Positions 1-47,534 of a stretch of 47,534 bases of DNA are shown here, piece after piece (position 1 is the first letter of the stretch; every line of letters starts with the position of its first letter). The stretch comes from Microcaldota archaeon (GTDB taxonomy: Archaea > Micrarchaeota > Micrarchaeia > Anstonellales > Anstonellaceae). The position numbers and the translations under genes are program-made. The stretch lies in contig JAPLWX010000001.1 of assembly GCA_026396415.1 (NCBI GenBank), forward strand, positions 1-47,534, read 5' to 3'. The notes under the pieces were generated by a model that made no database searches, was not told the DNA's origin, and was given only the letters and a program-made list of their open reading frames with translations.

Positions 1-121
1 CAGAAAACGAATTGGTCTTTTGCAGAGAGAGCCAACCGACAATCAGCAAAAAGAGGAGTGAGGAATATAACATTTTAGGTGAAAAGAAGGGCTGGGACTG
101 AACCGTTGAAATTGGGGAATT

Positions 122-808
122 TTGAACCGTTGTTTACACATCCCCCCCGCACAGCTTAGCGGGTCGGATAAACCTCTTGACGCGGCAGAAAAATATGGCT
201 ACGGAAAAACAAACAACTTTCCCAATTCGATTGCAATATTGGGCTCGTCCGCCGTCTGCATAGACTATACAAACATTGCCGCCGACCTTCTCAACTCGCT
301 GGGAATCCCATCGCGCAGCATCGTGGTGGCTTCCCACGGAATCAGGCCGGATGACGTCAAAACAGCAAGTTCCCTCGGGCAGCTGATAAAAAGCATAACG
401 CACTCAATTGTCGAAATCAATCTCCCCTCAGGAAACAAGTACTTTAATGTCACTCCCATGTACACCCGGGAAACAAGCGAGCTGTCGGCCAATGTATTGG
501 ACATCCCTGACCCGTTCGAATACATCCAAAGCAGGCTGGAGTCAAGATATCCCGGGATAAAGGTGCTGCGGGTGGCCTGCTTCAGGTCGATGCCTTCGGA
601 ATTTTTTGCGAAATTCCCGAAAATCAGGGCTGCACTTGACGGCGACATATCCACTGCCCACTTGGCAAGCAGCGCCATCATGGCTGACACGAAGCTGTGC
701 AAAACGCTTTACGAAATTGGAAGCGACTACAATCTCCATTCGTGGGACGTGATGATAGACCTGATGAACACCAACCCGGAGAAGTTCACAGGGCTTCATG
801 CGCCCTAG
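122..808 (+). CDS. Transglutaminase-like domain protein (TTG start, N-terminus uncertain)
   Basis: ORF with CIDYTNIAADLLNSLGIPSRSIVV...HSIVEI, resembling the Cys/His transglutaminase core; in-frame stop just upstream. Confidence 0.55.
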   Translation: MNRCLHIPPAQLSGSDKPLDAAEKYGYGKTNNFPNSIAILGSSAVCIDYTNIAADLLNSLGIPSRSIVVASHGIRPDDVKTASSLGQLIKSITHSIVEINLPSGNKYFNVTPMYTRETSELSANVLDIPDPFEYIQSRLESRYPGIKVLRVACFRSMPSEFFAKFPKIRAALDGDISTAHLASSAIMADTKLCKTLYEIGSDYNLHSWDVMIDLMNTNPEKFTGLHAP

Positions 809-860
809 CCGCCAGCAAAGCTTCTTTAACCTTAAGCCTAACTAAATCAGAATCCATTCT

Positions 861-1031
861 GCGGTTGTAGTCCAGCCTGGTAGGATATGAGCTTCCCATA
901 ACCCTTTTTGCCCCTCCCGAATGTTGGCGGAAAATGCATGGGGGTTGGAGAAAGCTCGAGACCCGGGTTCAAACGCCCTTGTCTGGCGACAACGTGTTGC
1001 CAGCCTTCGGCTGACAATCCCGGCAGCCGCA
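861..1031 (+). tRNA. tRNA-Gly(CCC) with two introns (899-952 and 974-1017)
   Basis: Acceptor GCGGTTG/CAGCCGC plus discriminator A; D-arm GTCC/GGAT; anticodon stem TGAGC/GCTCG; anticodon CCC at 895-897; T-stem CCGGG/CCCGG. Removing the introns gives loops TTCCCAA and TTCAAAT. Both junctions fit bulge-helix-bulge motifs. Confidence 0.88.
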
Positions 1032-1062
1032 TTTTATTATCATCGCATGTCGAGGCAATTGC

Positions 1063-1995
1063 ATGAAGCACATACACATCGCCGCGCTCGAGCCTGACTC
1101 GGAATTCGCGAAAAAGATAGGCAAGAAGGGCAGCGAGAGCGATTTTACCATCTACAACTGCAAGGAAGGGGACAGGGTGATCTGCCTCTACCAGCCAAGC
1201 AAATATCCCGAGAAAATCCAGCCCCTGCTCTATGCGCTTTCGCTTTGCGACGCCGCATATTTCCGCCCGAACGCTATTGACAAGTTCGCAGGCGAGATGC
1301 TCGTGGCGTGCGCGGTTTTCGGCAAGCCCCTCATCGTGGTTCCCGACATCGTGGGAAGGGGCGACATCGAGCCCCTCATCAGGTCCGCAGGCGTGCAGCA
1401 GTACGAATTCTTCGAGGGCGACGCGAACGCGCTCCGTGAAAAGCTCCTGTCCCTCCCGTCCATGCGCAAGCCCGACGGAAAGACTGAAGTGATAATCGAC
1501 TCATGCTTTGCGGTGAAGGGCATAGGCACAGTGGCGCTTGGCATTGTGCAGCAGGGCACGGTGCGCGTGCACCAGAAGCTCTCCTTCCTTCCGTCCGGCA
1601 GGGAGGCGGAGATAAAGTCCATCCAGGTCCAGGATGTGGACGTGCGCGAAGCCGAGGCTTCCAGCCGCGTGGGGCTTTCGCTTCGCGGGCTCGAGGCTGA
1701 CGAGGTGGGCAAGGGAGACTTGGCTGTCGAGGAGAAATTCCCCTCGGCAAGCAAAATAGAGGCAAGCATCTCGCTCACCAAATTCTACAAGGGCGACATC
1801 ACCGTGCCGCAGTTCTTCGTGCTTTCAGGCTTGAAGTATGTTGCCTGCAAGGCAAAAAGGCTCCCGGCAGGGAATTTTGAAATAGATCTCACCGCGCCCA
1901 TGTGCCTGAGGCAGGGCGAGACGCTATGCGTTTTCCTCCCCGAAGCCATGCCGCGCGCGATAGGGAGCGCGAAAGTGGAGAAAATAATACCTTAA
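1063..1995 (+). CDS. Translation-factor-like protein (EF-Tu domain 2-like C-terminal part, no recognisable GTPase P-loop)
   Basis: C-terminal region KGIGTVALGIVQQGTVRVHQKLSFLPSGREAEIKSIQVQDVDVREAEASSRVGLSLRGL resembles EF-Tu/SelB domain 2; N-terminus lacks GxxxxGK[ST]. Confidence 0.65.
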   Translation: MKHIHIAALEPDSEFAKKIGKKGSESDFTIYNCKEGDRVICLYQPSKYPEKIQPLLYALSLCDAAYFRPNAIDKFAGEMLVACAVFGKPLIVVPDIVGRGDIEPLIRSAGVQQYEFFEGDANALREKLLSLPSMRKPDGKTEVIIDSCFAVKGIGTVALGIVQQGTVRVHQKLSFLPSGREAEIKSIQVQDVDVREAEASSRVGLSLRGLEADEVGKGDLAVEEKFPSASKIEASISLTKFYKGDITVPQFFVLSGLKYVACKAKRLPAGNFEIDLTAPMCLRQGETLCVFLPEAMPRAIGSAKVEKIIP

Positions 1996-3335
1996 AGATA
2001 CTCTTTCTTCACTCCATATATGTCCAGGAAAATCCTGGTCAGGCGTGCCTGGTCATACTCTCCAAAAAGCCTGCTTATGCCGGAGCCGTCCTGGAATTTC
2101 ACTTTCGCCGTGCCATCTATGAACTGCACAAACTGCTCCCCTTCAAACATTTTTCCCATCACAAGCTGTTTTATCATTTCTGGGCCCACGATGTGCGGAA
2201 TCCTTGTCATTATTTTGATGAGCTGCTGGTCAAAGTACGGGGATTCCAGCCGAATGCCGTATTCTGCGAATATCTTGCCCATCCTTGCAAGCGCGTGCTT
2301 TGGCAGGCCTCCCCTGCCCAGCACAAGGTCGCTCATCTTATCCCCAAACGTCAATGCCATCCTGAACCAAACGTCCCCCCTGTCCTGCGTGGAGTAGCCG
2401 TACGCCTGCGGGTTAAAGCAGTAATCATTGAACATTTCATTCGGTCCCTCCCCGCAGAAAACAGTGCTTATGCCCTCTGCCACGACTGCCTTGCCGATAA
2501 GGTACATTGACAACGAGCACAGTGCATTGTCCTTTTTCGGGCTGCCGCCTACAAGGAGGGTTTTCATGACCGCCGCATCAACATCAATACCACTTTCAAT
2601 CTCTTTTTCATAGATGAGCTTCCTGCCTGGGGAATATTTCTGCACCGATATCGAAAGCCCATTGCCATTTCTCTTCACGCAAACTTCCGACAGTTCCAAC
2701 CCGAAAACGCTTGCGAACTGCCTGCTTTTGACAATGTCCTGGTCGTTTTCATTCACTTTCAAGGTGAACGCGGTAATTTTTCGGTCCTTAAAGCCTGAAA
2801 GCACGTAGCCCACGCTCATGCTGTCCAGCCCGCCCGAAAGCAGGAGTCCTATCTCCTTCTCAGGGATTGTGGCGAGCCGCTGCTCTATTGATGCCTGGAA
2901 AAAGCCCCTCAGCTTCGGGCAAGTTGCCTGGAAGTTGCTCGGGTCAATGCCGGCAATATCGCTTTCCTGCAAGGTAGGCATTATTTCCTCCTCCATGGGG
3001 CAAAGCGAGTCAAACGCCCTGCTGTCAAATGTGATGCGGGTGTTGTTATGGACTGCGCGCACGCGCTCCCATGAGAATTCCGCGCCGTTCTCTTCCCGGT
3101 ACTGCTTGATGTCGCAGATATTGCTTGCCACGACAAGCTCCTTCCTTTTCACATCCTGGTAAAAGTGGAGCGGGTTTTCGCCAGGCCAATCCCTTGAAAG
3201 GACAATCTTCCCATCAACGACTTTGATGTTTCCATACCGGTAGGCGTTGTTCGGGAAAGCCTTCAGGTTCATGATGTCCGTGGCTACAAAGCCTTTCGCC
3301 TCGATTGTTTCTTTCCTCATTATCATGATGACCAC
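1992..3335 (-). CDS. Asparagine synthase-like (AsnB C-terminal domain) amidotransferase/ATP-pyrophosphatase family protein; start may be internal
   Basis: LLLSGGLDSMSVGYVLSGF PP-loop and CGEGPNEMFNDY motif; N-terminal part lacks an N-terminal catalytic Cys. Confidence 0.7.
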   Translation of the reverse strand: MVIMIMRKETIEAKGFVATDIMNLKAFPNNAYRYGNIKVVDGKIVLSRDWPGENPLHFYQDVKRKELVVASNICDIKQYREENGAEFSWERVRAVHNNTRITFDSRAFDSLCPMEEEIMPTLQESDIAGIDPSNFQATCPKLRGFFQASIEQRLATIPEKEIGLLLSGGLDSMSVGYVLSGFKDRKITAFTLKVNENDQDIVKSRQFASVFGLELSEVCVKRNGNGLSISVQKYSPGRKLIYEKEIESGIDVDAAVMKTLLVGGSPKKDNALCSLSMYLIGKAVVAEGISTVFCGEGPNEMFNDYCFNPQAYGYSTQDRGDVWFRMALTFGDKMSDLVLGRGGLPKHALARMGKIFAEYGIRLESPYFDQQLIKIMTRIPHIVGPEMIKQLVMGKMFEGEQFVQFIDGTAKVKFQDGSGISRLFGEYDQARLTRIFLDIYGVKKEYL

Positions 3336-3356
3336 CTCAATGTTATTATTGGTGGT
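3331..3356. promoter_or_regulatory. Operator-like inverted repeat at the asnB-like gene start
   Basis: ACCACCtcAAT...ATTGGTGGT in the AT-rich divergent intergenic region. Confidence 0.35.
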
Positions 3357-3447
3357 TTAATGTAGATATAGTGCTTATTATAATTATTTATTAGATTTTT
3401 TGTCAAAACCGCCTATATTATAAAATATAACTATAAAAGATTGAAAT

Positions 3448-4437
3448 ATGGTAATAAAGCTGGACCTGAAGGACAGGAAGCTCCTCTATGGGCTGGACAG
3501 GAACGCACGCGCTACGTATAGCGAGCTTGCCACGCGCGCAGGGGTTTCAAAGCAGGTGGCAAGGTACCGGCTGAACCTTCTTGAGAATCAGGGGGCGATA
3601 AACACCCATTTTGCAATCATAGACGTGGCCCGGCTCGGCTATACCATCCGCAAGGCTTTCATAAAGCTGCAGAATGCCGATGAAAAACAGGAAGGGGAAC
3701 TGATAGCATGGCTGAAGGAAAATCCCAATGTGGTATGGCTGGCATCATCGGACGGTCAATTCGACATCTCTTTCGGCATGCGCTCCATCAACATCGAAAA
3801 ATACACCGAGCAGCTTGCGGAAATCGACAATAAGTTCGGGCACCTTTTCCTGGAGCGGCAGATTGCCCCCATTGTGAAAGGGCAGTACTTCTACCGCGAT
3901 TACCTGATTGGCAAGGAAGCAGGCACTGAGCGTGAGCTTGCATTCGGCTCCGTGCCCCTTCCGCCCAAGCTGGATGGCAAGGATTGGGGAATCCTCGTGG
4001 AACTTGGGAAGGATGCACGCACGCCAGTTTCCGACATTGCAAGGAAAATCGGCCTTTCGCCCGACGCCGTTTCCAAGCGGCTCAAGCGCCTGGAGGAAGT
4101 GGGTGCAGTGCGCGGATACGTGCTGGTCCTTGACAATCCCGCTCTCGGGCAGCTGCATTACAAGGTGCTGGTGCGGCTCAAAACCGTAACCCAAAAAAGA
4201 TACCAATCCCTTGTGGAATTCTGCCGAAGGCACCCAGATATCTTTTACATAGTGAAAACATTCGGGGTGTGGGAATTTGAAATCGACATGGAGGTTTCAA
4301 ACGTCGCGGCATTCAGGAAAATCATGCGGGATATGAAGGGAAAGTTCTCAGACATCATCCGGGACTATTCGTACATCAGCATATACAAGATACACAAGTA
4401 CAATTTCTGCCCAAGCAAGCCCGAAGTCAGCATCTAG
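3448..4437 (+). CDS. Tandem Lrp/AsnC-family transcriptional regulator (two HTH-RAM units)
   Basis: Two HTH segments (LDLKDRKLLYGLDRNARATYSELATRAGVSKQVARYRL and DGKDWGILVELGKDARTPVSDIARKIGLSPDAVSKRLKRL), each followed by a RAM-like segment. Confidence 0.8.
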   Translation: MVIKLDLKDRKLLYGLDRNARATYSELATRAGVSKQVARYRLNLLENQGAINTHFAIIDVARLGYTIRKAFIKLQNADEKQEGELIAWLKENPNVVWLASSDGQFDISFGMRSINIEKYTEQLAEIDNKFGHLFLERQIAPIVKGQYFYRDYLIGKEAGTERELAFGSVPLPPKLDGKDWGILVELGKDARTPVSDIARKIGLSPDAVSKRLKRLEEVGAVRGYVLVLDNPALGQLHYKVLVRLKTVTQKRYQSLVEFCRRHPDIFYIVKTFGVWEFEIDMEVSNVAAFRKIMRDMKGKFSDIIRDYSYISIYKIHKYNFCPSKPEVSI

Positions 4438-6098
4438 ATTTTCTTCTGCATGTACGCGCCCTCAAGCGCGTAGCCTGATTTCCTGTAGTAGCCCCTCGCG
4501 CCAGGGCCTGAAAGCACGCTTATTTTTTCCAGCCCGAATTCCCTGCGCGTGATTTCCTCCGCCTCGTGCAGAAGCCGCGCGCCCAGCCCCCTGTGCTGTT
4601 CCTTCTCTGCAGAGCGCTCGCCAATCAACGCCTCCTGCCCGTAGACATGGAGCTCGCGCACAACTGAAGATGATGCGAGTTCAGCGCGGTGCGGCTTATG
4701 GGGCACTCGCAGGCGCAGGAAAGCTGCAATCAGGTCCTTTTCCCTGTCCTCAAACGACAGGAAGATTTCCTTCCCCCCTGATGCAGCATAGTCCATGCGG
4801 CAAAGCCCAAGCGAGAGCTTGCTTGCTGCAATTCCCTTCCTCTCCTCGCTGCCAATCTCCCTGCAGCGTATGCAGCGGCACTTTTCCCCCCGCTTGCGCA
4901 GAAGCTCATCCACTATCTGCCTCAGGTTCGAGTTTTTCACGCCTGCGGCAACAAGGGGCGAAGGGATGTCGCGCTGGATGCGCGGCACCCTCACATAAGG
5001 GGGTATGAAGCGCGTGGCGTCGGCAATCACTTCCGCAGCCTCTTCAGTGGTGTACGGCGAAAACTCGCCGCGCTTCCACATGCCATATAGGGGAGTGCCC
5101 TGCATCACCAGCACAGGGTAGATTTTCACCATGTCAGGCTGGAAGCGCGGGTCGGAAAATAGAGCGCGGAAATATCCCACATCCTGCTTCGGCGTTGCAA
5201 AAAGCCCGGGCATCATGTGGTAGCAGATTTTGAAGCCCGAGTCGCGGAGCACTGCTGTGGAGCGCACAACATCAGACACGCTGTGCCCGCGGAGCACGCG
5301 GCGGTACACTGCATCTGAAAGCGCCTGCACGCCAAGCTCCACCTGCGTGCCGCCCATGGCAAGCATTGCGTCAGCCTCGCGCCTCATGCCAAAGTCAGGC
5401 CGCGTCTCGAATGTCACGCCGATTGCGCGGTGCGGCGCGCGCTCGTTCGCATCAATCGCAGCTGCAAGGCCGCCTGCTTTCTTTCCATTGAGCGTGTCGA
5501 ACGCCTCTTTCATGAATCCCTCCTGCGCCTTTTTCGGCGAGCAAAGGAAGGTGCCGCCCATCACGATGAGATGGCACTTGTCCGTGCCATGCCCCTGCCC
5601 TGCATACTGCGCCAGGCGCGCCTCCACCTGCTTCCTGGCGGAATAGCCGCACTCAATCGCCCTCATGGTGGCGGGCTCAAAGCCGGTGTATGACTGCGGC
5701 GCATTCTTCCCCCTGGGGCAGTAAATGCATTTGCCCGGGCAGGGGAAAGGAGGAGGCATGAGCGCGAGCGGCGACACGCCCGACAGCGTGCGCGTGGGCG
5801 ATTTGAGGAGTGCGCGGCGAAGAGCAGGCTGCGTGCGGGGGACAAATGCAAGCATTTCTGAATTCTTCAGGTAGCTTATGCCGTATTCGCGCGATATCCT
5901 GTTTTTCAGCCGCTCCATGCTCTGCAGGGGCTTTTCCAAAAGCGAAACCGCAGCTTCCCTTGCGGCTTCCTTCCTGCCCGCGCTCTTTTCTCCGTTGGCC
6001 GCGCTTCTTTTTTTTGGGGAAAACTCAGGCAGGCTGCCGTCTTCCTCCATCAGCCTTGCGGCTGTGCGCGCATTGCTTGCTTTGGCAGCCAAATTCAC
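4434..6098 (-). CDS. elp3: Elp3-family tRNA uridine(34) modification enzyme (radical SAM + GNAT)
   Basis: CPGKCIYCPRGKNAPQSYTGFEPATMRA radical-SAM cysteines; C-terminal GNAT region HRGLGARLLHEAEEITRREFG...GARGYYRKSGYALEGAYMQK. Confidence 0.92.
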   Translation of the reverse strand: MNLAAKASNARTAARLMEEDGSLPEFSPKKRSAANGEKSAGRKEAAREAAVSLLEKPLQSMERLKNRISREYGISYLKNSEMLAFVPRTQPALRRALLKSPTRTLSGVSPLALMPPPFPCPGKCIYCPRGKNAPQSYTGFEPATMRAIECGYSARKQVEARLAQYAGQGHGTDKCHLIVMGGTFLCSPKKAQEGFMKEAFDTLNGKKAGGLAAAIDANERAPHRAIGVTFETRPDFGMRREADAMLAMGGTQVELGVQALSDAVYRRVLRGHSVSDVVRSTAVLRDSGFKICYHMMPGLFATPKQDVGYFRALFSDPRFQPDMVKIYPVLVMQGTPLYGMWKRGEFSPYTTEEAAEVIADATRFIPPYVRVPRIQRDIPSPLVAAGVKNSNLRQIVDELLRKRGEKCRCIRCREIGSEERKGIAASKLSLGLCRMDYAASGGKEIFLSFEDREKDLIAAFLRLRVPHKPHRAELASSSVVRELHVYGQEALIGERSAEKEQHRGLGARLLHEAEEITRREFGLEKISVLSGPGARGYYRKSGYALEGAYMQKKI

Positions 6099-6101
6099 AC
6101 C

Positions 6102-6914
6102 TCAGGGCAAGAAGTTCGAAAGCAGCCCCACGATGAAGTACAGCGGCGCCTCGGCTGACGGGAAGAGGAGCACGCCGCGGCTCACTGACTTGAAGTCGGA
6201 CAGCAAATCCGTGTTCACGCGTAGCGCCACAGGCACCTCCGCCACTATCCTGTCGCTCGAGGACGAGCGCGCCCATATCGTCACGTCATAATCCGCTTCG
6301 TCGTCCCCCACGATTTCGTATGTCAGCGTTTTAGTGGTCTGCGAGGGGATGTATATGCTCCTGCGGAACTCCCAGGTGCGGACGCCCGTGGAGCCCACAA
6401 CGAATATGTCGTTTGCCATGCCCTTGTTTGAAATCGTTATCGTGTACCTTGCAGGCTGCCCTGCCCCTGTGCTTATGCTTACCGGGGAAACCGTCATGTC
6501 CATCACGTCGTGCGTGACCGTCACGCTTGCCGTGAATTCCACGTCGGGGCCAAGCCCCTTGTCCCCTGCCTCGTCCCAAAGCTTGAGCACAACCGCATAG
6601 TCGCCGTCAGGCGCATCCTTCGGGACGGTGATATCCGCCTGCAGGGGGGTTGCATAAAGCTTGGAAGGCGCGGAGGCCCATCCCTCTGGAAGGGAGCTTG
6701 CCGAAAGCCGGTCATACGCGCCGCCGGTGCCATACGGCCCCCCTGTCGCCACCCGGGGGTCCACCACGATGGAGAAAGTCTGCCCTGGCCCCACATTGCC
6801 TATGCTGATTGCCGAGCCCTGCCCGACCTGCGCAGACACGGGCGCAAGCACGCTCAATGCGAACGCGCACGAAAGCAGCGCGGCGAACGCGGAAATGAAA
6901 ACCAAAAGCCTCAT
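6102..6914 (-). CDS. Secreted/surface protein with signal peptide, hypothetical
   Basis: Signal-like MRLLVFISAFAALLSCAFA at 6914; the longer ORF upstream overlaps the opposite gene and is not expected to be coding. Confidence 0.6.
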   Translation of the reverse strand: MRLLVFISAFAALLSCAFALSVLAPVSAQVGQGSAISIGNVGPGQTFSIVVDPRVATGGPYGTGGAYDRLSASSLPEGWASAPSKLYATPLQADITVPKDAPDGDYAVVLKLWDEAGDKGLGPDVEFTASVTVTHDVMDMTVSPVSISTGAGQPARYTITISNKGMANDIFVVGSTGVRTWEFRRSIYIPSQTTKTLTYEIVGDDEADYDVTIWARSSSSDRIVAEVPVALRVNTDLLSDFKSVSRGVLLFPSAEAPLYFIVGLLSNFLP

Positions 6915-6976
6915 AACATCCACTCCGGGTGGATTCCTGCGAGAAGGATTAAAACCATTGCTGGCAAAATGCCTCC

Positions 6977-8419
6977 ATGGGTTTCTTCCGCATCCTTGCG
7001 CTGTCCCTCCTGCTTTCCCCCGCCCTGTTTGCCGCCTCGCCGTTTGAGATGTTCCTTCACCGCTCATTCGAGCCCGACTCAGGCGTGCAGTACGTTTCCC
7101 TTCTCTCCAATGGCGGCTATTACCTGGTGAGCGCGGGAGGGGTTGAAACATACGTGGTGGATGCGTCGAACGGAAGCATTGTGGATGGCATTCCCGCGCT
7201 GACTGCCCTTCTTGAGCAGGATGCAAAGAACCGCGACTCGTTCGACTCCAAACTCTCATCCGCAATCGCCTTCCCCTCCCAGGCCAATGCCGCAAAGCAG
7301 GCAAACGAGTCAAAGTGCCTGCAGTATATAGGCGATGATGGCGACCCTGGCTGCACTGACAAGCAGACCTGCATAGTTTCCTGCTACTCCTCCCCCCAGT
7401 GCTCGCTGATAATACAGGCGGGGGGCTTCATCGAGGCCATGATGGGCTGGGACGATGGCCGCAAGGCGTATTCCTCCCTCCTTTCCGCCTACTCGGACGG
7501 CATAGACTCCATACGCGCCGACCCTGCGCAAATCGACCGCAAAATCTCCATCCTCCAAAATCTCTCGGCGCTTGCATCGAACTTGACGCAAAGCACGCTG
7601 TTCCTCACCAAGGACGACCCGGGCTGCTCGGGCAAGAACGCCACGCTGCGCTGCTACGAGTACTGCCCAAAGATAGATTACTCGTCCTCGCTCATCTCCT
7701 CCGAAATCCAGGGCCTCGCCTCGCTGAAGCTTACGCTCTCGAAAGTCGCGAACCAGCGCGCCCGCGCGGAGGCAATAGTGGAAAGCGGCGCTGAAAATGA
7801 CGCCTACCTCTCCTCGCGCGGCAGGGACTATGAGAACTTCCGCCTGAAAATGCTCAACGGCATCCGCAGCCTCAAGGCGCAAAGCGCCGAGCTTGCAGAA
7901 ACCGTGAACGATTCGTCCATTGCGCCCATGATTTCGGGGCTTGAGAACATCTCCGCTCTTTCGCAAAACCTGTCAGGCGCAGGCAACTACAGGCAGGCGC
8001 TTGCCCTGCGGCAGCAGTTCGATTCTCTTTCCAACAACGCATCCGCCGCCATCGGCTCCGACGGCAAGCGCTACTCCGCGCTCGTGCAGGCCATGAACGG
8101 CTATTCGGACAAGGTGGCAAGCAGCGCCTGGCTCATCGGCAACGCATCCGCAAGCGCGCACCTCTCGCAGCTTGCCTCGCTGAAGGCGAATTACACCGCC
8201 CCCCTGACTCCTGCGAAAATCTCCGACGCTTCCGCCGCCCTTTCCGGATTAAGCGCGGCGCTTGACGCGGAAATATCCTCCAAAGCTGTTTCTGCAGGCA
8301 ACTCCTCCGCCCCTCCGCCCAGCCCCCCCTCTTCGCAGCCCCTGCTTCCCTGCCTTCCCGCACTCATCCTCCCGCCTGCCCTGATTTTCGCTTTTGCACG
8401 CGGGCGGCGCAGAGTTTAA
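6977..8419 (+). CDS. Secreted, membrane-anchored, Cys-containing protein, hypothetical
   Basis: N-terminal signal (FRILALSLLLSPALFAAS), Cys-rich segment CLQYIGDDGDPGCTDKQTCIVSCYSSPQC, C-terminal TM followed by RGRRRV. Confidence 0.65.
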   Translation: MGFFRILALSLLLSPALFAASPFEMFLHRSFEPDSGVQYVSLLSNGGYYLVSAGGVETYVVDASNGSIVDGIPALTALLEQDAKNRDSFDSKLSSAIAFPSQANAAKQANESKCLQYIGDDGDPGCTDKQTCIVSCYSSPQCSLIIQAGGFIEAMMGWDDGRKAYSSLLSAYSDGIDSIRADPAQIDRKISILQNLSALASNLTQSTLFLTKDDPGCSGKNATLRCYEYCPKIDYSSSLISSEIQGLASLKLTLSKVANQRARAEAIVESGAENDAYLSSRGRDYENFRLKMLNGIRSLKAQSAELAETVNDSSIAPMISGLENISALSQNLSGAGNYRQALALRQQFDSLSNNASAAIGSDGKRYSALVQAMNGYSDKVASSAWLIGNASASAHLSQLASLKANYTAPLTPAKISDASAALSGLSAALDAEISSKAVSAGNSSAPPPSPPSSQPLLPCLPALILPPALIFAFARGRRRV

Positions 8420-8475
8420 ATAGACATGCCCCAATAGATGACGCATCCGCACAGGGATTATAGGAGGGTTTTATC

Positions 8476-8733
8476 ATGAAAGGCATTCTTGCAGGCAACA
8501 GGCGCGGCGTCCACACAGCGTACACCAACCAGTATGTCGTGGAGATTGACGGCGTTGCGGACAGGGCATCCGCAAACGGCGTGATAGGCAAGCGCGTGTG
8601 CTGGAAAACCTCGACCGGCAAGGAAATAGTCGGAAAGATAAGCAAGGCGCACGGGAACTCCGGCGCGGTGCTTGTGCGCTTCGACAAGGGGCTCCCGGGC
8701 CAGGCAATCGGCACCGAAGTGGACATTTCCTGA
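8476..8733 (+). CDS. rpl35ae: Ribosomal protein L35Ae (eL33)
   Basis: MKGILAGNRRGVHTAYTNQYVVEIDGVADRASANGVIGKRVCWK...GKISKAHGNSGAVLVRFDKGLPGQAIGTEVDI. Confidence 0.88.
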   Translation: MKGILAGNRRGVHTAYTNQYVVEIDGVADRASANGVIGKRVCWKTSTGKEIVGKISKAHGNSGAVLVRFDKGLPGQAIGTEVDIS

Positions 8734-8776
8734 GTTTTTTTCACTTAATTTTCTTTCCCTTTCTGTTTGTGATGCA

Positions 8777-9181
8777 ATGCAATCTGAAAAGTACCGCTTT
8801 CTGGAGCACACCGCGGACATAATGTTCGAGGCGTACGGGAAGTCCTACGAGGAGGCGCTCCAGAACGCCGCGCACGCGATGTTCTCGGTTTTCGGCGCTG
8901 CGGGGGAAAGCGAGCGCGCAACCTTCCTTGTAACCGCGCACAACATCGAGGAGCTCACCGTGCAGGCGCTGGCGGACATGCTCGCCTACATGGACACGGG
9001 CGAAATCATCTTCTCGCGAGCATGCGTGCTTGAATACGACGAAAAGCGCCATGCAGTGAAAATCGAGGCATTCGGCGAAAAGAAGCGGCCTCGCGACTCT
9101 GTAAAGGCTGTCACCTACCACGAGCTCATGGTTTCGCACGGCAAAGAGGGCTGGACAATCAGGATACTTTTGGATGTTTAG
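8777..9181 (+). CDS. Archease
   Basis: MQSEKYRFLEHTADIMFEAYGKSYEEALQNAAHAMF...VKAVTYHELMV; internal ATG of the listed ORF. Confidence 0.9.
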   Translation: MQSEKYRFLEHTADIMFEAYGKSYEEALQNAAHAMFSVFGAAGESERATFLVTAHNIEELTVQALADMLAYMDTGEIIFSRACVLEYDEKRHAVKIEAFGEKKRPRDSVKAVTYHELMVSHGKEGWTIRILLDV

Positions 9182-9186
9182 CAGAA

Positions 9187-9798
9187 TTATTTTTTCCCGT
9201 TCCCTTCCTTTCCCTGCGCGGCTTCCGGCGCCTTTTTCTGGACAAGGGGCAGCTTCACGTAGTATATCTCGTCCTCGTCCTTGAGCACCACGGGGCTTTT
9301 GGAAATCGCATTCACGTCGAGGAGGAACACGCCCTGCGTGAGCACCTTGATGTTCTCGATGTCGTCGTTGGTGAATGATGTGCGCGCGAAGTAGGATTCC
9401 GGCACCCTCCCCTCCTGCCCGCCGGGAGCTTCCTGCGCCCTTTCCTTTGAAGTGCCAGGCACTGCAAAAGTGGATGCTGCGCCCATGGCGGCTTCTGCAG
9501 GATTCCCGTTTGCCCCTGCTACAATGCCGGCTGCAGAGTTGTGGTTTGCCCCTGCCATGGCGCCTGGTGCCGCAATGTTCCCGTTCCCGCCTGCGCCCAC
9601 GGCGTTTCCCGCCATGCCTGCCGCACCCTCCGCAGGAATCCCGTTGCCGCCATTTCCCAGCGCGCCTCCATCCCCTTCCAGCGCAGCAGCCTGCGCTATC
9701 TGGCGGTCGAAAATGAAGACCTTGGAGCCGCACGGGCAGCCCGCGTCTATCTCCTCAAGGCTGGTCGCAGCCCTTCCGCATTTTGAGCATTTGTGCAT
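9187..9798 (-). CDS. Zn-ribbon protein with long Ala/Gly-rich linker
   Basis: MHKCSKCGRAATSLEEIDAGCPCGSKVFIF N-terminal zinc ribbon; low-complexity centre; conserved-looking C-terminus FTNDDIENIKVLTQGVFLLDV. Confidence 0.7.
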   Translation of the reverse strand: MHKCSKCGRAATSLEEIDAGCPCGSKVFIFDRQIAQAAALEGDGGALGNGGNGIPAEGAAGMAGNAVGAGGNGNIAAPGAMAGANHNSAAGIVAGANGNPAEAAMGAASTFAVPGTSKERAQEAPGGQEGRVPESYFARTSFTNDDIENIKVLTQGVFLLDVNAISKSPVVLKDEDEIYYVKLPLVQKKAPEAAQGKEGNGKK

Positions 9799-9814
9799 GT
9801 CAATCCCTTCCTGT

Positions 9815-10459
9815 CTAGGCGAGCTTGTTTGCTATCGTGGAATAAAGCTTGTTCAGGTTCTCGCCCGTCATCGCAGAGACTTCCACGAACTCGTAGCCCG
9901 GGAACGCCTCCCGTATCCTCTGCGTGTTGGCATTTGGCAAGTCTATCTTGTTCGCCACCACGACGATGGGTATGTCCCGCGCCTCAATGTTGCCTATTAT
10001 CGTTATGTTCACCTGGGTATACGGGTCTTCCGTCGCGTCAATGACGAAAAGCGCGGCATCTATCTTGTCCAGGCTCCGCACGGCCTCGACAACGCCAAGC
10101 GTCGCCTCCCGCGCCCTCTTCTGCGCATCCTCCTTTGAAATGCCGTATCCCAAAAAGTCGCGGTAATCCACCTTCACCGCAATGCCGGGCATGTCAAGCA
10201 GGTTCATGGAAAGCGTGAATCCCTTAAGCTTCAGGGTCATGTTCTCCTTTTTCTGCACCCGCCTCGTCTCGTGCGGCACAGGGCTTACCGCGCCCATGGG
10301 TTCGTCCGCCAAATCCACGCAAATCCTGTTCGCAAGCGTGGTCTTGCCGACGTTGGGGCTTCCGTATATGCCAAGGCTCACCGCCTTCCTCTTCTTGAAT
10401 ATGCCCCTAAGCCAGCCAAGTATCTTACCGAGCATTAAACCACGTGTGTGCTTCTTCAT
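9815..10459 (-). CDS. Era-like small GTPase
   Basis: GIYGSPNVGKTTLANRI (P-loop), DMPG, VVANKIDLPN (NKxD); start taken at MKKHTRGLMLGKILGWLRG. Confidence 0.88.
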   Translation of the reverse strand: MKKHTRGLMLGKILGWLRGIFKKRKAVSLGIYGSPNVGKTTLANRICVDLADEPMGAVSPVPHETRRVQKKENMTLKLKGFTLSMNLLDMPGIAVKVDYRDFLGYGISKEDAQKRAREATLGVVEAVRSLDKIDAALFVIDATEDPYTQVNITIIGNIEARDIPIVVVANKIDLPNANTQRIREAFPGYEFVEVSAMTGENLNKLYSTIANKLA

Positions 10460-10532
10460 TGCTAAAAAATTATAAAGCAAGGCGCGCAGCCTGCGGTTTT
10501 CGCCACCGCGCTCTGCGCGCCGTTTGCTTCCT

Positions 10533-11357
10533 TCAATACCCATTCCAATGGCCAATCCTTGTCTGATACAAATACACCCAATTGTCCTCAAGCTCCTTCA
10601 AAATCCCCTTTTTTTCATCTTCGCTTGCCCCATGCCTGAGCAGGTCTTTGGCAAAAACAAGCTCGAAATGCACGGCTTGCAATTCCGCATACAACCTGCC
10701 GTTTTCGCCCATCACAACCCTTGGCCGGATGCCGATCCTGTATGTCCATCTGTGGCCTGCCTCGTGTACCAGCGTGAAGGCAGTTTCCAGGCCAGCCGCA
10801 TCCTGGCCCGAAATCGATAAGCTCATCATTTCCCAAATCGGGTTGATTATCAAGGTTCCGGTCTTGCTATTCATGCGCGTGGCGCCCAGGCGCGCTTTCC
10901 CGTCCATCCTCACTTTCCTTATGTTTGACCTCAGGAACTGGCCCCACGTTTCAAATGGCAGGATTGAGCACGGTATGGAGTCCGCCCGCGCCAAAACGGC
11001 GTCGATCCTGCTGATTTCACATTCCGCTATCCCGGCCTTCCCAGGAGGCTCCATCCTGAACCCATCCAGATTCACTGCCTCAAACTCAATCTTACTGATT
11101 TTGCTTAGGCTCCTGACAAATTCCTTGGTGGGCAGCAACTTCGGATTTATGCTGGTGTTTTCAGCCAGCCGCCTGAAAAATTCCATCGCCGCTGTGTCCT
11201 TCTTTGCCTTATCATAGGGCATCCTGACGTCATGGGTGTCCTGCTGGCCCATATTCAGGGGCACGCCCACATGTCCTGGCCTGTTGGACCCGGCAATGGC
11301 CAGCGTGCCTGCTAGCAAGATTCCGGCTATCGCCTGCTTCGCGCTCAGGTAGGCCAT
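10533..11357 (-). CDS. Secreted/anchored putative zinc metalloprotease-like protein
   Basis: N-terminal hydrophobic segment; FTLVHEAGHRWTYR contains HExxH. Confidence 0.5.
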   Translation of the reverse strand: MAYLSAKQAIAGILLAGTLAIAGSNRPGHVGVPLNMGQQDTHDVRMPYDKAKKDTAAMEFFRRLAENTSINPKLLPTKEFVRSLSKISKIEFEAVNLDGFRMEPPGKAGIAECEISRIDAVLARADSIPCSILPFETWGQFLRSNIRKVRMDGKARLGATRMNSKTGTLIINPIWEMMSLSISGQDAAGLETAFTLVHEAGHRWTYRIGIRPRVVMGENGRLYAELQAVHFELVFAKDLLRHGASEDEKKGILKELEDNWVYLYQTRIGHWNGY

Positions 11358-11397
11358 GGCATTCTGTTATATAAAATGTTTAAAAATAAGTGTGTCG

Positions 11398-12555
11398 TCA
11401 GGGTCTTATCTCGCCCCGAGCGAACCTTCCCACCACCTCGGGCAGCCCAGCATGCTCGCGTTCCAGTATCTTCGCGGCAGTCTCCTCCGCGCTCTTGCAG
11501 TGGGAAATGTCCACCTTTTCCTGGTGTATTATCCTCCCGCCGTCAAGCGATTCGTCCACGAAGTGTATTGTGTAGCCAGACACCATCTCGTGCGCGTCGA
11601 ACGCATCCTTCTGCGCATGCGCCCCCGGGTATTTCGGAAGCAGCGACGGGTGGATGTTTATCATCCTGCCGGAATAGCGCGAAAGCAGCTCCCTGCTCTT
11701 TATCACCTTCATGTAGCCTGCAAGCACCACAAGGTCAGGCTCAAGCTCGGACAGCTTTTTCATCACGCCCTCATCCAGCTCCTCGCGCGAGGCATGGGGT
11801 ATGAAAAATGCGGGTATGCCGTTCTTTGCAGCGAGCTTTGCCGCAAGGGCGTCCGGGTTGTCCGTTATCAGGCCCGCTATGGAAATGTCAAGCTTCCCCC
11901 CCTTCACCGCATCGACTATGGACAAGAAGTCGCTTCCCCTGCCTGACGCCAGGACGGCGACGCGGAATTTCCTCCGTGCGCCTGCAGCCTCGAGCTTCCG
12001 GCACACCATGGTTTCGCTCTGCGTGACCACCATGTCGACCGCGACATCGTGCGGTTCATCAGGCACATGCTCCACAATCTGCATGTCGTATGCCAGGCCC
12101 ACCTTGCACCCCTTCACCTTCTTCAGGAGCGAGTCATAATAGCCCATGCCATACCCAAGCCTGTGCCCGCGCCTGTCAAACGAAACTCCCGGCACCACGA
12201 CAAGCTCCACCTCTTCAGGCTGCACGCGCCTCTCCTGGCTGCGGGCAGGTTCCATGATGCCAAACGCCCCCTCTGACAGCTCCTCCATGCTTTTTATCTC
12301 GTAAAGTTCAAGTGCATGCTCTTCCTTCATGGAGACCGGAAGCGCGACTTTCTTGCCAAGCGAAAGCGCGGAGAGGATTATCCCGTCGGTGTGCACTTCC
12401 CCCTTCCTGGAGGCATAAAGCAGCACGCAGCGCGCGGAATCGAATTCAGGCAGGTGCAAAAACCTGTCCATTATGCCTATGCAGTTCACATGCCCCCCTG
12501 ACGAGTGGTGCGCCTCGCGCTTCGCAATCATTTCGCGCCTCAAGCCATCTTTCAT
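11398..12555 (-). CDS. Fusion: 5-formyltetrahydrofolate cyclo-ligase (N-term) and phosphoribosylglycinamide formyltransferase PurN (C-term)
   Basis: N-term VVVPGVSFDRRGHRLGYGMGYYDSLL (5-FCL signature); C-term KFRVAVLASGRGSDF...RMINIHPSLLPKYPGAHAQKDAFDAH...GYTIHFVDESLDGGRII (PurN). Confidence 0.88.
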   Translation of the reverse strand: MKDGLRREMIAKREAHHSSGGHVNCIGIMDRFLHLPEFDSARCVLLYASRKGEVHTDGIILSALSLGKKVALPVSMKEEHALELYEIKSMEELSEGAFGIMEPARSQERRVQPEEVELVVVPGVSFDRRGHRLGYGMGYYDSLLKKVKGCKVGLAYDMQIVEHVPDEPHDVAVDMVVTQSETMVCRKLEAAGARRKFRVAVLASGRGSDFLSIVDAVKGGKLDISIAGLITDNPDALAAKLAAKNGIPAFFIPHASREELDEGVMKKLSELEPDLVVLAGYMKVIKSRELLSRYSGRMINIHPSLLPKYPGAHAQKDAFDAHEMVSGYTIHFVDESLDGGRIIHQEKVDISHCKSAEETAAKILEREHAGLPEVVGRFARGEIRP

Positions 12556-12569
12556 GTTCCCACGCCCCC

Positions 12570-13781
12570 TTATTGCGCCAAACGTATTTTTATGCTATCC
12601 TTGCCGAACAGCTCGGAAAGCAGGTAAATCGAGCCTGCCACGACGGCCAGCCCGGTCTTCCCCGCAATCCTCCTCGCGCGCGCAAGCGCCCTTGCTGCAG
12701 CCTTTTCAAGCTTGGCATGCCTCGCGCCTGCCTCCTTTGCGGCTTTTGCAAGCTTGGCGATTTTCTCCCCCCTCTCGAGCTTCACTTCGGTAATCACAAT
12801 GTCATCAAACAAAGGCGCAAGGGTGCGCAGCACAGACGGATAGTCCTTGTCCCTCATGGCGGAAAACAGCAGCACCTTCTTCCCGCGCACCCGAATGCGC
12901 GCCACTTCCTTCGCAAGCGCGGCAGCGGCTTCGGGGTTGTGGCAGCAGTCGAGCAGCAGGTTTCCCCTCCTTTCCAGGCGGTATTTTGGCCTGCACTTTC
13001 CCAGCCCCCTTTCAATCGCCCTTTCACCTACCCCCAGTTCCCTGCAAACCCCGGCTGCAACCGCAGCATTGGAGCGCTGGAATTCCCCCGGCGCAGCGAG
13101 CCTGAACCCGCGCCCCAAGGGGCCGGCGATTTTTATCTTCGCCCTGATTTTTCTGCACTCTTTTTCCACCGCGCGCCTTGCTTTTGCGCCCAGCTTTGCG
13201 CAAACAAGCACCCTTCCCTTCCTTGCAATCCCGCACTTCTCGTGCGCGATTTTCTCAATCGTATCCCCCAGCACATCGGTGTGCTCAAGCGAAAGCGAGG
13301 TGAGCGCCGATACCTCTGGCGAAACTGCATTTGTGGCATCCAGCCGCCCGCCCAATCCCACCTCAAGCACTGCATATTTCACTTTCCTCGCAGCAAAAAT
13401 AAGCAATGCCATTGTGGTTATCACCTCGAAAAAAGTGGCATCCTGGGCAACTTTGCCGGCAGCAGCCCTCACCAACGCATAGGCATCAGCAATTTCGCGC
13501 TTGCCCGCATTTTTCCCATCCACCCTGAACCTTTCCTCAAACCGCTCTATCTGCGGCGAAAAATAAGTGCCAACTTTTGCGCCCTCCTCCTGCAGGATGG
13601 CGCCAATCATTTCCGTGGCGGAGCCCTTGCCATTGCTCCCTCCCACAAGCACGCATTTGTATTCCTGCTGCGGGCTGCCAATCTCGCGCAAGATGGCGCG
13701 AATCCTAGTAAGCCCCAGCCTGCTTCCGAATTTGTCCAATGAGTAGATTTCCCCAAGCGCGCGAGAGTAGGTAATCGCCAC
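12570..13781 (-). CDS. folC: Folylpolyglutamate/dihydrofolate synthase (FolC, Mur ligase family), probable GTG start
   Basis: YSLDKFGSRLGLTRIRAILREIG...VLVGGSNGKGSATEMIGAIL; ORF extension to 13913 runs through a hairpin repeat and is unlikely to be coding. Confidence 0.82.
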   Translation of the reverse strand: MAITYSRALGEIYSLDKFGSRLGLTRIRAILREIGSPQQEYKCVLVGGSNGKGSATEMIGAILQEEGAKVGTYFSPQIERFEERFRVDGKNAGKREIADAYALVRAAAGKVAQDATFFEVITTMALLIFAARKVKYAVLEVGLGGRLDATNAVSPEVSALTSLSLEHTDVLGDTIEKIAHEKCGIARKGRVLVCAKLGAKARRAVEKECRKIRAKIKIAGPLGRGFRLAAPGEFQRSNAAVAAGVCRELGVGERAIERGLGKCRPKYRLERRGNLLLDCCHNPEAAAALAKEVARIRVRGKKVLLFSAMRDKDYPSVLRTLAPLFDDIVITEVKLERGEKIAKLAKAAKEAGARHAKLEKAAARALARARRIAGKTGLAVVAGSIYLLSELFGKDSIKIRLAQ

Positions 13782-13789
13782 AATCTCAC

Positions 13790-13995
13790 CAACAACCCAA
13801 GCCCGAAGCCCCCCGATTCGAGCCTTTGGCTCGAATGGGCCCCTTTTTGCCCGAAGGCAAAAAGTGGGACGCCTTTCAGGCATGGGTAAAGGCTGATTAT
13901 CTTCCGCACGCAATTTTCTACATCTATCAGCAAGCCCAAGCCTTTAGCTTGGGTTGTTGACCATCTGCCCGGTCCGCTCCCTTCGCAAAGGGGTC
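13790..13995. repeat. Intergenic hairpin-array element (locus C), bracketed by a 13-bp inverted repeat
   Basis: CAACAACCCAAGC (13790-13802) / GCTTGGGTTGTTG (13947-13959); hairpins at 13816-13836 and 13843-13864; additional CCCTT-cgca-AAGGG hairpin at its right side. Confidence 0.75.
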
Positions 13996-13996
13996 C

Positions 13997-14839
13997 CTAC
14001 TTCTTTCTCCTGTTTTCGCAGCAAACAAGCGTGTTTTCAATGAGCATGGCAATCGTCATGGGCCCCACGCCGCCCGGCACTGGCGTGATGAGCGATGCTT
14101 TCTTGCTTACAGCGGCAAAGTCCACGTCCCCCACAAGCTTTTCCGCCTCCTTGCTCGTGCCAATGTCAATCACGACCGCGCCTGCTTTCACCATGTCTGC
14201 AGTGACAAGGCGGGGCTTTCCGACTGCAGAGCAGATGATGTCCGCCATCCTGGTAATCGCGCCCATGTCCTTTGTTTTGCTGTGGCACACGCTTACCGTG
14301 CATCCTTCGTTAAGAAGCAGCAGCGCAAGGGGCTTCCCAACTATCCTGCTCCTGCCAATCACAACCGCGTGCTTCCCGGCAAGCTGCACGCCGCTCTCCT
14401 TGAGCATGTATATGACGCCCTTTGGCGTGCAGGGCGCAATCTTCCCGATGCCAAGCGCGAGCTTCCCGAAATTCTCAGGGTGGAACCCGTCCACGTCCTT
14501 TTCGCGCGCCACCGCGGCCAGGACAGCGTCCTCGTCCACCCCTGCTGGAAGCGGGAGCTGCACAAGTATGGCGTCCACCCTGGGGTCTTCGTTGAGGTGC
14601 TGCACCTGCGCGATTATCTCCCTCTGCGTAGCGTCTGCAGGAAGCTTCACATTCCTCGATTCCATCCCCACGCGCGCGCATGCGTCGTGCTTCTTTTTCG
14701 TGTACATCAACGAGGCAGGGTCATCGCCCACAAGCACAATGGCAACGCATGGCTTGAAGCTAAGCGCGGCGATTTTCAGCGCAGCATTGTCAAGCAGCGC
14801 GTCAGCCATCTTTTTCCCGTCGATTATCTTCGCAGCCAT
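13997..14839 (-). CDS. folD: Bifunctional methylene-THF dehydrogenase/cyclohydrolase
   Basis: VDAILVQLPLPAGVDEDAVLAAVAREKDVDGFHPENFGKL...VVIGRSRIVGKPLALLLL...ITPVPGGVGPMTIAML. Confidence 0.95.
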   Translation of the reverse strand: MAAKIIDGKKMADALLDNAALKIAALSFKPCVAIVLVGDDPASLMYTKKKHDACARVGMESRNVKLPADATQREIIAQVQHLNEDPRVDAILVQLPLPAGVDEDAVLAAVAREKDVDGFHPENFGKLALGIGKIAPCTPKGVIYMLKESGVQLAGKHAVVIGRSRIVGKPLALLLLNEGCTVSVCHSKTKDMGAITRMADIICSAVGKPRLVTADMVKAGAVVIDIGTSKEAEKLVGDVDFAAVSKKASLITPVPGGVGPMTIAMLIENTLVCCENRRKK

Positions 14840-14844
14840 AGGAA

Positions 14845-16092
14845 TTACCCAAGCTCAGGGTAAAGCGGGAAGCGCGCTGTCATCTCAAGCACTTCCTGTC
14901 TCACCTTCTTTTTCAGCGCCGCATCCGTGTGCGCGGCGCACACCCTCTTTATCATGCGCGCGATTTCCTTCATCTCGCCCTCCAACATGCCGCGCGTGGT
15001 GAGCGCGGGCGTGCCCAGGCGTATGCCGCTTGTGACAAACGGCGACTGCGTTTCAAAAGGAATCGTGTTCTTGTTCACGGTTATGCCTGCTTCTTCAAGC
15101 GCGAGCTGCGCCTCCTTGCCGGTGATGTTCATGTTGCGCAGGTCTATGAGCAGAAGATGCGTGTCGGTGCCTCCTGACACAAGCGTCATTCCCTGCGCGA
15201 GGAGCTCCTCTCCCATTGCGCGCGCATTCTTCACTATCTGGTGCGCGTATTGCGAAAATTCCGGCTGCATTGCCTCATGGAAGCAAACCGCCTTTGCGGC
15301 AATCGAGTGGTCAAAAGGCCCGCCCTGCAGGCCTGGGAAAACCGCCTTGTTAATTGCCTCCGCCCGTTTCTCATCATTGCAAAGTATGATTGCGCCGCGC
15401 GGGCCTCTCAGCGTTTTGTGCGTGGTGGAGGTCACCACGTCAGCATAAGGGAATGGCTGCGGGTGCGCGCCTCCTGCTATCAAGCCTGCGATGTGCGCCA
15501 TGTCCACCATGAGCAACGCGCCGCATGCATCAGCAATCTCGCGGAACCTCTTGAAATCGACCTGGCGGGGATAGGCAGTGAAGCCTGCAACGATGAGCTT
15601 GGGCTTTTCGGCAACCGCCTGCTTTTCCATTGTGTCAAAGTCAAGCAGGTGGGTTTTCGGGTCCACATTGTATGCCACTATGTTGTATGCCTTCCCGGAG
15701 AAATTCACAGGCGAGCCATGCGTGAGGTGCCCGCCAGAGGAAAGGTTGAGCCCCATCACCTTGTCGCCAGGTTGCAGAAGCGCGAAATAAACGGCCATGT
15801 TTGCCTGCGAGCCTGCGTGCGGCTGCACATTGGCGTAATTTGCATGGAATATCTTCTTCACCCTCTCAATCGCAAAGTTTTCGCTTCCGTCCACGAACAT
15901 GTTTCCCGCGTAATAGCGCTTGCCCGGATATCCCTCGGAATACTTGTTGGTGAGCACCGAGCCCTCAGCCTCCAACACTGCCAAAGAGGCAAAGTTCTCC
16001 GATGCAATAAGCTCGAGGCCCTCGCGCTGGCGCTTAAGCTCGCTGCGCACTATTCCGTAGATTTCCGGGTCGATCTTTTGCAAAAAGCTCAT
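14845..16092 (-). CDS. glyA: Serine hydroxymethyltransferase
   Basis: [39 protein letters not shown]...[20 protein letters not shown]; start at [15 protein letters not shown]. Confidence 0.95.
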
Positions 16093-16203
16093 CTTCCCAC
16101 CTCCCATTTCCATCAGTTTCCTGCGCCAAGGCATTTCCTGCACGTAGATTGGCAAGTGCGGCAAGCCCAGATTCTTCTTGATGAAGATCATGCTCTCCCG
16201 CCA

Positions 16204-17523
16204 TCATTCCTTTAGCGCTTCCTCCACTATCTCCTTTGCCTCGCCTATGTAAGTGTGCGGGTCGAACAGGCGCGCCAATTCCTCCTTCGGAATGAGCTTT
16301 GTGACCTCCTTCCTCGCGCAAAGCACATCCAGGAGCTTTTTCCTTCCCTCGAACGCCTCGATGTTGCAAGTTCTCATAAGCTCATGCGCCTCCTGCCTTC
16401 CCATTCCCTTCACGGTGAGCGCAATCATCACCCGCTCGGAAAGCACCGCGCCCCCAGTGAGGGCAAGGTTCTTCTCGATGTTCCCCGGGTAGAACGTGAG
16501 CCCGCCCAGTATATTGTTCATCTCGCGGATGATGTAGTGCGTGAGGATGAAGCTGTCCGCGAAAATGAACCGCTCGTTCGCGGAGTTGGTGAGGTCCCGC
16601 TCATGCTCAAGCGCGATGTTCTCCATCGCAACCGCCACATTGCCCCTTATGAGGCGCGCAATCGAGCACACCCTCTCGGACTTGTGCGGGTTCCTCTTCT
16701 GCGGCATGGTGGACGAGCCCACCTGCTTTGCGCCGAAAGGCTCTGCAACCTCGAGTATCTCGCTCCTCTGCAGGTTTCGGAGCTCCTTGGCGATTTTCTC
16801 AAGCGTGGCGGACGTGAGGGCCAGGGCGAAAATCACCTGCGCATGCCTGTCCCTCTGCACCACCTGGTTCGACACCTCGGCAGCTTTCAGGCCAAGCTCT
16901 TTCATCACAAGCTCCTGAATCTTCCTTCCCTTGCCGCCAAACGTCGCCATAGTGCCTGTGGCGCCGGCCATCTTGCCGACGGAAATCATTTCCTCGGCCT
17001 GCTCCAGGCGCAGCAGGTCCCTCCCTATTTCCTTGTACCAAATCGCGAATTTCATGCCATATGTGGTGGGCACGGCGTGCTGGCCATGCGTCCTTCCTAT
17101 GCAGACAAGGCTGGCGGTTTCCTTTGCGCGCTTCCTAAGTATCGCCTTTGTTTCCAGCAGGTCTTTCCGCAGCTTCCCAATCGCGCGCTTCATGGTAAGG
17201 CCTGTCGCAGTGTCCTCTATGTCATAGGAAGTCGCGCCCAGGTGCACAAAGCCCCCGTACTTGGGGCATTTCTCTGCCAACGCCTTCACCATCGCCATCA
17301 GGTCATGGTGTATGTCTGCCTCGATTTCATTCACGCGCGAAAGCTCCACCTTCTTTGCCGCAGATGCAATCTCGTCAGCCGCGGCGGATGGCACGTCGCC
17401 AAGCTTGGCATGCGCGCGCGCAAGCGCCACCTCGACTTCCATCCAGGAGCCTAAGCGCGCAGACTCGTCAAAAAGAGAGTTCATGTCCGTCCTGTACCTG
17501 CTTTCGATAGGCGAAACCACCAT
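16204..17523 (-). CDS. purB: Adenylosuccinate lyase
   Basis: GATSYDIEDTATGLTMKRAIG, GRTHGQHAVPTTYG, GSSTMPQKRNPHKSE. Confidence 0.95.
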   Translation of the reverse strand: MVVSPIESRYRTDMNSLFDESARLGSWMEVEVALARAHAKLGDVPSAAADEIASAAKKVELSRVNEIEADIHHDLMAMVKALAEKCPKYGGFVHLGATSYDIEDTATGLTMKRAIGKLRKDLLETKAILRKRAKETASLVCIGRTHGQHAVPTTYGMKFAIWYKEIGRDLLRLEQAEEMISVGKMAGATGTMATFGGKGRKIQELVMKELGLKAAEVSNQVVQRDRHAQVIFALALTSATLEKIAKELRNLQRSEILEVAEPFGAKQVGSSTMPQKRNPHKSERVCSIARLIRGNVAVAMENIALEHERDLTNSANERFIFADSFILTHYIIREMNNILGGLTFYPGNIEKNLALTGGAVLSERVMIALTVKGMGRQEAHELMRTCNIEAFEGRKKLLDVLCARKEVTKLIPKEELARLFDPHTYIGEAKEIVEEALKE

Positions 17524-17648
17524 GGAAAAACCTCCGACAGTGGAAAAAGTCCTCAGGCTAGACCAAACAAACTATCCCCGGACCCCCACAATGGCTTATG
17601 GCGGCAGCAGAATTTAAATGTGTGCCCCTTCAGGAGTGGGAAAAAATT

Positions 17649-17745
17649 TGCGGATGCCGGGATTTGAACCCGGACCTTTGACTTTCTTCAAGCAGAGCCA
17701 AAAATATGGAAGGCCAAAATACTAGCCAGGTTATACTACATCCGC
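17649..17745 (-). tRNA. tRNA-Gly(UCC) with a 23-nt intron (17684-17706) at position 37/38
   Basis: Reverse strand GCGGATGTAGTATAACCTGGCTAGTATTTTGGC-CTTCCA[intron]A-GTCAA-AGGT-CCGGGTTCAAATCCCGG-CATCCGC-A; BHB: CTTC/GAAG helix with CAU and AAA bulges. Confidence 0.9.
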
Positions 17746-18076
17746 CTTTTGATACTTTCTTCCACTCATAGTCTATCCTACGAGCCAACAGTATCCTGAA
17801 TGGAAAATAAATAAAGCTGATGGTACTATGATGGCTCACCGCTAAACTTCGGAAAAAAGTGCCACGTGCTATGCCTAGCCGTTAAAAAGCTTGTTTTATG
17901 GGCAACCCCCATTTCTTATGTTCCATTCACTCCGCTTTCACATCTGCCCACCAGTCATGCGCGAAGATTCGCAGGGCGACCTTATGTTTCTGTGCCAGAA
18001 GATGTTCGGAACTACTGTGTTATTCGGCGAGTGGAACTTTTATTAATGGTGCGCACGAATTCAGACGGGTGGGAAT

Positions 18077-18286
18077 ATGGCAAAAGAGGAAACTGGCGTC
18101 AAGAAGCTTTACCGCTCGAAGAAGAACAGGATGTTTGCGGGCGTGTGCGGCGGCATTGCGGAATATTTTGGCATTGATCCGATGCTGGTAAGATTGCTGT
18201 TTGTGCTCGCTGGCTTTGCGGGCTCTGCAGGGTTAATAATCTATCTTGTCGTGTGGTTCATGATACCTGAGAATCCGAACCAGTAG
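18077..18286 (+). CDS. PspC domain protein
   Basis: KKLYRSKKNRMFAGVCGGIAEYFGIDPMLVRLLFVLAGFAGSAGLIIYLVVWFMIPE. Confidence 0.88.
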   Translation: MAKEETGVKKLYRSKKNRMFAGVCGGIAEYFGIDPMLVRLLFVLAGFAGSAGLIIYLVVWFMIPENPNQ

Positions 18287-18302
18287 CTGTTGCGCCTTTT
18301 TG

Positions 18303-18440
18303 CTAACGACCCACGAGGTTCTGTGGTTTGTCGTCAAGATATGCCTCGATGGTCTTGGCAGTCGTCTCAAGGATGCGCTGCAGCGCCTCGCTGCTGTTGA
18401 ATTCGTTGTGCGGGGTGATTATCACATTTGCGTGGTTGAG
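18303..18440 (-). pseudogene. C-terminal remnant of a D-isomer-specific 2-hydroxyacid dehydrogenase
   Basis: Reverse strand reads LNHANVIITPHNEFNSSEALQRILETTAKTIEAYLDDKPQNLVGR*; in-frame TGA shortly upstream. Confidence 0.75.
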
Positions 18441-18620
18441 AGATATATTGTGTCACGCCACAACCATGCTTTATCGAAATTTCCATCTTCTATTTAGTTC
18501 AGCCGGTTTCAACCGCGCACTGCCTGCAAGAAGCCATGCCGCATCCGTTTGCCGCTCAAGGCAGGCGCTTGGGAGCACCGATTCGCGCATACGCAACTTT
18601 TCAATGCATAGCCTTATATA

Positions 18621-18649
18621 TTATTACTAGCATATTACATTAGTAATAA
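18621..18649. promoter_or_regulatory. Perfect 9-bp inverted repeat, operator-like, beside TATA-like sequence
   Basis: TTATTACTA-gcatattacat-TAGTAATAA immediately after cttatata. Confidence 0.45.
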
Positions 18650-18787
18650 GGTGGGTGGCGTGGCATGAAATGCCACAGCAGACGGGGGGCGTATTTTATC
18701 GCTAAGGGAAAAGAAGGCAGATTCAGGATAGATCGTGAAAATTGATTGGAAACCAGAAGATGAAACCAGGAAAATCAGGTGATATAT

Positions 18788-19246
18788 ATGCAGGAAATCA
18801 GGGTAATGAACAAAGCGTATAATTCGGGCATCAAGATGCAGTCGCTGCTTGGCAAAAAGGTCCGGGATTCGAGCGGGAAGGAAATAGGGTCTGTAACGGA
18901 AATCCGATTGGATCCAGCCACGCTAAATTTGGATGGAATCGAGCTTGATCGCGGGCTATTTGGCACATACACTTTCATTGGGCGCAAGTACATCACGTCT
19001 CTCACCGAAGAGGGGGTGGTGCTCAACATGAGCCCTGTGATGGATTACAAAGGGATGAAGGTCTTTGACTCCAACGGGAAAGAAGTCGGAACAGTGAAGG
19101 CTGTTCAGACTGAAAGGAATACGAACAACATATCCGCCATCGTTGTGGGGACTGGAATCCTCAAGAACGATGCAGACGATCTAGTATTCTCCAATTCAGA
19201 CGTGAGGGGCGTGGGCGAAAGCATCATGCTCAACGTCGTAGTCTAG
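18788..19246 (+). CDS. PRC-barrel domain protein (two repeats)
   Basis: LLGKKVRDSSGKEIGSVTEIRLDPATLNLDGIEL and MDYKGMKVFDSNGKEVGTVKAVQTERN. Confidence 0.82.
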   Translation: MQEIRVMNKAYNSGIKMQSLLGKKVRDSSGKEIGSVTEIRLDPATLNLDGIELDRGLFGTYTFIGRKYITSLTEEGVVLNMSPVMDYKGMKVFDSNGKEVGTVKAVQTERNTNNISAIVVGTGILKNDADDLVFSNSDVRGVGESIMLNVVV

Positions 19247-19329
19247 CTCTCGCCATTGAAGAGGGCAGCCGGCCTGGATTAGGCATCGTGCAGTGAAACA
19301 TAGGGTGGGCTTTTGCAGAGGGTGTTTGG

Positions 19330-19860
19330 ATGGAAGGCGATGACGAAGGAAAGCGGCAGATATTGATTCAGACAAAAATGGAGGATGACATGCGGGCAGC
19401 CGCTGATCAGGCCAGGGAGCAGAGCCGGGCGGCGCAGGAGACAGCTGTGGAGCAGTCCCGGGAACAGGACAGGCGCGCAACCCAGGAACGGGAAGTAGCG
19501 CAGGCACGCCAGAACGAGGAAAGCAGGGCGAGGGAGAATGCTGAGGCTGCCCAAAGGGTGCGGTCTGCGAATGAAATGGACCAGGCGCAGCGCCAGGCTC
19601 AGGATGACATGCAACGCAGAGCGAACGAAGATGCAAGAATGGCAGGGGCGGCCCAAAGGGCGTCTGAAGAGACCGCCAGGCTTTCGCAAAATATTGCAAA
19701 GGAGGCCTCGGACGAGATGGCAAAGGCGCAGCAGGAAATCCGGACGGAGGCAAGCAATTTGGCGGATGACGCCAGGAATGCGGCAAAGGCAATAGTTGAC
19801 AGGGCGGCAGGAGAGGAAAAAAAATCAGAAGAGCGCTCGCACAAGCTCAAGCCGGATTAA
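19330..19860 (+). CDS. Low-complexity Ala/Glu/Gln/Arg-rich coiled-coil protein
   Basis: Continuous ORF of heptad-like EQSRAAQETAVEQSREQDRRATQ repeats. Confidence 0.55.
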   Translation: MEGDDEGKRQILIQTKMEDDMRAAADQAREQSRAAQETAVEQSREQDRRATQEREVAQARQNEESRARENAEAAQRVRSANEMDQAQRQAQDDMQRRANEDARMAGAAQRASEETARLSQNIAKEASDEMAKAQQEIRTEASNLADDARNAAKAIVDRAAGEEKKSEERSHKLKPD

Positions 19861-19902
19861 CGGGTTAAACGAGGGCATAAGAGCGCTTAGGCGGTGTTTG
19901 GC

Positions 19903-20064
19903 ATGGCTAAAAATGACAACGATGACACCTATGATTACGGAAAAACCAAGCCTCCGGTGAGGAAAGGGAAGAGGGACATTGAGGATTCGGCCGATAATGA
20001 CCGCCTCCCAACCCTGCCAAACCCCGGGCAGGTTCTGCTGCGGAAAAATGGGAAAAAGGATTGA
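19903..20064 (+). CDS. Small charged protein (53 aa), hypothetical
   Basis: ATG ORF MAKNDNDDTYDYGKTKPPVRKGKRDIEDSADNDRLPTLPNPGQVLLRKNGKKD*. Confidence 0.4.
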   Translation: MAKNDNDDTYDYGKTKPPVRKGKRDIEDSADNDRLPTLPNPGQVLLRKNGKKD

Positions 20065-20270
20065 GCGGCCAAGCGCTGCCCATCCGATTTTACCCAAGAT
20101 ACGGCGCCCCAGGGCAATCAACGGATGTTATGGTGACTTGGATGCAGGGCCAGCCCGAAGAACAGGAGCGCAGCGTAAAGCCTTGCCCTGCCTGCAATGG
20201 CATTTGGCAATTTCATGCATTCCATTCCATCCGCCAGCCTTAAATTTCTTGCCCCCAAATGTCCGTTATG

Positions 20271-20693
20271 GCATGGAAAATGGACGAAATCGACCGCAAA
20301 ATACTCGAAATCCTCCGCGAGGACGCGCGCATCGCGAACGTTGCGCTCGGGAAAAAGGTGGGGCTTTCCGAGCCTGCGGCAAGGAGGCGCGTGGCAAACC
20401 TCGCGGCGCGCGGCGTGATACGCCGCTTCACTGTGGATGTGGAGGAGGGCGGCGCCGTCCAGGCAATAGTGTTCGTCACATTCCTCCCCTCTGCCCAGTC
20501 GGAAAAGATAATCCGCGAGCTTTCGCGCGCGCCAGGCATCACCGCGCTTTTCGAAATCTCCGGGGACACCGACCTTGTTGCGCGCCTGGCAGCCCCCGAC
20601 ATGGACGAGCTCAACCTCAGGATAGACGCCCTGCGCCACCACCCCGAAATCACCGCGACCAAGACTAACATGGTGCTCAAGAAGTGGAAGTGA
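20271..20693 (+). CDS. Lrp/AsnC family regulator, probable regulator of the lys cluster
   Basis: MDEIDRKILEILREDARIANVALGKKVGLSEPAARRRVANLAARGVIRRFTVDV; located directly upstream of lysW. Confidence 0.85.
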   Translation, partial: AWKMDEIDRKILEILREDARIANVALGKKVGLSEPAARRRVANLAARGVIRRFTVDVEEGGAVQAIVFVTFLPSAQSEKIIRELSRAPGITALFEISGDTDLVARLAAPDMDELNLRIDALRHHPEITATKTNMVLKKWK

Positions 20694-20719
20694 AGGCTTT
20701 TCTACTAATTTCGCCATTA

Positions 20720-20815
20720 TTTTAGCTCTTTTTGCCGTTTTTAGCTTCATTTTTAGTAAAATGCGCATATTTTAGTTGCAAAAATGCGAAACAGGCGAAA
20801 CGTATATAAAACATT
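20720..20815 (+). promoter_or_regulatory. lysW promoter/operator region with four TTTTAG-type repeats and a TATA-like box
   Basis: TTTAG starts at 20721, 20740, 20752 and 20771; cgtatataaaaca downstream. Confidence 0.4.
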
Positions 20816-20847
20816 CACCCCAGAGGACTAGACGGAGGCATGATACC

Positions 20848-21018
20848 ATGGCAGATGCTGAATGTCCCGAATGCGCGTCACCAATAGCAATCGCTGCGAA
20901 CACCGAGGTAGGCGAAATACTTTCCTGCCCCGACTGCGGCACGCGCCTCGAGGTGCGCGCCCTGGCGCCGCCCAAGCTTGAGAAGGCACCAGGAGTGGAG
21001 GAGGACTGGGGCGAGTAA
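20848..21018 (+). CDS. lysW: Amino-group carrier protein LysW
   Basis: MADAECPECASPIAIAANTEVGEILSCPDCGTRLEVRAL...EEDWGE; CxxC pairs and characteristic EDWGE C-terminus. Confidence 0.95.
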   Translation: MADAECPECASPIAIAANTEVGEILSCPDCGTRLEVRALAPPKLEKAPGVEEDWGE

Positions 21019-21073
21019 GGAGTGGGAAAATGGAATTTGTTTGGAACGAAGAGAAGCAATGGGGCGACGACGA

Positions 21074-21925
21074 ATGCGGCTAGCCCTATGCTACACCGTA
21101 GTCTCGGCAGAAAACAAGATGCTTCTCGATTCCGCGAAAAAGCGCGGCTTCGAGCTTGAGCGCATCGTGGACGGCGAGACGCTGCTTGCAATCACCGGCA
21201 ATGGCAAGAAGGAATACGATGCGATTCTCCAGCGCTCTGTTTCCTACTCAAGAAGCCAGGCGCTCACCTATTACTTCGAGCGGCAGGGCACGCTGGTGAT
21301 AAGCTCCTACAATGCCGCGCGCATCTGCGGGGACAAGATGCTCACGTCAATCGAGATTGCAAAGGCAGGCGTGCCCACTCCCAGAACATACGTCGCCCTC
21401 ACGCCGGAAACGGCAAGGCAGGCGGCACAAAAGCTCGGCTTCCCCCTGGTGATGAAGCCCACCATGGGCTCATGGGCGCGCATGGTGCACAAAATCAACG
21501 ACAGGGACGCGCTCGACGCTGCGCTCGAGTCGCGCGAGGAGATGGGCAGCCCCTCGCAGAAAGTATACTACCTGCAAGAGCACGTGGAAAAGCCTGGCAG
21601 AGACCTGCGGGCATTCGTGGTGGGGGGCGATGTGGTTGCCGCAATCTACCGCCACTCGACTGAAAAATCAGGGTGGCTTACCAACACCAGCCGGGGCGGC
21701 ACCGCGAGCAACTGCGCAGTCACGCCCGAGCTTGCCGAGATTTCCCTCAAGGCGGTCTCCTTCCTGGACGAAGGCATTTATGGCGTGGATTTGATGGAAT
21801 CTGCAAACGGGCTTGTCGTGCATGAAGTGAACCACACCACTGAATTCCGCAACTCCTCGCCTGTCACGGGCGTTGACATAGGCGACAAGATGATTGAATA
21901 TTTCATAAAACGCGCAAAGAGGTAA
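21074..21925 (+). CDS. lysX: LysW-glutamate/alpha-aminoadipate ligase LysX (ATP-grasp); start approximate (MRLALCYTV)
   Basis: ATP-grasp: KMLTSIEIAKAGVPTPRTYVA...PLVMKPTMGSWARMV...LTNTSRGGTASNC...GVDLMES..VHEVNHTTEFRNS. Confidence 0.9.
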   Translation: MRLALCYTVVSAENKMLLDSAKKRGFELERIVDGETLLAITGNGKKEYDAILQRSVSYSRSQALTYYFERQGTLVISSYNAARICGDKMLTSIEIAKAGVPTPRTYVALTPETARQAAQKLGFPLVMKPTMGSWARMVHKINDRDALDAALESREEMGSPSQKVYYLQEHVEKPGRDLRAFVVGGDVVAAIYRHSTEKSGWLTNTSRGGTASNCAVTPELAEISLKAVSFLDEGIYGVDLMESANGLVVHEVNHTTEFRNSSPVTGVDIGDKMIEYFIKRAKR

Positions 21926-21930
21926 CCTAC

Positions 21931-22983
21931 ATGTCCAGGAAAAAAATCGCAATAATCGGCGCATCAGGCTACACCGGCGGCGAGCTTCTGCGCTGGGCGC
22001 TTATGCACCCTGAAATAGAGGTGTCCCAGATAACCTCGGAGCGTTTCGCAGGCCAGGCCGCAACGAAGCTCAACCCCAACCTGCGGGGCTTCACCTCCCT
22101 TTCCTTCGTGCCTGTAAAGGCGCTTTCGACCGACATCGACGCGGTCTTCATCTGCACGCCCCACAAGGCTGCGGCGCCCTATGTGAAGCAGTTCTGGGAA
22201 ACAGGCGCAAAGATAATCGACCTGTCCGCAGACTTCCGCATCCACGACAAGGACACCTACGCAAAATACTACCAGGAGCACCCTGCGCCCGAGCTTCTTG
22301 ACAAGTCCGTGTACGGCATACCTGAGCTTCACCGCGAGGAAATCAAGGGTGCCAAGCTTGTGGCATGCGCAGGCTGCCTTGCAACATCGGTGATACTTGC
22401 GCTTGCGCCGCTTGTGAAAAGCAAGCTCATTGCAACTGATGGCATCATAGCAGACGCAAAAATCGGCTCTGCTGCAGCAGGCGCCTCTTACGATATTTCC
22501 ACCCACCATCCTGAAAGGAGCGGAAGCGTGCGCTCCTACAAGCCGCACGGGCATCGCCACACTGCGGAAATCGAGCAGGAGCTTTCTGCAATCGCAGGCG
22601 CGCCAATCTCAGTGGGACTTACCCCCCATGCAATAGAGATGGTGCGCGGCATCATGTCCACTGTGCATGCGCGCGTTTCCCCTGAGCTTAAGGATGTGGA
22701 TGTTTGGAAAGCGTACCGCAGCTTCTATGCAGGCTCACCTTTCATACGCCTGGTAAAAGACCAGGGCACGCTCTACCGCTACCCGGAGCCCAAGCCCGTG
22801 GTGGGCACGAATTTCGCCGACATAGGCTTTGAAATAGACCCTGAGAAAAAGAGGATAATACTCATGAGCGCAATCGACAACCTGGTGAAGGGAAGCGGCG
22901 GGCAGGCGCTGCAGTGCTTCAACCTCATGAACGGGTTTGACGAGAAAATGGGGCTTTGGTCCCCTGGCTTCCACCCGCTCTGA
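21931..22983 (+). CDS. lysY: LysW-gamma-glutamyl/aminoadipyl-phosphate reductase LysY (ArgC-like)
   Basis: IAIIGASGYTGGELLRWALMHPEIEV...ACAGCLATSVILALAPL; ArgC family. Confidence 0.93.
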   Translation: MSRKKIAIIGASGYTGGELLRWALMHPEIEVSQITSERFAGQAATKLNPNLRGFTSLSFVPVKALSTDIDAVFICTPHKAAAPYVKQFWETGAKIIDLSADFRIHDKDTYAKYYQEHPAPELLDKSVYGIPELHREEIKGAKLVACAGCLATSVILALAPLVKSKLIATDGIIADAKIGSAAAGASYDISTHHPERSGSVRSYKPHGHRHTAEIEQELSAIAGAPISVGLTPHAIEMVRGIMSTVHARVSPELKDVDVWKAYRSFYAGSPFIRLVKDQGTLYRYPEPKPVVGTNFADIGFEIDPEKKRIILMSAIDNLVKGSGGQALQCFNLMNGFDEKMGLWSPGFHPL

Positions 22984-23022
22984 TTCCAGAAAAATAGGGG
23001 CGCATGCGCAACAGGTGCTATC

Positions 23023-23817
23023 ATGCTTGTAATGAAAATCGGCGGCAGCATGGCTGACAATGCCGGCAGCCTTGCCTCGGACATCGCAGCGCTTGTTTCC
23101 TCCGGGGAAAAAATCGTGCTCGTGCACGGCGGCGGGCCGCAGGTGACTGCGCTTGACAAGGCGTTTGGCAGGGAGCAGAGGTACATTTACTCAAAAGACG
23201 GCTTCAAGTCGCGCCTCACTGATGAAAAGACCATGCAGAGCTTCGTCATGGCCGTGGGCGGCGGGGTGAACACTTCGCTCACATTGCAGCTCCGCAAGGC
23301 AGGCGTGGACGCAGTGGGCGTTTCCGGGGCAAGCGGCATAATTTTCGCAAAGCGCAAAATCCTGGTGAGCGTGGAAAACGGCAAGGAGAAGATGATACGC
23401 GATGACTATTCCGGGAAAATCTCCCGCATTGGCAGCGCGCCGCTGCTGGCGCTGCTGGAGCGCAGGCTTGTCCCCGTAGTCGCGCCAATCGCGCTGGGCG
23501 AGGAATTCGAGCCCCTGAACGTGGATGGCGACCGCGCGGCAGCCGCGCTCGCAGTCTCCCTCAAGGCGGAAAAGCTCATGCTTTTCACGGACGTGGAAGG
23601 ATACTTCCGAAATTTCCCGAACGATTTGGTAAGCAAGGCAGCAGCCTCGGAAATTCCCGGCTTCCAAAAGGGCGCCTCGGCAGGCATGAAGCGCAAGCTC
23701 GTCGCGGTGTCAGAAGCGCTGGCAGGCGGCGTGCCTGAAGCGGTAATCTGCTGCGGCACAAAGGAAAAGCCGGCAAGCGGCGCGCTTGCGGGCGCAGGAA
23801 CGCATTTCGTGAAATGA
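23023..23817 (+). CDS. lysZ: LysW-aminoadipate/glutamate kinase LysZ (ArgB-like)
   Basis: VMKIGGSMADN...IVLVHGGGPQVTALDKAFG...NVDGDRAAAALAVSLKAEKLMLFTDVEGYF. Confidence 0.93.
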   Translation: MLVMKIGGSMADNAGSLASDIAALVSSGEKIVLVHGGGPQVTALDKAFGREQRYIYSKDGFKSRLTDEKTMQSFVMAVGGGVNTSLTLQLRKAGVDAVGVSGASGIIFAKRKILVSVENGKEKMIRDDYSGKISRIGSAPLLALLERRLVPVVAPIALGEEFEPLNVDGDRAAAALAVSLKAEKLMLFTDVEGYFRNFPNDLVSKAAASEIPGFQKGASAGMKRKLVAVSEALAGGVPEAVICCGTKEKPASGALAGAGTHFVK

Positions 23818-24995
23818 CAAGTGATATTATGAACAACTCAGAACTTTGCGCAAAAGAGCTCCAGTATGAGATGAACCTTTACGGAAAGCGCGGCATTGCA
23901 CTGGAGCGGGGCGAAAAGGAATTCGTCTACGATGTTGAGGGCAAGCGCTACATCGACTGCAACACAGGCGTGGGCGTTGCCATACTGGGGCATGCGCACC
24001 CTGCCGTTGTCTCGGCAGTGCAAAAGCAGGCAGGCAAACTGATGTCCTGCCAGTCCCCTTTCGCAAACCAGGAGCGTGCACGCCTTCTTGAAAGGCTCAG
24101 CGCGCTTTTCGGCACTCCCAGCAAGGTTTTCCTCTGCTCAAGCGGCACCGAATCAGTGGAGGCGGCGCTAAAGCTTTCGCGCAAGAAAACAGGCAGGAAG
24201 GCATTTGTTTCAGCAATGAACGCCTTCCACGGCCGCTCCTCAGGCGCGCTTTCAGTCACCTTCAAGGAAAAATACCGCGCTCCATTCGAGCCTCTTCTGG
24301 GGCCGGTGGTGCGCACGCGCTTCAATGACATCGAGTCCCTCAAGGCATCAATGACAAGTGAAACAGCCGCGCTCATACTCGAGCCTGTGCAGGGCGAGGG
24401 CGGCATCCGCCTTGCCACGCAGGAATACCTGAAGGCGGCGCGCGACATCTGCACAGACAGGGGCGCGCTTCTCATCTGCGATGAGGTTCAGTGCGGCACA
24501 GGGCGCACAGGCAAATTCTTCGCCTACGAGCACTTTGGCATAAGGCCTGATGTCGTGTGCCTTGCAAAGGGGCTTGGCGGAGGCGTGCCCATAGGCGCCA
24601 CCATCGCATCAGAAGACGTTTCAGCATTCACGCCACTTGAGCACGGCACCACGTTCGGGGGCAATCCCCTTGCCTGCGCTGCGGCAAACGCGGTGCTTGA
24701 CGCAATCGAGCGCGAAGCGCTTCTTGCCAAAGTGGCAGCAGACGGCGCCTACATGATGGAAAAGCTCCGCACTTCCCTCTCAGGCAAGCAGCAGTTCCGC
24801 GAGGTGCGCGGAATGGGGTTCATGATTGCCATAGAACTCAAGGTGATGTCAAAGGAGCCGCTTGCAGCGCTCCTTCAAAAGGGCGTGCTGGCGCTTCCTG
24901 CAGGCGAGCAGGTGGTCAGGCTGCTTCCTCCCTATATCATTTCACACGAGTCGCTTGATGCCGCAGCTGCGGCAATTTCCGGGGTAGTGCAATGA
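23814..24995 (+). CDS. lysJ: LysW-aminoadipate semialdehyde aminotransferase LysJ (ArgD-like)
   Basis: YIDCNTGVGVAILGHAHPAVV...LICDEVQCGTGRTGKFFAYEHFGIRPDVVCLAKGLGGGVPIGA. Confidence 0.93.
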   Translation: MTSDIMNNSELCAKELQYEMNLYGKRGIALERGEKEFVYDVEGKRYIDCNTGVGVAILGHAHPAVVSAVQKQAGKLMSCQSPFANQERARLLERLSALFGTPSKVFLCSSGTESVEAALKLSRKKTGRKAFVSAMNAFHGRSSGALSVTFKEKYRAPFEPLLGPVVRTRFNDIESLKASMTSETAALILEPVQGEGGIRLATQEYLKAARDICTDRGALLICDEVQCGTGRTGKFFAYEHFGIRPDVVCLAKGLGGGVPIGATIASEDVSAFTPLEHGTTFGGNPLACAAANAVLDAIEREALLAKVAADGAYMMEKLRTSLSGKQQFREVRGMGFMIAIELKVMSKEPLAALLQKGVLALPAGEQVVRLLPPYIISHESLDAAAAAISGVVQ

Positions 24996-26056
24996 AAATG
25001 GACGAAGTGGATTTCCTGGATGCGCTAGTCTCCACGCCCAGCCCATCAGGGCATGAGCAGAAGGTGGCAGGCATCTGCGCGCAGTACCTTCGGCAGTTTC
25101 CATTCGAAAAAGTGTGGATTGACGCAGCAGGCAACGCGGTTGCCACCAACTATGCTCACCAGAAGGGCGACTCGCCCGACTTATTGCTCTTTGGGCACAT
25201 GGACACCATATCCGACCCCCTGCCCTACAGGCGCGCGGATGGCAGGATATATGGAAGGGGGGCAGTGGATGCAAAATCCCCGCTTGCCGCGCTTCTCACC
25301 GCGGGCGCAGAGTGCGCAGGGGGCACTCCTCTCAAGATAATGGTGGCAGGCGTGGTAGAGGAGGAGATAACCACCTCCAAAGGCACGCGACATCTCCTCA
25401 CCTATGCAAAGCCGAAAATGGCGATAAACGGCGAGCCGTCGAATACCAACGGCATCACAATCGCATACAAAGGGAGGCTGGTGCTTGGCTGCCGCACGCA
25501 CGGAAAAGCGCTCCACGCAGGCATGGCATCCGAAAATCCCATTGAGCGCACATTCGAGTTCTACACCCGCGTGCGCTCTGCCTACCCCCAGCGCGGCAAG
25601 TTCGACAGCGTGATCATCAACCTCACCAACATCCACGCCGGCTCGGCGGAGGCCATAAACGTGGTGCCCGAGAACATGGACTTTGTGCTTGACGTTCGCC
25701 TGCCGCCCTCGATAAAAAATGCGGCTGTGGTGCGCAAATTCAGGAAGCTCGCCCCCCAGAACGTGACTCTCAGCGTGCAGGAAAGCATAGCCGGCGTGGA
25801 GACCGACACCAACCACGCGCTTTGCCGTGCAATGATTTCCTCCATGCGCGCAAACAATCTCGCGCCGCGCTACGTGAAGAAAAGCGGAAGCGCGGACATG
25901 AACATCACAAGCCACGCGGGCATTCCCACCATAGCCTACGGGCCTGGCGACTCCGCGCTTGACCACACGCCCAACGAAGTGATTGACATCGCGGACTACA
26001 AAAAAGCGGTAGCGGTGCTGAAAGGCGCGATTGCGAACCTGAATGGCGCGTTCTAG
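24992..26056 (+). CDS. lysK: LysW-lysine/ornithine hydrolase LysK (M20 peptidase family)
   Basis: LVSTPSPSGHEQKVAG...LLLFGHMDTI...GRGAVDAKSPLAALLTA...VVEEEITTSKG. Confidence 0.92.
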   Translation: MKMDEVDFLDALVSTPSPSGHEQKVAGICAQYLRQFPFEKVWIDAAGNAVATNYAHQKGDSPDLLLFGHMDTISDPLPYRRADGRIYGRGAVDAKSPLAALLTAGAECAGGTPLKIMVAGVVEEEITTSKGTRHLLTYAKPKMAINGEPSNTNGITIAYKGRLVLGCRTHGKALHAGMASENPIERTFEFYTRVRSAYPQRGKFDSVIINLTNIHAGSAEAINVVPENMDFVLDVRLPPSIKNAAVVRKFRKLAPQNVTLSVQESIAGVETDTNHALCRAMISSMRANNLAPRYVKKSGSADMNITSHAGIPTIAYGPGDSALDHTPNEVIDIADYKKAVAVLKGAIANLNGAF

Positions 26057-27081
26057 CCAAGAAGCCCCATTACTTTCTCCACCATCCCGCCTGTTCCCGC
26101 GCTTCCGCCCACGTCGCGCGTGGTCACTTTCTGCAAGTAGCACTCCCTTATTGCGCGCGCAAGCTTTTCAGAGGCCTCCTTCTCGCCAATGTGCTCCAGC
26201 ATCATCGCAGTGGAGAGGAGCATTCCCGTGGGGTTCGCGCTGTCCTTGCCCGCGTACTTTGGCGCCGAGCCGTGCACAGGCTCGAAAAGCGCGCGGTGCG
26301 CGCCATAGTTGCCTGACGGGGCGACTCCCAGCCCGCCCACAAGCGCGGACGACTCGTCGGAAAGGATGTCGCCGAACAGGTTGGTGGTCACAATCACCTG
26401 GAAGTCCTGCGGGGACTTGACCAGCCTCATGGCAACCGAGTCCACTAGCGCGTCATCGCAGGCAATGCCGGGATACTGCGCGGCAACCTCGCGCGCGGTT
26501 TCCAGGAAAAGCCCATCCGTCACGCGGAGCACGTTTGCCTTGTGCACAATGGTCACTTTGGAAAAGCCCATGCGCGCGGCATAGTCAAAGGCAAACCTCG
26601 CAATCCTTTCGCTTCCATCCTTTGTTATCACGCGCGTGGCATAGGCAGTGTCACCTTCCCTCTTCTCAATGCCTGAGTACATGCCCTCGGTATTCTCGCG
26701 CACTATTGCAAAGTTAAGCGCGGGAAAAGGAACTGGCACATTGGGAAGCGTGCTGAATGGGCGGAGATTGGCGTAAAGATCCAGCTCCTTGCGGAGGGAC
26801 ACGATTGGGCTTTTGTAATTGGGAATGTTGGGCGGCGTGGTGACTGCGCAGAAGAGTATGGCATCGCACTCCTTTGCAGCCTGGAGGGTTGCATCAGGAA
26901 GAGGCGTGCCTGTTTTCTGGTATGCGGCAAAGCCTGCCTCTCCCCGCATCCATTCCACCTTTGCAATGCTATCAACAACGCGGCGCGCGTGAGCCATAAG
27001 CTCAGGCCCAATGCCGTCGCCATCAATGTATAGGATTTTTTTCATATGCAGCACCCGGCCGCCCCTTTGCTGCCAATGCAC
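26053..27081 (-). CDS. Homoisocitrate/isopropylmalate dehydrogenase family (probable homoisocitrate dehydrogenase)
   Basis: YIDGDGIGPELMAHARRVVD...NFAIVRENTEGMYSGIEKR...FEPVHGSAPKYAGKDSANPTGMLLSTAMML; in the lys cluster. Confidence 0.88.
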   Translation of the reverse strand: MHWQQRGGRVLHMKKILYIDGDGIGPELMAHARRVVDSIAKVEWMRGEAGFAAYQKTGTPLPDATLQAAKECDAILFCAVTTPPNIPNYKSPIVSLRKELDLYANLRPFSTLPNVPVPFPALNFAIVRENTEGMYSGIEKREGDTAYATRVITKDGSERIARFAFDYAARMGFSKVTIVHKANVLRVTDGLFLETAREVAAQYPGIACDDALVDSVAMRLVKSPQDFQVIVTTNLFGDILSDESSALVGGLGVAPSGNYGAHRALFEPVHGSAPKYAGKDSANPTGMLLSTAMMLEHIGEKEASEKLARAIRECYLQKVTTRDVGGSAGTGGMVEKVMGLLG

Positions 27082-27091
27082 AGTATTTTTT

Positions 27092-27589
27092 TCATTGCTG
27101 CACCTGCTCCAGCTCGTCTATTTTGTGCGTCTTCAGGAAAGAGAGCAATCCGCCGTGCTTTTGCAGGGCAAGCAGCATGGGCGAGACGCCTGCGGCAGCG
27201 CTTTTCCCAGTGGTGAGGTTCACCACCGAGCCATCGCGCATCTCCAGCTGGTGGCTCTCCTCCACTCCGGAAATGAACGCCTCATCCGCAGTGACTAGCA
27301 GCAGGCCGTTGTTTATGGCATTCCTGTAGAATATGCGCGCAAAAGAGGGTGCGATTATTGCAGCAACCCCGCACTCCAGAAGCGCAGTGACCGCAGTCTC
27401 GCGCGAGCTTCCGCAGCCAAAGTTCCTGCCTGCAACTATGAAGTCCCCCTTCTTCACCTCGCGTGCAAACTCGGGGCGGTGCTCTATGAATGCCACCTTG
27501 GCAAGCTCGCGCCTGTCTGTGGTGATGTTGTACCTGCCCGGAGTTATCAGGTCAGTGTTTATTGCGTTCCCGAATTTCCATACGCGCAT
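27092..27589 (-). CDS. Homoaconitase/isopropylmalate isomerase small subunit
   Basis: KGDFIVAGRNFGCGSSRETAVTALLECGVAAIIAPSFARIFYRNAINNGL. Confidence 0.92.
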   Translation of the reverse strand: MRVWKFGNAINTDLITPGRYNITTDRRELAKVAFIEHRPEFAREVKKGDFIVAGRNFGCGSSRETAVTALLECGVAAIIAPSFARIFYRNAINNGLLLVTADEAFISGVEESHQLEMRDGSVVNLTTGKSAAAGVSPMLLALQKHGGLLSFLKTHKIDELEQVQQ

Positions 27590-27670
27590 AGCATCACTTC
27601 AAATATTCCCTTGGGCTTGCAATTGTTCGCCTCCATTTACTCGCGGCTGCACTGCTTCCTTCCATTTCTT

Positions 27671-28933
27671 CTACTTCAAATACTTCCTCGGGTCGGCGAT
27701 TTTCCCCTCAAGCGCCGACGCTGCAGCGACCGCAGGCGAGGCAAGGTAAATCTTCGCCTTGGGCGAGCCCATCCTGCCTGTGAAATTCCTGTTCGAGGTG
27801 GACACGCAGACATCGTCATCCCCAAGCACGCCCATATGCCTGCCCAGGCAAGCGCCGCAGCCAGGCGGTGCGATGGTGGCGCCCATTTTCGAGAATTCCA
27901 TGAGAAACCCGTTTTGCAGCGCCTGCTCGTAGACCTGCCTGCTTGCAGGAGTCACAATGAACTTCACGCCTTCCATCACTTTCTTGCCTTTCATTATCCT
28001 ATATGCAACTGCCAAGTCCTCAATCCTGCAATTCGTGCACGAGCCCAGGAAGACCTGCGTTATCGGCGTGCCTTCCACCTGCGACACAGGCACGCCGCGG
28101 TCAATGTCAGGCGGCGTGGAAACAGTGGGCTCGAATTTTGAAATGTCGTATGTGAGCACCTTGTCAAATTCAGCATCGGAGTCAGAGCGAAGCTCCTCAA
28201 ACGGCTTGTAGCGTCCCTGTTTCTCCAAGTAGGCGCGCGTCTGCGCGTCAGCAGGCACAATGCCTGTCTTTGCCCCAATCTCCGCGCACATGTTGCAAAG
28301 CGTGAGCCGAGAGGGAACGTCAAAATCCGCAATTGCGCTGCCGCCGAATTCCACTGCTTTGTAGTTGGCACCTTCAGATGACAGGTCTTTTGCAATGCCA
28401 AGTATGACATCTTTGGGATAAACGCCGAACGGCAGATTGCCTTCAAGGTTTATGCGTATCGTCTGCGGCACCCTCACCCATGCCTTTCCCGTTGCCATTG
28501 CAACCGCCGCATCAGTGGAGCCGAAGCCGCAGCACATTGCGCCCATGCCCCCGCCTGTGGGAGTGTGGGAGTCTGCGCCAAGAAGGAATGCATTAGGATA
28601 GGTGAACTTCTCCGCCATGACCTGGTGGCACACGCCGTCAAAGTGCATTTTTATCCCCTGCTCCTTGCAGAATGCGCCTATTTTCCTGTGCATCTCCGCA
28701 AACTGCGTGCTTGGCGCAGGGAACGCATGGTCGAAGAAAATGAATATTTTCGAAGGGTCAAACACCCTCTTGGCAATTTCGTGGAACGGCTCGATTGCCC
28801 AGGCGGTGGTGGTGTCGTGCGCCAGCACATAGTCCACGGAAATTACCGCCGTATCCCCAATAGCAAGCTTCCTTCCAGCATGCGCCGAGAGGATTTTCTG
28901 CGCCAGTGTCATTCCCGCCATTGCATTCACCAA
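27671..28933 (-). CDS. Homoaconitase/isopropylmalate isomerase large subunit
   Basis: LLGADSHTPTGGGMGAMCCGFGSTDAAVAMATG...VFLGSCTNCRIEDLAVA...PPGCGACLGRHMGVLGDDDVCVSTSNRNFTGRMG. Confidence 0.93.
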   Translation of the reverse strand: MVNAMAGMTLAQKILSAHAGRKLAIGDTAVISVDYVLAHDTTTAWAIEPFHEIAKRVFDPSKIFIFFDHAFPAPSTQFAEMHRKIGAFCKEQGIKMHFDGVCHQVMAEKFTYPNAFLLGADSHTPTGGGMGAMCCGFGSTDAAVAMATGKAWVRVPQTIRINLEGNLPFGVYPKDVILGIAKDLSSEGANYKAVEFGGSAIADFDVPSRLTLCNMCAEIGAKTGIVPADAQTRAYLEKQGRYKPFEELRSDSDAEFDKVLTYDISKFEPTVSTPPDIDRGVPVSQVEGTPITQVFLGSCTNCRIEDLAVAYRIMKGKKVMEGVKFIVTPASRQVYEQALQNGFLMEFSKMGATIAPPGCGACLGRHMGVLGDDDVCVSTSNRNFTGRMGSPKAKIYLASPAVAAASALEGKIADPRKYLK

Positions 28934-28989
28934 TCATTGCCAAAGGCTGAGCGCCTTTGTGCGCCAGCCCTGCTGTCATTTACACCAAT

Positions 28990-29250
28990 TCATTCGTTCT
29001 TCGTGGTCTCCAGCACCAGGTACGTTGTGGTCTCCTTTACCCCGCTGCACGCGCGCACGGCCTCCACGATGACGTTTATCTGGGGCAGGCTGTCGCTTTG
29101 CGCCATCACCATGACATCAAGATTCCCTGTAAGCTCGTATATGGCCTTTACCCCTGCCACGCCGCGCAGCCTCTCCACTATTGCAGCCGTCTTGACTTTC
29201 TCGTCAGTCACCGCTCCGATGAATACCGTTATCCCGCTTTCCATGAACAC
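28990..29250 (-). CDS. Stand-alone RAM-domain (Lrp ligand-binding-like) protein without HTH
   Basis: 86-aa ORF VTDEKVKTAAIVERLRGVAGVKAIYELTGNLDVMVMAQSDSLPQINVIVEAVRACSGVKETTTYLVLE. Confidence 0.8.
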   Translation of the reverse strand: MFMESGITVFIGAVTDEKVKTAAIVERLRGVAGVKAIYELTGNLDVMVMAQSDSLPQINVIVEAVRACSGVKETTTYLVLETTKNE

Positions 29251-29285
29251 ACCCCATTATCCGAAAAATCATGCCCTGGCTTTTT

Positions 29286-30380
29286 TCATATTGAAAAATC
29301 AAACAAGTCCCGCTCCTTTTCCTTGAGCCGCGCCAATGCCCTTTCCACCTGCGCATCGGTCATCTTCATCCCAAGCGAGTCGGAAAGGTAGCGGAGCACA
29401 TTCTTCCCGGAATAGCCGCCCACGACGAGCCTTCTTTTTTTCCCAATGCTCTCAGGCGAGTATGCCTCGTACGACCTGCCCTCGCGCAGCACCGCGGCAA
29501 GGTGCGTGCCTCCCTTGTGGCGGAACACGTTCTGCCCCACTATGGGCGCAAAAGGGTCGGTCGGCAGGCCTGACATTTTGGAGAATGTTTCCGAGAGCGA
29601 GGCAAGCTTTTCCACGCTTATGTCCTTCCTCTGCCCGTAAAGCACCTGAAGTGCCATCGCAACCTCGGCGATTTTCGGTATTCCCGCCCGCTCGCCTGCG
29701 CCGTTTATCGTTGCGTGTATGCAGGTGGCGCCCGCCTCTATGCCTGCGAGCGAGTTTGCAAGCGCAAGCCCCAGGTCATTGTGGCAGTGCAGGTCAATGC
29801 CCGCCTTTGTGGCGGCGCGCACCTCCTTTACAACGGAGAACATGGCAACAGGGGTCATCATGCCCACCGTGTCCGTGATTGAAATCCTGTCCGCCCCAGC
29901 CTCGGACACCGCACGCACCATGTCAAGAAGGTAGCCCCTTTCCGTCCTCGAGGCATCCTCGCAGGTGAAGCGCAGCTTCAGCCCGTGCGACTTTGCAAAC
30001 TCCACCATCTCCACCGCGCGCGACAGCGCCTTCCCGCGCGACAGGTGCAGCTTGTGCGCCAGGTGCACATCCGATGTGGACAGGTAGATTGCAACGAATG
30101 GCGGGTCAAGCGCAAGCACGGACTCGATATCCTCCTTCCTGGCGCGGCAGTGCACCACCACGGTGGAGCGCAACCCTGCCGATAGCATGCCCTTTGCAAT
30201 CCTGCGCTGCTTCTCCCCGACAATGGGCGAGATTTCTATGAAGTCCACCCCTGCCTCGTCAATGGTGTGCGCAAGCTGCAGGGCCTGCTCCTCGCTGAAG
30301 TGCACAAGCGGAGCCTGCTCGCCTTCGCGCAGCGTGGTGTCAAGTATGAGCGTTCCTGCCATGCCTTCTTCTTGCCGCAA
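29286..30380 (-). CDS. Homocitrate synthase / isopropylmalate synthase family (probable LysS)
   Basis: LILDTTLREGEQAPLVHFSEEQALQLA...DRISITDTVGMMTPVAM...DLHCHNDLGLALANSLAGIEAGATCIHATINGAGERAG. Confidence 0.9.
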   Translation of the reverse strand: MRQEEGMAGTLILDTTLREGEQAPLVHFSEEQALQLAHTIDEAGVDFIEISPIVGEKQRRIAKGMLSAGLRSTVVVHCRARKEDIESVLALDPPFVAIYLSTSDVHLAHKLHLSRGKALSRAVEMVEFAKSHGLKLRFTCEDASRTERGYLLDMVRAVSEAGADRISITDTVGMMTPVAMFSVVKEVRAATKAGIDLHCHNDLGLALANSLAGIEAGATCIHATINGAGERAGIPKIAEVAMALQVLYGQRKDISVEKLASLSETFSKMSGLPTDPFAPIVGQNVFRHKGGTHLAAVLREGRSYEAYSPESIGKKRRLVVGGYSGKNVLRYLSDSLGMKMTDAQVERALARLKEKERDLFDFSI

Positions 30381-30572
30381 GGATTTATAAATAATTCGCT
30401 ATTCTCTAACGAAATTAATATGTTAAACTATCATTAATGTCTATTTTAGTTGAAATAAATAAAAAATAAGACGAAAAAGAGCAAAAAGTGCGCACGAACC
30501 GCGCACGGCTGCAAAGCGCGCCCGCACCACAGTCTTTTATATTCCCCTTGCCCATTTCCTCCCGGTGTTCAT

Positions 30573-32519
30573 ATGAGATATCCTGCATCCGCCGCGCTGT
30601 TATTCCTGCTTTTCTGCCCTCTTGCATTCCCTTCGTTCAATTTCCTCTACATGACAAACGGCTCGCTTGCATCCGACACCAGCGACTACTATGCCTTTTC
30701 CCAGCCCTCATCTCTTTACATGGTGGGCGGCAGCCTGTACGTGGCGGACGGCGGCAATGGCATGATATACGTGCTGAATGCAAGCGCGAACCTCTCGCGC
30801 GCAAGGACCATCTCCAGCCCGTCCTCAACATCCTACATGAGCAATCCCATGCACATGGAGTTCGACAATTCATCCGGCATCCTTTACATCGCCGGGGGCA
30901 CCTCAGGCAACATACTCTACTACAATGGCGAAGGCTCCGCAGTGGACAAATGGAACAGCGGCACCACAAACCTGCAAAAGGCTGCGGGGCTTGCGCTCTC
31001 AAACGACACGATATACATAACCGACGCAGGGCGCGGGCAGGTGGTGGCGTTCTCCCGCACCACAAAGTCATTCTCCAGCACTGCCATCCAGTCCGGCGGC
31101 TCGGACGGGCAGCTCTCCTCCCCGCAGGACATCCTTTTCCATGATGGCAGGATCTACATATCCGACTCGGGCAAGGGGTTGATTTTCGTATACGACAGCG
31201 CCTTCTCGTTCCTCTACACCATCGGCAGGGGAAAAGGAGGGTTGACCCTCGCCTCGCCGCGCGGCATGGACTTCAGCGATAATCGCCTCTACGTTGCAGA
31301 CTCAAGCCTGGGAAGCGTGGTCGCATTCTCGCTTGACGGCTACCCTGTGGACATCCTCAACTCGTCCACGGAAGGGGGCAATCTGTCCTACCCTGAAGAC
31401 GTCGTAGTGGACAACGGCGTCCTTTATGTGGCGGACACGCAGAACAAGCTCGTCAAGGCGTTTTCAATAGCCGCGGCTGGCGGGAACCCGTCCGTTCTCC
31501 AGATGATTTCCGATGCAAACGCATCATGCAACAGCCTTCGCTCCATGCAATCCGTTGCCGCAAAGCTCAACGTATCCTTCACCCCTGCATCCACTTCGGA
31601 CGCTGCAATCGCGTCCGCGCAGCAATACTACGACTCTTACGAATTCTCCTCGGCATCCTCGCTTGCGCAGAATGCCGAATCGGACTGCACCCTGGCCCAG
31701 TCTGCGCTCGCCCAAAGCGTGGAGCTTAGGATAAAGCAGGCCATACAGTCATCGCAGGCATTGGTTGCCCCCTACCGGGGCGTTTCCTCCACCAACACGT
31801 CCCAGGTGGTGCAGTTTGACAACAAGGCGTCCGCAGCCTCGTCCGCGCTCGCCTCGAAAAACTATGCGGCATCCGCGGACCTCGCATCCTCCCTCCCCCA
31901 GCTTGCCAATGCCATAGTGGCTGGCTCCGAATCAAAGGCAGCGGCGGATGAGGAGAAGAAGCAGAACCAGTCCACTGCATTCATCACATCCGAGATAACC
32001 GCCCTCGCCTCCCAGATTTCCCGCCTTCAGGCATCGTCCGATGCCTACCGCCAGGGCATGAATCTCTCAGGCTCGCTCGAGCTCATATCGCTTGCGCAAA
32101 AGAGCGCGGAAAACGGGGACTTTGCATCCGCAAACCACTCGCTTGCGCTTGCCCGCCTGGAGATAGCCGCCGATCAGGCCACGCTCGACGCAGCCGCAAA
32201 GGAAATCAATGCGGCGCAATCATCGATCCTGGTTGCTGAGATAGATATCAACGCATCGGCAAGCCGCTCTTTGCTGTTCGCGCCAGACCTTTCAAAGGAG
32301 CGAGCCTTGCTGGCAACTGCCAAGGAAACCGTCTATTCCTCCCCCCCTGCAGCCCTGCAGATGGCATCCCAGGCAAAGGATGCGGCAGAGGCGAAATCGC
32401 GCGACTCCCAGTCCCTCTCGCTTGCGGCGATCTCCGTTGCCGTTGTGCTGTTCTTCATAGCGCTGATAGCCGCCGGCTTCCTCTTCCACATAATGAAAAA
32501 GAAAAAGCAGGGGCTATAA
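30573..32519 (+). CDS. Secreted NHL-repeat/beta-propeller protein with C-terminal helical region and TM anchor
   Basis: Signal peptide; repeated SLYVADGGNGMIYVLN / RIYISDSGKGLIFVYD / RLYVADSSLGSVVAFS / VLYVADTQNKLVKAFS; C-terminal TM plus KKKKQGL. Confidence 0.82.
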   Translation: MRYPASAALLFLLFCPLAFPSFNFLYMTNGSLASDTSDYYAFSQPSSLYMVGGSLYVADGGNGMIYVLNASANLSRARTISSPSSTSYMSNPMHMEFDNSSGILYIAGGTSGNILYYNGEGSAVDKWNSGTTNLQKAAGLALSNDTIYITDAGRGQVVAFSRTTKSFSSTAIQSGGSDGQLSSPQDILFHDGRIYISDSGKGLIFVYDSAFSFLYTIGRGKGGLTLASPRGMDFSDNRLYVADSSLGSVVAFSLDGYPVDILNSSTEGGNLSYPEDVVVDNGVLYVADTQNKLVKAFSIAAAGGNPSVLQMISDANASCNSLRSMQSVAAKLNVSFTPASTSDAAIASAQQYYDSYEFSSASSLAQNAESDCTLAQSALAQSVELRIKQAIQSSQALVAPYRGVSSTNTSQVVQFDNKASAASSALASKNYAASADLASSLPQLANAIVAGSESKAAADEEKKQNQSTAFITSEITALASQISRLQASSDAYRQGMNLSGSLELISLAQKSAENGDFASANHSLALARLEIAADQATLDAAAKEINAAQSSILVAEIDINASASRSLLFAPDLSKERALLATAKETVYSSPPAALQMASQAKDAAEAKSRDSQSLSLAAISVAVVLFFIALIAAGFLFHIMKKKKQGL

Positions 32520-32520
32520 G

Positions 32521-33213
32521 ATGCGCATTCCGCCAGGCATGATGGAGAACACTGCGGCGGCGCTTGCGCTCATCGCCTTCTTCCTTTCGCTGCTCGGCAT
32601 GGCGGCTTCATTGTGCGTCTATGCCGCGTCGTACATGGCGCTATCGGGCATTGACGCCACGCTCTCCCCCCAGTTCGATTCCGCGGAATCCGCACTGGCA
32701 GACGCCGGCGCATCAGCCTCCCTTGCGGCAAACTCCTCCGACTATGCATACGGCGCCATAAGCTCGGCCTCGGCTGCGCTCCAGTCCTACTCCAACTCCA
32801 CATCCTCGCTTTCCTCATCCATCTCAGACCTTTCATCCATCCCCCCGTTCTCCCTGGACCCGCGCCTCCAGTCCGCATCAGGCGACCTGAGAACGGCATC
32901 CCTGCAGTTTGCAAACGCCTCCCGCTCTGCTTCGCAGATGGCATCATCGGCGAGGGCCGCAGCCGCCTCTGTGCAAGGCCTGGCAAGCGACATCAGCACC
33001 GCATCTTCCAGGGTTTCCGAGGCAAGGCGCAGCTTCAAATCCGCCCTCTCTGCAATTGGCTGGCTTTCCCTCCTTTTTTCCGCCTGCCTCCTTGCGCTTT
33101 TCTCCTCCGTGACGCTTGCCTCGCTTTCAGTTATGCTCTCGCACTACCCCAACCTGCTTGCGCGCGCGGAGGAAAAAGCGGCATCTGCAAAAGAAAAGCA
33201 GGATCAGCGATAG
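32521..33213 (+). CDS. Membrane protein with Ser/Ala-rich extracytoplasmic helical domain
   Basis: N-terminal and C-terminal hydrophobic segments flanking an Ala/Ser-rich region; starts 1 nt after the preceding ORF ends. Confidence 0.65.
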   Translation: MRIPPGMMENTAAALALIAFFLSLLGMAASLCVYAASYMALSGIDATLSPQFDSAESALADAGASASLAANSSDYAYGAISSASAALQSYSNSTSSLSSSISDLSSIPPFSLDPRLQSASGDLRTASLQFANASRSASQMASSARAAAASVQGLASDISTASSRVSEARRSFKSALSAIGWLSLLFSACLLALFSSVTLASLSVMLSHYPNLLARAEEKAASAKEKQDQR

Positions 33214-33235
33214 GCAGCGCCAAATGCAATGCCGT

Positions 33236-33510
33236 GAATGACCTCGGCCTAAAGGCCGCCCACTTTTTACCCGAGGTAAAAAGGGGCGCATTTGCGCTTC
33301 GCGCAAATAGCGAGGCTTCCGCTTAATCCTTTAGGGGAAGCCCCCCAGCCTCGGTGCTCCTCCACTGGCTGCCCGCTTTTTGCTTTCAGCAAAAAAGGGC
33401 CCATTCGAGCTTCAGCTCGAATCAGGAAGCCAGGGGCTTCCGCACCGAGGTCATTCAGTGAAAAAGTTGCAGACAACTTTTTCAGCATTGGAATATAGAA
33501 ATTCCAATAC
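33236..33510. repeat. Intergenic hairpin-array element (locus A) with nested inverted repeats
   Basis: Outer IR GAATGACCTCGG (33236-33247)/CCGAGGTCATTC (33445-33456); hairpins at 33263-33283, 33290-33308, 33376-33397, 33403-33422, 33460-33483, 33487-33508. Confidence 0.85.
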
Positions 33511-33668
33511 AACGAAAAAGCTTTCCCGGCAAAAACAGCATTGGGCAGCGCAATATGCACGGATGCGTGGAAGCTTTCCCAACAATGCGCCTTGTGCAAA
33601 AAACAGGCAGCGCCATGCCAGGCTGCGAAAAAACTTTCCCCTCACGCCCCTTCAGCAAAAGCCGGCCC

Positions 33669-34445
33669 CTATCCCTTCCCATGCAGCACGTCTAGTATCC
33701 TCCTGTGCTGCGCCCCGTTCGAGACCAGGAACCGCTCGGTGGAAAGCCCCCAGGGCTTTCCCTCAAGGTCCGTGGCAGTGGCGCCCGCTCGCTCGGCAAT
33801 GAACGCAGCCGCTGCAAAATCATATGGCTTGAGCTTGAAGCTCATGCATGCATCCGCCCTGCCGCATGCCACATAGCCCATGTCGTGCACAGTGGAGCCC
33901 AAAAAGCGCGTGTGCTGGCTAATCTTCTCAATTTCCACCAGGTGCGGCAGGAAGCCCTGCTCGCTTATCCTGTGCAGCCGCGTGTCGCAAAGCAGGAAAA
34001 AATCCTCAAGCTTCGCTGTCCCGGCTACGGCTATCTTCTTGCCGTTGAGTGTCGCATGCTTCCCCTTTTCGGCGTACAGCATCTCCTGCTGCGGCACCAG
34101 GTAAATGCCGCCTGCCGTGGGCTTTCCTTTGGAAAAATGCGCGATTGACACGCCCCAGAGCGGGATTCCCTGTATGAAATTATGCGTGCCGTCGATGGGG
34201 TCTATCACGAAAAGCGAGCCATGCTCCAGGTCAGCCTTGAGGTAGGACTCTTCCGAAAGGACGGCCGAATCGGGAAATTCGCGCGCAATCTCGCCCACCA
34301 CGAATTTCTCGGCTGCAAGGTCGGCCGACGTCGCCTTGTCGTTCCTTGCCTTTGCCTTTATGGTCAGCCCCGCTTTCCTGGCTTTGGCAATTTCCTGCGC
34401 GGCGCCTTTCAGGCAGGCCTCGATGAACTGCTGCATCCCCGACAT
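33669..34445 (-). CDS. Inositol monophosphatase family protein
   Basis: AVLSEESY, FVIDPIDGTHNFIQGIPLWGVSIA. Confidence 0.92.
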   Translation of the reverse strand: MSGMQQFIEACLKGAAQEIAKARKAGLTIKAKARNDKATSADLAAEKFVVGEIAREFPDSAVLSEESYLKADLEHGSLFVIDPIDGTHNFIQGIPLWGVSIAHFSKGKPTAGGIYLVPQQEMLYAEKGKHATLNGKKIAVAGTAKLEDFFLLCDTRLHRISEQGFLPHLVEIEKISQHTRFLGSTVHDMGYVACGRADACMSFKLKPYDFAAAAFIAERAGATATDLEGKPWGLSTERFLVSNGAQHRRILDVLHGKG

Positions 34446-34532
34446 GTGCTAAGGAACGAAGGGAAATTATAAAAAGAGAGTTAGCCGCCCATGGGGATGG
34501 AAGCTTGCATGCTGCCCAAAGCCCCTGCATTT

Positions 34533-35126
34533 TTAACACGCAGACGGCTTGGGCGCAGAAAACTTGGAGCAGACCCATGCCTTGAAGTCGGATTCGCCCA
34601 TCGTGCCCACGCGGTAATCATCCCAGTTTGCCACGAATGTCGGGACGGATCCCCGGTAATACCCCTTGGCGCCGTAGTCCGCGTACACTGCCTCCACCGT
34701 GGCATTGCTGCCGCGCAATGCCACATTCCAGTAGCGCACCTCGAACCTGTCCGCGGGCAGCGCGGCAGCCAGCGCAGAAACAATGGGCTTCATTGCCTGG
34801 CAGTACGGGCATCCGTCTTCATACAGAAAATCCAATGTCACCTCTTTGGCAGGGGCTTTGACCTGCGGCACCTGCGCCTCCCCTCCCGAGCCCGTGGCAA
34901 CGCTGCTGTTAGGGAGGAGCTGCGGCGCAGGATTTAGGGCATGCGGCTCCGCGCTTCCGCTTCCATTGAGGGCGGGCGTTTTTGCAGGCAGGGCGCCCGC
35001 GCCTGCCGTGGCTTTTGCGCTGTTTGCGAGATACATGGAGATTCCCAGCAGCGCCACCGCGGCAAGCATCCCCACGACTATGAAGTATTTTGTGCGGTCA
35101 ACGCCCGGCTTTTCCGGCTGGTGCAT
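34533..35126 (-). CDS. Membrane-anchored thioredoxin-like protein (CPYC)
   Basis: N-terminal TM; DFLYEDGCPYCQAMKPIVSALAAALP. Confidence 0.75.
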   Translation of the reverse strand: MHQPEKPGVDRTKYFIVVGMLAAVALLGISMYLANSAKATAGAGALPAKTPALNGSGSAEPHALNPAPQLLPNSSVATGSGGEAQVPQVKAPAKEVTLDFLYEDGCPYCQAMKPIVSALAAALPADRFEVRYWNVALRGSNATVEAVYADYGAKGYYRGSVPTFVANWDDYRVGTMGESDFKAWVCSKFSAPKPSAC

Positions 35127-35222
35127 GCAATCCCCCGTTTCCTGTGCAAAGGTGCAAGGCAAAATATAAAAATAAGAGTGGAAAGAAAAAGGAAAAAAAA
35201 GAAAAACAAAAAAAGGACGCGC

Positions 35223-36065
35223 TTAGTTGAACGCGCTCATGACTTCCTGGAAGTTCGCGTATGGCAGCGCGCCTACCACGACTATCCCATAGCCTGCCCC
35301 GTTGACCTGCACCACCCCTGTCTGGAGCTTGGTTGCAAGCGCCTGGAGCTTTGCCTCAAGCGCGTCGCTCTTCACGCTCTTGGAGTAAATCAGGAAGCTG
35401 GGCGTCCCCTGGATGCCTATGCCTACGCCTTCCTGCTCCTCCTTCGACACCTCTGCAGCCATTGTGCCGCTGTCAAGGCAAGTGTTGAACGCGGTTGCGT
35501 TCATGCCCGAAATCGCCGCCGCGTAACCCTTTATGTCGCTCACGGCAAGGCTGTTCTGGTTTGCGTACATCTTGTCATGGAGCTCCCAGAACTTGCCCTG
35601 CGCGTTTGCGCAAAGGGAGGCTTCGGCTGCCTTTTGCGCATATGGGTGGAACGAAAGCGGGAACTGCCGGTAGATGAACTTCATGTTCGGGTATGCTGCC
35701 TGGAGCTGCACCATGGTGGGCTCTGCGTTGCCGCAATACGGGCACTGGAAGTCAGAGTACTCCGCCATTACCAAGTCCGCGCTGGCACTGCCCCGGAATG
35801 GCGCCGTGCTATAGTCAAGCCCTGACAGCTGCTGCACTGTTGGGACGGTTGGCGTCGGGGTGGGGGTCGGCGTTGGCGTCGTGCCGCTGCCGCCGGAAGG
35901 CGCCGCGGTGACAGTCAGCTTTACCTTGCCAATCGCGTCTGTGACCGAGTTCATCCCCATGAACACGGTGCCTGACACAAGAAGCGCGGCAAGTATTATC
36001 GCGATTCCTATTATGTATTCTCCCTTTTCGATTGCTTTCCCTTCAGTTTTTATGCTGTCCGCCAT
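35223..36065 (-). CDS. Membrane-anchored DsbA-family thioredoxin-fold protein (CPYC)
   Basis: N-terminal TM, PTPTPTPTPTVPT linker, YSDFQCPYCGNAEPTMVQLQAAYPNMKFIYRQFPLSFHPYAQKAAEASLCA, IQGTPSFLIY. Confidence 0.9.
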   Translation of the reverse strand: MADSIKTEGKAIEKGEYIIGIAIILAALLVSGTVFMGMNSVTDAIGKVKLTVTAAPSGGSGTTPTPTPTPTPTVPTVQQLSGLDYSTAPFRGSASADLVMAEYSDFQCPYCGNAEPTMVQLQAAYPNMKFIYRQFPLSFHPYAQKAAEASLCANAQGKFWELHDKMYANQNSLAVSDIKGYAAAISGMNATAFNTCLDSGTMAAEVSKEEQEGVGIGIQGTPSFLIYSKSVKSDALEAKLQALATKLQTGVVQVNGAGYGIVVVGALPYANFQEVMSAFN

Positions 36066-36469
36066 CGTCTCACCTCCATAGTAAAAACGATTGTTTCCCC
36101 TTTTTTCCGCAGAAGGCTTAAAAAGACAGCCTTTACCGTTCGGCCGCGGCTCGGGGGAATGCATGGAAAAAAAGCCGGCGAAGAAGAAGTTTCAGCCGAA
36201 GAAACGGCTCGCCATGTGGCTTTCAGGCGCTTCCTTTGCCTTCTTGCGGATGAACGGGTTGGAAGCCTGCTGTTTCCCATCATCCTGGCTTTTGACTACC
36301 GTGAGCACGGATGCCTTGCCATTGCTTGGCTCAATATGCCAGTCAACGGAATATGGCTTGCTCTCTCTGGGCACGACTTTCAAATTGCCTGCGGGCAGCG
36401 CCCCTTTATTCGCAACTGCGGGATTGCATGTTCCAAATGGGTATAACATAGCATTGCCTCTTCAGATTG

Positions 36470-36538
36470 ATTGGAATTTCCATTCCAATGCTGAAAAAGT
36501 CTGTCTGCAGACTTTTCCATGGCTTCCCCTGCGGGAAG
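36470..36538. repeat. Hairpin-array element (locus B), related to part of locus A in opposite orientation
   Basis: ATTGGAAT-ttcc-ATTCCAAT, AAAAGTCTG-tctg-CAGACTTTT, CTTCCC-ctgc-GGGAAG. Confidence 0.8.
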
Positions 36539-36602
36539 GGAGTTGGGATGTGCCTGCACTGCTTTTTAAGGCTATGCTCGTGCGCTGCCGCAGTTCTCAA
36601 AA

Positions 36603-36953
36603 TCAGAGCAGTTTCAGCTCTTTCGTATACTTATTTATCAGCGCCTCGCCCGCCGGGCCCGCGCCAAAGCATGTGATGGTGCCCGGCTCAAGCTGCGTCT
36701 TTCCCGCATCGCGTATGAGCGCGCAGGGCATTTCCCTCTTCATCCTCTCATAAAGCGAAAGAAGCTCCTCCTCCGAGCCGACTTTGAGCACGATTTTCTT
36801 CTGCCCTTCCTCCTCCCATTCGCGCGCTGCGTCCGCATCCCTGGCGCGCGCAAGGACGTAGGCTGATACCGAAGCGTGCGCGCACTGGCCTGCCATCTTG
36901 CCTTTTGACATGCCCAGGTCGCTCCTGATGATGATTGCCTGCTTGAGCCCCAT
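36603..36953 (-). CDS. pth2: Peptidyl-tRNA hydrolase Pth2
   Basis: KQAIIIRSDLGMSKGKMAGQCAHASVSAY...QKKIVLKVGSEEELLSLYERMKREMPCALIRDAGKTQLEPGTITCFGAGPA. Confidence 0.93.
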   Translation of the reverse strand: MGLKQAIIIRSDLGMSKGKMAGQCAHASVSAYVLARARDADAAREWEEEGQKKIVLKVGSEEELLSLYERMKREMPCALIRDAGKTQLEPGTITCFGAGPAGEALINKYTKELKLL

Positions 36954-36986
36954 GCAGATAAAAACGATTGCACCAATTATATTGTT

Positions 36987-38033
36987 ATGCCCGACAGGCT
37001 TGCAGAAATAGCAGAGCAAATCGCCTCCACCGAGCATGCGCGCGAGGAGCTTGCCCGCCGCCTCCGCTTCAACTCGGGGAAGATAGAATACGCGGAAACG
37101 CTTGAGCGCGAGCTTGTCCACAAGGTGCCAGTCGTGCCGGTGGATGGCACCATTGCCGCGGTGGATGGCGGCATTGTTGGCGAGGAGCTCCACGGCTTCA
37201 ATTTCCTGCTCATGCGCGCGGTTGGCGCGCTGTTCGCATATCAAGGCTCCAAGACAGTCTCGTATAGCTATTTCCCCTCCTCCCTCCCCCCAATGCAGTA
37301 CGACGTGCGCAGCGGGCTTGATTCCCACGACGTGATGCTGCACAACTCGCTTTTCCGCCTCAAGGGCGAGCTTTCCCTTGCCGCCTCCCTCGTGCAGAAG
37401 CACTCGCCAACCTGCCTGATGATGGACGGCTCCATTGCGCCGCTGCTTTCCGACAAGCCGTCCGAGGACTCGGAGATGCGCCCGCTGTACGAAGAAGTGC
37501 TCGCAGCCTACCAGTCGCTTTACGAATCCTCCTGGAGGGCGAACACCACGCTTTTGGGCGTGATAAAGGACAGCCGAAGCAGGCGCTTCATAGACATCGT
37601 CCAGAAGCACTCGCAAAACGAGCCAGGCTTTGCGCATACGTCCGACACCAACTTCCTCTATTTCATGCTCGAGGCAGGCGAGCGCACCTGCGCGTTTCCC
37701 TACTCCTCCTCATCAAAGCACCCGGTCCTAAAAGATTTGGGGCAATGGAGCGAGAAAATCCTCTCCTTCTACCTCAAGCCCGTGAAGGACGACCGCCCAT
37801 TGCGCGTCGAATTCCTGAGCGGGCAGCGCACATTCTCGGAAATCGCCTCGCTAGTGCATTCCCTTTCCTGCCAGCACAAGGCATATGCCTACCCTGCCAT
37901 CCTGATAGAGGCCGACCTGCGCGCTGCAATGCCGCCAGACGAATTCGAGCGTGCATACGGCTCGCTTTTCTCGCGCCTGGGAAGGAGCGCGTCGCTTATG
38001 CGCCTGCGGCGCAATGAGCGCCCTTTCAGGTGA
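36987..38033 (+). CDS. nurA: NurA-domain nuclease
   Basis: VPVDGTIAAVDGG and CLMMDGSIAPLL acidic motifs typical of NurA; overall length. Confidence 0.72.
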   Translation: MPDRLAEIAEQIASTEHAREELARRLRFNSGKIEYAETLERELVHKVPVVPVDGTIAAVDGGIVGEELHGFNFLLMRAVGALFAYQGSKTVSYSYFPSSLPPMQYDVRSGLDSHDVMLHNSLFRLKGELSLAASLVQKHSPTCLMMDGSIAPLLSDKPSEDSEMRPLYEEVLAAYQSLYESSWRANTTLLGVIKDSRSRRFIDIVQKHSQNEPGFAHTSDTNFLYFMLEAGERTCAFPYSSSSKHPVLKDLGQWSEKILSFYLKPVKDDRPLRVEFLSGQRTFSEIASLVHSLSCQHKAYAYPAILIEADLRAAMPPDEFERAYGSLFSRLGRSASLMRLRRNERPFR

Positions 38034-38076
38034 TTTTATTAATGGTGGCTCAGCATACTAATCGGGAGGCGGTCTC

Positions 38077-38271
38077 ATGGACGGCATCGGACGCCCGGTT
38101 GAGGAGGGCAGGGAGTACGAGGTCACCATCGACGCAAAAGGCGCGAAGGGGGACGGCATCGCCCATGTCGAAGGATTTGTGATTTTCGTTGCCGGCGGAA
38201 TTGTCGGCGAGAAAGCAAAGGTAAAAATAACATCTGTGAAAAGGACATTTGCCCTTGGCGAAAAAGTCTAG
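38077..38271 (+). CDS. TRAM domain protein
   Basis: PVEEGREYEVTIDAKGAKGDGIAHVEGFVIFVAGGIVGEKAKVKITSVKRTFALGE. Confidence 0.9.
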   Translation: MDGIGRPVEEGREYEVTIDAKGAKGDGIAHVEGFVIFVAGGIVGEKAKVKITSVKRTFALGEKV

Positions 38272-38295
38272 AAAAGGCCAGGATGGGTAATCTTC

Positions 38296-40050
38296 ATGTG
38301 CGGAATAATCGGCTATATTGGGTACCGCAAAGCGTCCGAGGTCATCTTCAAGGGGCTTCGCAAGCTTGAATACCGCGGATACGACTCCGCAGGCATTGCA
38401 ACCGTTTCAGGAAAAGGCATCTCGGCGATAAAGGACATCGGCAGGATAGACGACATCCACGCCAAGCGCAATTTCCTCCAGCTCGAGGGCAATATGGGCA
38501 TAGGGCACACCCGCTGGGCAACGCATGGCGGCGTCACGCAGAAAAACGCGCACCCGCACACGGATTCCACCGGCAAAATCTACATTGTGCACAACGGCGT
38601 GATAGAGAATTTCGACTCGCTGCGCGCCGCGCTTGCGAAAAAGGGGCACAAGTTCGTGTCCGAGACCGACACCGAGGTCATCGCGCACCTGGTGGAGGAG
38701 GAAGGCAAGAAAGAGGGCGACTTTGGCAAGGCGTTTGCAAACGCCGTGGCAAAACTCTCAGGCTCATGGTCCCTCGTGTGCATGCACCAGGGCGAGGAGG
38801 CGATTTACCTGTCAAGGAACGGCCCTCCCCTCATACTTGGCATCGGCAAGGATGAAATGTTCTGCGCTTCCGACGTTCCCGCTCTCCTGGACTACACCAA
38901 GCGCGTAATCTACATAGAGGATGGCGACCTGGTGCGCTTCACGCGCGAGGGTTACGAAATAAAAAACAAAGGCAAAAAAGTGGAGCGGGCAGTGCACACC
39001 GTCACGTGGACCGCGAAAATGGCGGAAAAGGAGGGCTTCGACCATTTCATGCTCAAGGAGATACACGAGCAGGGCGGAAAGATACGCGAAGCGTTGGCGG
39101 CGGATGCCTCAGGGGCGGTTGCGCTCCTGAAAGGGCAGCAGAACATAACGGTAGTCGCCTGCGGCACCTCCTTTTACGCAGGCCTGGTATTCAAGCAGCT
39201 CCTCCAGTCCCGCCTTGGCGTGAATTGCGACGTGATTATCGGCTCGGAGTTCGCATATGCGCGCACGGGCAATGAGCGCGTCGTGGTCGCCATCTCCCAG
39301 TCCGGCGAAACCGCGGACACTCTTTCCGCAGTGCGCCTTGCAAAGAAATCAGGCGCAAAAATACTTGGCATCACCAACGTGACAGACAGCTCCCTTTGGC
39401 GCGAATCGGATGCAACCGTGAACATCGCGGCAGGCCCCGAGATTGCGGTGGTGGCAACCAAGTCCTTCACCTCCCAGGTGGCGGTGCTTTCCAAAATCGC
39501 GCTCACCCTATCAGGCGAAAAGCAGGAGATCTCCTCGCTCTCGGATGCATCCGAGCAGATCGAGCAGGTGCTTGAGCGCGCAGGGGAGCTTGAAACGCTC
39601 GCCTCCCGCCTTGCCCCCCACAAGGACTTTTTCTTCATAGGCCGCTCGCTTTCCTTCCCCTCCGCGCTTGAAGGCGCTCTCAAGCTTAAGGAAATCACTT
39701 ACCTCCACGCTGAGGCATACGCAGCGGGCGAGCTCAAGCACGGCCCGCTCTCCCTCCTGCAGAAAGACGTGGTGGTGGTCGCGCTTGCGCCATCGGGCAC
39801 CTCCCTTCCGAAAACAATTTCCAACATGTCCGAGTGCCGCGCGCGCGACGCGCAACTCGTCGCATTCTCCGACAGCGACGAGGCAATCTCGAAAAGCGCG
39901 CTCCATTTCCGCATGCCGCGCGTGGCGCAGCTCGCCATCCCCATAGTCTACGCAGTGCCCCTGCAGCTCCTTGCCTACTACATGGCGGTGAAACTTGAAA
40001 AGGATCCAGATAAACCACGAAATCTAGCAAAAAGCTGTACCGTGGAATAG
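38296..40050 (+). CDS. glmS: Glutamine-fructose-6-phosphate aminotransferase (isomerizing); 3' end appears recoded by the downstream insertion
   Basis: MCGIIGYIGYRKASEVIFKGLRKLEYRGYDSAG, SIS domains, C-terminal DPDKPRNLAKSCTVE*. Confidence 0.96.
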   Translation: MCGIIGYIGYRKASEVIFKGLRKLEYRGYDSAGIATVSGKGISAIKDIGRIDDIHAKRNFLQLEGNMGIGHTRWATHGGVTQKNAHPHTDSTGKIYIVHNGVIENFDSLRAALAKKGHKFVSETDTEVIAHLVEEEGKKEGDFGKAFANAVAKLSGSWSLVCMHQGEEAIYLSRNGPPLILGIGKDEMFCASDVPALLDYTKRVIYIEDGDLVRFTREGYEIKNKGKKVERAVHTVTWTAKMAEKEGFDHFMLKEIHEQGGKIREALAADASGAVALLKGQQNITVVACGTSFYAGLVFKQLLQSRLGVNCDVIIGSEFAYARTGNERVVVAISQSGETADTLSAVRLAKKSGAKILGITNVTDSSLWRESDATVNIAAGPEIAVVATKSFTSQVAVLSKIALTLSGEKQEISSLSDASEQIEQVLERAGELETLASRLAPHKDFFFIGRSLSFPSALEGALKLKEITYLHAEAYAAGELKHGPLSLLQKDVVVVALAPSGTSLPKTISNMSECRARDAQLVAFSDSDEAISKSALHFRMPRVAQLAIPIVYAVPLQLLAYYMAVKLEKDPDKPRNLAKSCTVE

Positions 40051-41571
40051 CTTTTTAATCTTTCTCTTCTTATAAAGCACATGATTATCCGTCTTAAAAG
40101 CAAGGTCAAAAGAGGAAACAGTTCAGGAACGGGCTTTGCCAAACTAACCTCGAAAAAATCAAAAATTAATTTGGGCGACCGAGTCAAAGTCTCTTTCTTC
40201 ATCAATGATAGCACGCTGTTTTTCTTCGCAAAAATCATCAAAATGGATGGCATGCTCGGAGTTTATATTCCCTCCAATCTTGCCAAAAAATATGGTTTGC
40301 TTGGAAAGACAATCACTCTGGAAGTTGAAAAAATAGCTGGATTTGGAACTAAAGCAGGCAAAGATGGAAGAGTATACATTCCAATTGAATATGGAAAAAA
40401 ATTTTCTCTCGAAACAAATGACATCGTCTCAGCGGACATTATTTTGAATCGGGATAAACAAACCTGTCTTCTGAAAATAATCAAACGAAAAAGAAACAAT
40501 AAAATCGAATTTATGGCATTTCCAAATCCATCATATCCATCCAAGGATTTGCAAGTCATATTAAAGAATAAGCTATCGAAAAGCATACGGCCTACAGCAG
40601 GGAGCATTGATTTGAAAAAAATCCTCGGAAACACCCTCTCTCAAATCAATGAAAACGAACTGGCAATTTTTGATGGAAAGAAAAAATCCGTGGTAATCCT
40701 GGCAGATATTTCCTATGAAGAAATTGCACTGTATATAGGCGCTTATTTTGCAGATGGGACAAGAAAAGGAAACAGCTGGGGCATCTGCGCTTCAACTCCG
40801 GAGCAGGCGAAATTTTATCTGAAGATGCACAGTATGCTGATCCGCGATGCATCGCCTGTCTTTGAACTCAGTTTTACCATTCTTCATGGCAAAGTCGATT
40901 CTGCGAGGCTGATCAAAGAATGGCAAACTGCAACTGATGTGGATTTAAGCAAAATAAAAATCAGAACACACAAATCCCTCTCGGGCAGCGCCAGGAAATA
41001 CAATGACTTTGGGACCTTGGTGATAAAAGAGCACAGGCTGGCGGTTTTAAGATTTTACAACAAAATTCTCTTCTCTCTCATAAACAGGATAACTCGCACC
41101 AAAAACAAGGAACTCGCCATGAATTTCATATGTGGTGTTTTGGAGGGAGACGGCGCTGTTAATGCCAAGAAAAGAGCGCATATTCAGGTAGCTACCAATA
41201 GAAACGACTGCCCCATTCTGGAAAGGATATTGGCTGTAAGTGGGCTGCGATTTAAGGCGGTTAAGGAAGGAGACAATAAATTCTATATACGGATAGGGGC
41301 ATTGGAGATAATAAGAAATCTACCTCTATTGGAAAATAAAATATTCGTTTTCTATCCAAAGAGACGACGGCGCCTGTTTTCAAGATTGGCAGCTGTCGGC
41401 GGCGTGAAGTTCTTGATTGGAACGCAACCTTCTGCAGCATCTTGGGTAAAAAGTTCATTTAAGAAGATGGGGCTTGTTGATAAAAAATATAAACTGACTT
41501 CGCTTGGGAAAAAAGTGAAAAGCAGCATAATCGTGAACATGGAGGCACAAAAGTCAGTCACCGTGGAATAA
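39999..41571 (+). mobile_element. Homing-endonuclease insertion at the glmS 3' end, with duplicated gene tail
   Basis: Direct repeat ACCGTGGAATA at 40039-40049 and 41560-41570; KSCTVE* and KSVTVE* on either side; AT-rich codons begin about 40005. Confidence 0.82.
40081..41571 (+). CDS. LAGLIDADG homing endonuclease with N-terminal AbrB/SpoVT-like region; C-terminus ends in a GlmS-tail duplicate
   Basis: LYIGAYFADGTRKG and FICGVLEGDGAVNAKKR LAGLIDADG-type motifs; N-term DGRVYIPIEYGKKFSLETNDIV AbrB-like; AT-rich relative to neighbours; C-term KSVTVE*. Confidence 0.88.
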   Translation: MIIRLKSKVKRGNSSGTGFAKLTSKKSKINLGDRVKVSFFINDSTLFFFAKIIKMDGMLGVYIPSNLAKKYGLLGKTITLEVEKIAGFGTKAGKDGRVYIPIEYGKKFSLETNDIVSADIILNRDKQTCLLKIIKRKRNNKIEFMAFPNPSYPSKDLQVILKNKLSKSIRPTAGSIDLKKILGNTLSQINENELAIFDGKKKSVVILADISYEEIALYIGAYFADGTRKGNSWGICASTPEQAKFYLKMHSMLIRDASPVFELSFTILHGKVDSARLIKEWQTATDVDLSKIKIRTHKSLSGSARKYNDFGTLVIKEHRLAVLRFYNKILFSLINRITRTKNKELAMNFICGVLEGDGAVNAKKRAHIQVATNRNDCPILERILAVSGLRFKAVKEGDNKFYIRIGALEIIRNLPLLENKIFVFYPKRRRRLFSRLAAVGGVKFLIGTQPSAASWVKSSFKKMGLVDKKYKLTSLGKKVKSSIIVNMEAQKSVTVE

Positions 41572-41612
41572 GCATTATTAATTGCCGCGTCGTTTCTCTT
41601 CCTGGTGATGCC

Positions 41613-41882
41613 ATGGTCTCGCTCAAGAAGTACGCCCCCTGCAGGTGCGGCGCGAACAACTCGTTCGACTTCAATTCAGACCTCGCGGTGGAAGACCTCA
41701 CCCTCACTGCGCGCTGCCCCTCGTGCGGCGCGTCTGTGACAATTTCCATCTCTTCGCTCTTCTCCCCCCTGCAGCCCGCCTCCCCGTCCCCTGCGACCCC
41801 TGACGCCGCGCTCGCACAGGCCCATGCCGAAGAGGAGACAAAGGCGAACGTGGAGCAGGCTGTAAGGGACCTGTTCAGGTGA
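41613..41882 (+). CDS. Small Zn-ribbon protein (89 aa)
   Basis: CRCGANNSFDFNSDLAVEDLTLTARCPSCGASVTISIS...ANVEQAVRDLFR; a degenerate copy lies at 42820-43124. Confidence 0.65.
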   Translation: MVSLKKYAPCRCGANNSFDFNSDLAVEDLTLTARCPSCGASVTISISSLFSPLQPASPSPATPDAALAQAHAEEETKANVEQAVRDLFR

Positions 41883-41886
41883 AAAT

Positions 41887-42732
41887 ATGCGGCTATTTTC
41901 CGTCTTTGCGCTTCTGCTCCTCGCATCATTTGCATTTGCAAACCCGTTGCCGCCTGGCTGGGTGCAGCCAAAGCAGGAAATTGCAGTTCCTGCTATCTCG
42001 GACACCCTATCTGCCATGCCTCTTTTTACCGCAGCGATTGCGATTGAGCTTTTGGTTTCCTTCATTGTGCTTCGGCACTACAAAATTGACTTTAGCATCC
42101 TGAAATATGTTCTTGGCGCCAACATAATCTCAATTCCTATAGTCTGGGCATACTGCTTTGCAGCCGAGCCGTTTTTCATCGACTGGCATGGCTCAGTGGG
42201 CATGGGCAATTACGGATTAATTTTCTTCATCATACTGTCTGCAGAGGCATTTGCAGTGGCGTTCGAAGCTTATATCGTCCATTATTTCAACAAGAAAAAA
42301 ATAACTCTTGCGCAGGCGGGCTGGATGGCGCTTGCCGCCAATGCCGCAAGCTTTGCCCTTAGCCCAGGGGAAATCGGAAACCAGGGCATTGTGTCGCTTT
42401 TTTTCATTCTTGCAGGGATAATCGTGTTTCCATTCGTTGCCGCATATCTCGCGCTTCCGCGCCTTGGTCTGGAAAAAAAGGCAGTCTGGCGTGCCTATGC
42501 TGGCTATGTGGCTGCGATTGCAACAGTGTTTGCTTTATCTTCCACCGGTCCACTTCCCTCGCTTTCACTGTCTTTCCTCGCTTGCTTTGTAGTGGTGGCT
42601 CTTATTAACCGTGGAATCGGCGCAAAAAAAGCCTTGCTGCTTTCGCTTGCAATGTTTTTCGGGTTCGCTGCAGGCTTTGCAGTGTTGTTTGCAGTGGCGC
42701 TGCTAATCTCGTTTTTGTTTAATTTTCGGTGA
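41887..42732 (+). CDS. Polytopic membrane protein, hypothetical
   Basis: 281-aa ORF with signal-like start and multiple hydrophobic helices. Confidence 0.7.
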   Translation: MRLFSVFALLLLASFAFANPLPPGWVQPKQEIAVPAISDTLSAMPLFTAAIAIELLVSFIVLRHYKIDFSILKYVLGANIISIPIVWAYCFAAEPFFIDWHGSVGMGNYGLIFFIILSAEAFAVAFEAYIVHYFNKKKITLAQAGWMALAANAASFALSPGEIGNQGIVSLFFILAGIIVFPFVAAYLALPRLGLEKKAVWRAYAGYVAAIATVFALSSTGPLPSLSLSFLACFVVVALINRGIGAKKALLLSLAMFFGFAAGFAVLFAVALLISFLFNFR

Positions 42733-42735
42733 TGG

Positions 42736-42825
42736 CTAATCTGTCTTGCCTGTGATTTCCAGGATTGCTTCAAGCGCCTCAGGCAGTTCCACCGTCCCTT
42801 CGCTTGAGGAAAAGTGCCCGCGCGC
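42736..42825 (-). pseudogene. Duplicated 3' end of an alpha/beta hydrolase gene (paralogous to 44450-45010)
   Basis: Reverse strand ARGHFSSSEGTVELPEALEAILEITGKTD*; 56 bp (42770-42825) identical to 44475-44530. Confidence 0.85.
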
Positions 42826-43124
42826 TGCCCCTCATGCGGCGCAAGCGTCTGCATAAGCATCTCCGCGCTACTGTCGCAATCATACTCCGGTCCCGCGCCA
42901 GCAACAACCCCCGCGCCTTCTGCACCAGCAGAGCACCTGGACACCGAGACAAAGGAGAACGTGGAGCAGGCTGTGCGCGACCTTAGGCTGTTGCATAATT
43001 GCCAGCGAGGTCAGAGTCCATCAGTTTACCGTGACGATATTTGAGATGAAACGACGGACGTGAATTCTGCTCCTGTTTTTGCTCGCCGATGAATTACGCA
43101 ACGCCCTACGACCTGTTCAAGTAG
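42820..43124 (+). pseudogene. Truncated copy of the small Zn-ribbon gene, interrupted by a MITE-like element
   Basis: ARCPSCGASVCISISALL...DTETKENVEQAVRDL|insertion|FK*; paralogous to 41613-41882. Confidence 0.85.
42984..43108. mobile_element. MITE-like element, 125 bp, 17-bp imperfect TIRs, 6-bp target-site duplication CGACCT
   Basis: TAGGCTGTTGCATAATT ... AATTACGCAACGCCCTA (revcomp TAGGGCGTTGCGTAATT, 14/17 match); CGACCT at 42978-42983 and 43109-43114. Confidence 0.85.
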
Positions 43125-43164
43125 AGTATTATTATTCTTATCTACGTTAATTATTGGCTGTGGT

Positions 43165-44370
43165 TTGATGCAGAACATGAAAATCTCAAAAGTCGAATCT
43201 GGCGAGGCTCCGGGTGGCAGCGCCAAAGCGACCGATAAATTCCCCGCCGTCCTGTATGACTACAAGATGGTGGACACGATAAAAAAGCAGGTCGGGCATT
43301 GCTGCCCTGACGAAATTGCCATTGCCATACTGTCAAAATCCGGCGGGAATTCAGGCAAAATGAATGAGCTTATAGGCAAAGCCAGCAAAGTCCTCTCCAC
43401 AATGGAGTTCCTTTTCAACGAAAGCGTGAAAGCCAATGGCGCAGTCATCATAAAGAACGACGGGCCGCTTTTATCATTCGGGGATGCTGCATACGGAGGA
43501 AAAGAGACAAAGATGACATTCGAGCGCTTTGCCAATATCTCATTTTCAAGGGCAGAAATCAGCCTCTATTTCAACGATGACAAGTCCATCCGCTACTTCC
43601 CAGTCTCAAAAAGCGGGTTTTATGTGAAAGGGGACCTTGCCTCAGTTTCCGCAAGCGGCAAGATGTGGTTTGACAAGAAGGCAGTATTCGACATTTCCTC
43701 AGCCAGGCTGTTCCTGGAGAACCCCAACCTCTTCATCGTTGAGATGAGCGATTACAAGGGCAGCGCCCTTGCCCAGAACACGTGCTTCATGTTCCGCTCA
43801 CTCAGAAACAAGGGTTTTGCCGGCATTTTCAATGCAGACCGCCAATATGCGAACCGCATCATGCAACAATCGGGGGTGAATGGGGGCCAGTTCGTATTCT
43901 ACGCGCTTGCAGCCGACAACGCGGATGCATCCGAGAAAACAGCCAAGAGCCTGGTGGAAAGGAAGGACACCTGGCTCAAAATATTCGACCTGGCCGGCCA
44001 GAACACCCACATGTTGGTGGTTGCGATGGCGCAGGCAGAGGCGCAAGCTCCCGCCTTCTTGTTTGACAATTGGGTCAATACGAATTCCAACTTCAAGATG
44101 ATGCTTGACATCCTGAGCAGCGGCTTGGGGAAGGAGCTCCAGTCAATCGACGTGTACTCGATCAAGAGCGAAGACAAGGCAAAAGACGATGCAGCCAAAG
44201 CAGCGGCAATAGTCCTCAAGTACGAAGACCAGATACTGTCTGCCTTCAAAAGGCACCACTTCGCATTATATCTCCTGGCAAAGCCATACATCAAGGACAC
44301 AAAGGAAGTCCTGAAAGGCGTAAAGAACAAAGAGTATAATGCAAAAGACGCTGAAAACCTGGATTTTTAA
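43165..44370 (+). CDS. Hypothetical protein (401 aa), family not recognised
   Basis: Long ORF with balanced composition; no motif recognised. Confidence 0.65.
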   Translation: MMQNMKISKVESGEAPGGSAKATDKFPAVLYDYKMVDTIKKQVGHCCPDEIAIAILSKSGGNSGKMNELIGKASKVLSTMEFLFNESVKANGAVIIKNDGPLLSFGDAAYGGKETKMTFERFANISFSRAEISLYFNDDKSIRYFPVSKSGFYVKGDLASVSASGKMWFDKKAVFDISSARLFLENPNLFIVEMSDYKGSALAQNTCFMFRSLRNKGFAGIFNADRQYANRIMQQSGVNGGQFVFYALAADNADASEKTAKSLVERKDTWLKIFDLAGQNTHMLVVAMAQAEAQAPAFLFDNWVNTNSNFKMMLDILSSGLGKELQSIDVYSIKSEDKAKDDAAKAAAIVLKYEDQILSAFKRHHFALYLLAKPYIKDTKEVLKGVKNKEYNAKDAENLDF

Positions 44371-44449
44371 CGCTCCCCGTTCTGGGTCTCGCACCGTGTT
44401 TGCAGTGCCTGGCATGGCGCATGTTTGGAGCCGGAGCCTGTTCCGGCAA

Positions 44450-45010
44450 TTAGCGGACCATCCCAAGCACAGCATCAAGCGCCTCAGGCAGTTCCACCGT
44501 CCCTTCGCTTGAGGAAAAGTGCCCGCGCGCGTGCAACACCAAAGTTTTTGCGCGCAAATTCATCTCGAATATCCTCACTTGCGAAAGCGGCACATAAGGG
44601 TCATTGTCCGAAAAGATGGCAACAAACTCAGGGCACATCCTCTTCACGCGCTGCCACTCCACTGGCTTTTCAAAAAAATTCGCAAGCACGGAAAAATCAT
44701 CTCCCATTCCTCCCACAAAGCCAGCGATGAGCACCGCGCCTGCTATTTTTCCTTTCGCCTGCTCAAGGTACCGCAGTATGGCAACACAGCCAAGCGAATG
44801 CCCCACAAGGATGCACTCATGGCTTTTGCCTCCGTGCCCAACTTCATTTGCAATGGCCCCAACCCACTCATCAGCGCGCGGCTCGTCCGGGCTCGGCATG
44901 GCAGGCACGCTCACGGCAAATCCTCTTGCCTCAAGCTCTTTTTTCAGCCATGGGCGAAAGCCGTGCATCGGCTCCCCCCCGTATCCGTGGATGATTACGA
45001 CTCTTTTCAT
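44450..45010 (-). CDS. Alpha/beta hydrolase (RBBP9/YdeN-like)
   Basis: MKRVVIIHGYGGEPMHGFRPWLKKELEARGFAVSVPAMPSPDEP, ILVGHSLGCVAILRYL, HARGHFSSSEGTVELPEAL. Confidence 0.9.
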   Translation of the reverse strand: MKRVVIIHGYGGEPMHGFRPWLKKELEARGFAVSVPAMPSPDEPRADEWVGAIANEVGHGGKSHECILVGHSLGCVAILRYLEQAKGKIAGAVLIAGFVGGMGDDFSVLANFFEKPVEWQRVKRMCPEFVAIFSDNDPYVPLSQVRIFEMNLRAKTLVLHARGHFSSSEGTVELPEALDAVLGMVR

Positions 45011-45792
45011 CAAATCCCCAGCGCATTCCCGATTTCCGCCGCGCTTTTGATTATTTTCCAGGGCTTGTCCTTTTTTGGCGCGCGTTTTGCATCCCCTTTC
45101 TTGGCAACCCCCGTGAGCACAAGCACCGACTTCATGCCTGCCTTGTTTGCCATCCGAATGTCGATGTCCAGCCTGTCGCCCACGAAAACGGCTTCGCGCG
45201 CCTTGATGCCGTGCATCTGAAGGAGCTTTTTGATGAGGTAAACGGACGGCTTCCCAATCACAACATCCGGCTGCCTTCCGCTCGCGCATATGAGGCTTGC
45301 GGCAATCGCCCCGGAGCCTGGCGAGACGCCGAACTCGCGCGGAATGGTGGGATCTGAATTCGCAAGTATGAATGTAGCGCCGGCATTCAAGTTCCGAAGG
45401 GCAGCGTCCAGCTTCCCGTATGTGACTTGCCTGTCCAGGCCGCAGACGACAAACTCCGCCCCATCCTCCATGATTTCCGCCATCGCCTCCCCTTCAAGCT
45501 CGTCGCGCAATCCCTGCTCGCCCACAACATAAACGCGCTTCCCCCTGCCGTAGTTCTCCAGGATGTAGCTCGCGCAGCCGAACGATGCGGTCATCACGTC
45601 ATCAGGGCGCGCCATTATCCCGAATTTCGCAAGGTGGCGCGCATAGTCCGCCCTGCTCTTGGTGGCATTGTTGGTGAGAAAAAGCACGCGCACGGTTCTC
45701 TGCAGGCGCTCGATTTCCGATGCCACGCCCGGGATGCCCTGCGCGCCCAGGTAGACCACCCCGTCCAGGTCGAAAACGATTGCAGAAAGCAT
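45010..45792 (-). CDS. HAD-superfamily (NagD-like, class IIA) hydrolase
   Basis: IVFDLDGVVYLGAQGIPG, LFLTNNATKSRADYA, GKPSVYLIKKLLQMHGIKAREAVFVGDRLDIDI. Confidence 0.92.
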   Translation of the reverse strand: MLSAIVFDLDGVVYLGAQGIPGVASEIERLQRTVRVLFLTNNATKSRADYARHLAKFGIMARPDDVMTASFGCASYILENYGRGKRVYVVGEQGLRDELEGEAMAEIMEDGAEFVVCGLDRQVTYGKLDAALRNLNAGATFILANSDPTIPREFGVSPGSGAIAASLICASGRQPDVVIGKPSVYLIKKLLQMHGIKAREAVFVGDRLDIDIRMANKAGMKSVLVLTGVAKKGDAKRAPKKDKPWKIIKSAAEIGNALGI

Positions 45793-46127
45793 GCGCTAAC
45801 CCATCCAGCGAACAAATAAAAATAAGCGCCCCGACCTGGCGTTTCTAAAACAGCGTGTTTTAACCCTGCAACGTCGGCAAACGCCCTAAATGGTTTTGCA
45901 AAAATGGCTAAAACACCCCCTTTTTCAACCGAGCCGTTAAAGAGATATAAGGCTCTATAAAGGGATACTGGACACTTCGGGGTCGTGGCGTTAACCGTTT
46001 CATCTGGAACTGGGGTCATAGAGAAAAGGTTGCTCGTTTTCTACCCAAAACCAGGGCATTTCCCGGGCAATGGGGCGGGTGCATAATCTTTTATAGCGAG
46101 CATCCGGATTACACTTTGGTGGTTCGG

Positions 46128-47225
46128 ATGAAAGGCTCGCATCTAATTTTGGCGGTTGCGTCGGCATTCTTAGTTCTCCTTTTTGGCTGCGCATCCCCGG
46201 GCACTGACATAAACGCAAACAGCACCGCCCCCACCACTCTTGTGATAGCTTCGGTCACCAACGGGCAGTGCACCGTGGGAGAAACCTGCGTCGTATTGGT
46301 TGCGATGGCAGCAGGCGGGAAGGGAGCCTATACGTTCGAGTCTGATTCATTTGCAACAGGCGCGCCCCCAATGGGGATGTTTGTGAATATGGATGGCGCT
46401 CTTTCAGGCATTCCAACAAAGGAGGGCACGTATAATTTCGGCGTGTGCGTGAAGGACAGTGCAGGCGCCTCGAAATGCACATCCACCCGCGTGCTTGTCA
46501 ACCCTGAAGGGGTCAATTCCACTCCGCAGGTGCTGCCTAAGCCGCCCCAGCCAGGCATCCCGAATTCACCCGCACAGCCGACAAAACCAGAGGCAGGTGT
46601 GGCAACCGCCCCGCCTGAAACTCCGCCTACATTGGACAACCAGTCTGAAACTCAGGCGTGCACATCGCCCTACGAAGGCACTTGGAAGGGGACAATTTCA
46701 GACAGCGGGCAGTTGCACTATTATCTGCCAAGTGATCAGAATCATGAAACAAACCAGCAGTTCGCAGCATCATATGATTTGGAGTTCACCATGAAATGTG
46801 AATATGTCGTAGTTGACTATGACGGCGGTCCAGTAGTTGCCAAGGATTTCATCATCACGCACGTAAAAGTGTCTGACCCAATCTTCGGCTGTGTAGATGG
46901 CTGCGCGCCGATGCCTCCATCTTACACTGACGCAAACGGCTACAATGTGCGCGGAAGCGACTTCTATCTGCAAAATGACGGCACTGGAAATGATCTTATG
47001 ATTACCTTTCTGAACAACAGGGTCATAGCATTAGGCGGCGATATACGCTTCAGCCCAGACGGCAAGGCGATGACGATACCCATAGACACCGAAAACAACC
47101 CCCTCGGCATTGGCTATGAGACAGGGGCCAGCTATGTTAACCCAGTCGAATCCCCCCACTGCCCGTGGCACTGTTTCATTGATACCGTGAACCCAAGCAC
47201 ATCCACGCTCACCAAAGTAGAATGA
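46128..47225 (+). CDS. Secreted lipoprotein-like protein, hypothetical
   Basis: Signal plus lipobox-like LLFGCASPG; Pro-rich linker; overlaps the next small ORF as ATGA. Confidence 0.65.
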   Translation: MKGSHLILAVASAFLVLLFGCASPGTDINANSTAPTTLVIASVTNGQCTVGETCVVLVAMAAGGKGAYTFESDSFATGAPPMGMFVNMDGALSGIPTKEGTYNFGVCVKDSAGASKCTSTRVLVNPEGVNSTPQVLPKPPQPGIPNSPAQPTKPEAGVATAPPETPPTLDNQSETQACTSPYEGTWKGTISDSGQLHYYLPSDQNHETNQQFAASYDLEFTMKCEYVVVDYDGGPVVAKDFIITHVKVSDPIFGCVDGCAPMPPSYTDANGYNVRGSDFYLQNDGTGNDLMITFLNNRVIALGGDIRFSPDGKAMTIPIDTENNPLGIGYETGASYVNPVESPHCPWHCFIDTVNPSTSTLTKVE

Positions 47226-47341
47226 AGAAAGTATTAGGTGTTTTGATAAAGGGAATTATTCTGGTATTTTTGCTTGCGGCAGTCCTACATCTGTTCGGCT
47301 TCGCAAGCCCGCAACCCACGAATCCGCAGCAGGGCGTTTAA
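47222..47341 (+). CDS. Small single-pass membrane protein (39 aa)
   Basis: ATG ORF MKKVLGVLIKGIILVFLLAAVLHLFGFASPQPTNPQQGV*, overlapping the upstream stop (ATGA). Confidence 0.45.
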   Translation: MKKVLGVLIKGIILVFLLAAVLHLFGFASPQPTNPQQGV

Positions 47342-47399
47342 CGCCGGCAGCGTGCCTAAAACGAACCCACCATTTTTTAAACAAAGTTAATTCTACGTC

Positions 47400-47534
47400 G
47401 GCACGCCCAGCAGGTCATGAATCCAGCTGGTTAAAGTCCAGCTTGAATTGAGGTGATGTAACCCAGCCTTATTCAATAGCCAAGATTGTAGGTGGCACGT
47501 CGGTGACGATGTGTCTGAAGGCTCTGAGGCAAAC
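47400..47534 (+). ncRNA. Possible 5' part of a structured RNA (group II intron domain I-like), truncated by the window end
   Basis: Non-coding stretch with local complementarity (CAGCTGG...CCAGCTTG; CACGTCggtGACGatGTG) and a sequence style resembling group II intron domain I; tentative. Confidence 0.3.

Follow-up and report, generated by a model that had tools for sequence, protein, structure and literature searches.

How can glmS end twice, once in front of a second open reading frame (ORF) and once at its far end, and which of the two ends is the gene's own? The window analysed here (positions 1 to 47,534 of the forward strand of JAPLWX010000001.1, assembly GCA_026396415.1, Microcaldota archaeon) raises this question at the gene for glutamine--fructose-6-phosphate aminotransferase. 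This gene terminates in DPDKPRNLAKSCTVE and a stop codon, and the 496-codon ORF behind it ends in EAQKSVTVE-stop, running in frame into a second glmS tail, with the native glmS stop as its own stop codon. Both genes lie in one frame, with a single TAG (40048) between them. The insert between the two tails contains a single ORF and breaks into the final codons of glmS, the insertion point being a boundary between A and K codons near the glmS end, and an exact 11-bp direct repeat, ACCGTGGAATA, occurs in both tails (Table 1). An earlier note on this DNA had described the glmS ending, its AT-rich tail, the ORF ending in KSVTVE-stop and the direct repeat, all of which are present in the sequence. 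Genomes of relatives are labelled G0xx below, and the genome of the window is G000.

Table 1. Features of the glmS locus in the window (glmS as a whole, 38296..40050)
Feature	Position	Strand	Basis
glmS body, native, GC-rich	38296..40002	+	TIGR01135 glmS E 2.4e-216, full length; 88% aa identity to G008; GC3 0.745
Replacement glmS tail DPDKPRNLAKSCTVE-stop, arrived with the element	40003..40050	+	G008 alignment, codon comparison, GC3 0.20
Left 11-bp direct repeat copy ACCGTGGAATA	40039..40049	+	Sequence
30-nt gap with TATA-box-like CTTTTTAATC ~25 nt 5' of the ORF ATG	40051..40080	+	Sequence
496-aa LAGLIDADG-like ORF: AbrB-like N-terminus, LAGLIDADG motifs 1 and 2, C-terminal winged-helix-like region	40081..41571	+	Motif alignment, profile, structure model
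Native glmS tail remnant AAGTCAGTCACCGTGGAATAA (KSVTVE-stop), also the C-terminus of the ORF	41551..41571	+	Near-exact match to uninterrupted G008, running on into common downstream DNA
Right 11-bp direct repeat copy ACCGTGGAATA	41560..41570	+	Sequence
Native spacer that carries TATA-like ATTATTAAT and serves as promoter region for the following gene, undisturbed by the insertion	41572..41614	+	Near-identical in G008

To tell the two tails apart, we compared them with the closest relative, the sister species G008, whose GlmS is 88% identical in amino acid sequence and whose glmS is uninterrupted. The G008 gene ends in gac ccc gac aag ccg cgc aac ctt gcc aag tcg gtc aca gtg gaa taa, followed by GCATTATTAATTGCCGCGTCG, and an uninterrupted end of this type contains CGCAACCTTGCCAAGTCGGTCACAGTGGAATAA. 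From AAGTC on, the downstream copy in the window and the DNA following it correspond to G008 at almost every base; the match takes in the TATA-like box of the next gene, and that gene then follows. The upstream tail shares 10 residues with G008 (P to S), and none of the 10 is encoded by the same codon; besides these synonymous differences, it carries one amino acid change, V to C (KSCTVE). Because the match to G008 covers the downstream KSVTVE-stop and the DNA after it, while the upstream codons all differ, we conclude that the downstream copy is native and that the upstream tail was brought in. On this alignment, 41551 to 41571 is the original glmS end and 40003 to 40050 came with the insert. 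Agreement between the window and G008 genes is good as far as the codons immediately ahead of 40003, and the foreign tract may start a few codons earlier, perhaps as early as ~39993.

Base composition gives the same picture. GC3 is 0.20 in the last 15 glmS codons and 0.745 in the gene body, where none of 554 15-codon windows is equally low, and the 496-aa ORF has 40% GC between flanks of ~58%. Uninterrupted glmS genes were also found in G002, G003, G005, G006, G007 and G009, so that empty-site alleles occur in all other genomes of the genus with a sequenced glmS end. The native 3' fragment is closer to the uninterrupted alleles of relatives than the replaced end is, with its 21-bp tail and the downstream DNA matching G008. 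The host glmS is complete, its final codons being a divergent version of its own 3' end, and the insertion into glmS is real and recent. The earlier note had proposed exactly this assignment of a foreign upstream and a native downstream tail, and the alignment bears it out: G008 spells DPDKPRNLAKS differently, and KSVTVE-stop is joined directly to glmS there. Neither of the two findings that the note had named as fatal to its reading turned up.

The note had also called the upstream tail a synonymous, recoded version of the native end. The codons do differ throughout, but the V-to-C change is not synonymous, and selection is not needed to explain the spelling. When natural glmS tails of the phylum, the window's own tail included, are compared in 2,120 pairs, 2.1% of the pairs have no codon in common, and the figure rises to 7.8% (29/373) when an AT-rich tail is paired with a GC-rich one. 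Since some natural pairs of this kind also share no codons, a glmS tail from an AT-rich donor genome would suffice for the different spelling, which makes recoding by selection unnecessary. No donor of the AT-rich tail was found.

What does the insert encode? The predicted 496-aa protein contains two LAGLIDADG motifs, IALYIGAYFADGT (motif 1) and FICGVLEGDGAV (motif 2), and the acidic residue at the end of each of the two helices (D225 and D357) aligns with that of free-standing LAGLIDADG proteins. A profile built from such proteins of Micrarchaeota scored the ORF at 11.7 bits, with 500 shuffled versions reaching at most 5.9 and the other ORFs of the window at most 4.3. No match above the cut-off was obtained in Pfam (including its LAGLIDADG families), NCBIfam or PHROGs, for whose family models the protein is too divergent, and hhalign against a LAGLIDADG alignment gave a probability of 21%. 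The single-sequence AlphaFold model was unusable (pLDDT 38). When LAGLIDADG sequences were included in the alignment, blocks with pLDDT values of 63 to 86 appeared over residues 340 to 410, so that the second LAGLIDADG half is modelled with fair confidence, and the top 50 PDB matches of this model were nearly all LAGLIDADG nucleases (E > 0.01), a result that is partly circular because of the sequences supplied. Helices of the model are consistent with a C-terminal winged helix, which is probably present in this region. Taken together, the ORF probably encodes a very divergent two-motif LAGLIDADG protein, a putative homing endonuclease, as the earlier note had proposed. Its label AbrB for the N-terminus holds as a resemblance of about residues 1 to 140, but a weak one, with a match to MazE_antitoxin below the cut-off (E = 0.03).

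Sequence relatives of the 496-aa ORF were not found in genome contigs, viral contigs, phages, plasmids or 301 genomes of the phylum, among which the ORF is confined to G000; its mobility is argued from its presence and absence between sister species. The architecture of the window was repeated in none of 35 LAGLIDADG loci. One of these (L306) combines a nearby tail duplication with a foreign 5' end of tyrS, in a geometry that differs from that of the window, and a search with its protein returned short matches in the LAGLIDADG region only and no second AbrB-LAGLIDADG ORF. On these 35 loci we reject the suggestion that ORFs of this kind generally duplicate the tail of the upstream gene.

Homing endonucleases usually sit in introns, inteins or intergenic sites; the note had dismissed introns and inteins for this locus, and our results also speak against both. 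An Rfam scan for group I and group II intron RNA returned one weak match, far below threshold, to an unrelated family and none to a self-splicing family, which rejects a self-splicing intron. Against an intein stand the TAG at 40048, the missing Hint match in Pfam and NCBIfam, and the K residue at the downstream junction in place of Cys, Ser or Thr. With no intron RNA match, a stop codon between the ORFs, no Hint domain and a GlmS that is complete without splicing, the element is neither intron nor intein. A Tn7-like transposon was rejected as well, as the single ORF leaves no tns genes and the insert interrupts the last glmS codons instead of lying outside the ORF. The spacing typical of archaeal promoters suggests that CTTTTTAATC is probably the ORF's own promoter, producing a leaderless mRNA.

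We therefore favor homing by an element that uses neither an intron nor an intein and exchanges the 3' end of the gene in which it sits, glmS, a reading to which we assign a probability of roughly 0.7. The route that we infer starts from the observed gene order, foreign tail, native remnant, empty sister allele and LAGLIDADG motifs. A LAGLIDADG homing-endonuclease gene would have been inserted at the boundary between the A and K codons, arriving in linkage with the 3' end of glmS from an AT-rich donor. The enzyme would cut an empty glmS near GCC^AAGTCNGTCACC, and the break would be repaired from the element-bearing copy, with the glmS body providing homology on one side and KSVTVE-stop plus the downstream DNA on the other. 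Repair would replace the recipient's last codons with those of the donor and insert the nuclease gene. GlmS would stay complete, since the donor tail is joined to the recipient glmS body, and the recipient's own KSVTVE-stop, left downstream, would give the endonuclease ORF its stop codon. The filled allele would resist further cutting, as its upstream tail is spelled differently and its downstream remnant is only half a site, and the next gene would keep its promoter region.

A scan of the 301 phylum genomes with the pattern KSxTVE-stop revealed extra tail copies beside glmS in two further genomes, G017 and G078 (a second match in G079 is a chance occurrence of KSITVEW inside the glmS ORF). 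In G017, glmS has a differently spelled tail, and behind it come a hairpin spacer of 50 nt, another copy of the tail, an AbiE toxin-antitoxin pair encoded on the opposite strand, the tail and spacer again, and finally a tail that matches G018, with the syntenic gene next to it, so that the AbiE pair is flanked by ~100-bp repeats containing the glmS tail. In G078, 170 nt of non-coding DNA separate the glmS tail from a second KSVTVE-stop, which abuts a convergent gene that directly follows glmS in relatives. As in the window, the farthest tail copy is native in both genomes, and the junction lies about two bases or less from the AAG codon. Since extra copies of the tail, with different cargo, share this junction in both of these Micrarchaeota, the glmS end is an insertion hotspot. 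Duplicated tails were absent from 156 genomes of the phylum of the Nanoarchaeota record and from the glmS loci of distant species; the scan of the phylum of the Methanobacteriota record was also negative, a weak result in that its stricter pattern would miss the window's own downstream tail.

The duplications in G017 and G078 hold no endonuclease gene; therefore, the junction alone is not proof of an action of the 496-aa enzyme, and another agent could use the glmS site. The tails in these genomes may be what similar homing events left behind, as predicted after decay by the model for the yeast WHO elements discussed below, or may mark such an agent at the same site. The alternative that survives best, which we consider quite unlikely, is site-specific integration into the 3' end of glmS, driven in trans by a recombinase, with the insert carrying an att copy of the tail and the LAGLIDADG gene as cargo. 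Islands in tRNA genes or in icd carry att copies of the gene tail in this manner, and such an agent would account for one glmS junction used in three lineages with different cargo (the LAGLIDADG ORF, the AbiE pair and 170 nt of non-coding DNA), for the exact 11-bp direct repeat in the window, and for a CDC48-like gene in G059 whose tail is duplicated, identical over 20 bp, on either side of an ORF that does not encode a nuclease. However, neither the window insert nor the AbiE insert contains a recombinase gene, the element in the window has a nuclease-like protein of its own, and the identical runs between the two tails of the inner G017 pair and of G078 are only 5 bp long, too little for a fresh tyrosine-recombinase core. 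Viral contigs scanned for glmS tails as att sites yielded practically only ordinary or contig-truncated glmS genes.

Somewhat less probable again is homology-facilitated illegitimate recombination without active mobility, in which a foreign fragment with a donor glmS tail and the gene downstream of it entered through homology in glmS on one side and through the microhomology ACCGTGGAATA on the other. The exact 11 bp at the right edge and the AT-rich composition common to tail and ORF, as expected for one donor fragment, fit this course of events; use of the same codon boundary in three lineages does not, nor does the kind of gene carried here, which encodes a nuclease whose class homes into conserved genes. 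An assembly chimera or a local tandem duplication of the glmS tail is very improbable: the genome is probably metagenome-derived, with 52 contigs, and the repeats are short, but the breakpoint lies 6 kb inside a 47.5-kb contig, the insert has a foreign composition, and the tails differ too much from each other to be repeats joined in error. More than one substitution separates the Ser codons TCA and AGC; this difference and the V-to-C change speak against a local duplication that has drifted. Least credible of all is an intein or intron that has degenerated, or read-through of the TAG into a GlmS-nuclease fusion with KSVTVE as the true GlmS end, as the common frame and single TAG might suggest, given that glmS is complete before the TAG, that a TATA-like box separates the genes, that neither a Hint/intein domain nor an intron RNA family was detected, and that the downstream junction reads QK, without Cys, Ser or Thr. 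The recurrence of the glmS junction in two other lineages and the precedent of the same architecture in fungi count in favor of homing with replacement of the gene end.

A wider claim, which we regard as unlikely as it stands, is that gene-end replacement is a general mobility strategy of Micrarchaeota, in which sequence-specific nucleases cutting conserved gene ends mobilize their own genes and, in trans, other cargo. The cargo would comprise AbiE toxin-antitoxin genes, a lipoprotein-like gene and short hairpin DNA, each insert having a foreign, cut-resistant copy of the gene end. If this were true, the glmS end would be the archaeal counterpart of attTn7 for elements that use neither splicing nor a transposase.

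Several known elements resemble the window element in part. Prophages and islands that integrate in gene 3' ends, for example, that of icd, are integrase-driven and carry a replacement gene end; the replacement is common to both, whereas the window insert has no integrase. Tn7 inserts downstream of glmS and leaves the gene intact, and unlike the window element it is transposase-based and does not replace the tail. The target of Tn7 and its relatives at attTn7 is the conserved coding sequence of the glmS 3' end (PMC11406308), the same sequence that is used in the window.

The closest parallels come from fungi, where the strategy that the earlier note had taken to be new was already described. 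WHO elements of Torulaspora and Lachancea home into FBA1 and at every homing replace its 3' end by a divergent copy, the old end staying downstream and no splicing being involved; this architecture is experimentally established in yeast, where a WHO protein cuts the empty allele but leaves the replaced allele uncut (Coughlan et al. 2020, PMC7282813). As in the window, a LAGLIDADG-type nuclease gene lies beside a conserved metabolic gene that stays functional with a divergent 3' end swapped in; WHO proteins, however, are derived from intein and zinc-finger proteins, and their replaced end spans ~400 bp, compared to ~48 bp in the window (PMC7282813). The 496-aa protein has no intein-derived (Hint) or zinc-finger domain in Pfam or NCBIfam, which rules out membership of the WHO family by descent, and the window differs further in its archaeal host and in a remnant that doubles as the nuclease's own C-terminus. 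The window element thus appears to work like a WHO element, with no detectable kinship to WHO proteins. In the fungal mitochondrial mORFs (Allomyces atp6; Glomus atp6, atp9, cox2, and nad3), a foreign C-terminal segment plus a LAGLIDADG (or GIY-YIG) ORF likewise replaces the 3' end of the gene, with the native C-terminus downstream (Beaudet et al. 2013, PMC3630166). These are organellar, with replaced ends that are mostly larger and a donor that is sometimes traceable (PMC3630166); the likeness to the window element lies in the architecture.

A search of the openly licensed literature found no archaeal or bacterial case of a homing element that replaces a gene end. The window element is a prokaryotic variant of a known, rare kind, a proposed third structural class that is neither intron nor intein. 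It brings archaea into this class, whose members reported until now come from yeast nuclei and fungal mitochondria. Its occurrence there suggests that replacement gene ends evolved repeatedly, letting selfish DNA occupy an important gene, and it cautions that the ancestry of a gene's 3' end can differ from that of the rest of the gene. Synthetic home-and-rescue gene drives, engineered with Cas9 in insects, target an essential gene and carry its rescue (PMC7968924). Rescue of the targeted gene is common to both; in the drives it functions by design (PMC7968924), and the window element would be their natural counterpart.

A second ORF (467 amino acids) resembling the 496-amino-acid AbrB-like/LAGLIDADG ORF of the window in layout was observed in G003, a genome of the same genus. 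The 3' end of the gene preceding it is present twice, as CDIVAKES-stop and then CDIAATES-stop, and the two copies enclose a spacer of ∼45 nt that resembles in form the one at the glmS site of G017 and contains an inverted repeat (CCTAGGGGG/CCCCCTAGG). Directly downstream of the 467-amino-acid ORF lies tyrS, whose first ∼44 codons are AT-rich, look foreign, and are put out of frame with the remainder by a stretch of ∼25 nt. Between the two genes that flank the nuclease in G003, the window genome (G000) carries a TPR-repeat ORF, where its sister species G008 has just ∼270 bp.

Positions of the features
Feature	Location	Range	Strand
Duplicated 3' end of gene preceding 467-aa ORF	L306 (G003:C19:5200-11500)	1990-2095	
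467-aa AbrB-like/LAGLIDADG/winged-helix ORF	L306	2205-3608	
692-aa TPR-repeat ORF	L352 (G000:C14:22500-27000)		
CDC48-like gene tail duplication and insert	L318 (G059:C21:20000-29000)	3780-5110	minus
AbiEi/AbiEii pair inserted at glmS 3' end	L038 (G017:C120)	5215-6722	
glmS with in-frame LAGLIDADG-containing insert	G056:C63:810-4028		

The tail (EAYGERR-stop) of a CDC48-like gene in G059, which itself contains a LAGLIDADG intein, recurs beyond a 1.3-kb insert encoding a 413-amino-acid lipoprotein-like ORF, with 20 bases identical between the copies. The AbiEi/AbiEii insert of G017 is flanked on both sides by near-identical repeats of ∼100 bp; within each of these are a glmS tail with a different spelling, a hairpin spacer of 50 nt, and KSVTVE-stop. 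In G056, glmS is split in frame near residue 70 by an insert of ∼1.4 kb (open frame of 1,081 amino acids); this is apparently an intein, so two kinds of element would target glmS within the phylum Micrarchaeota.
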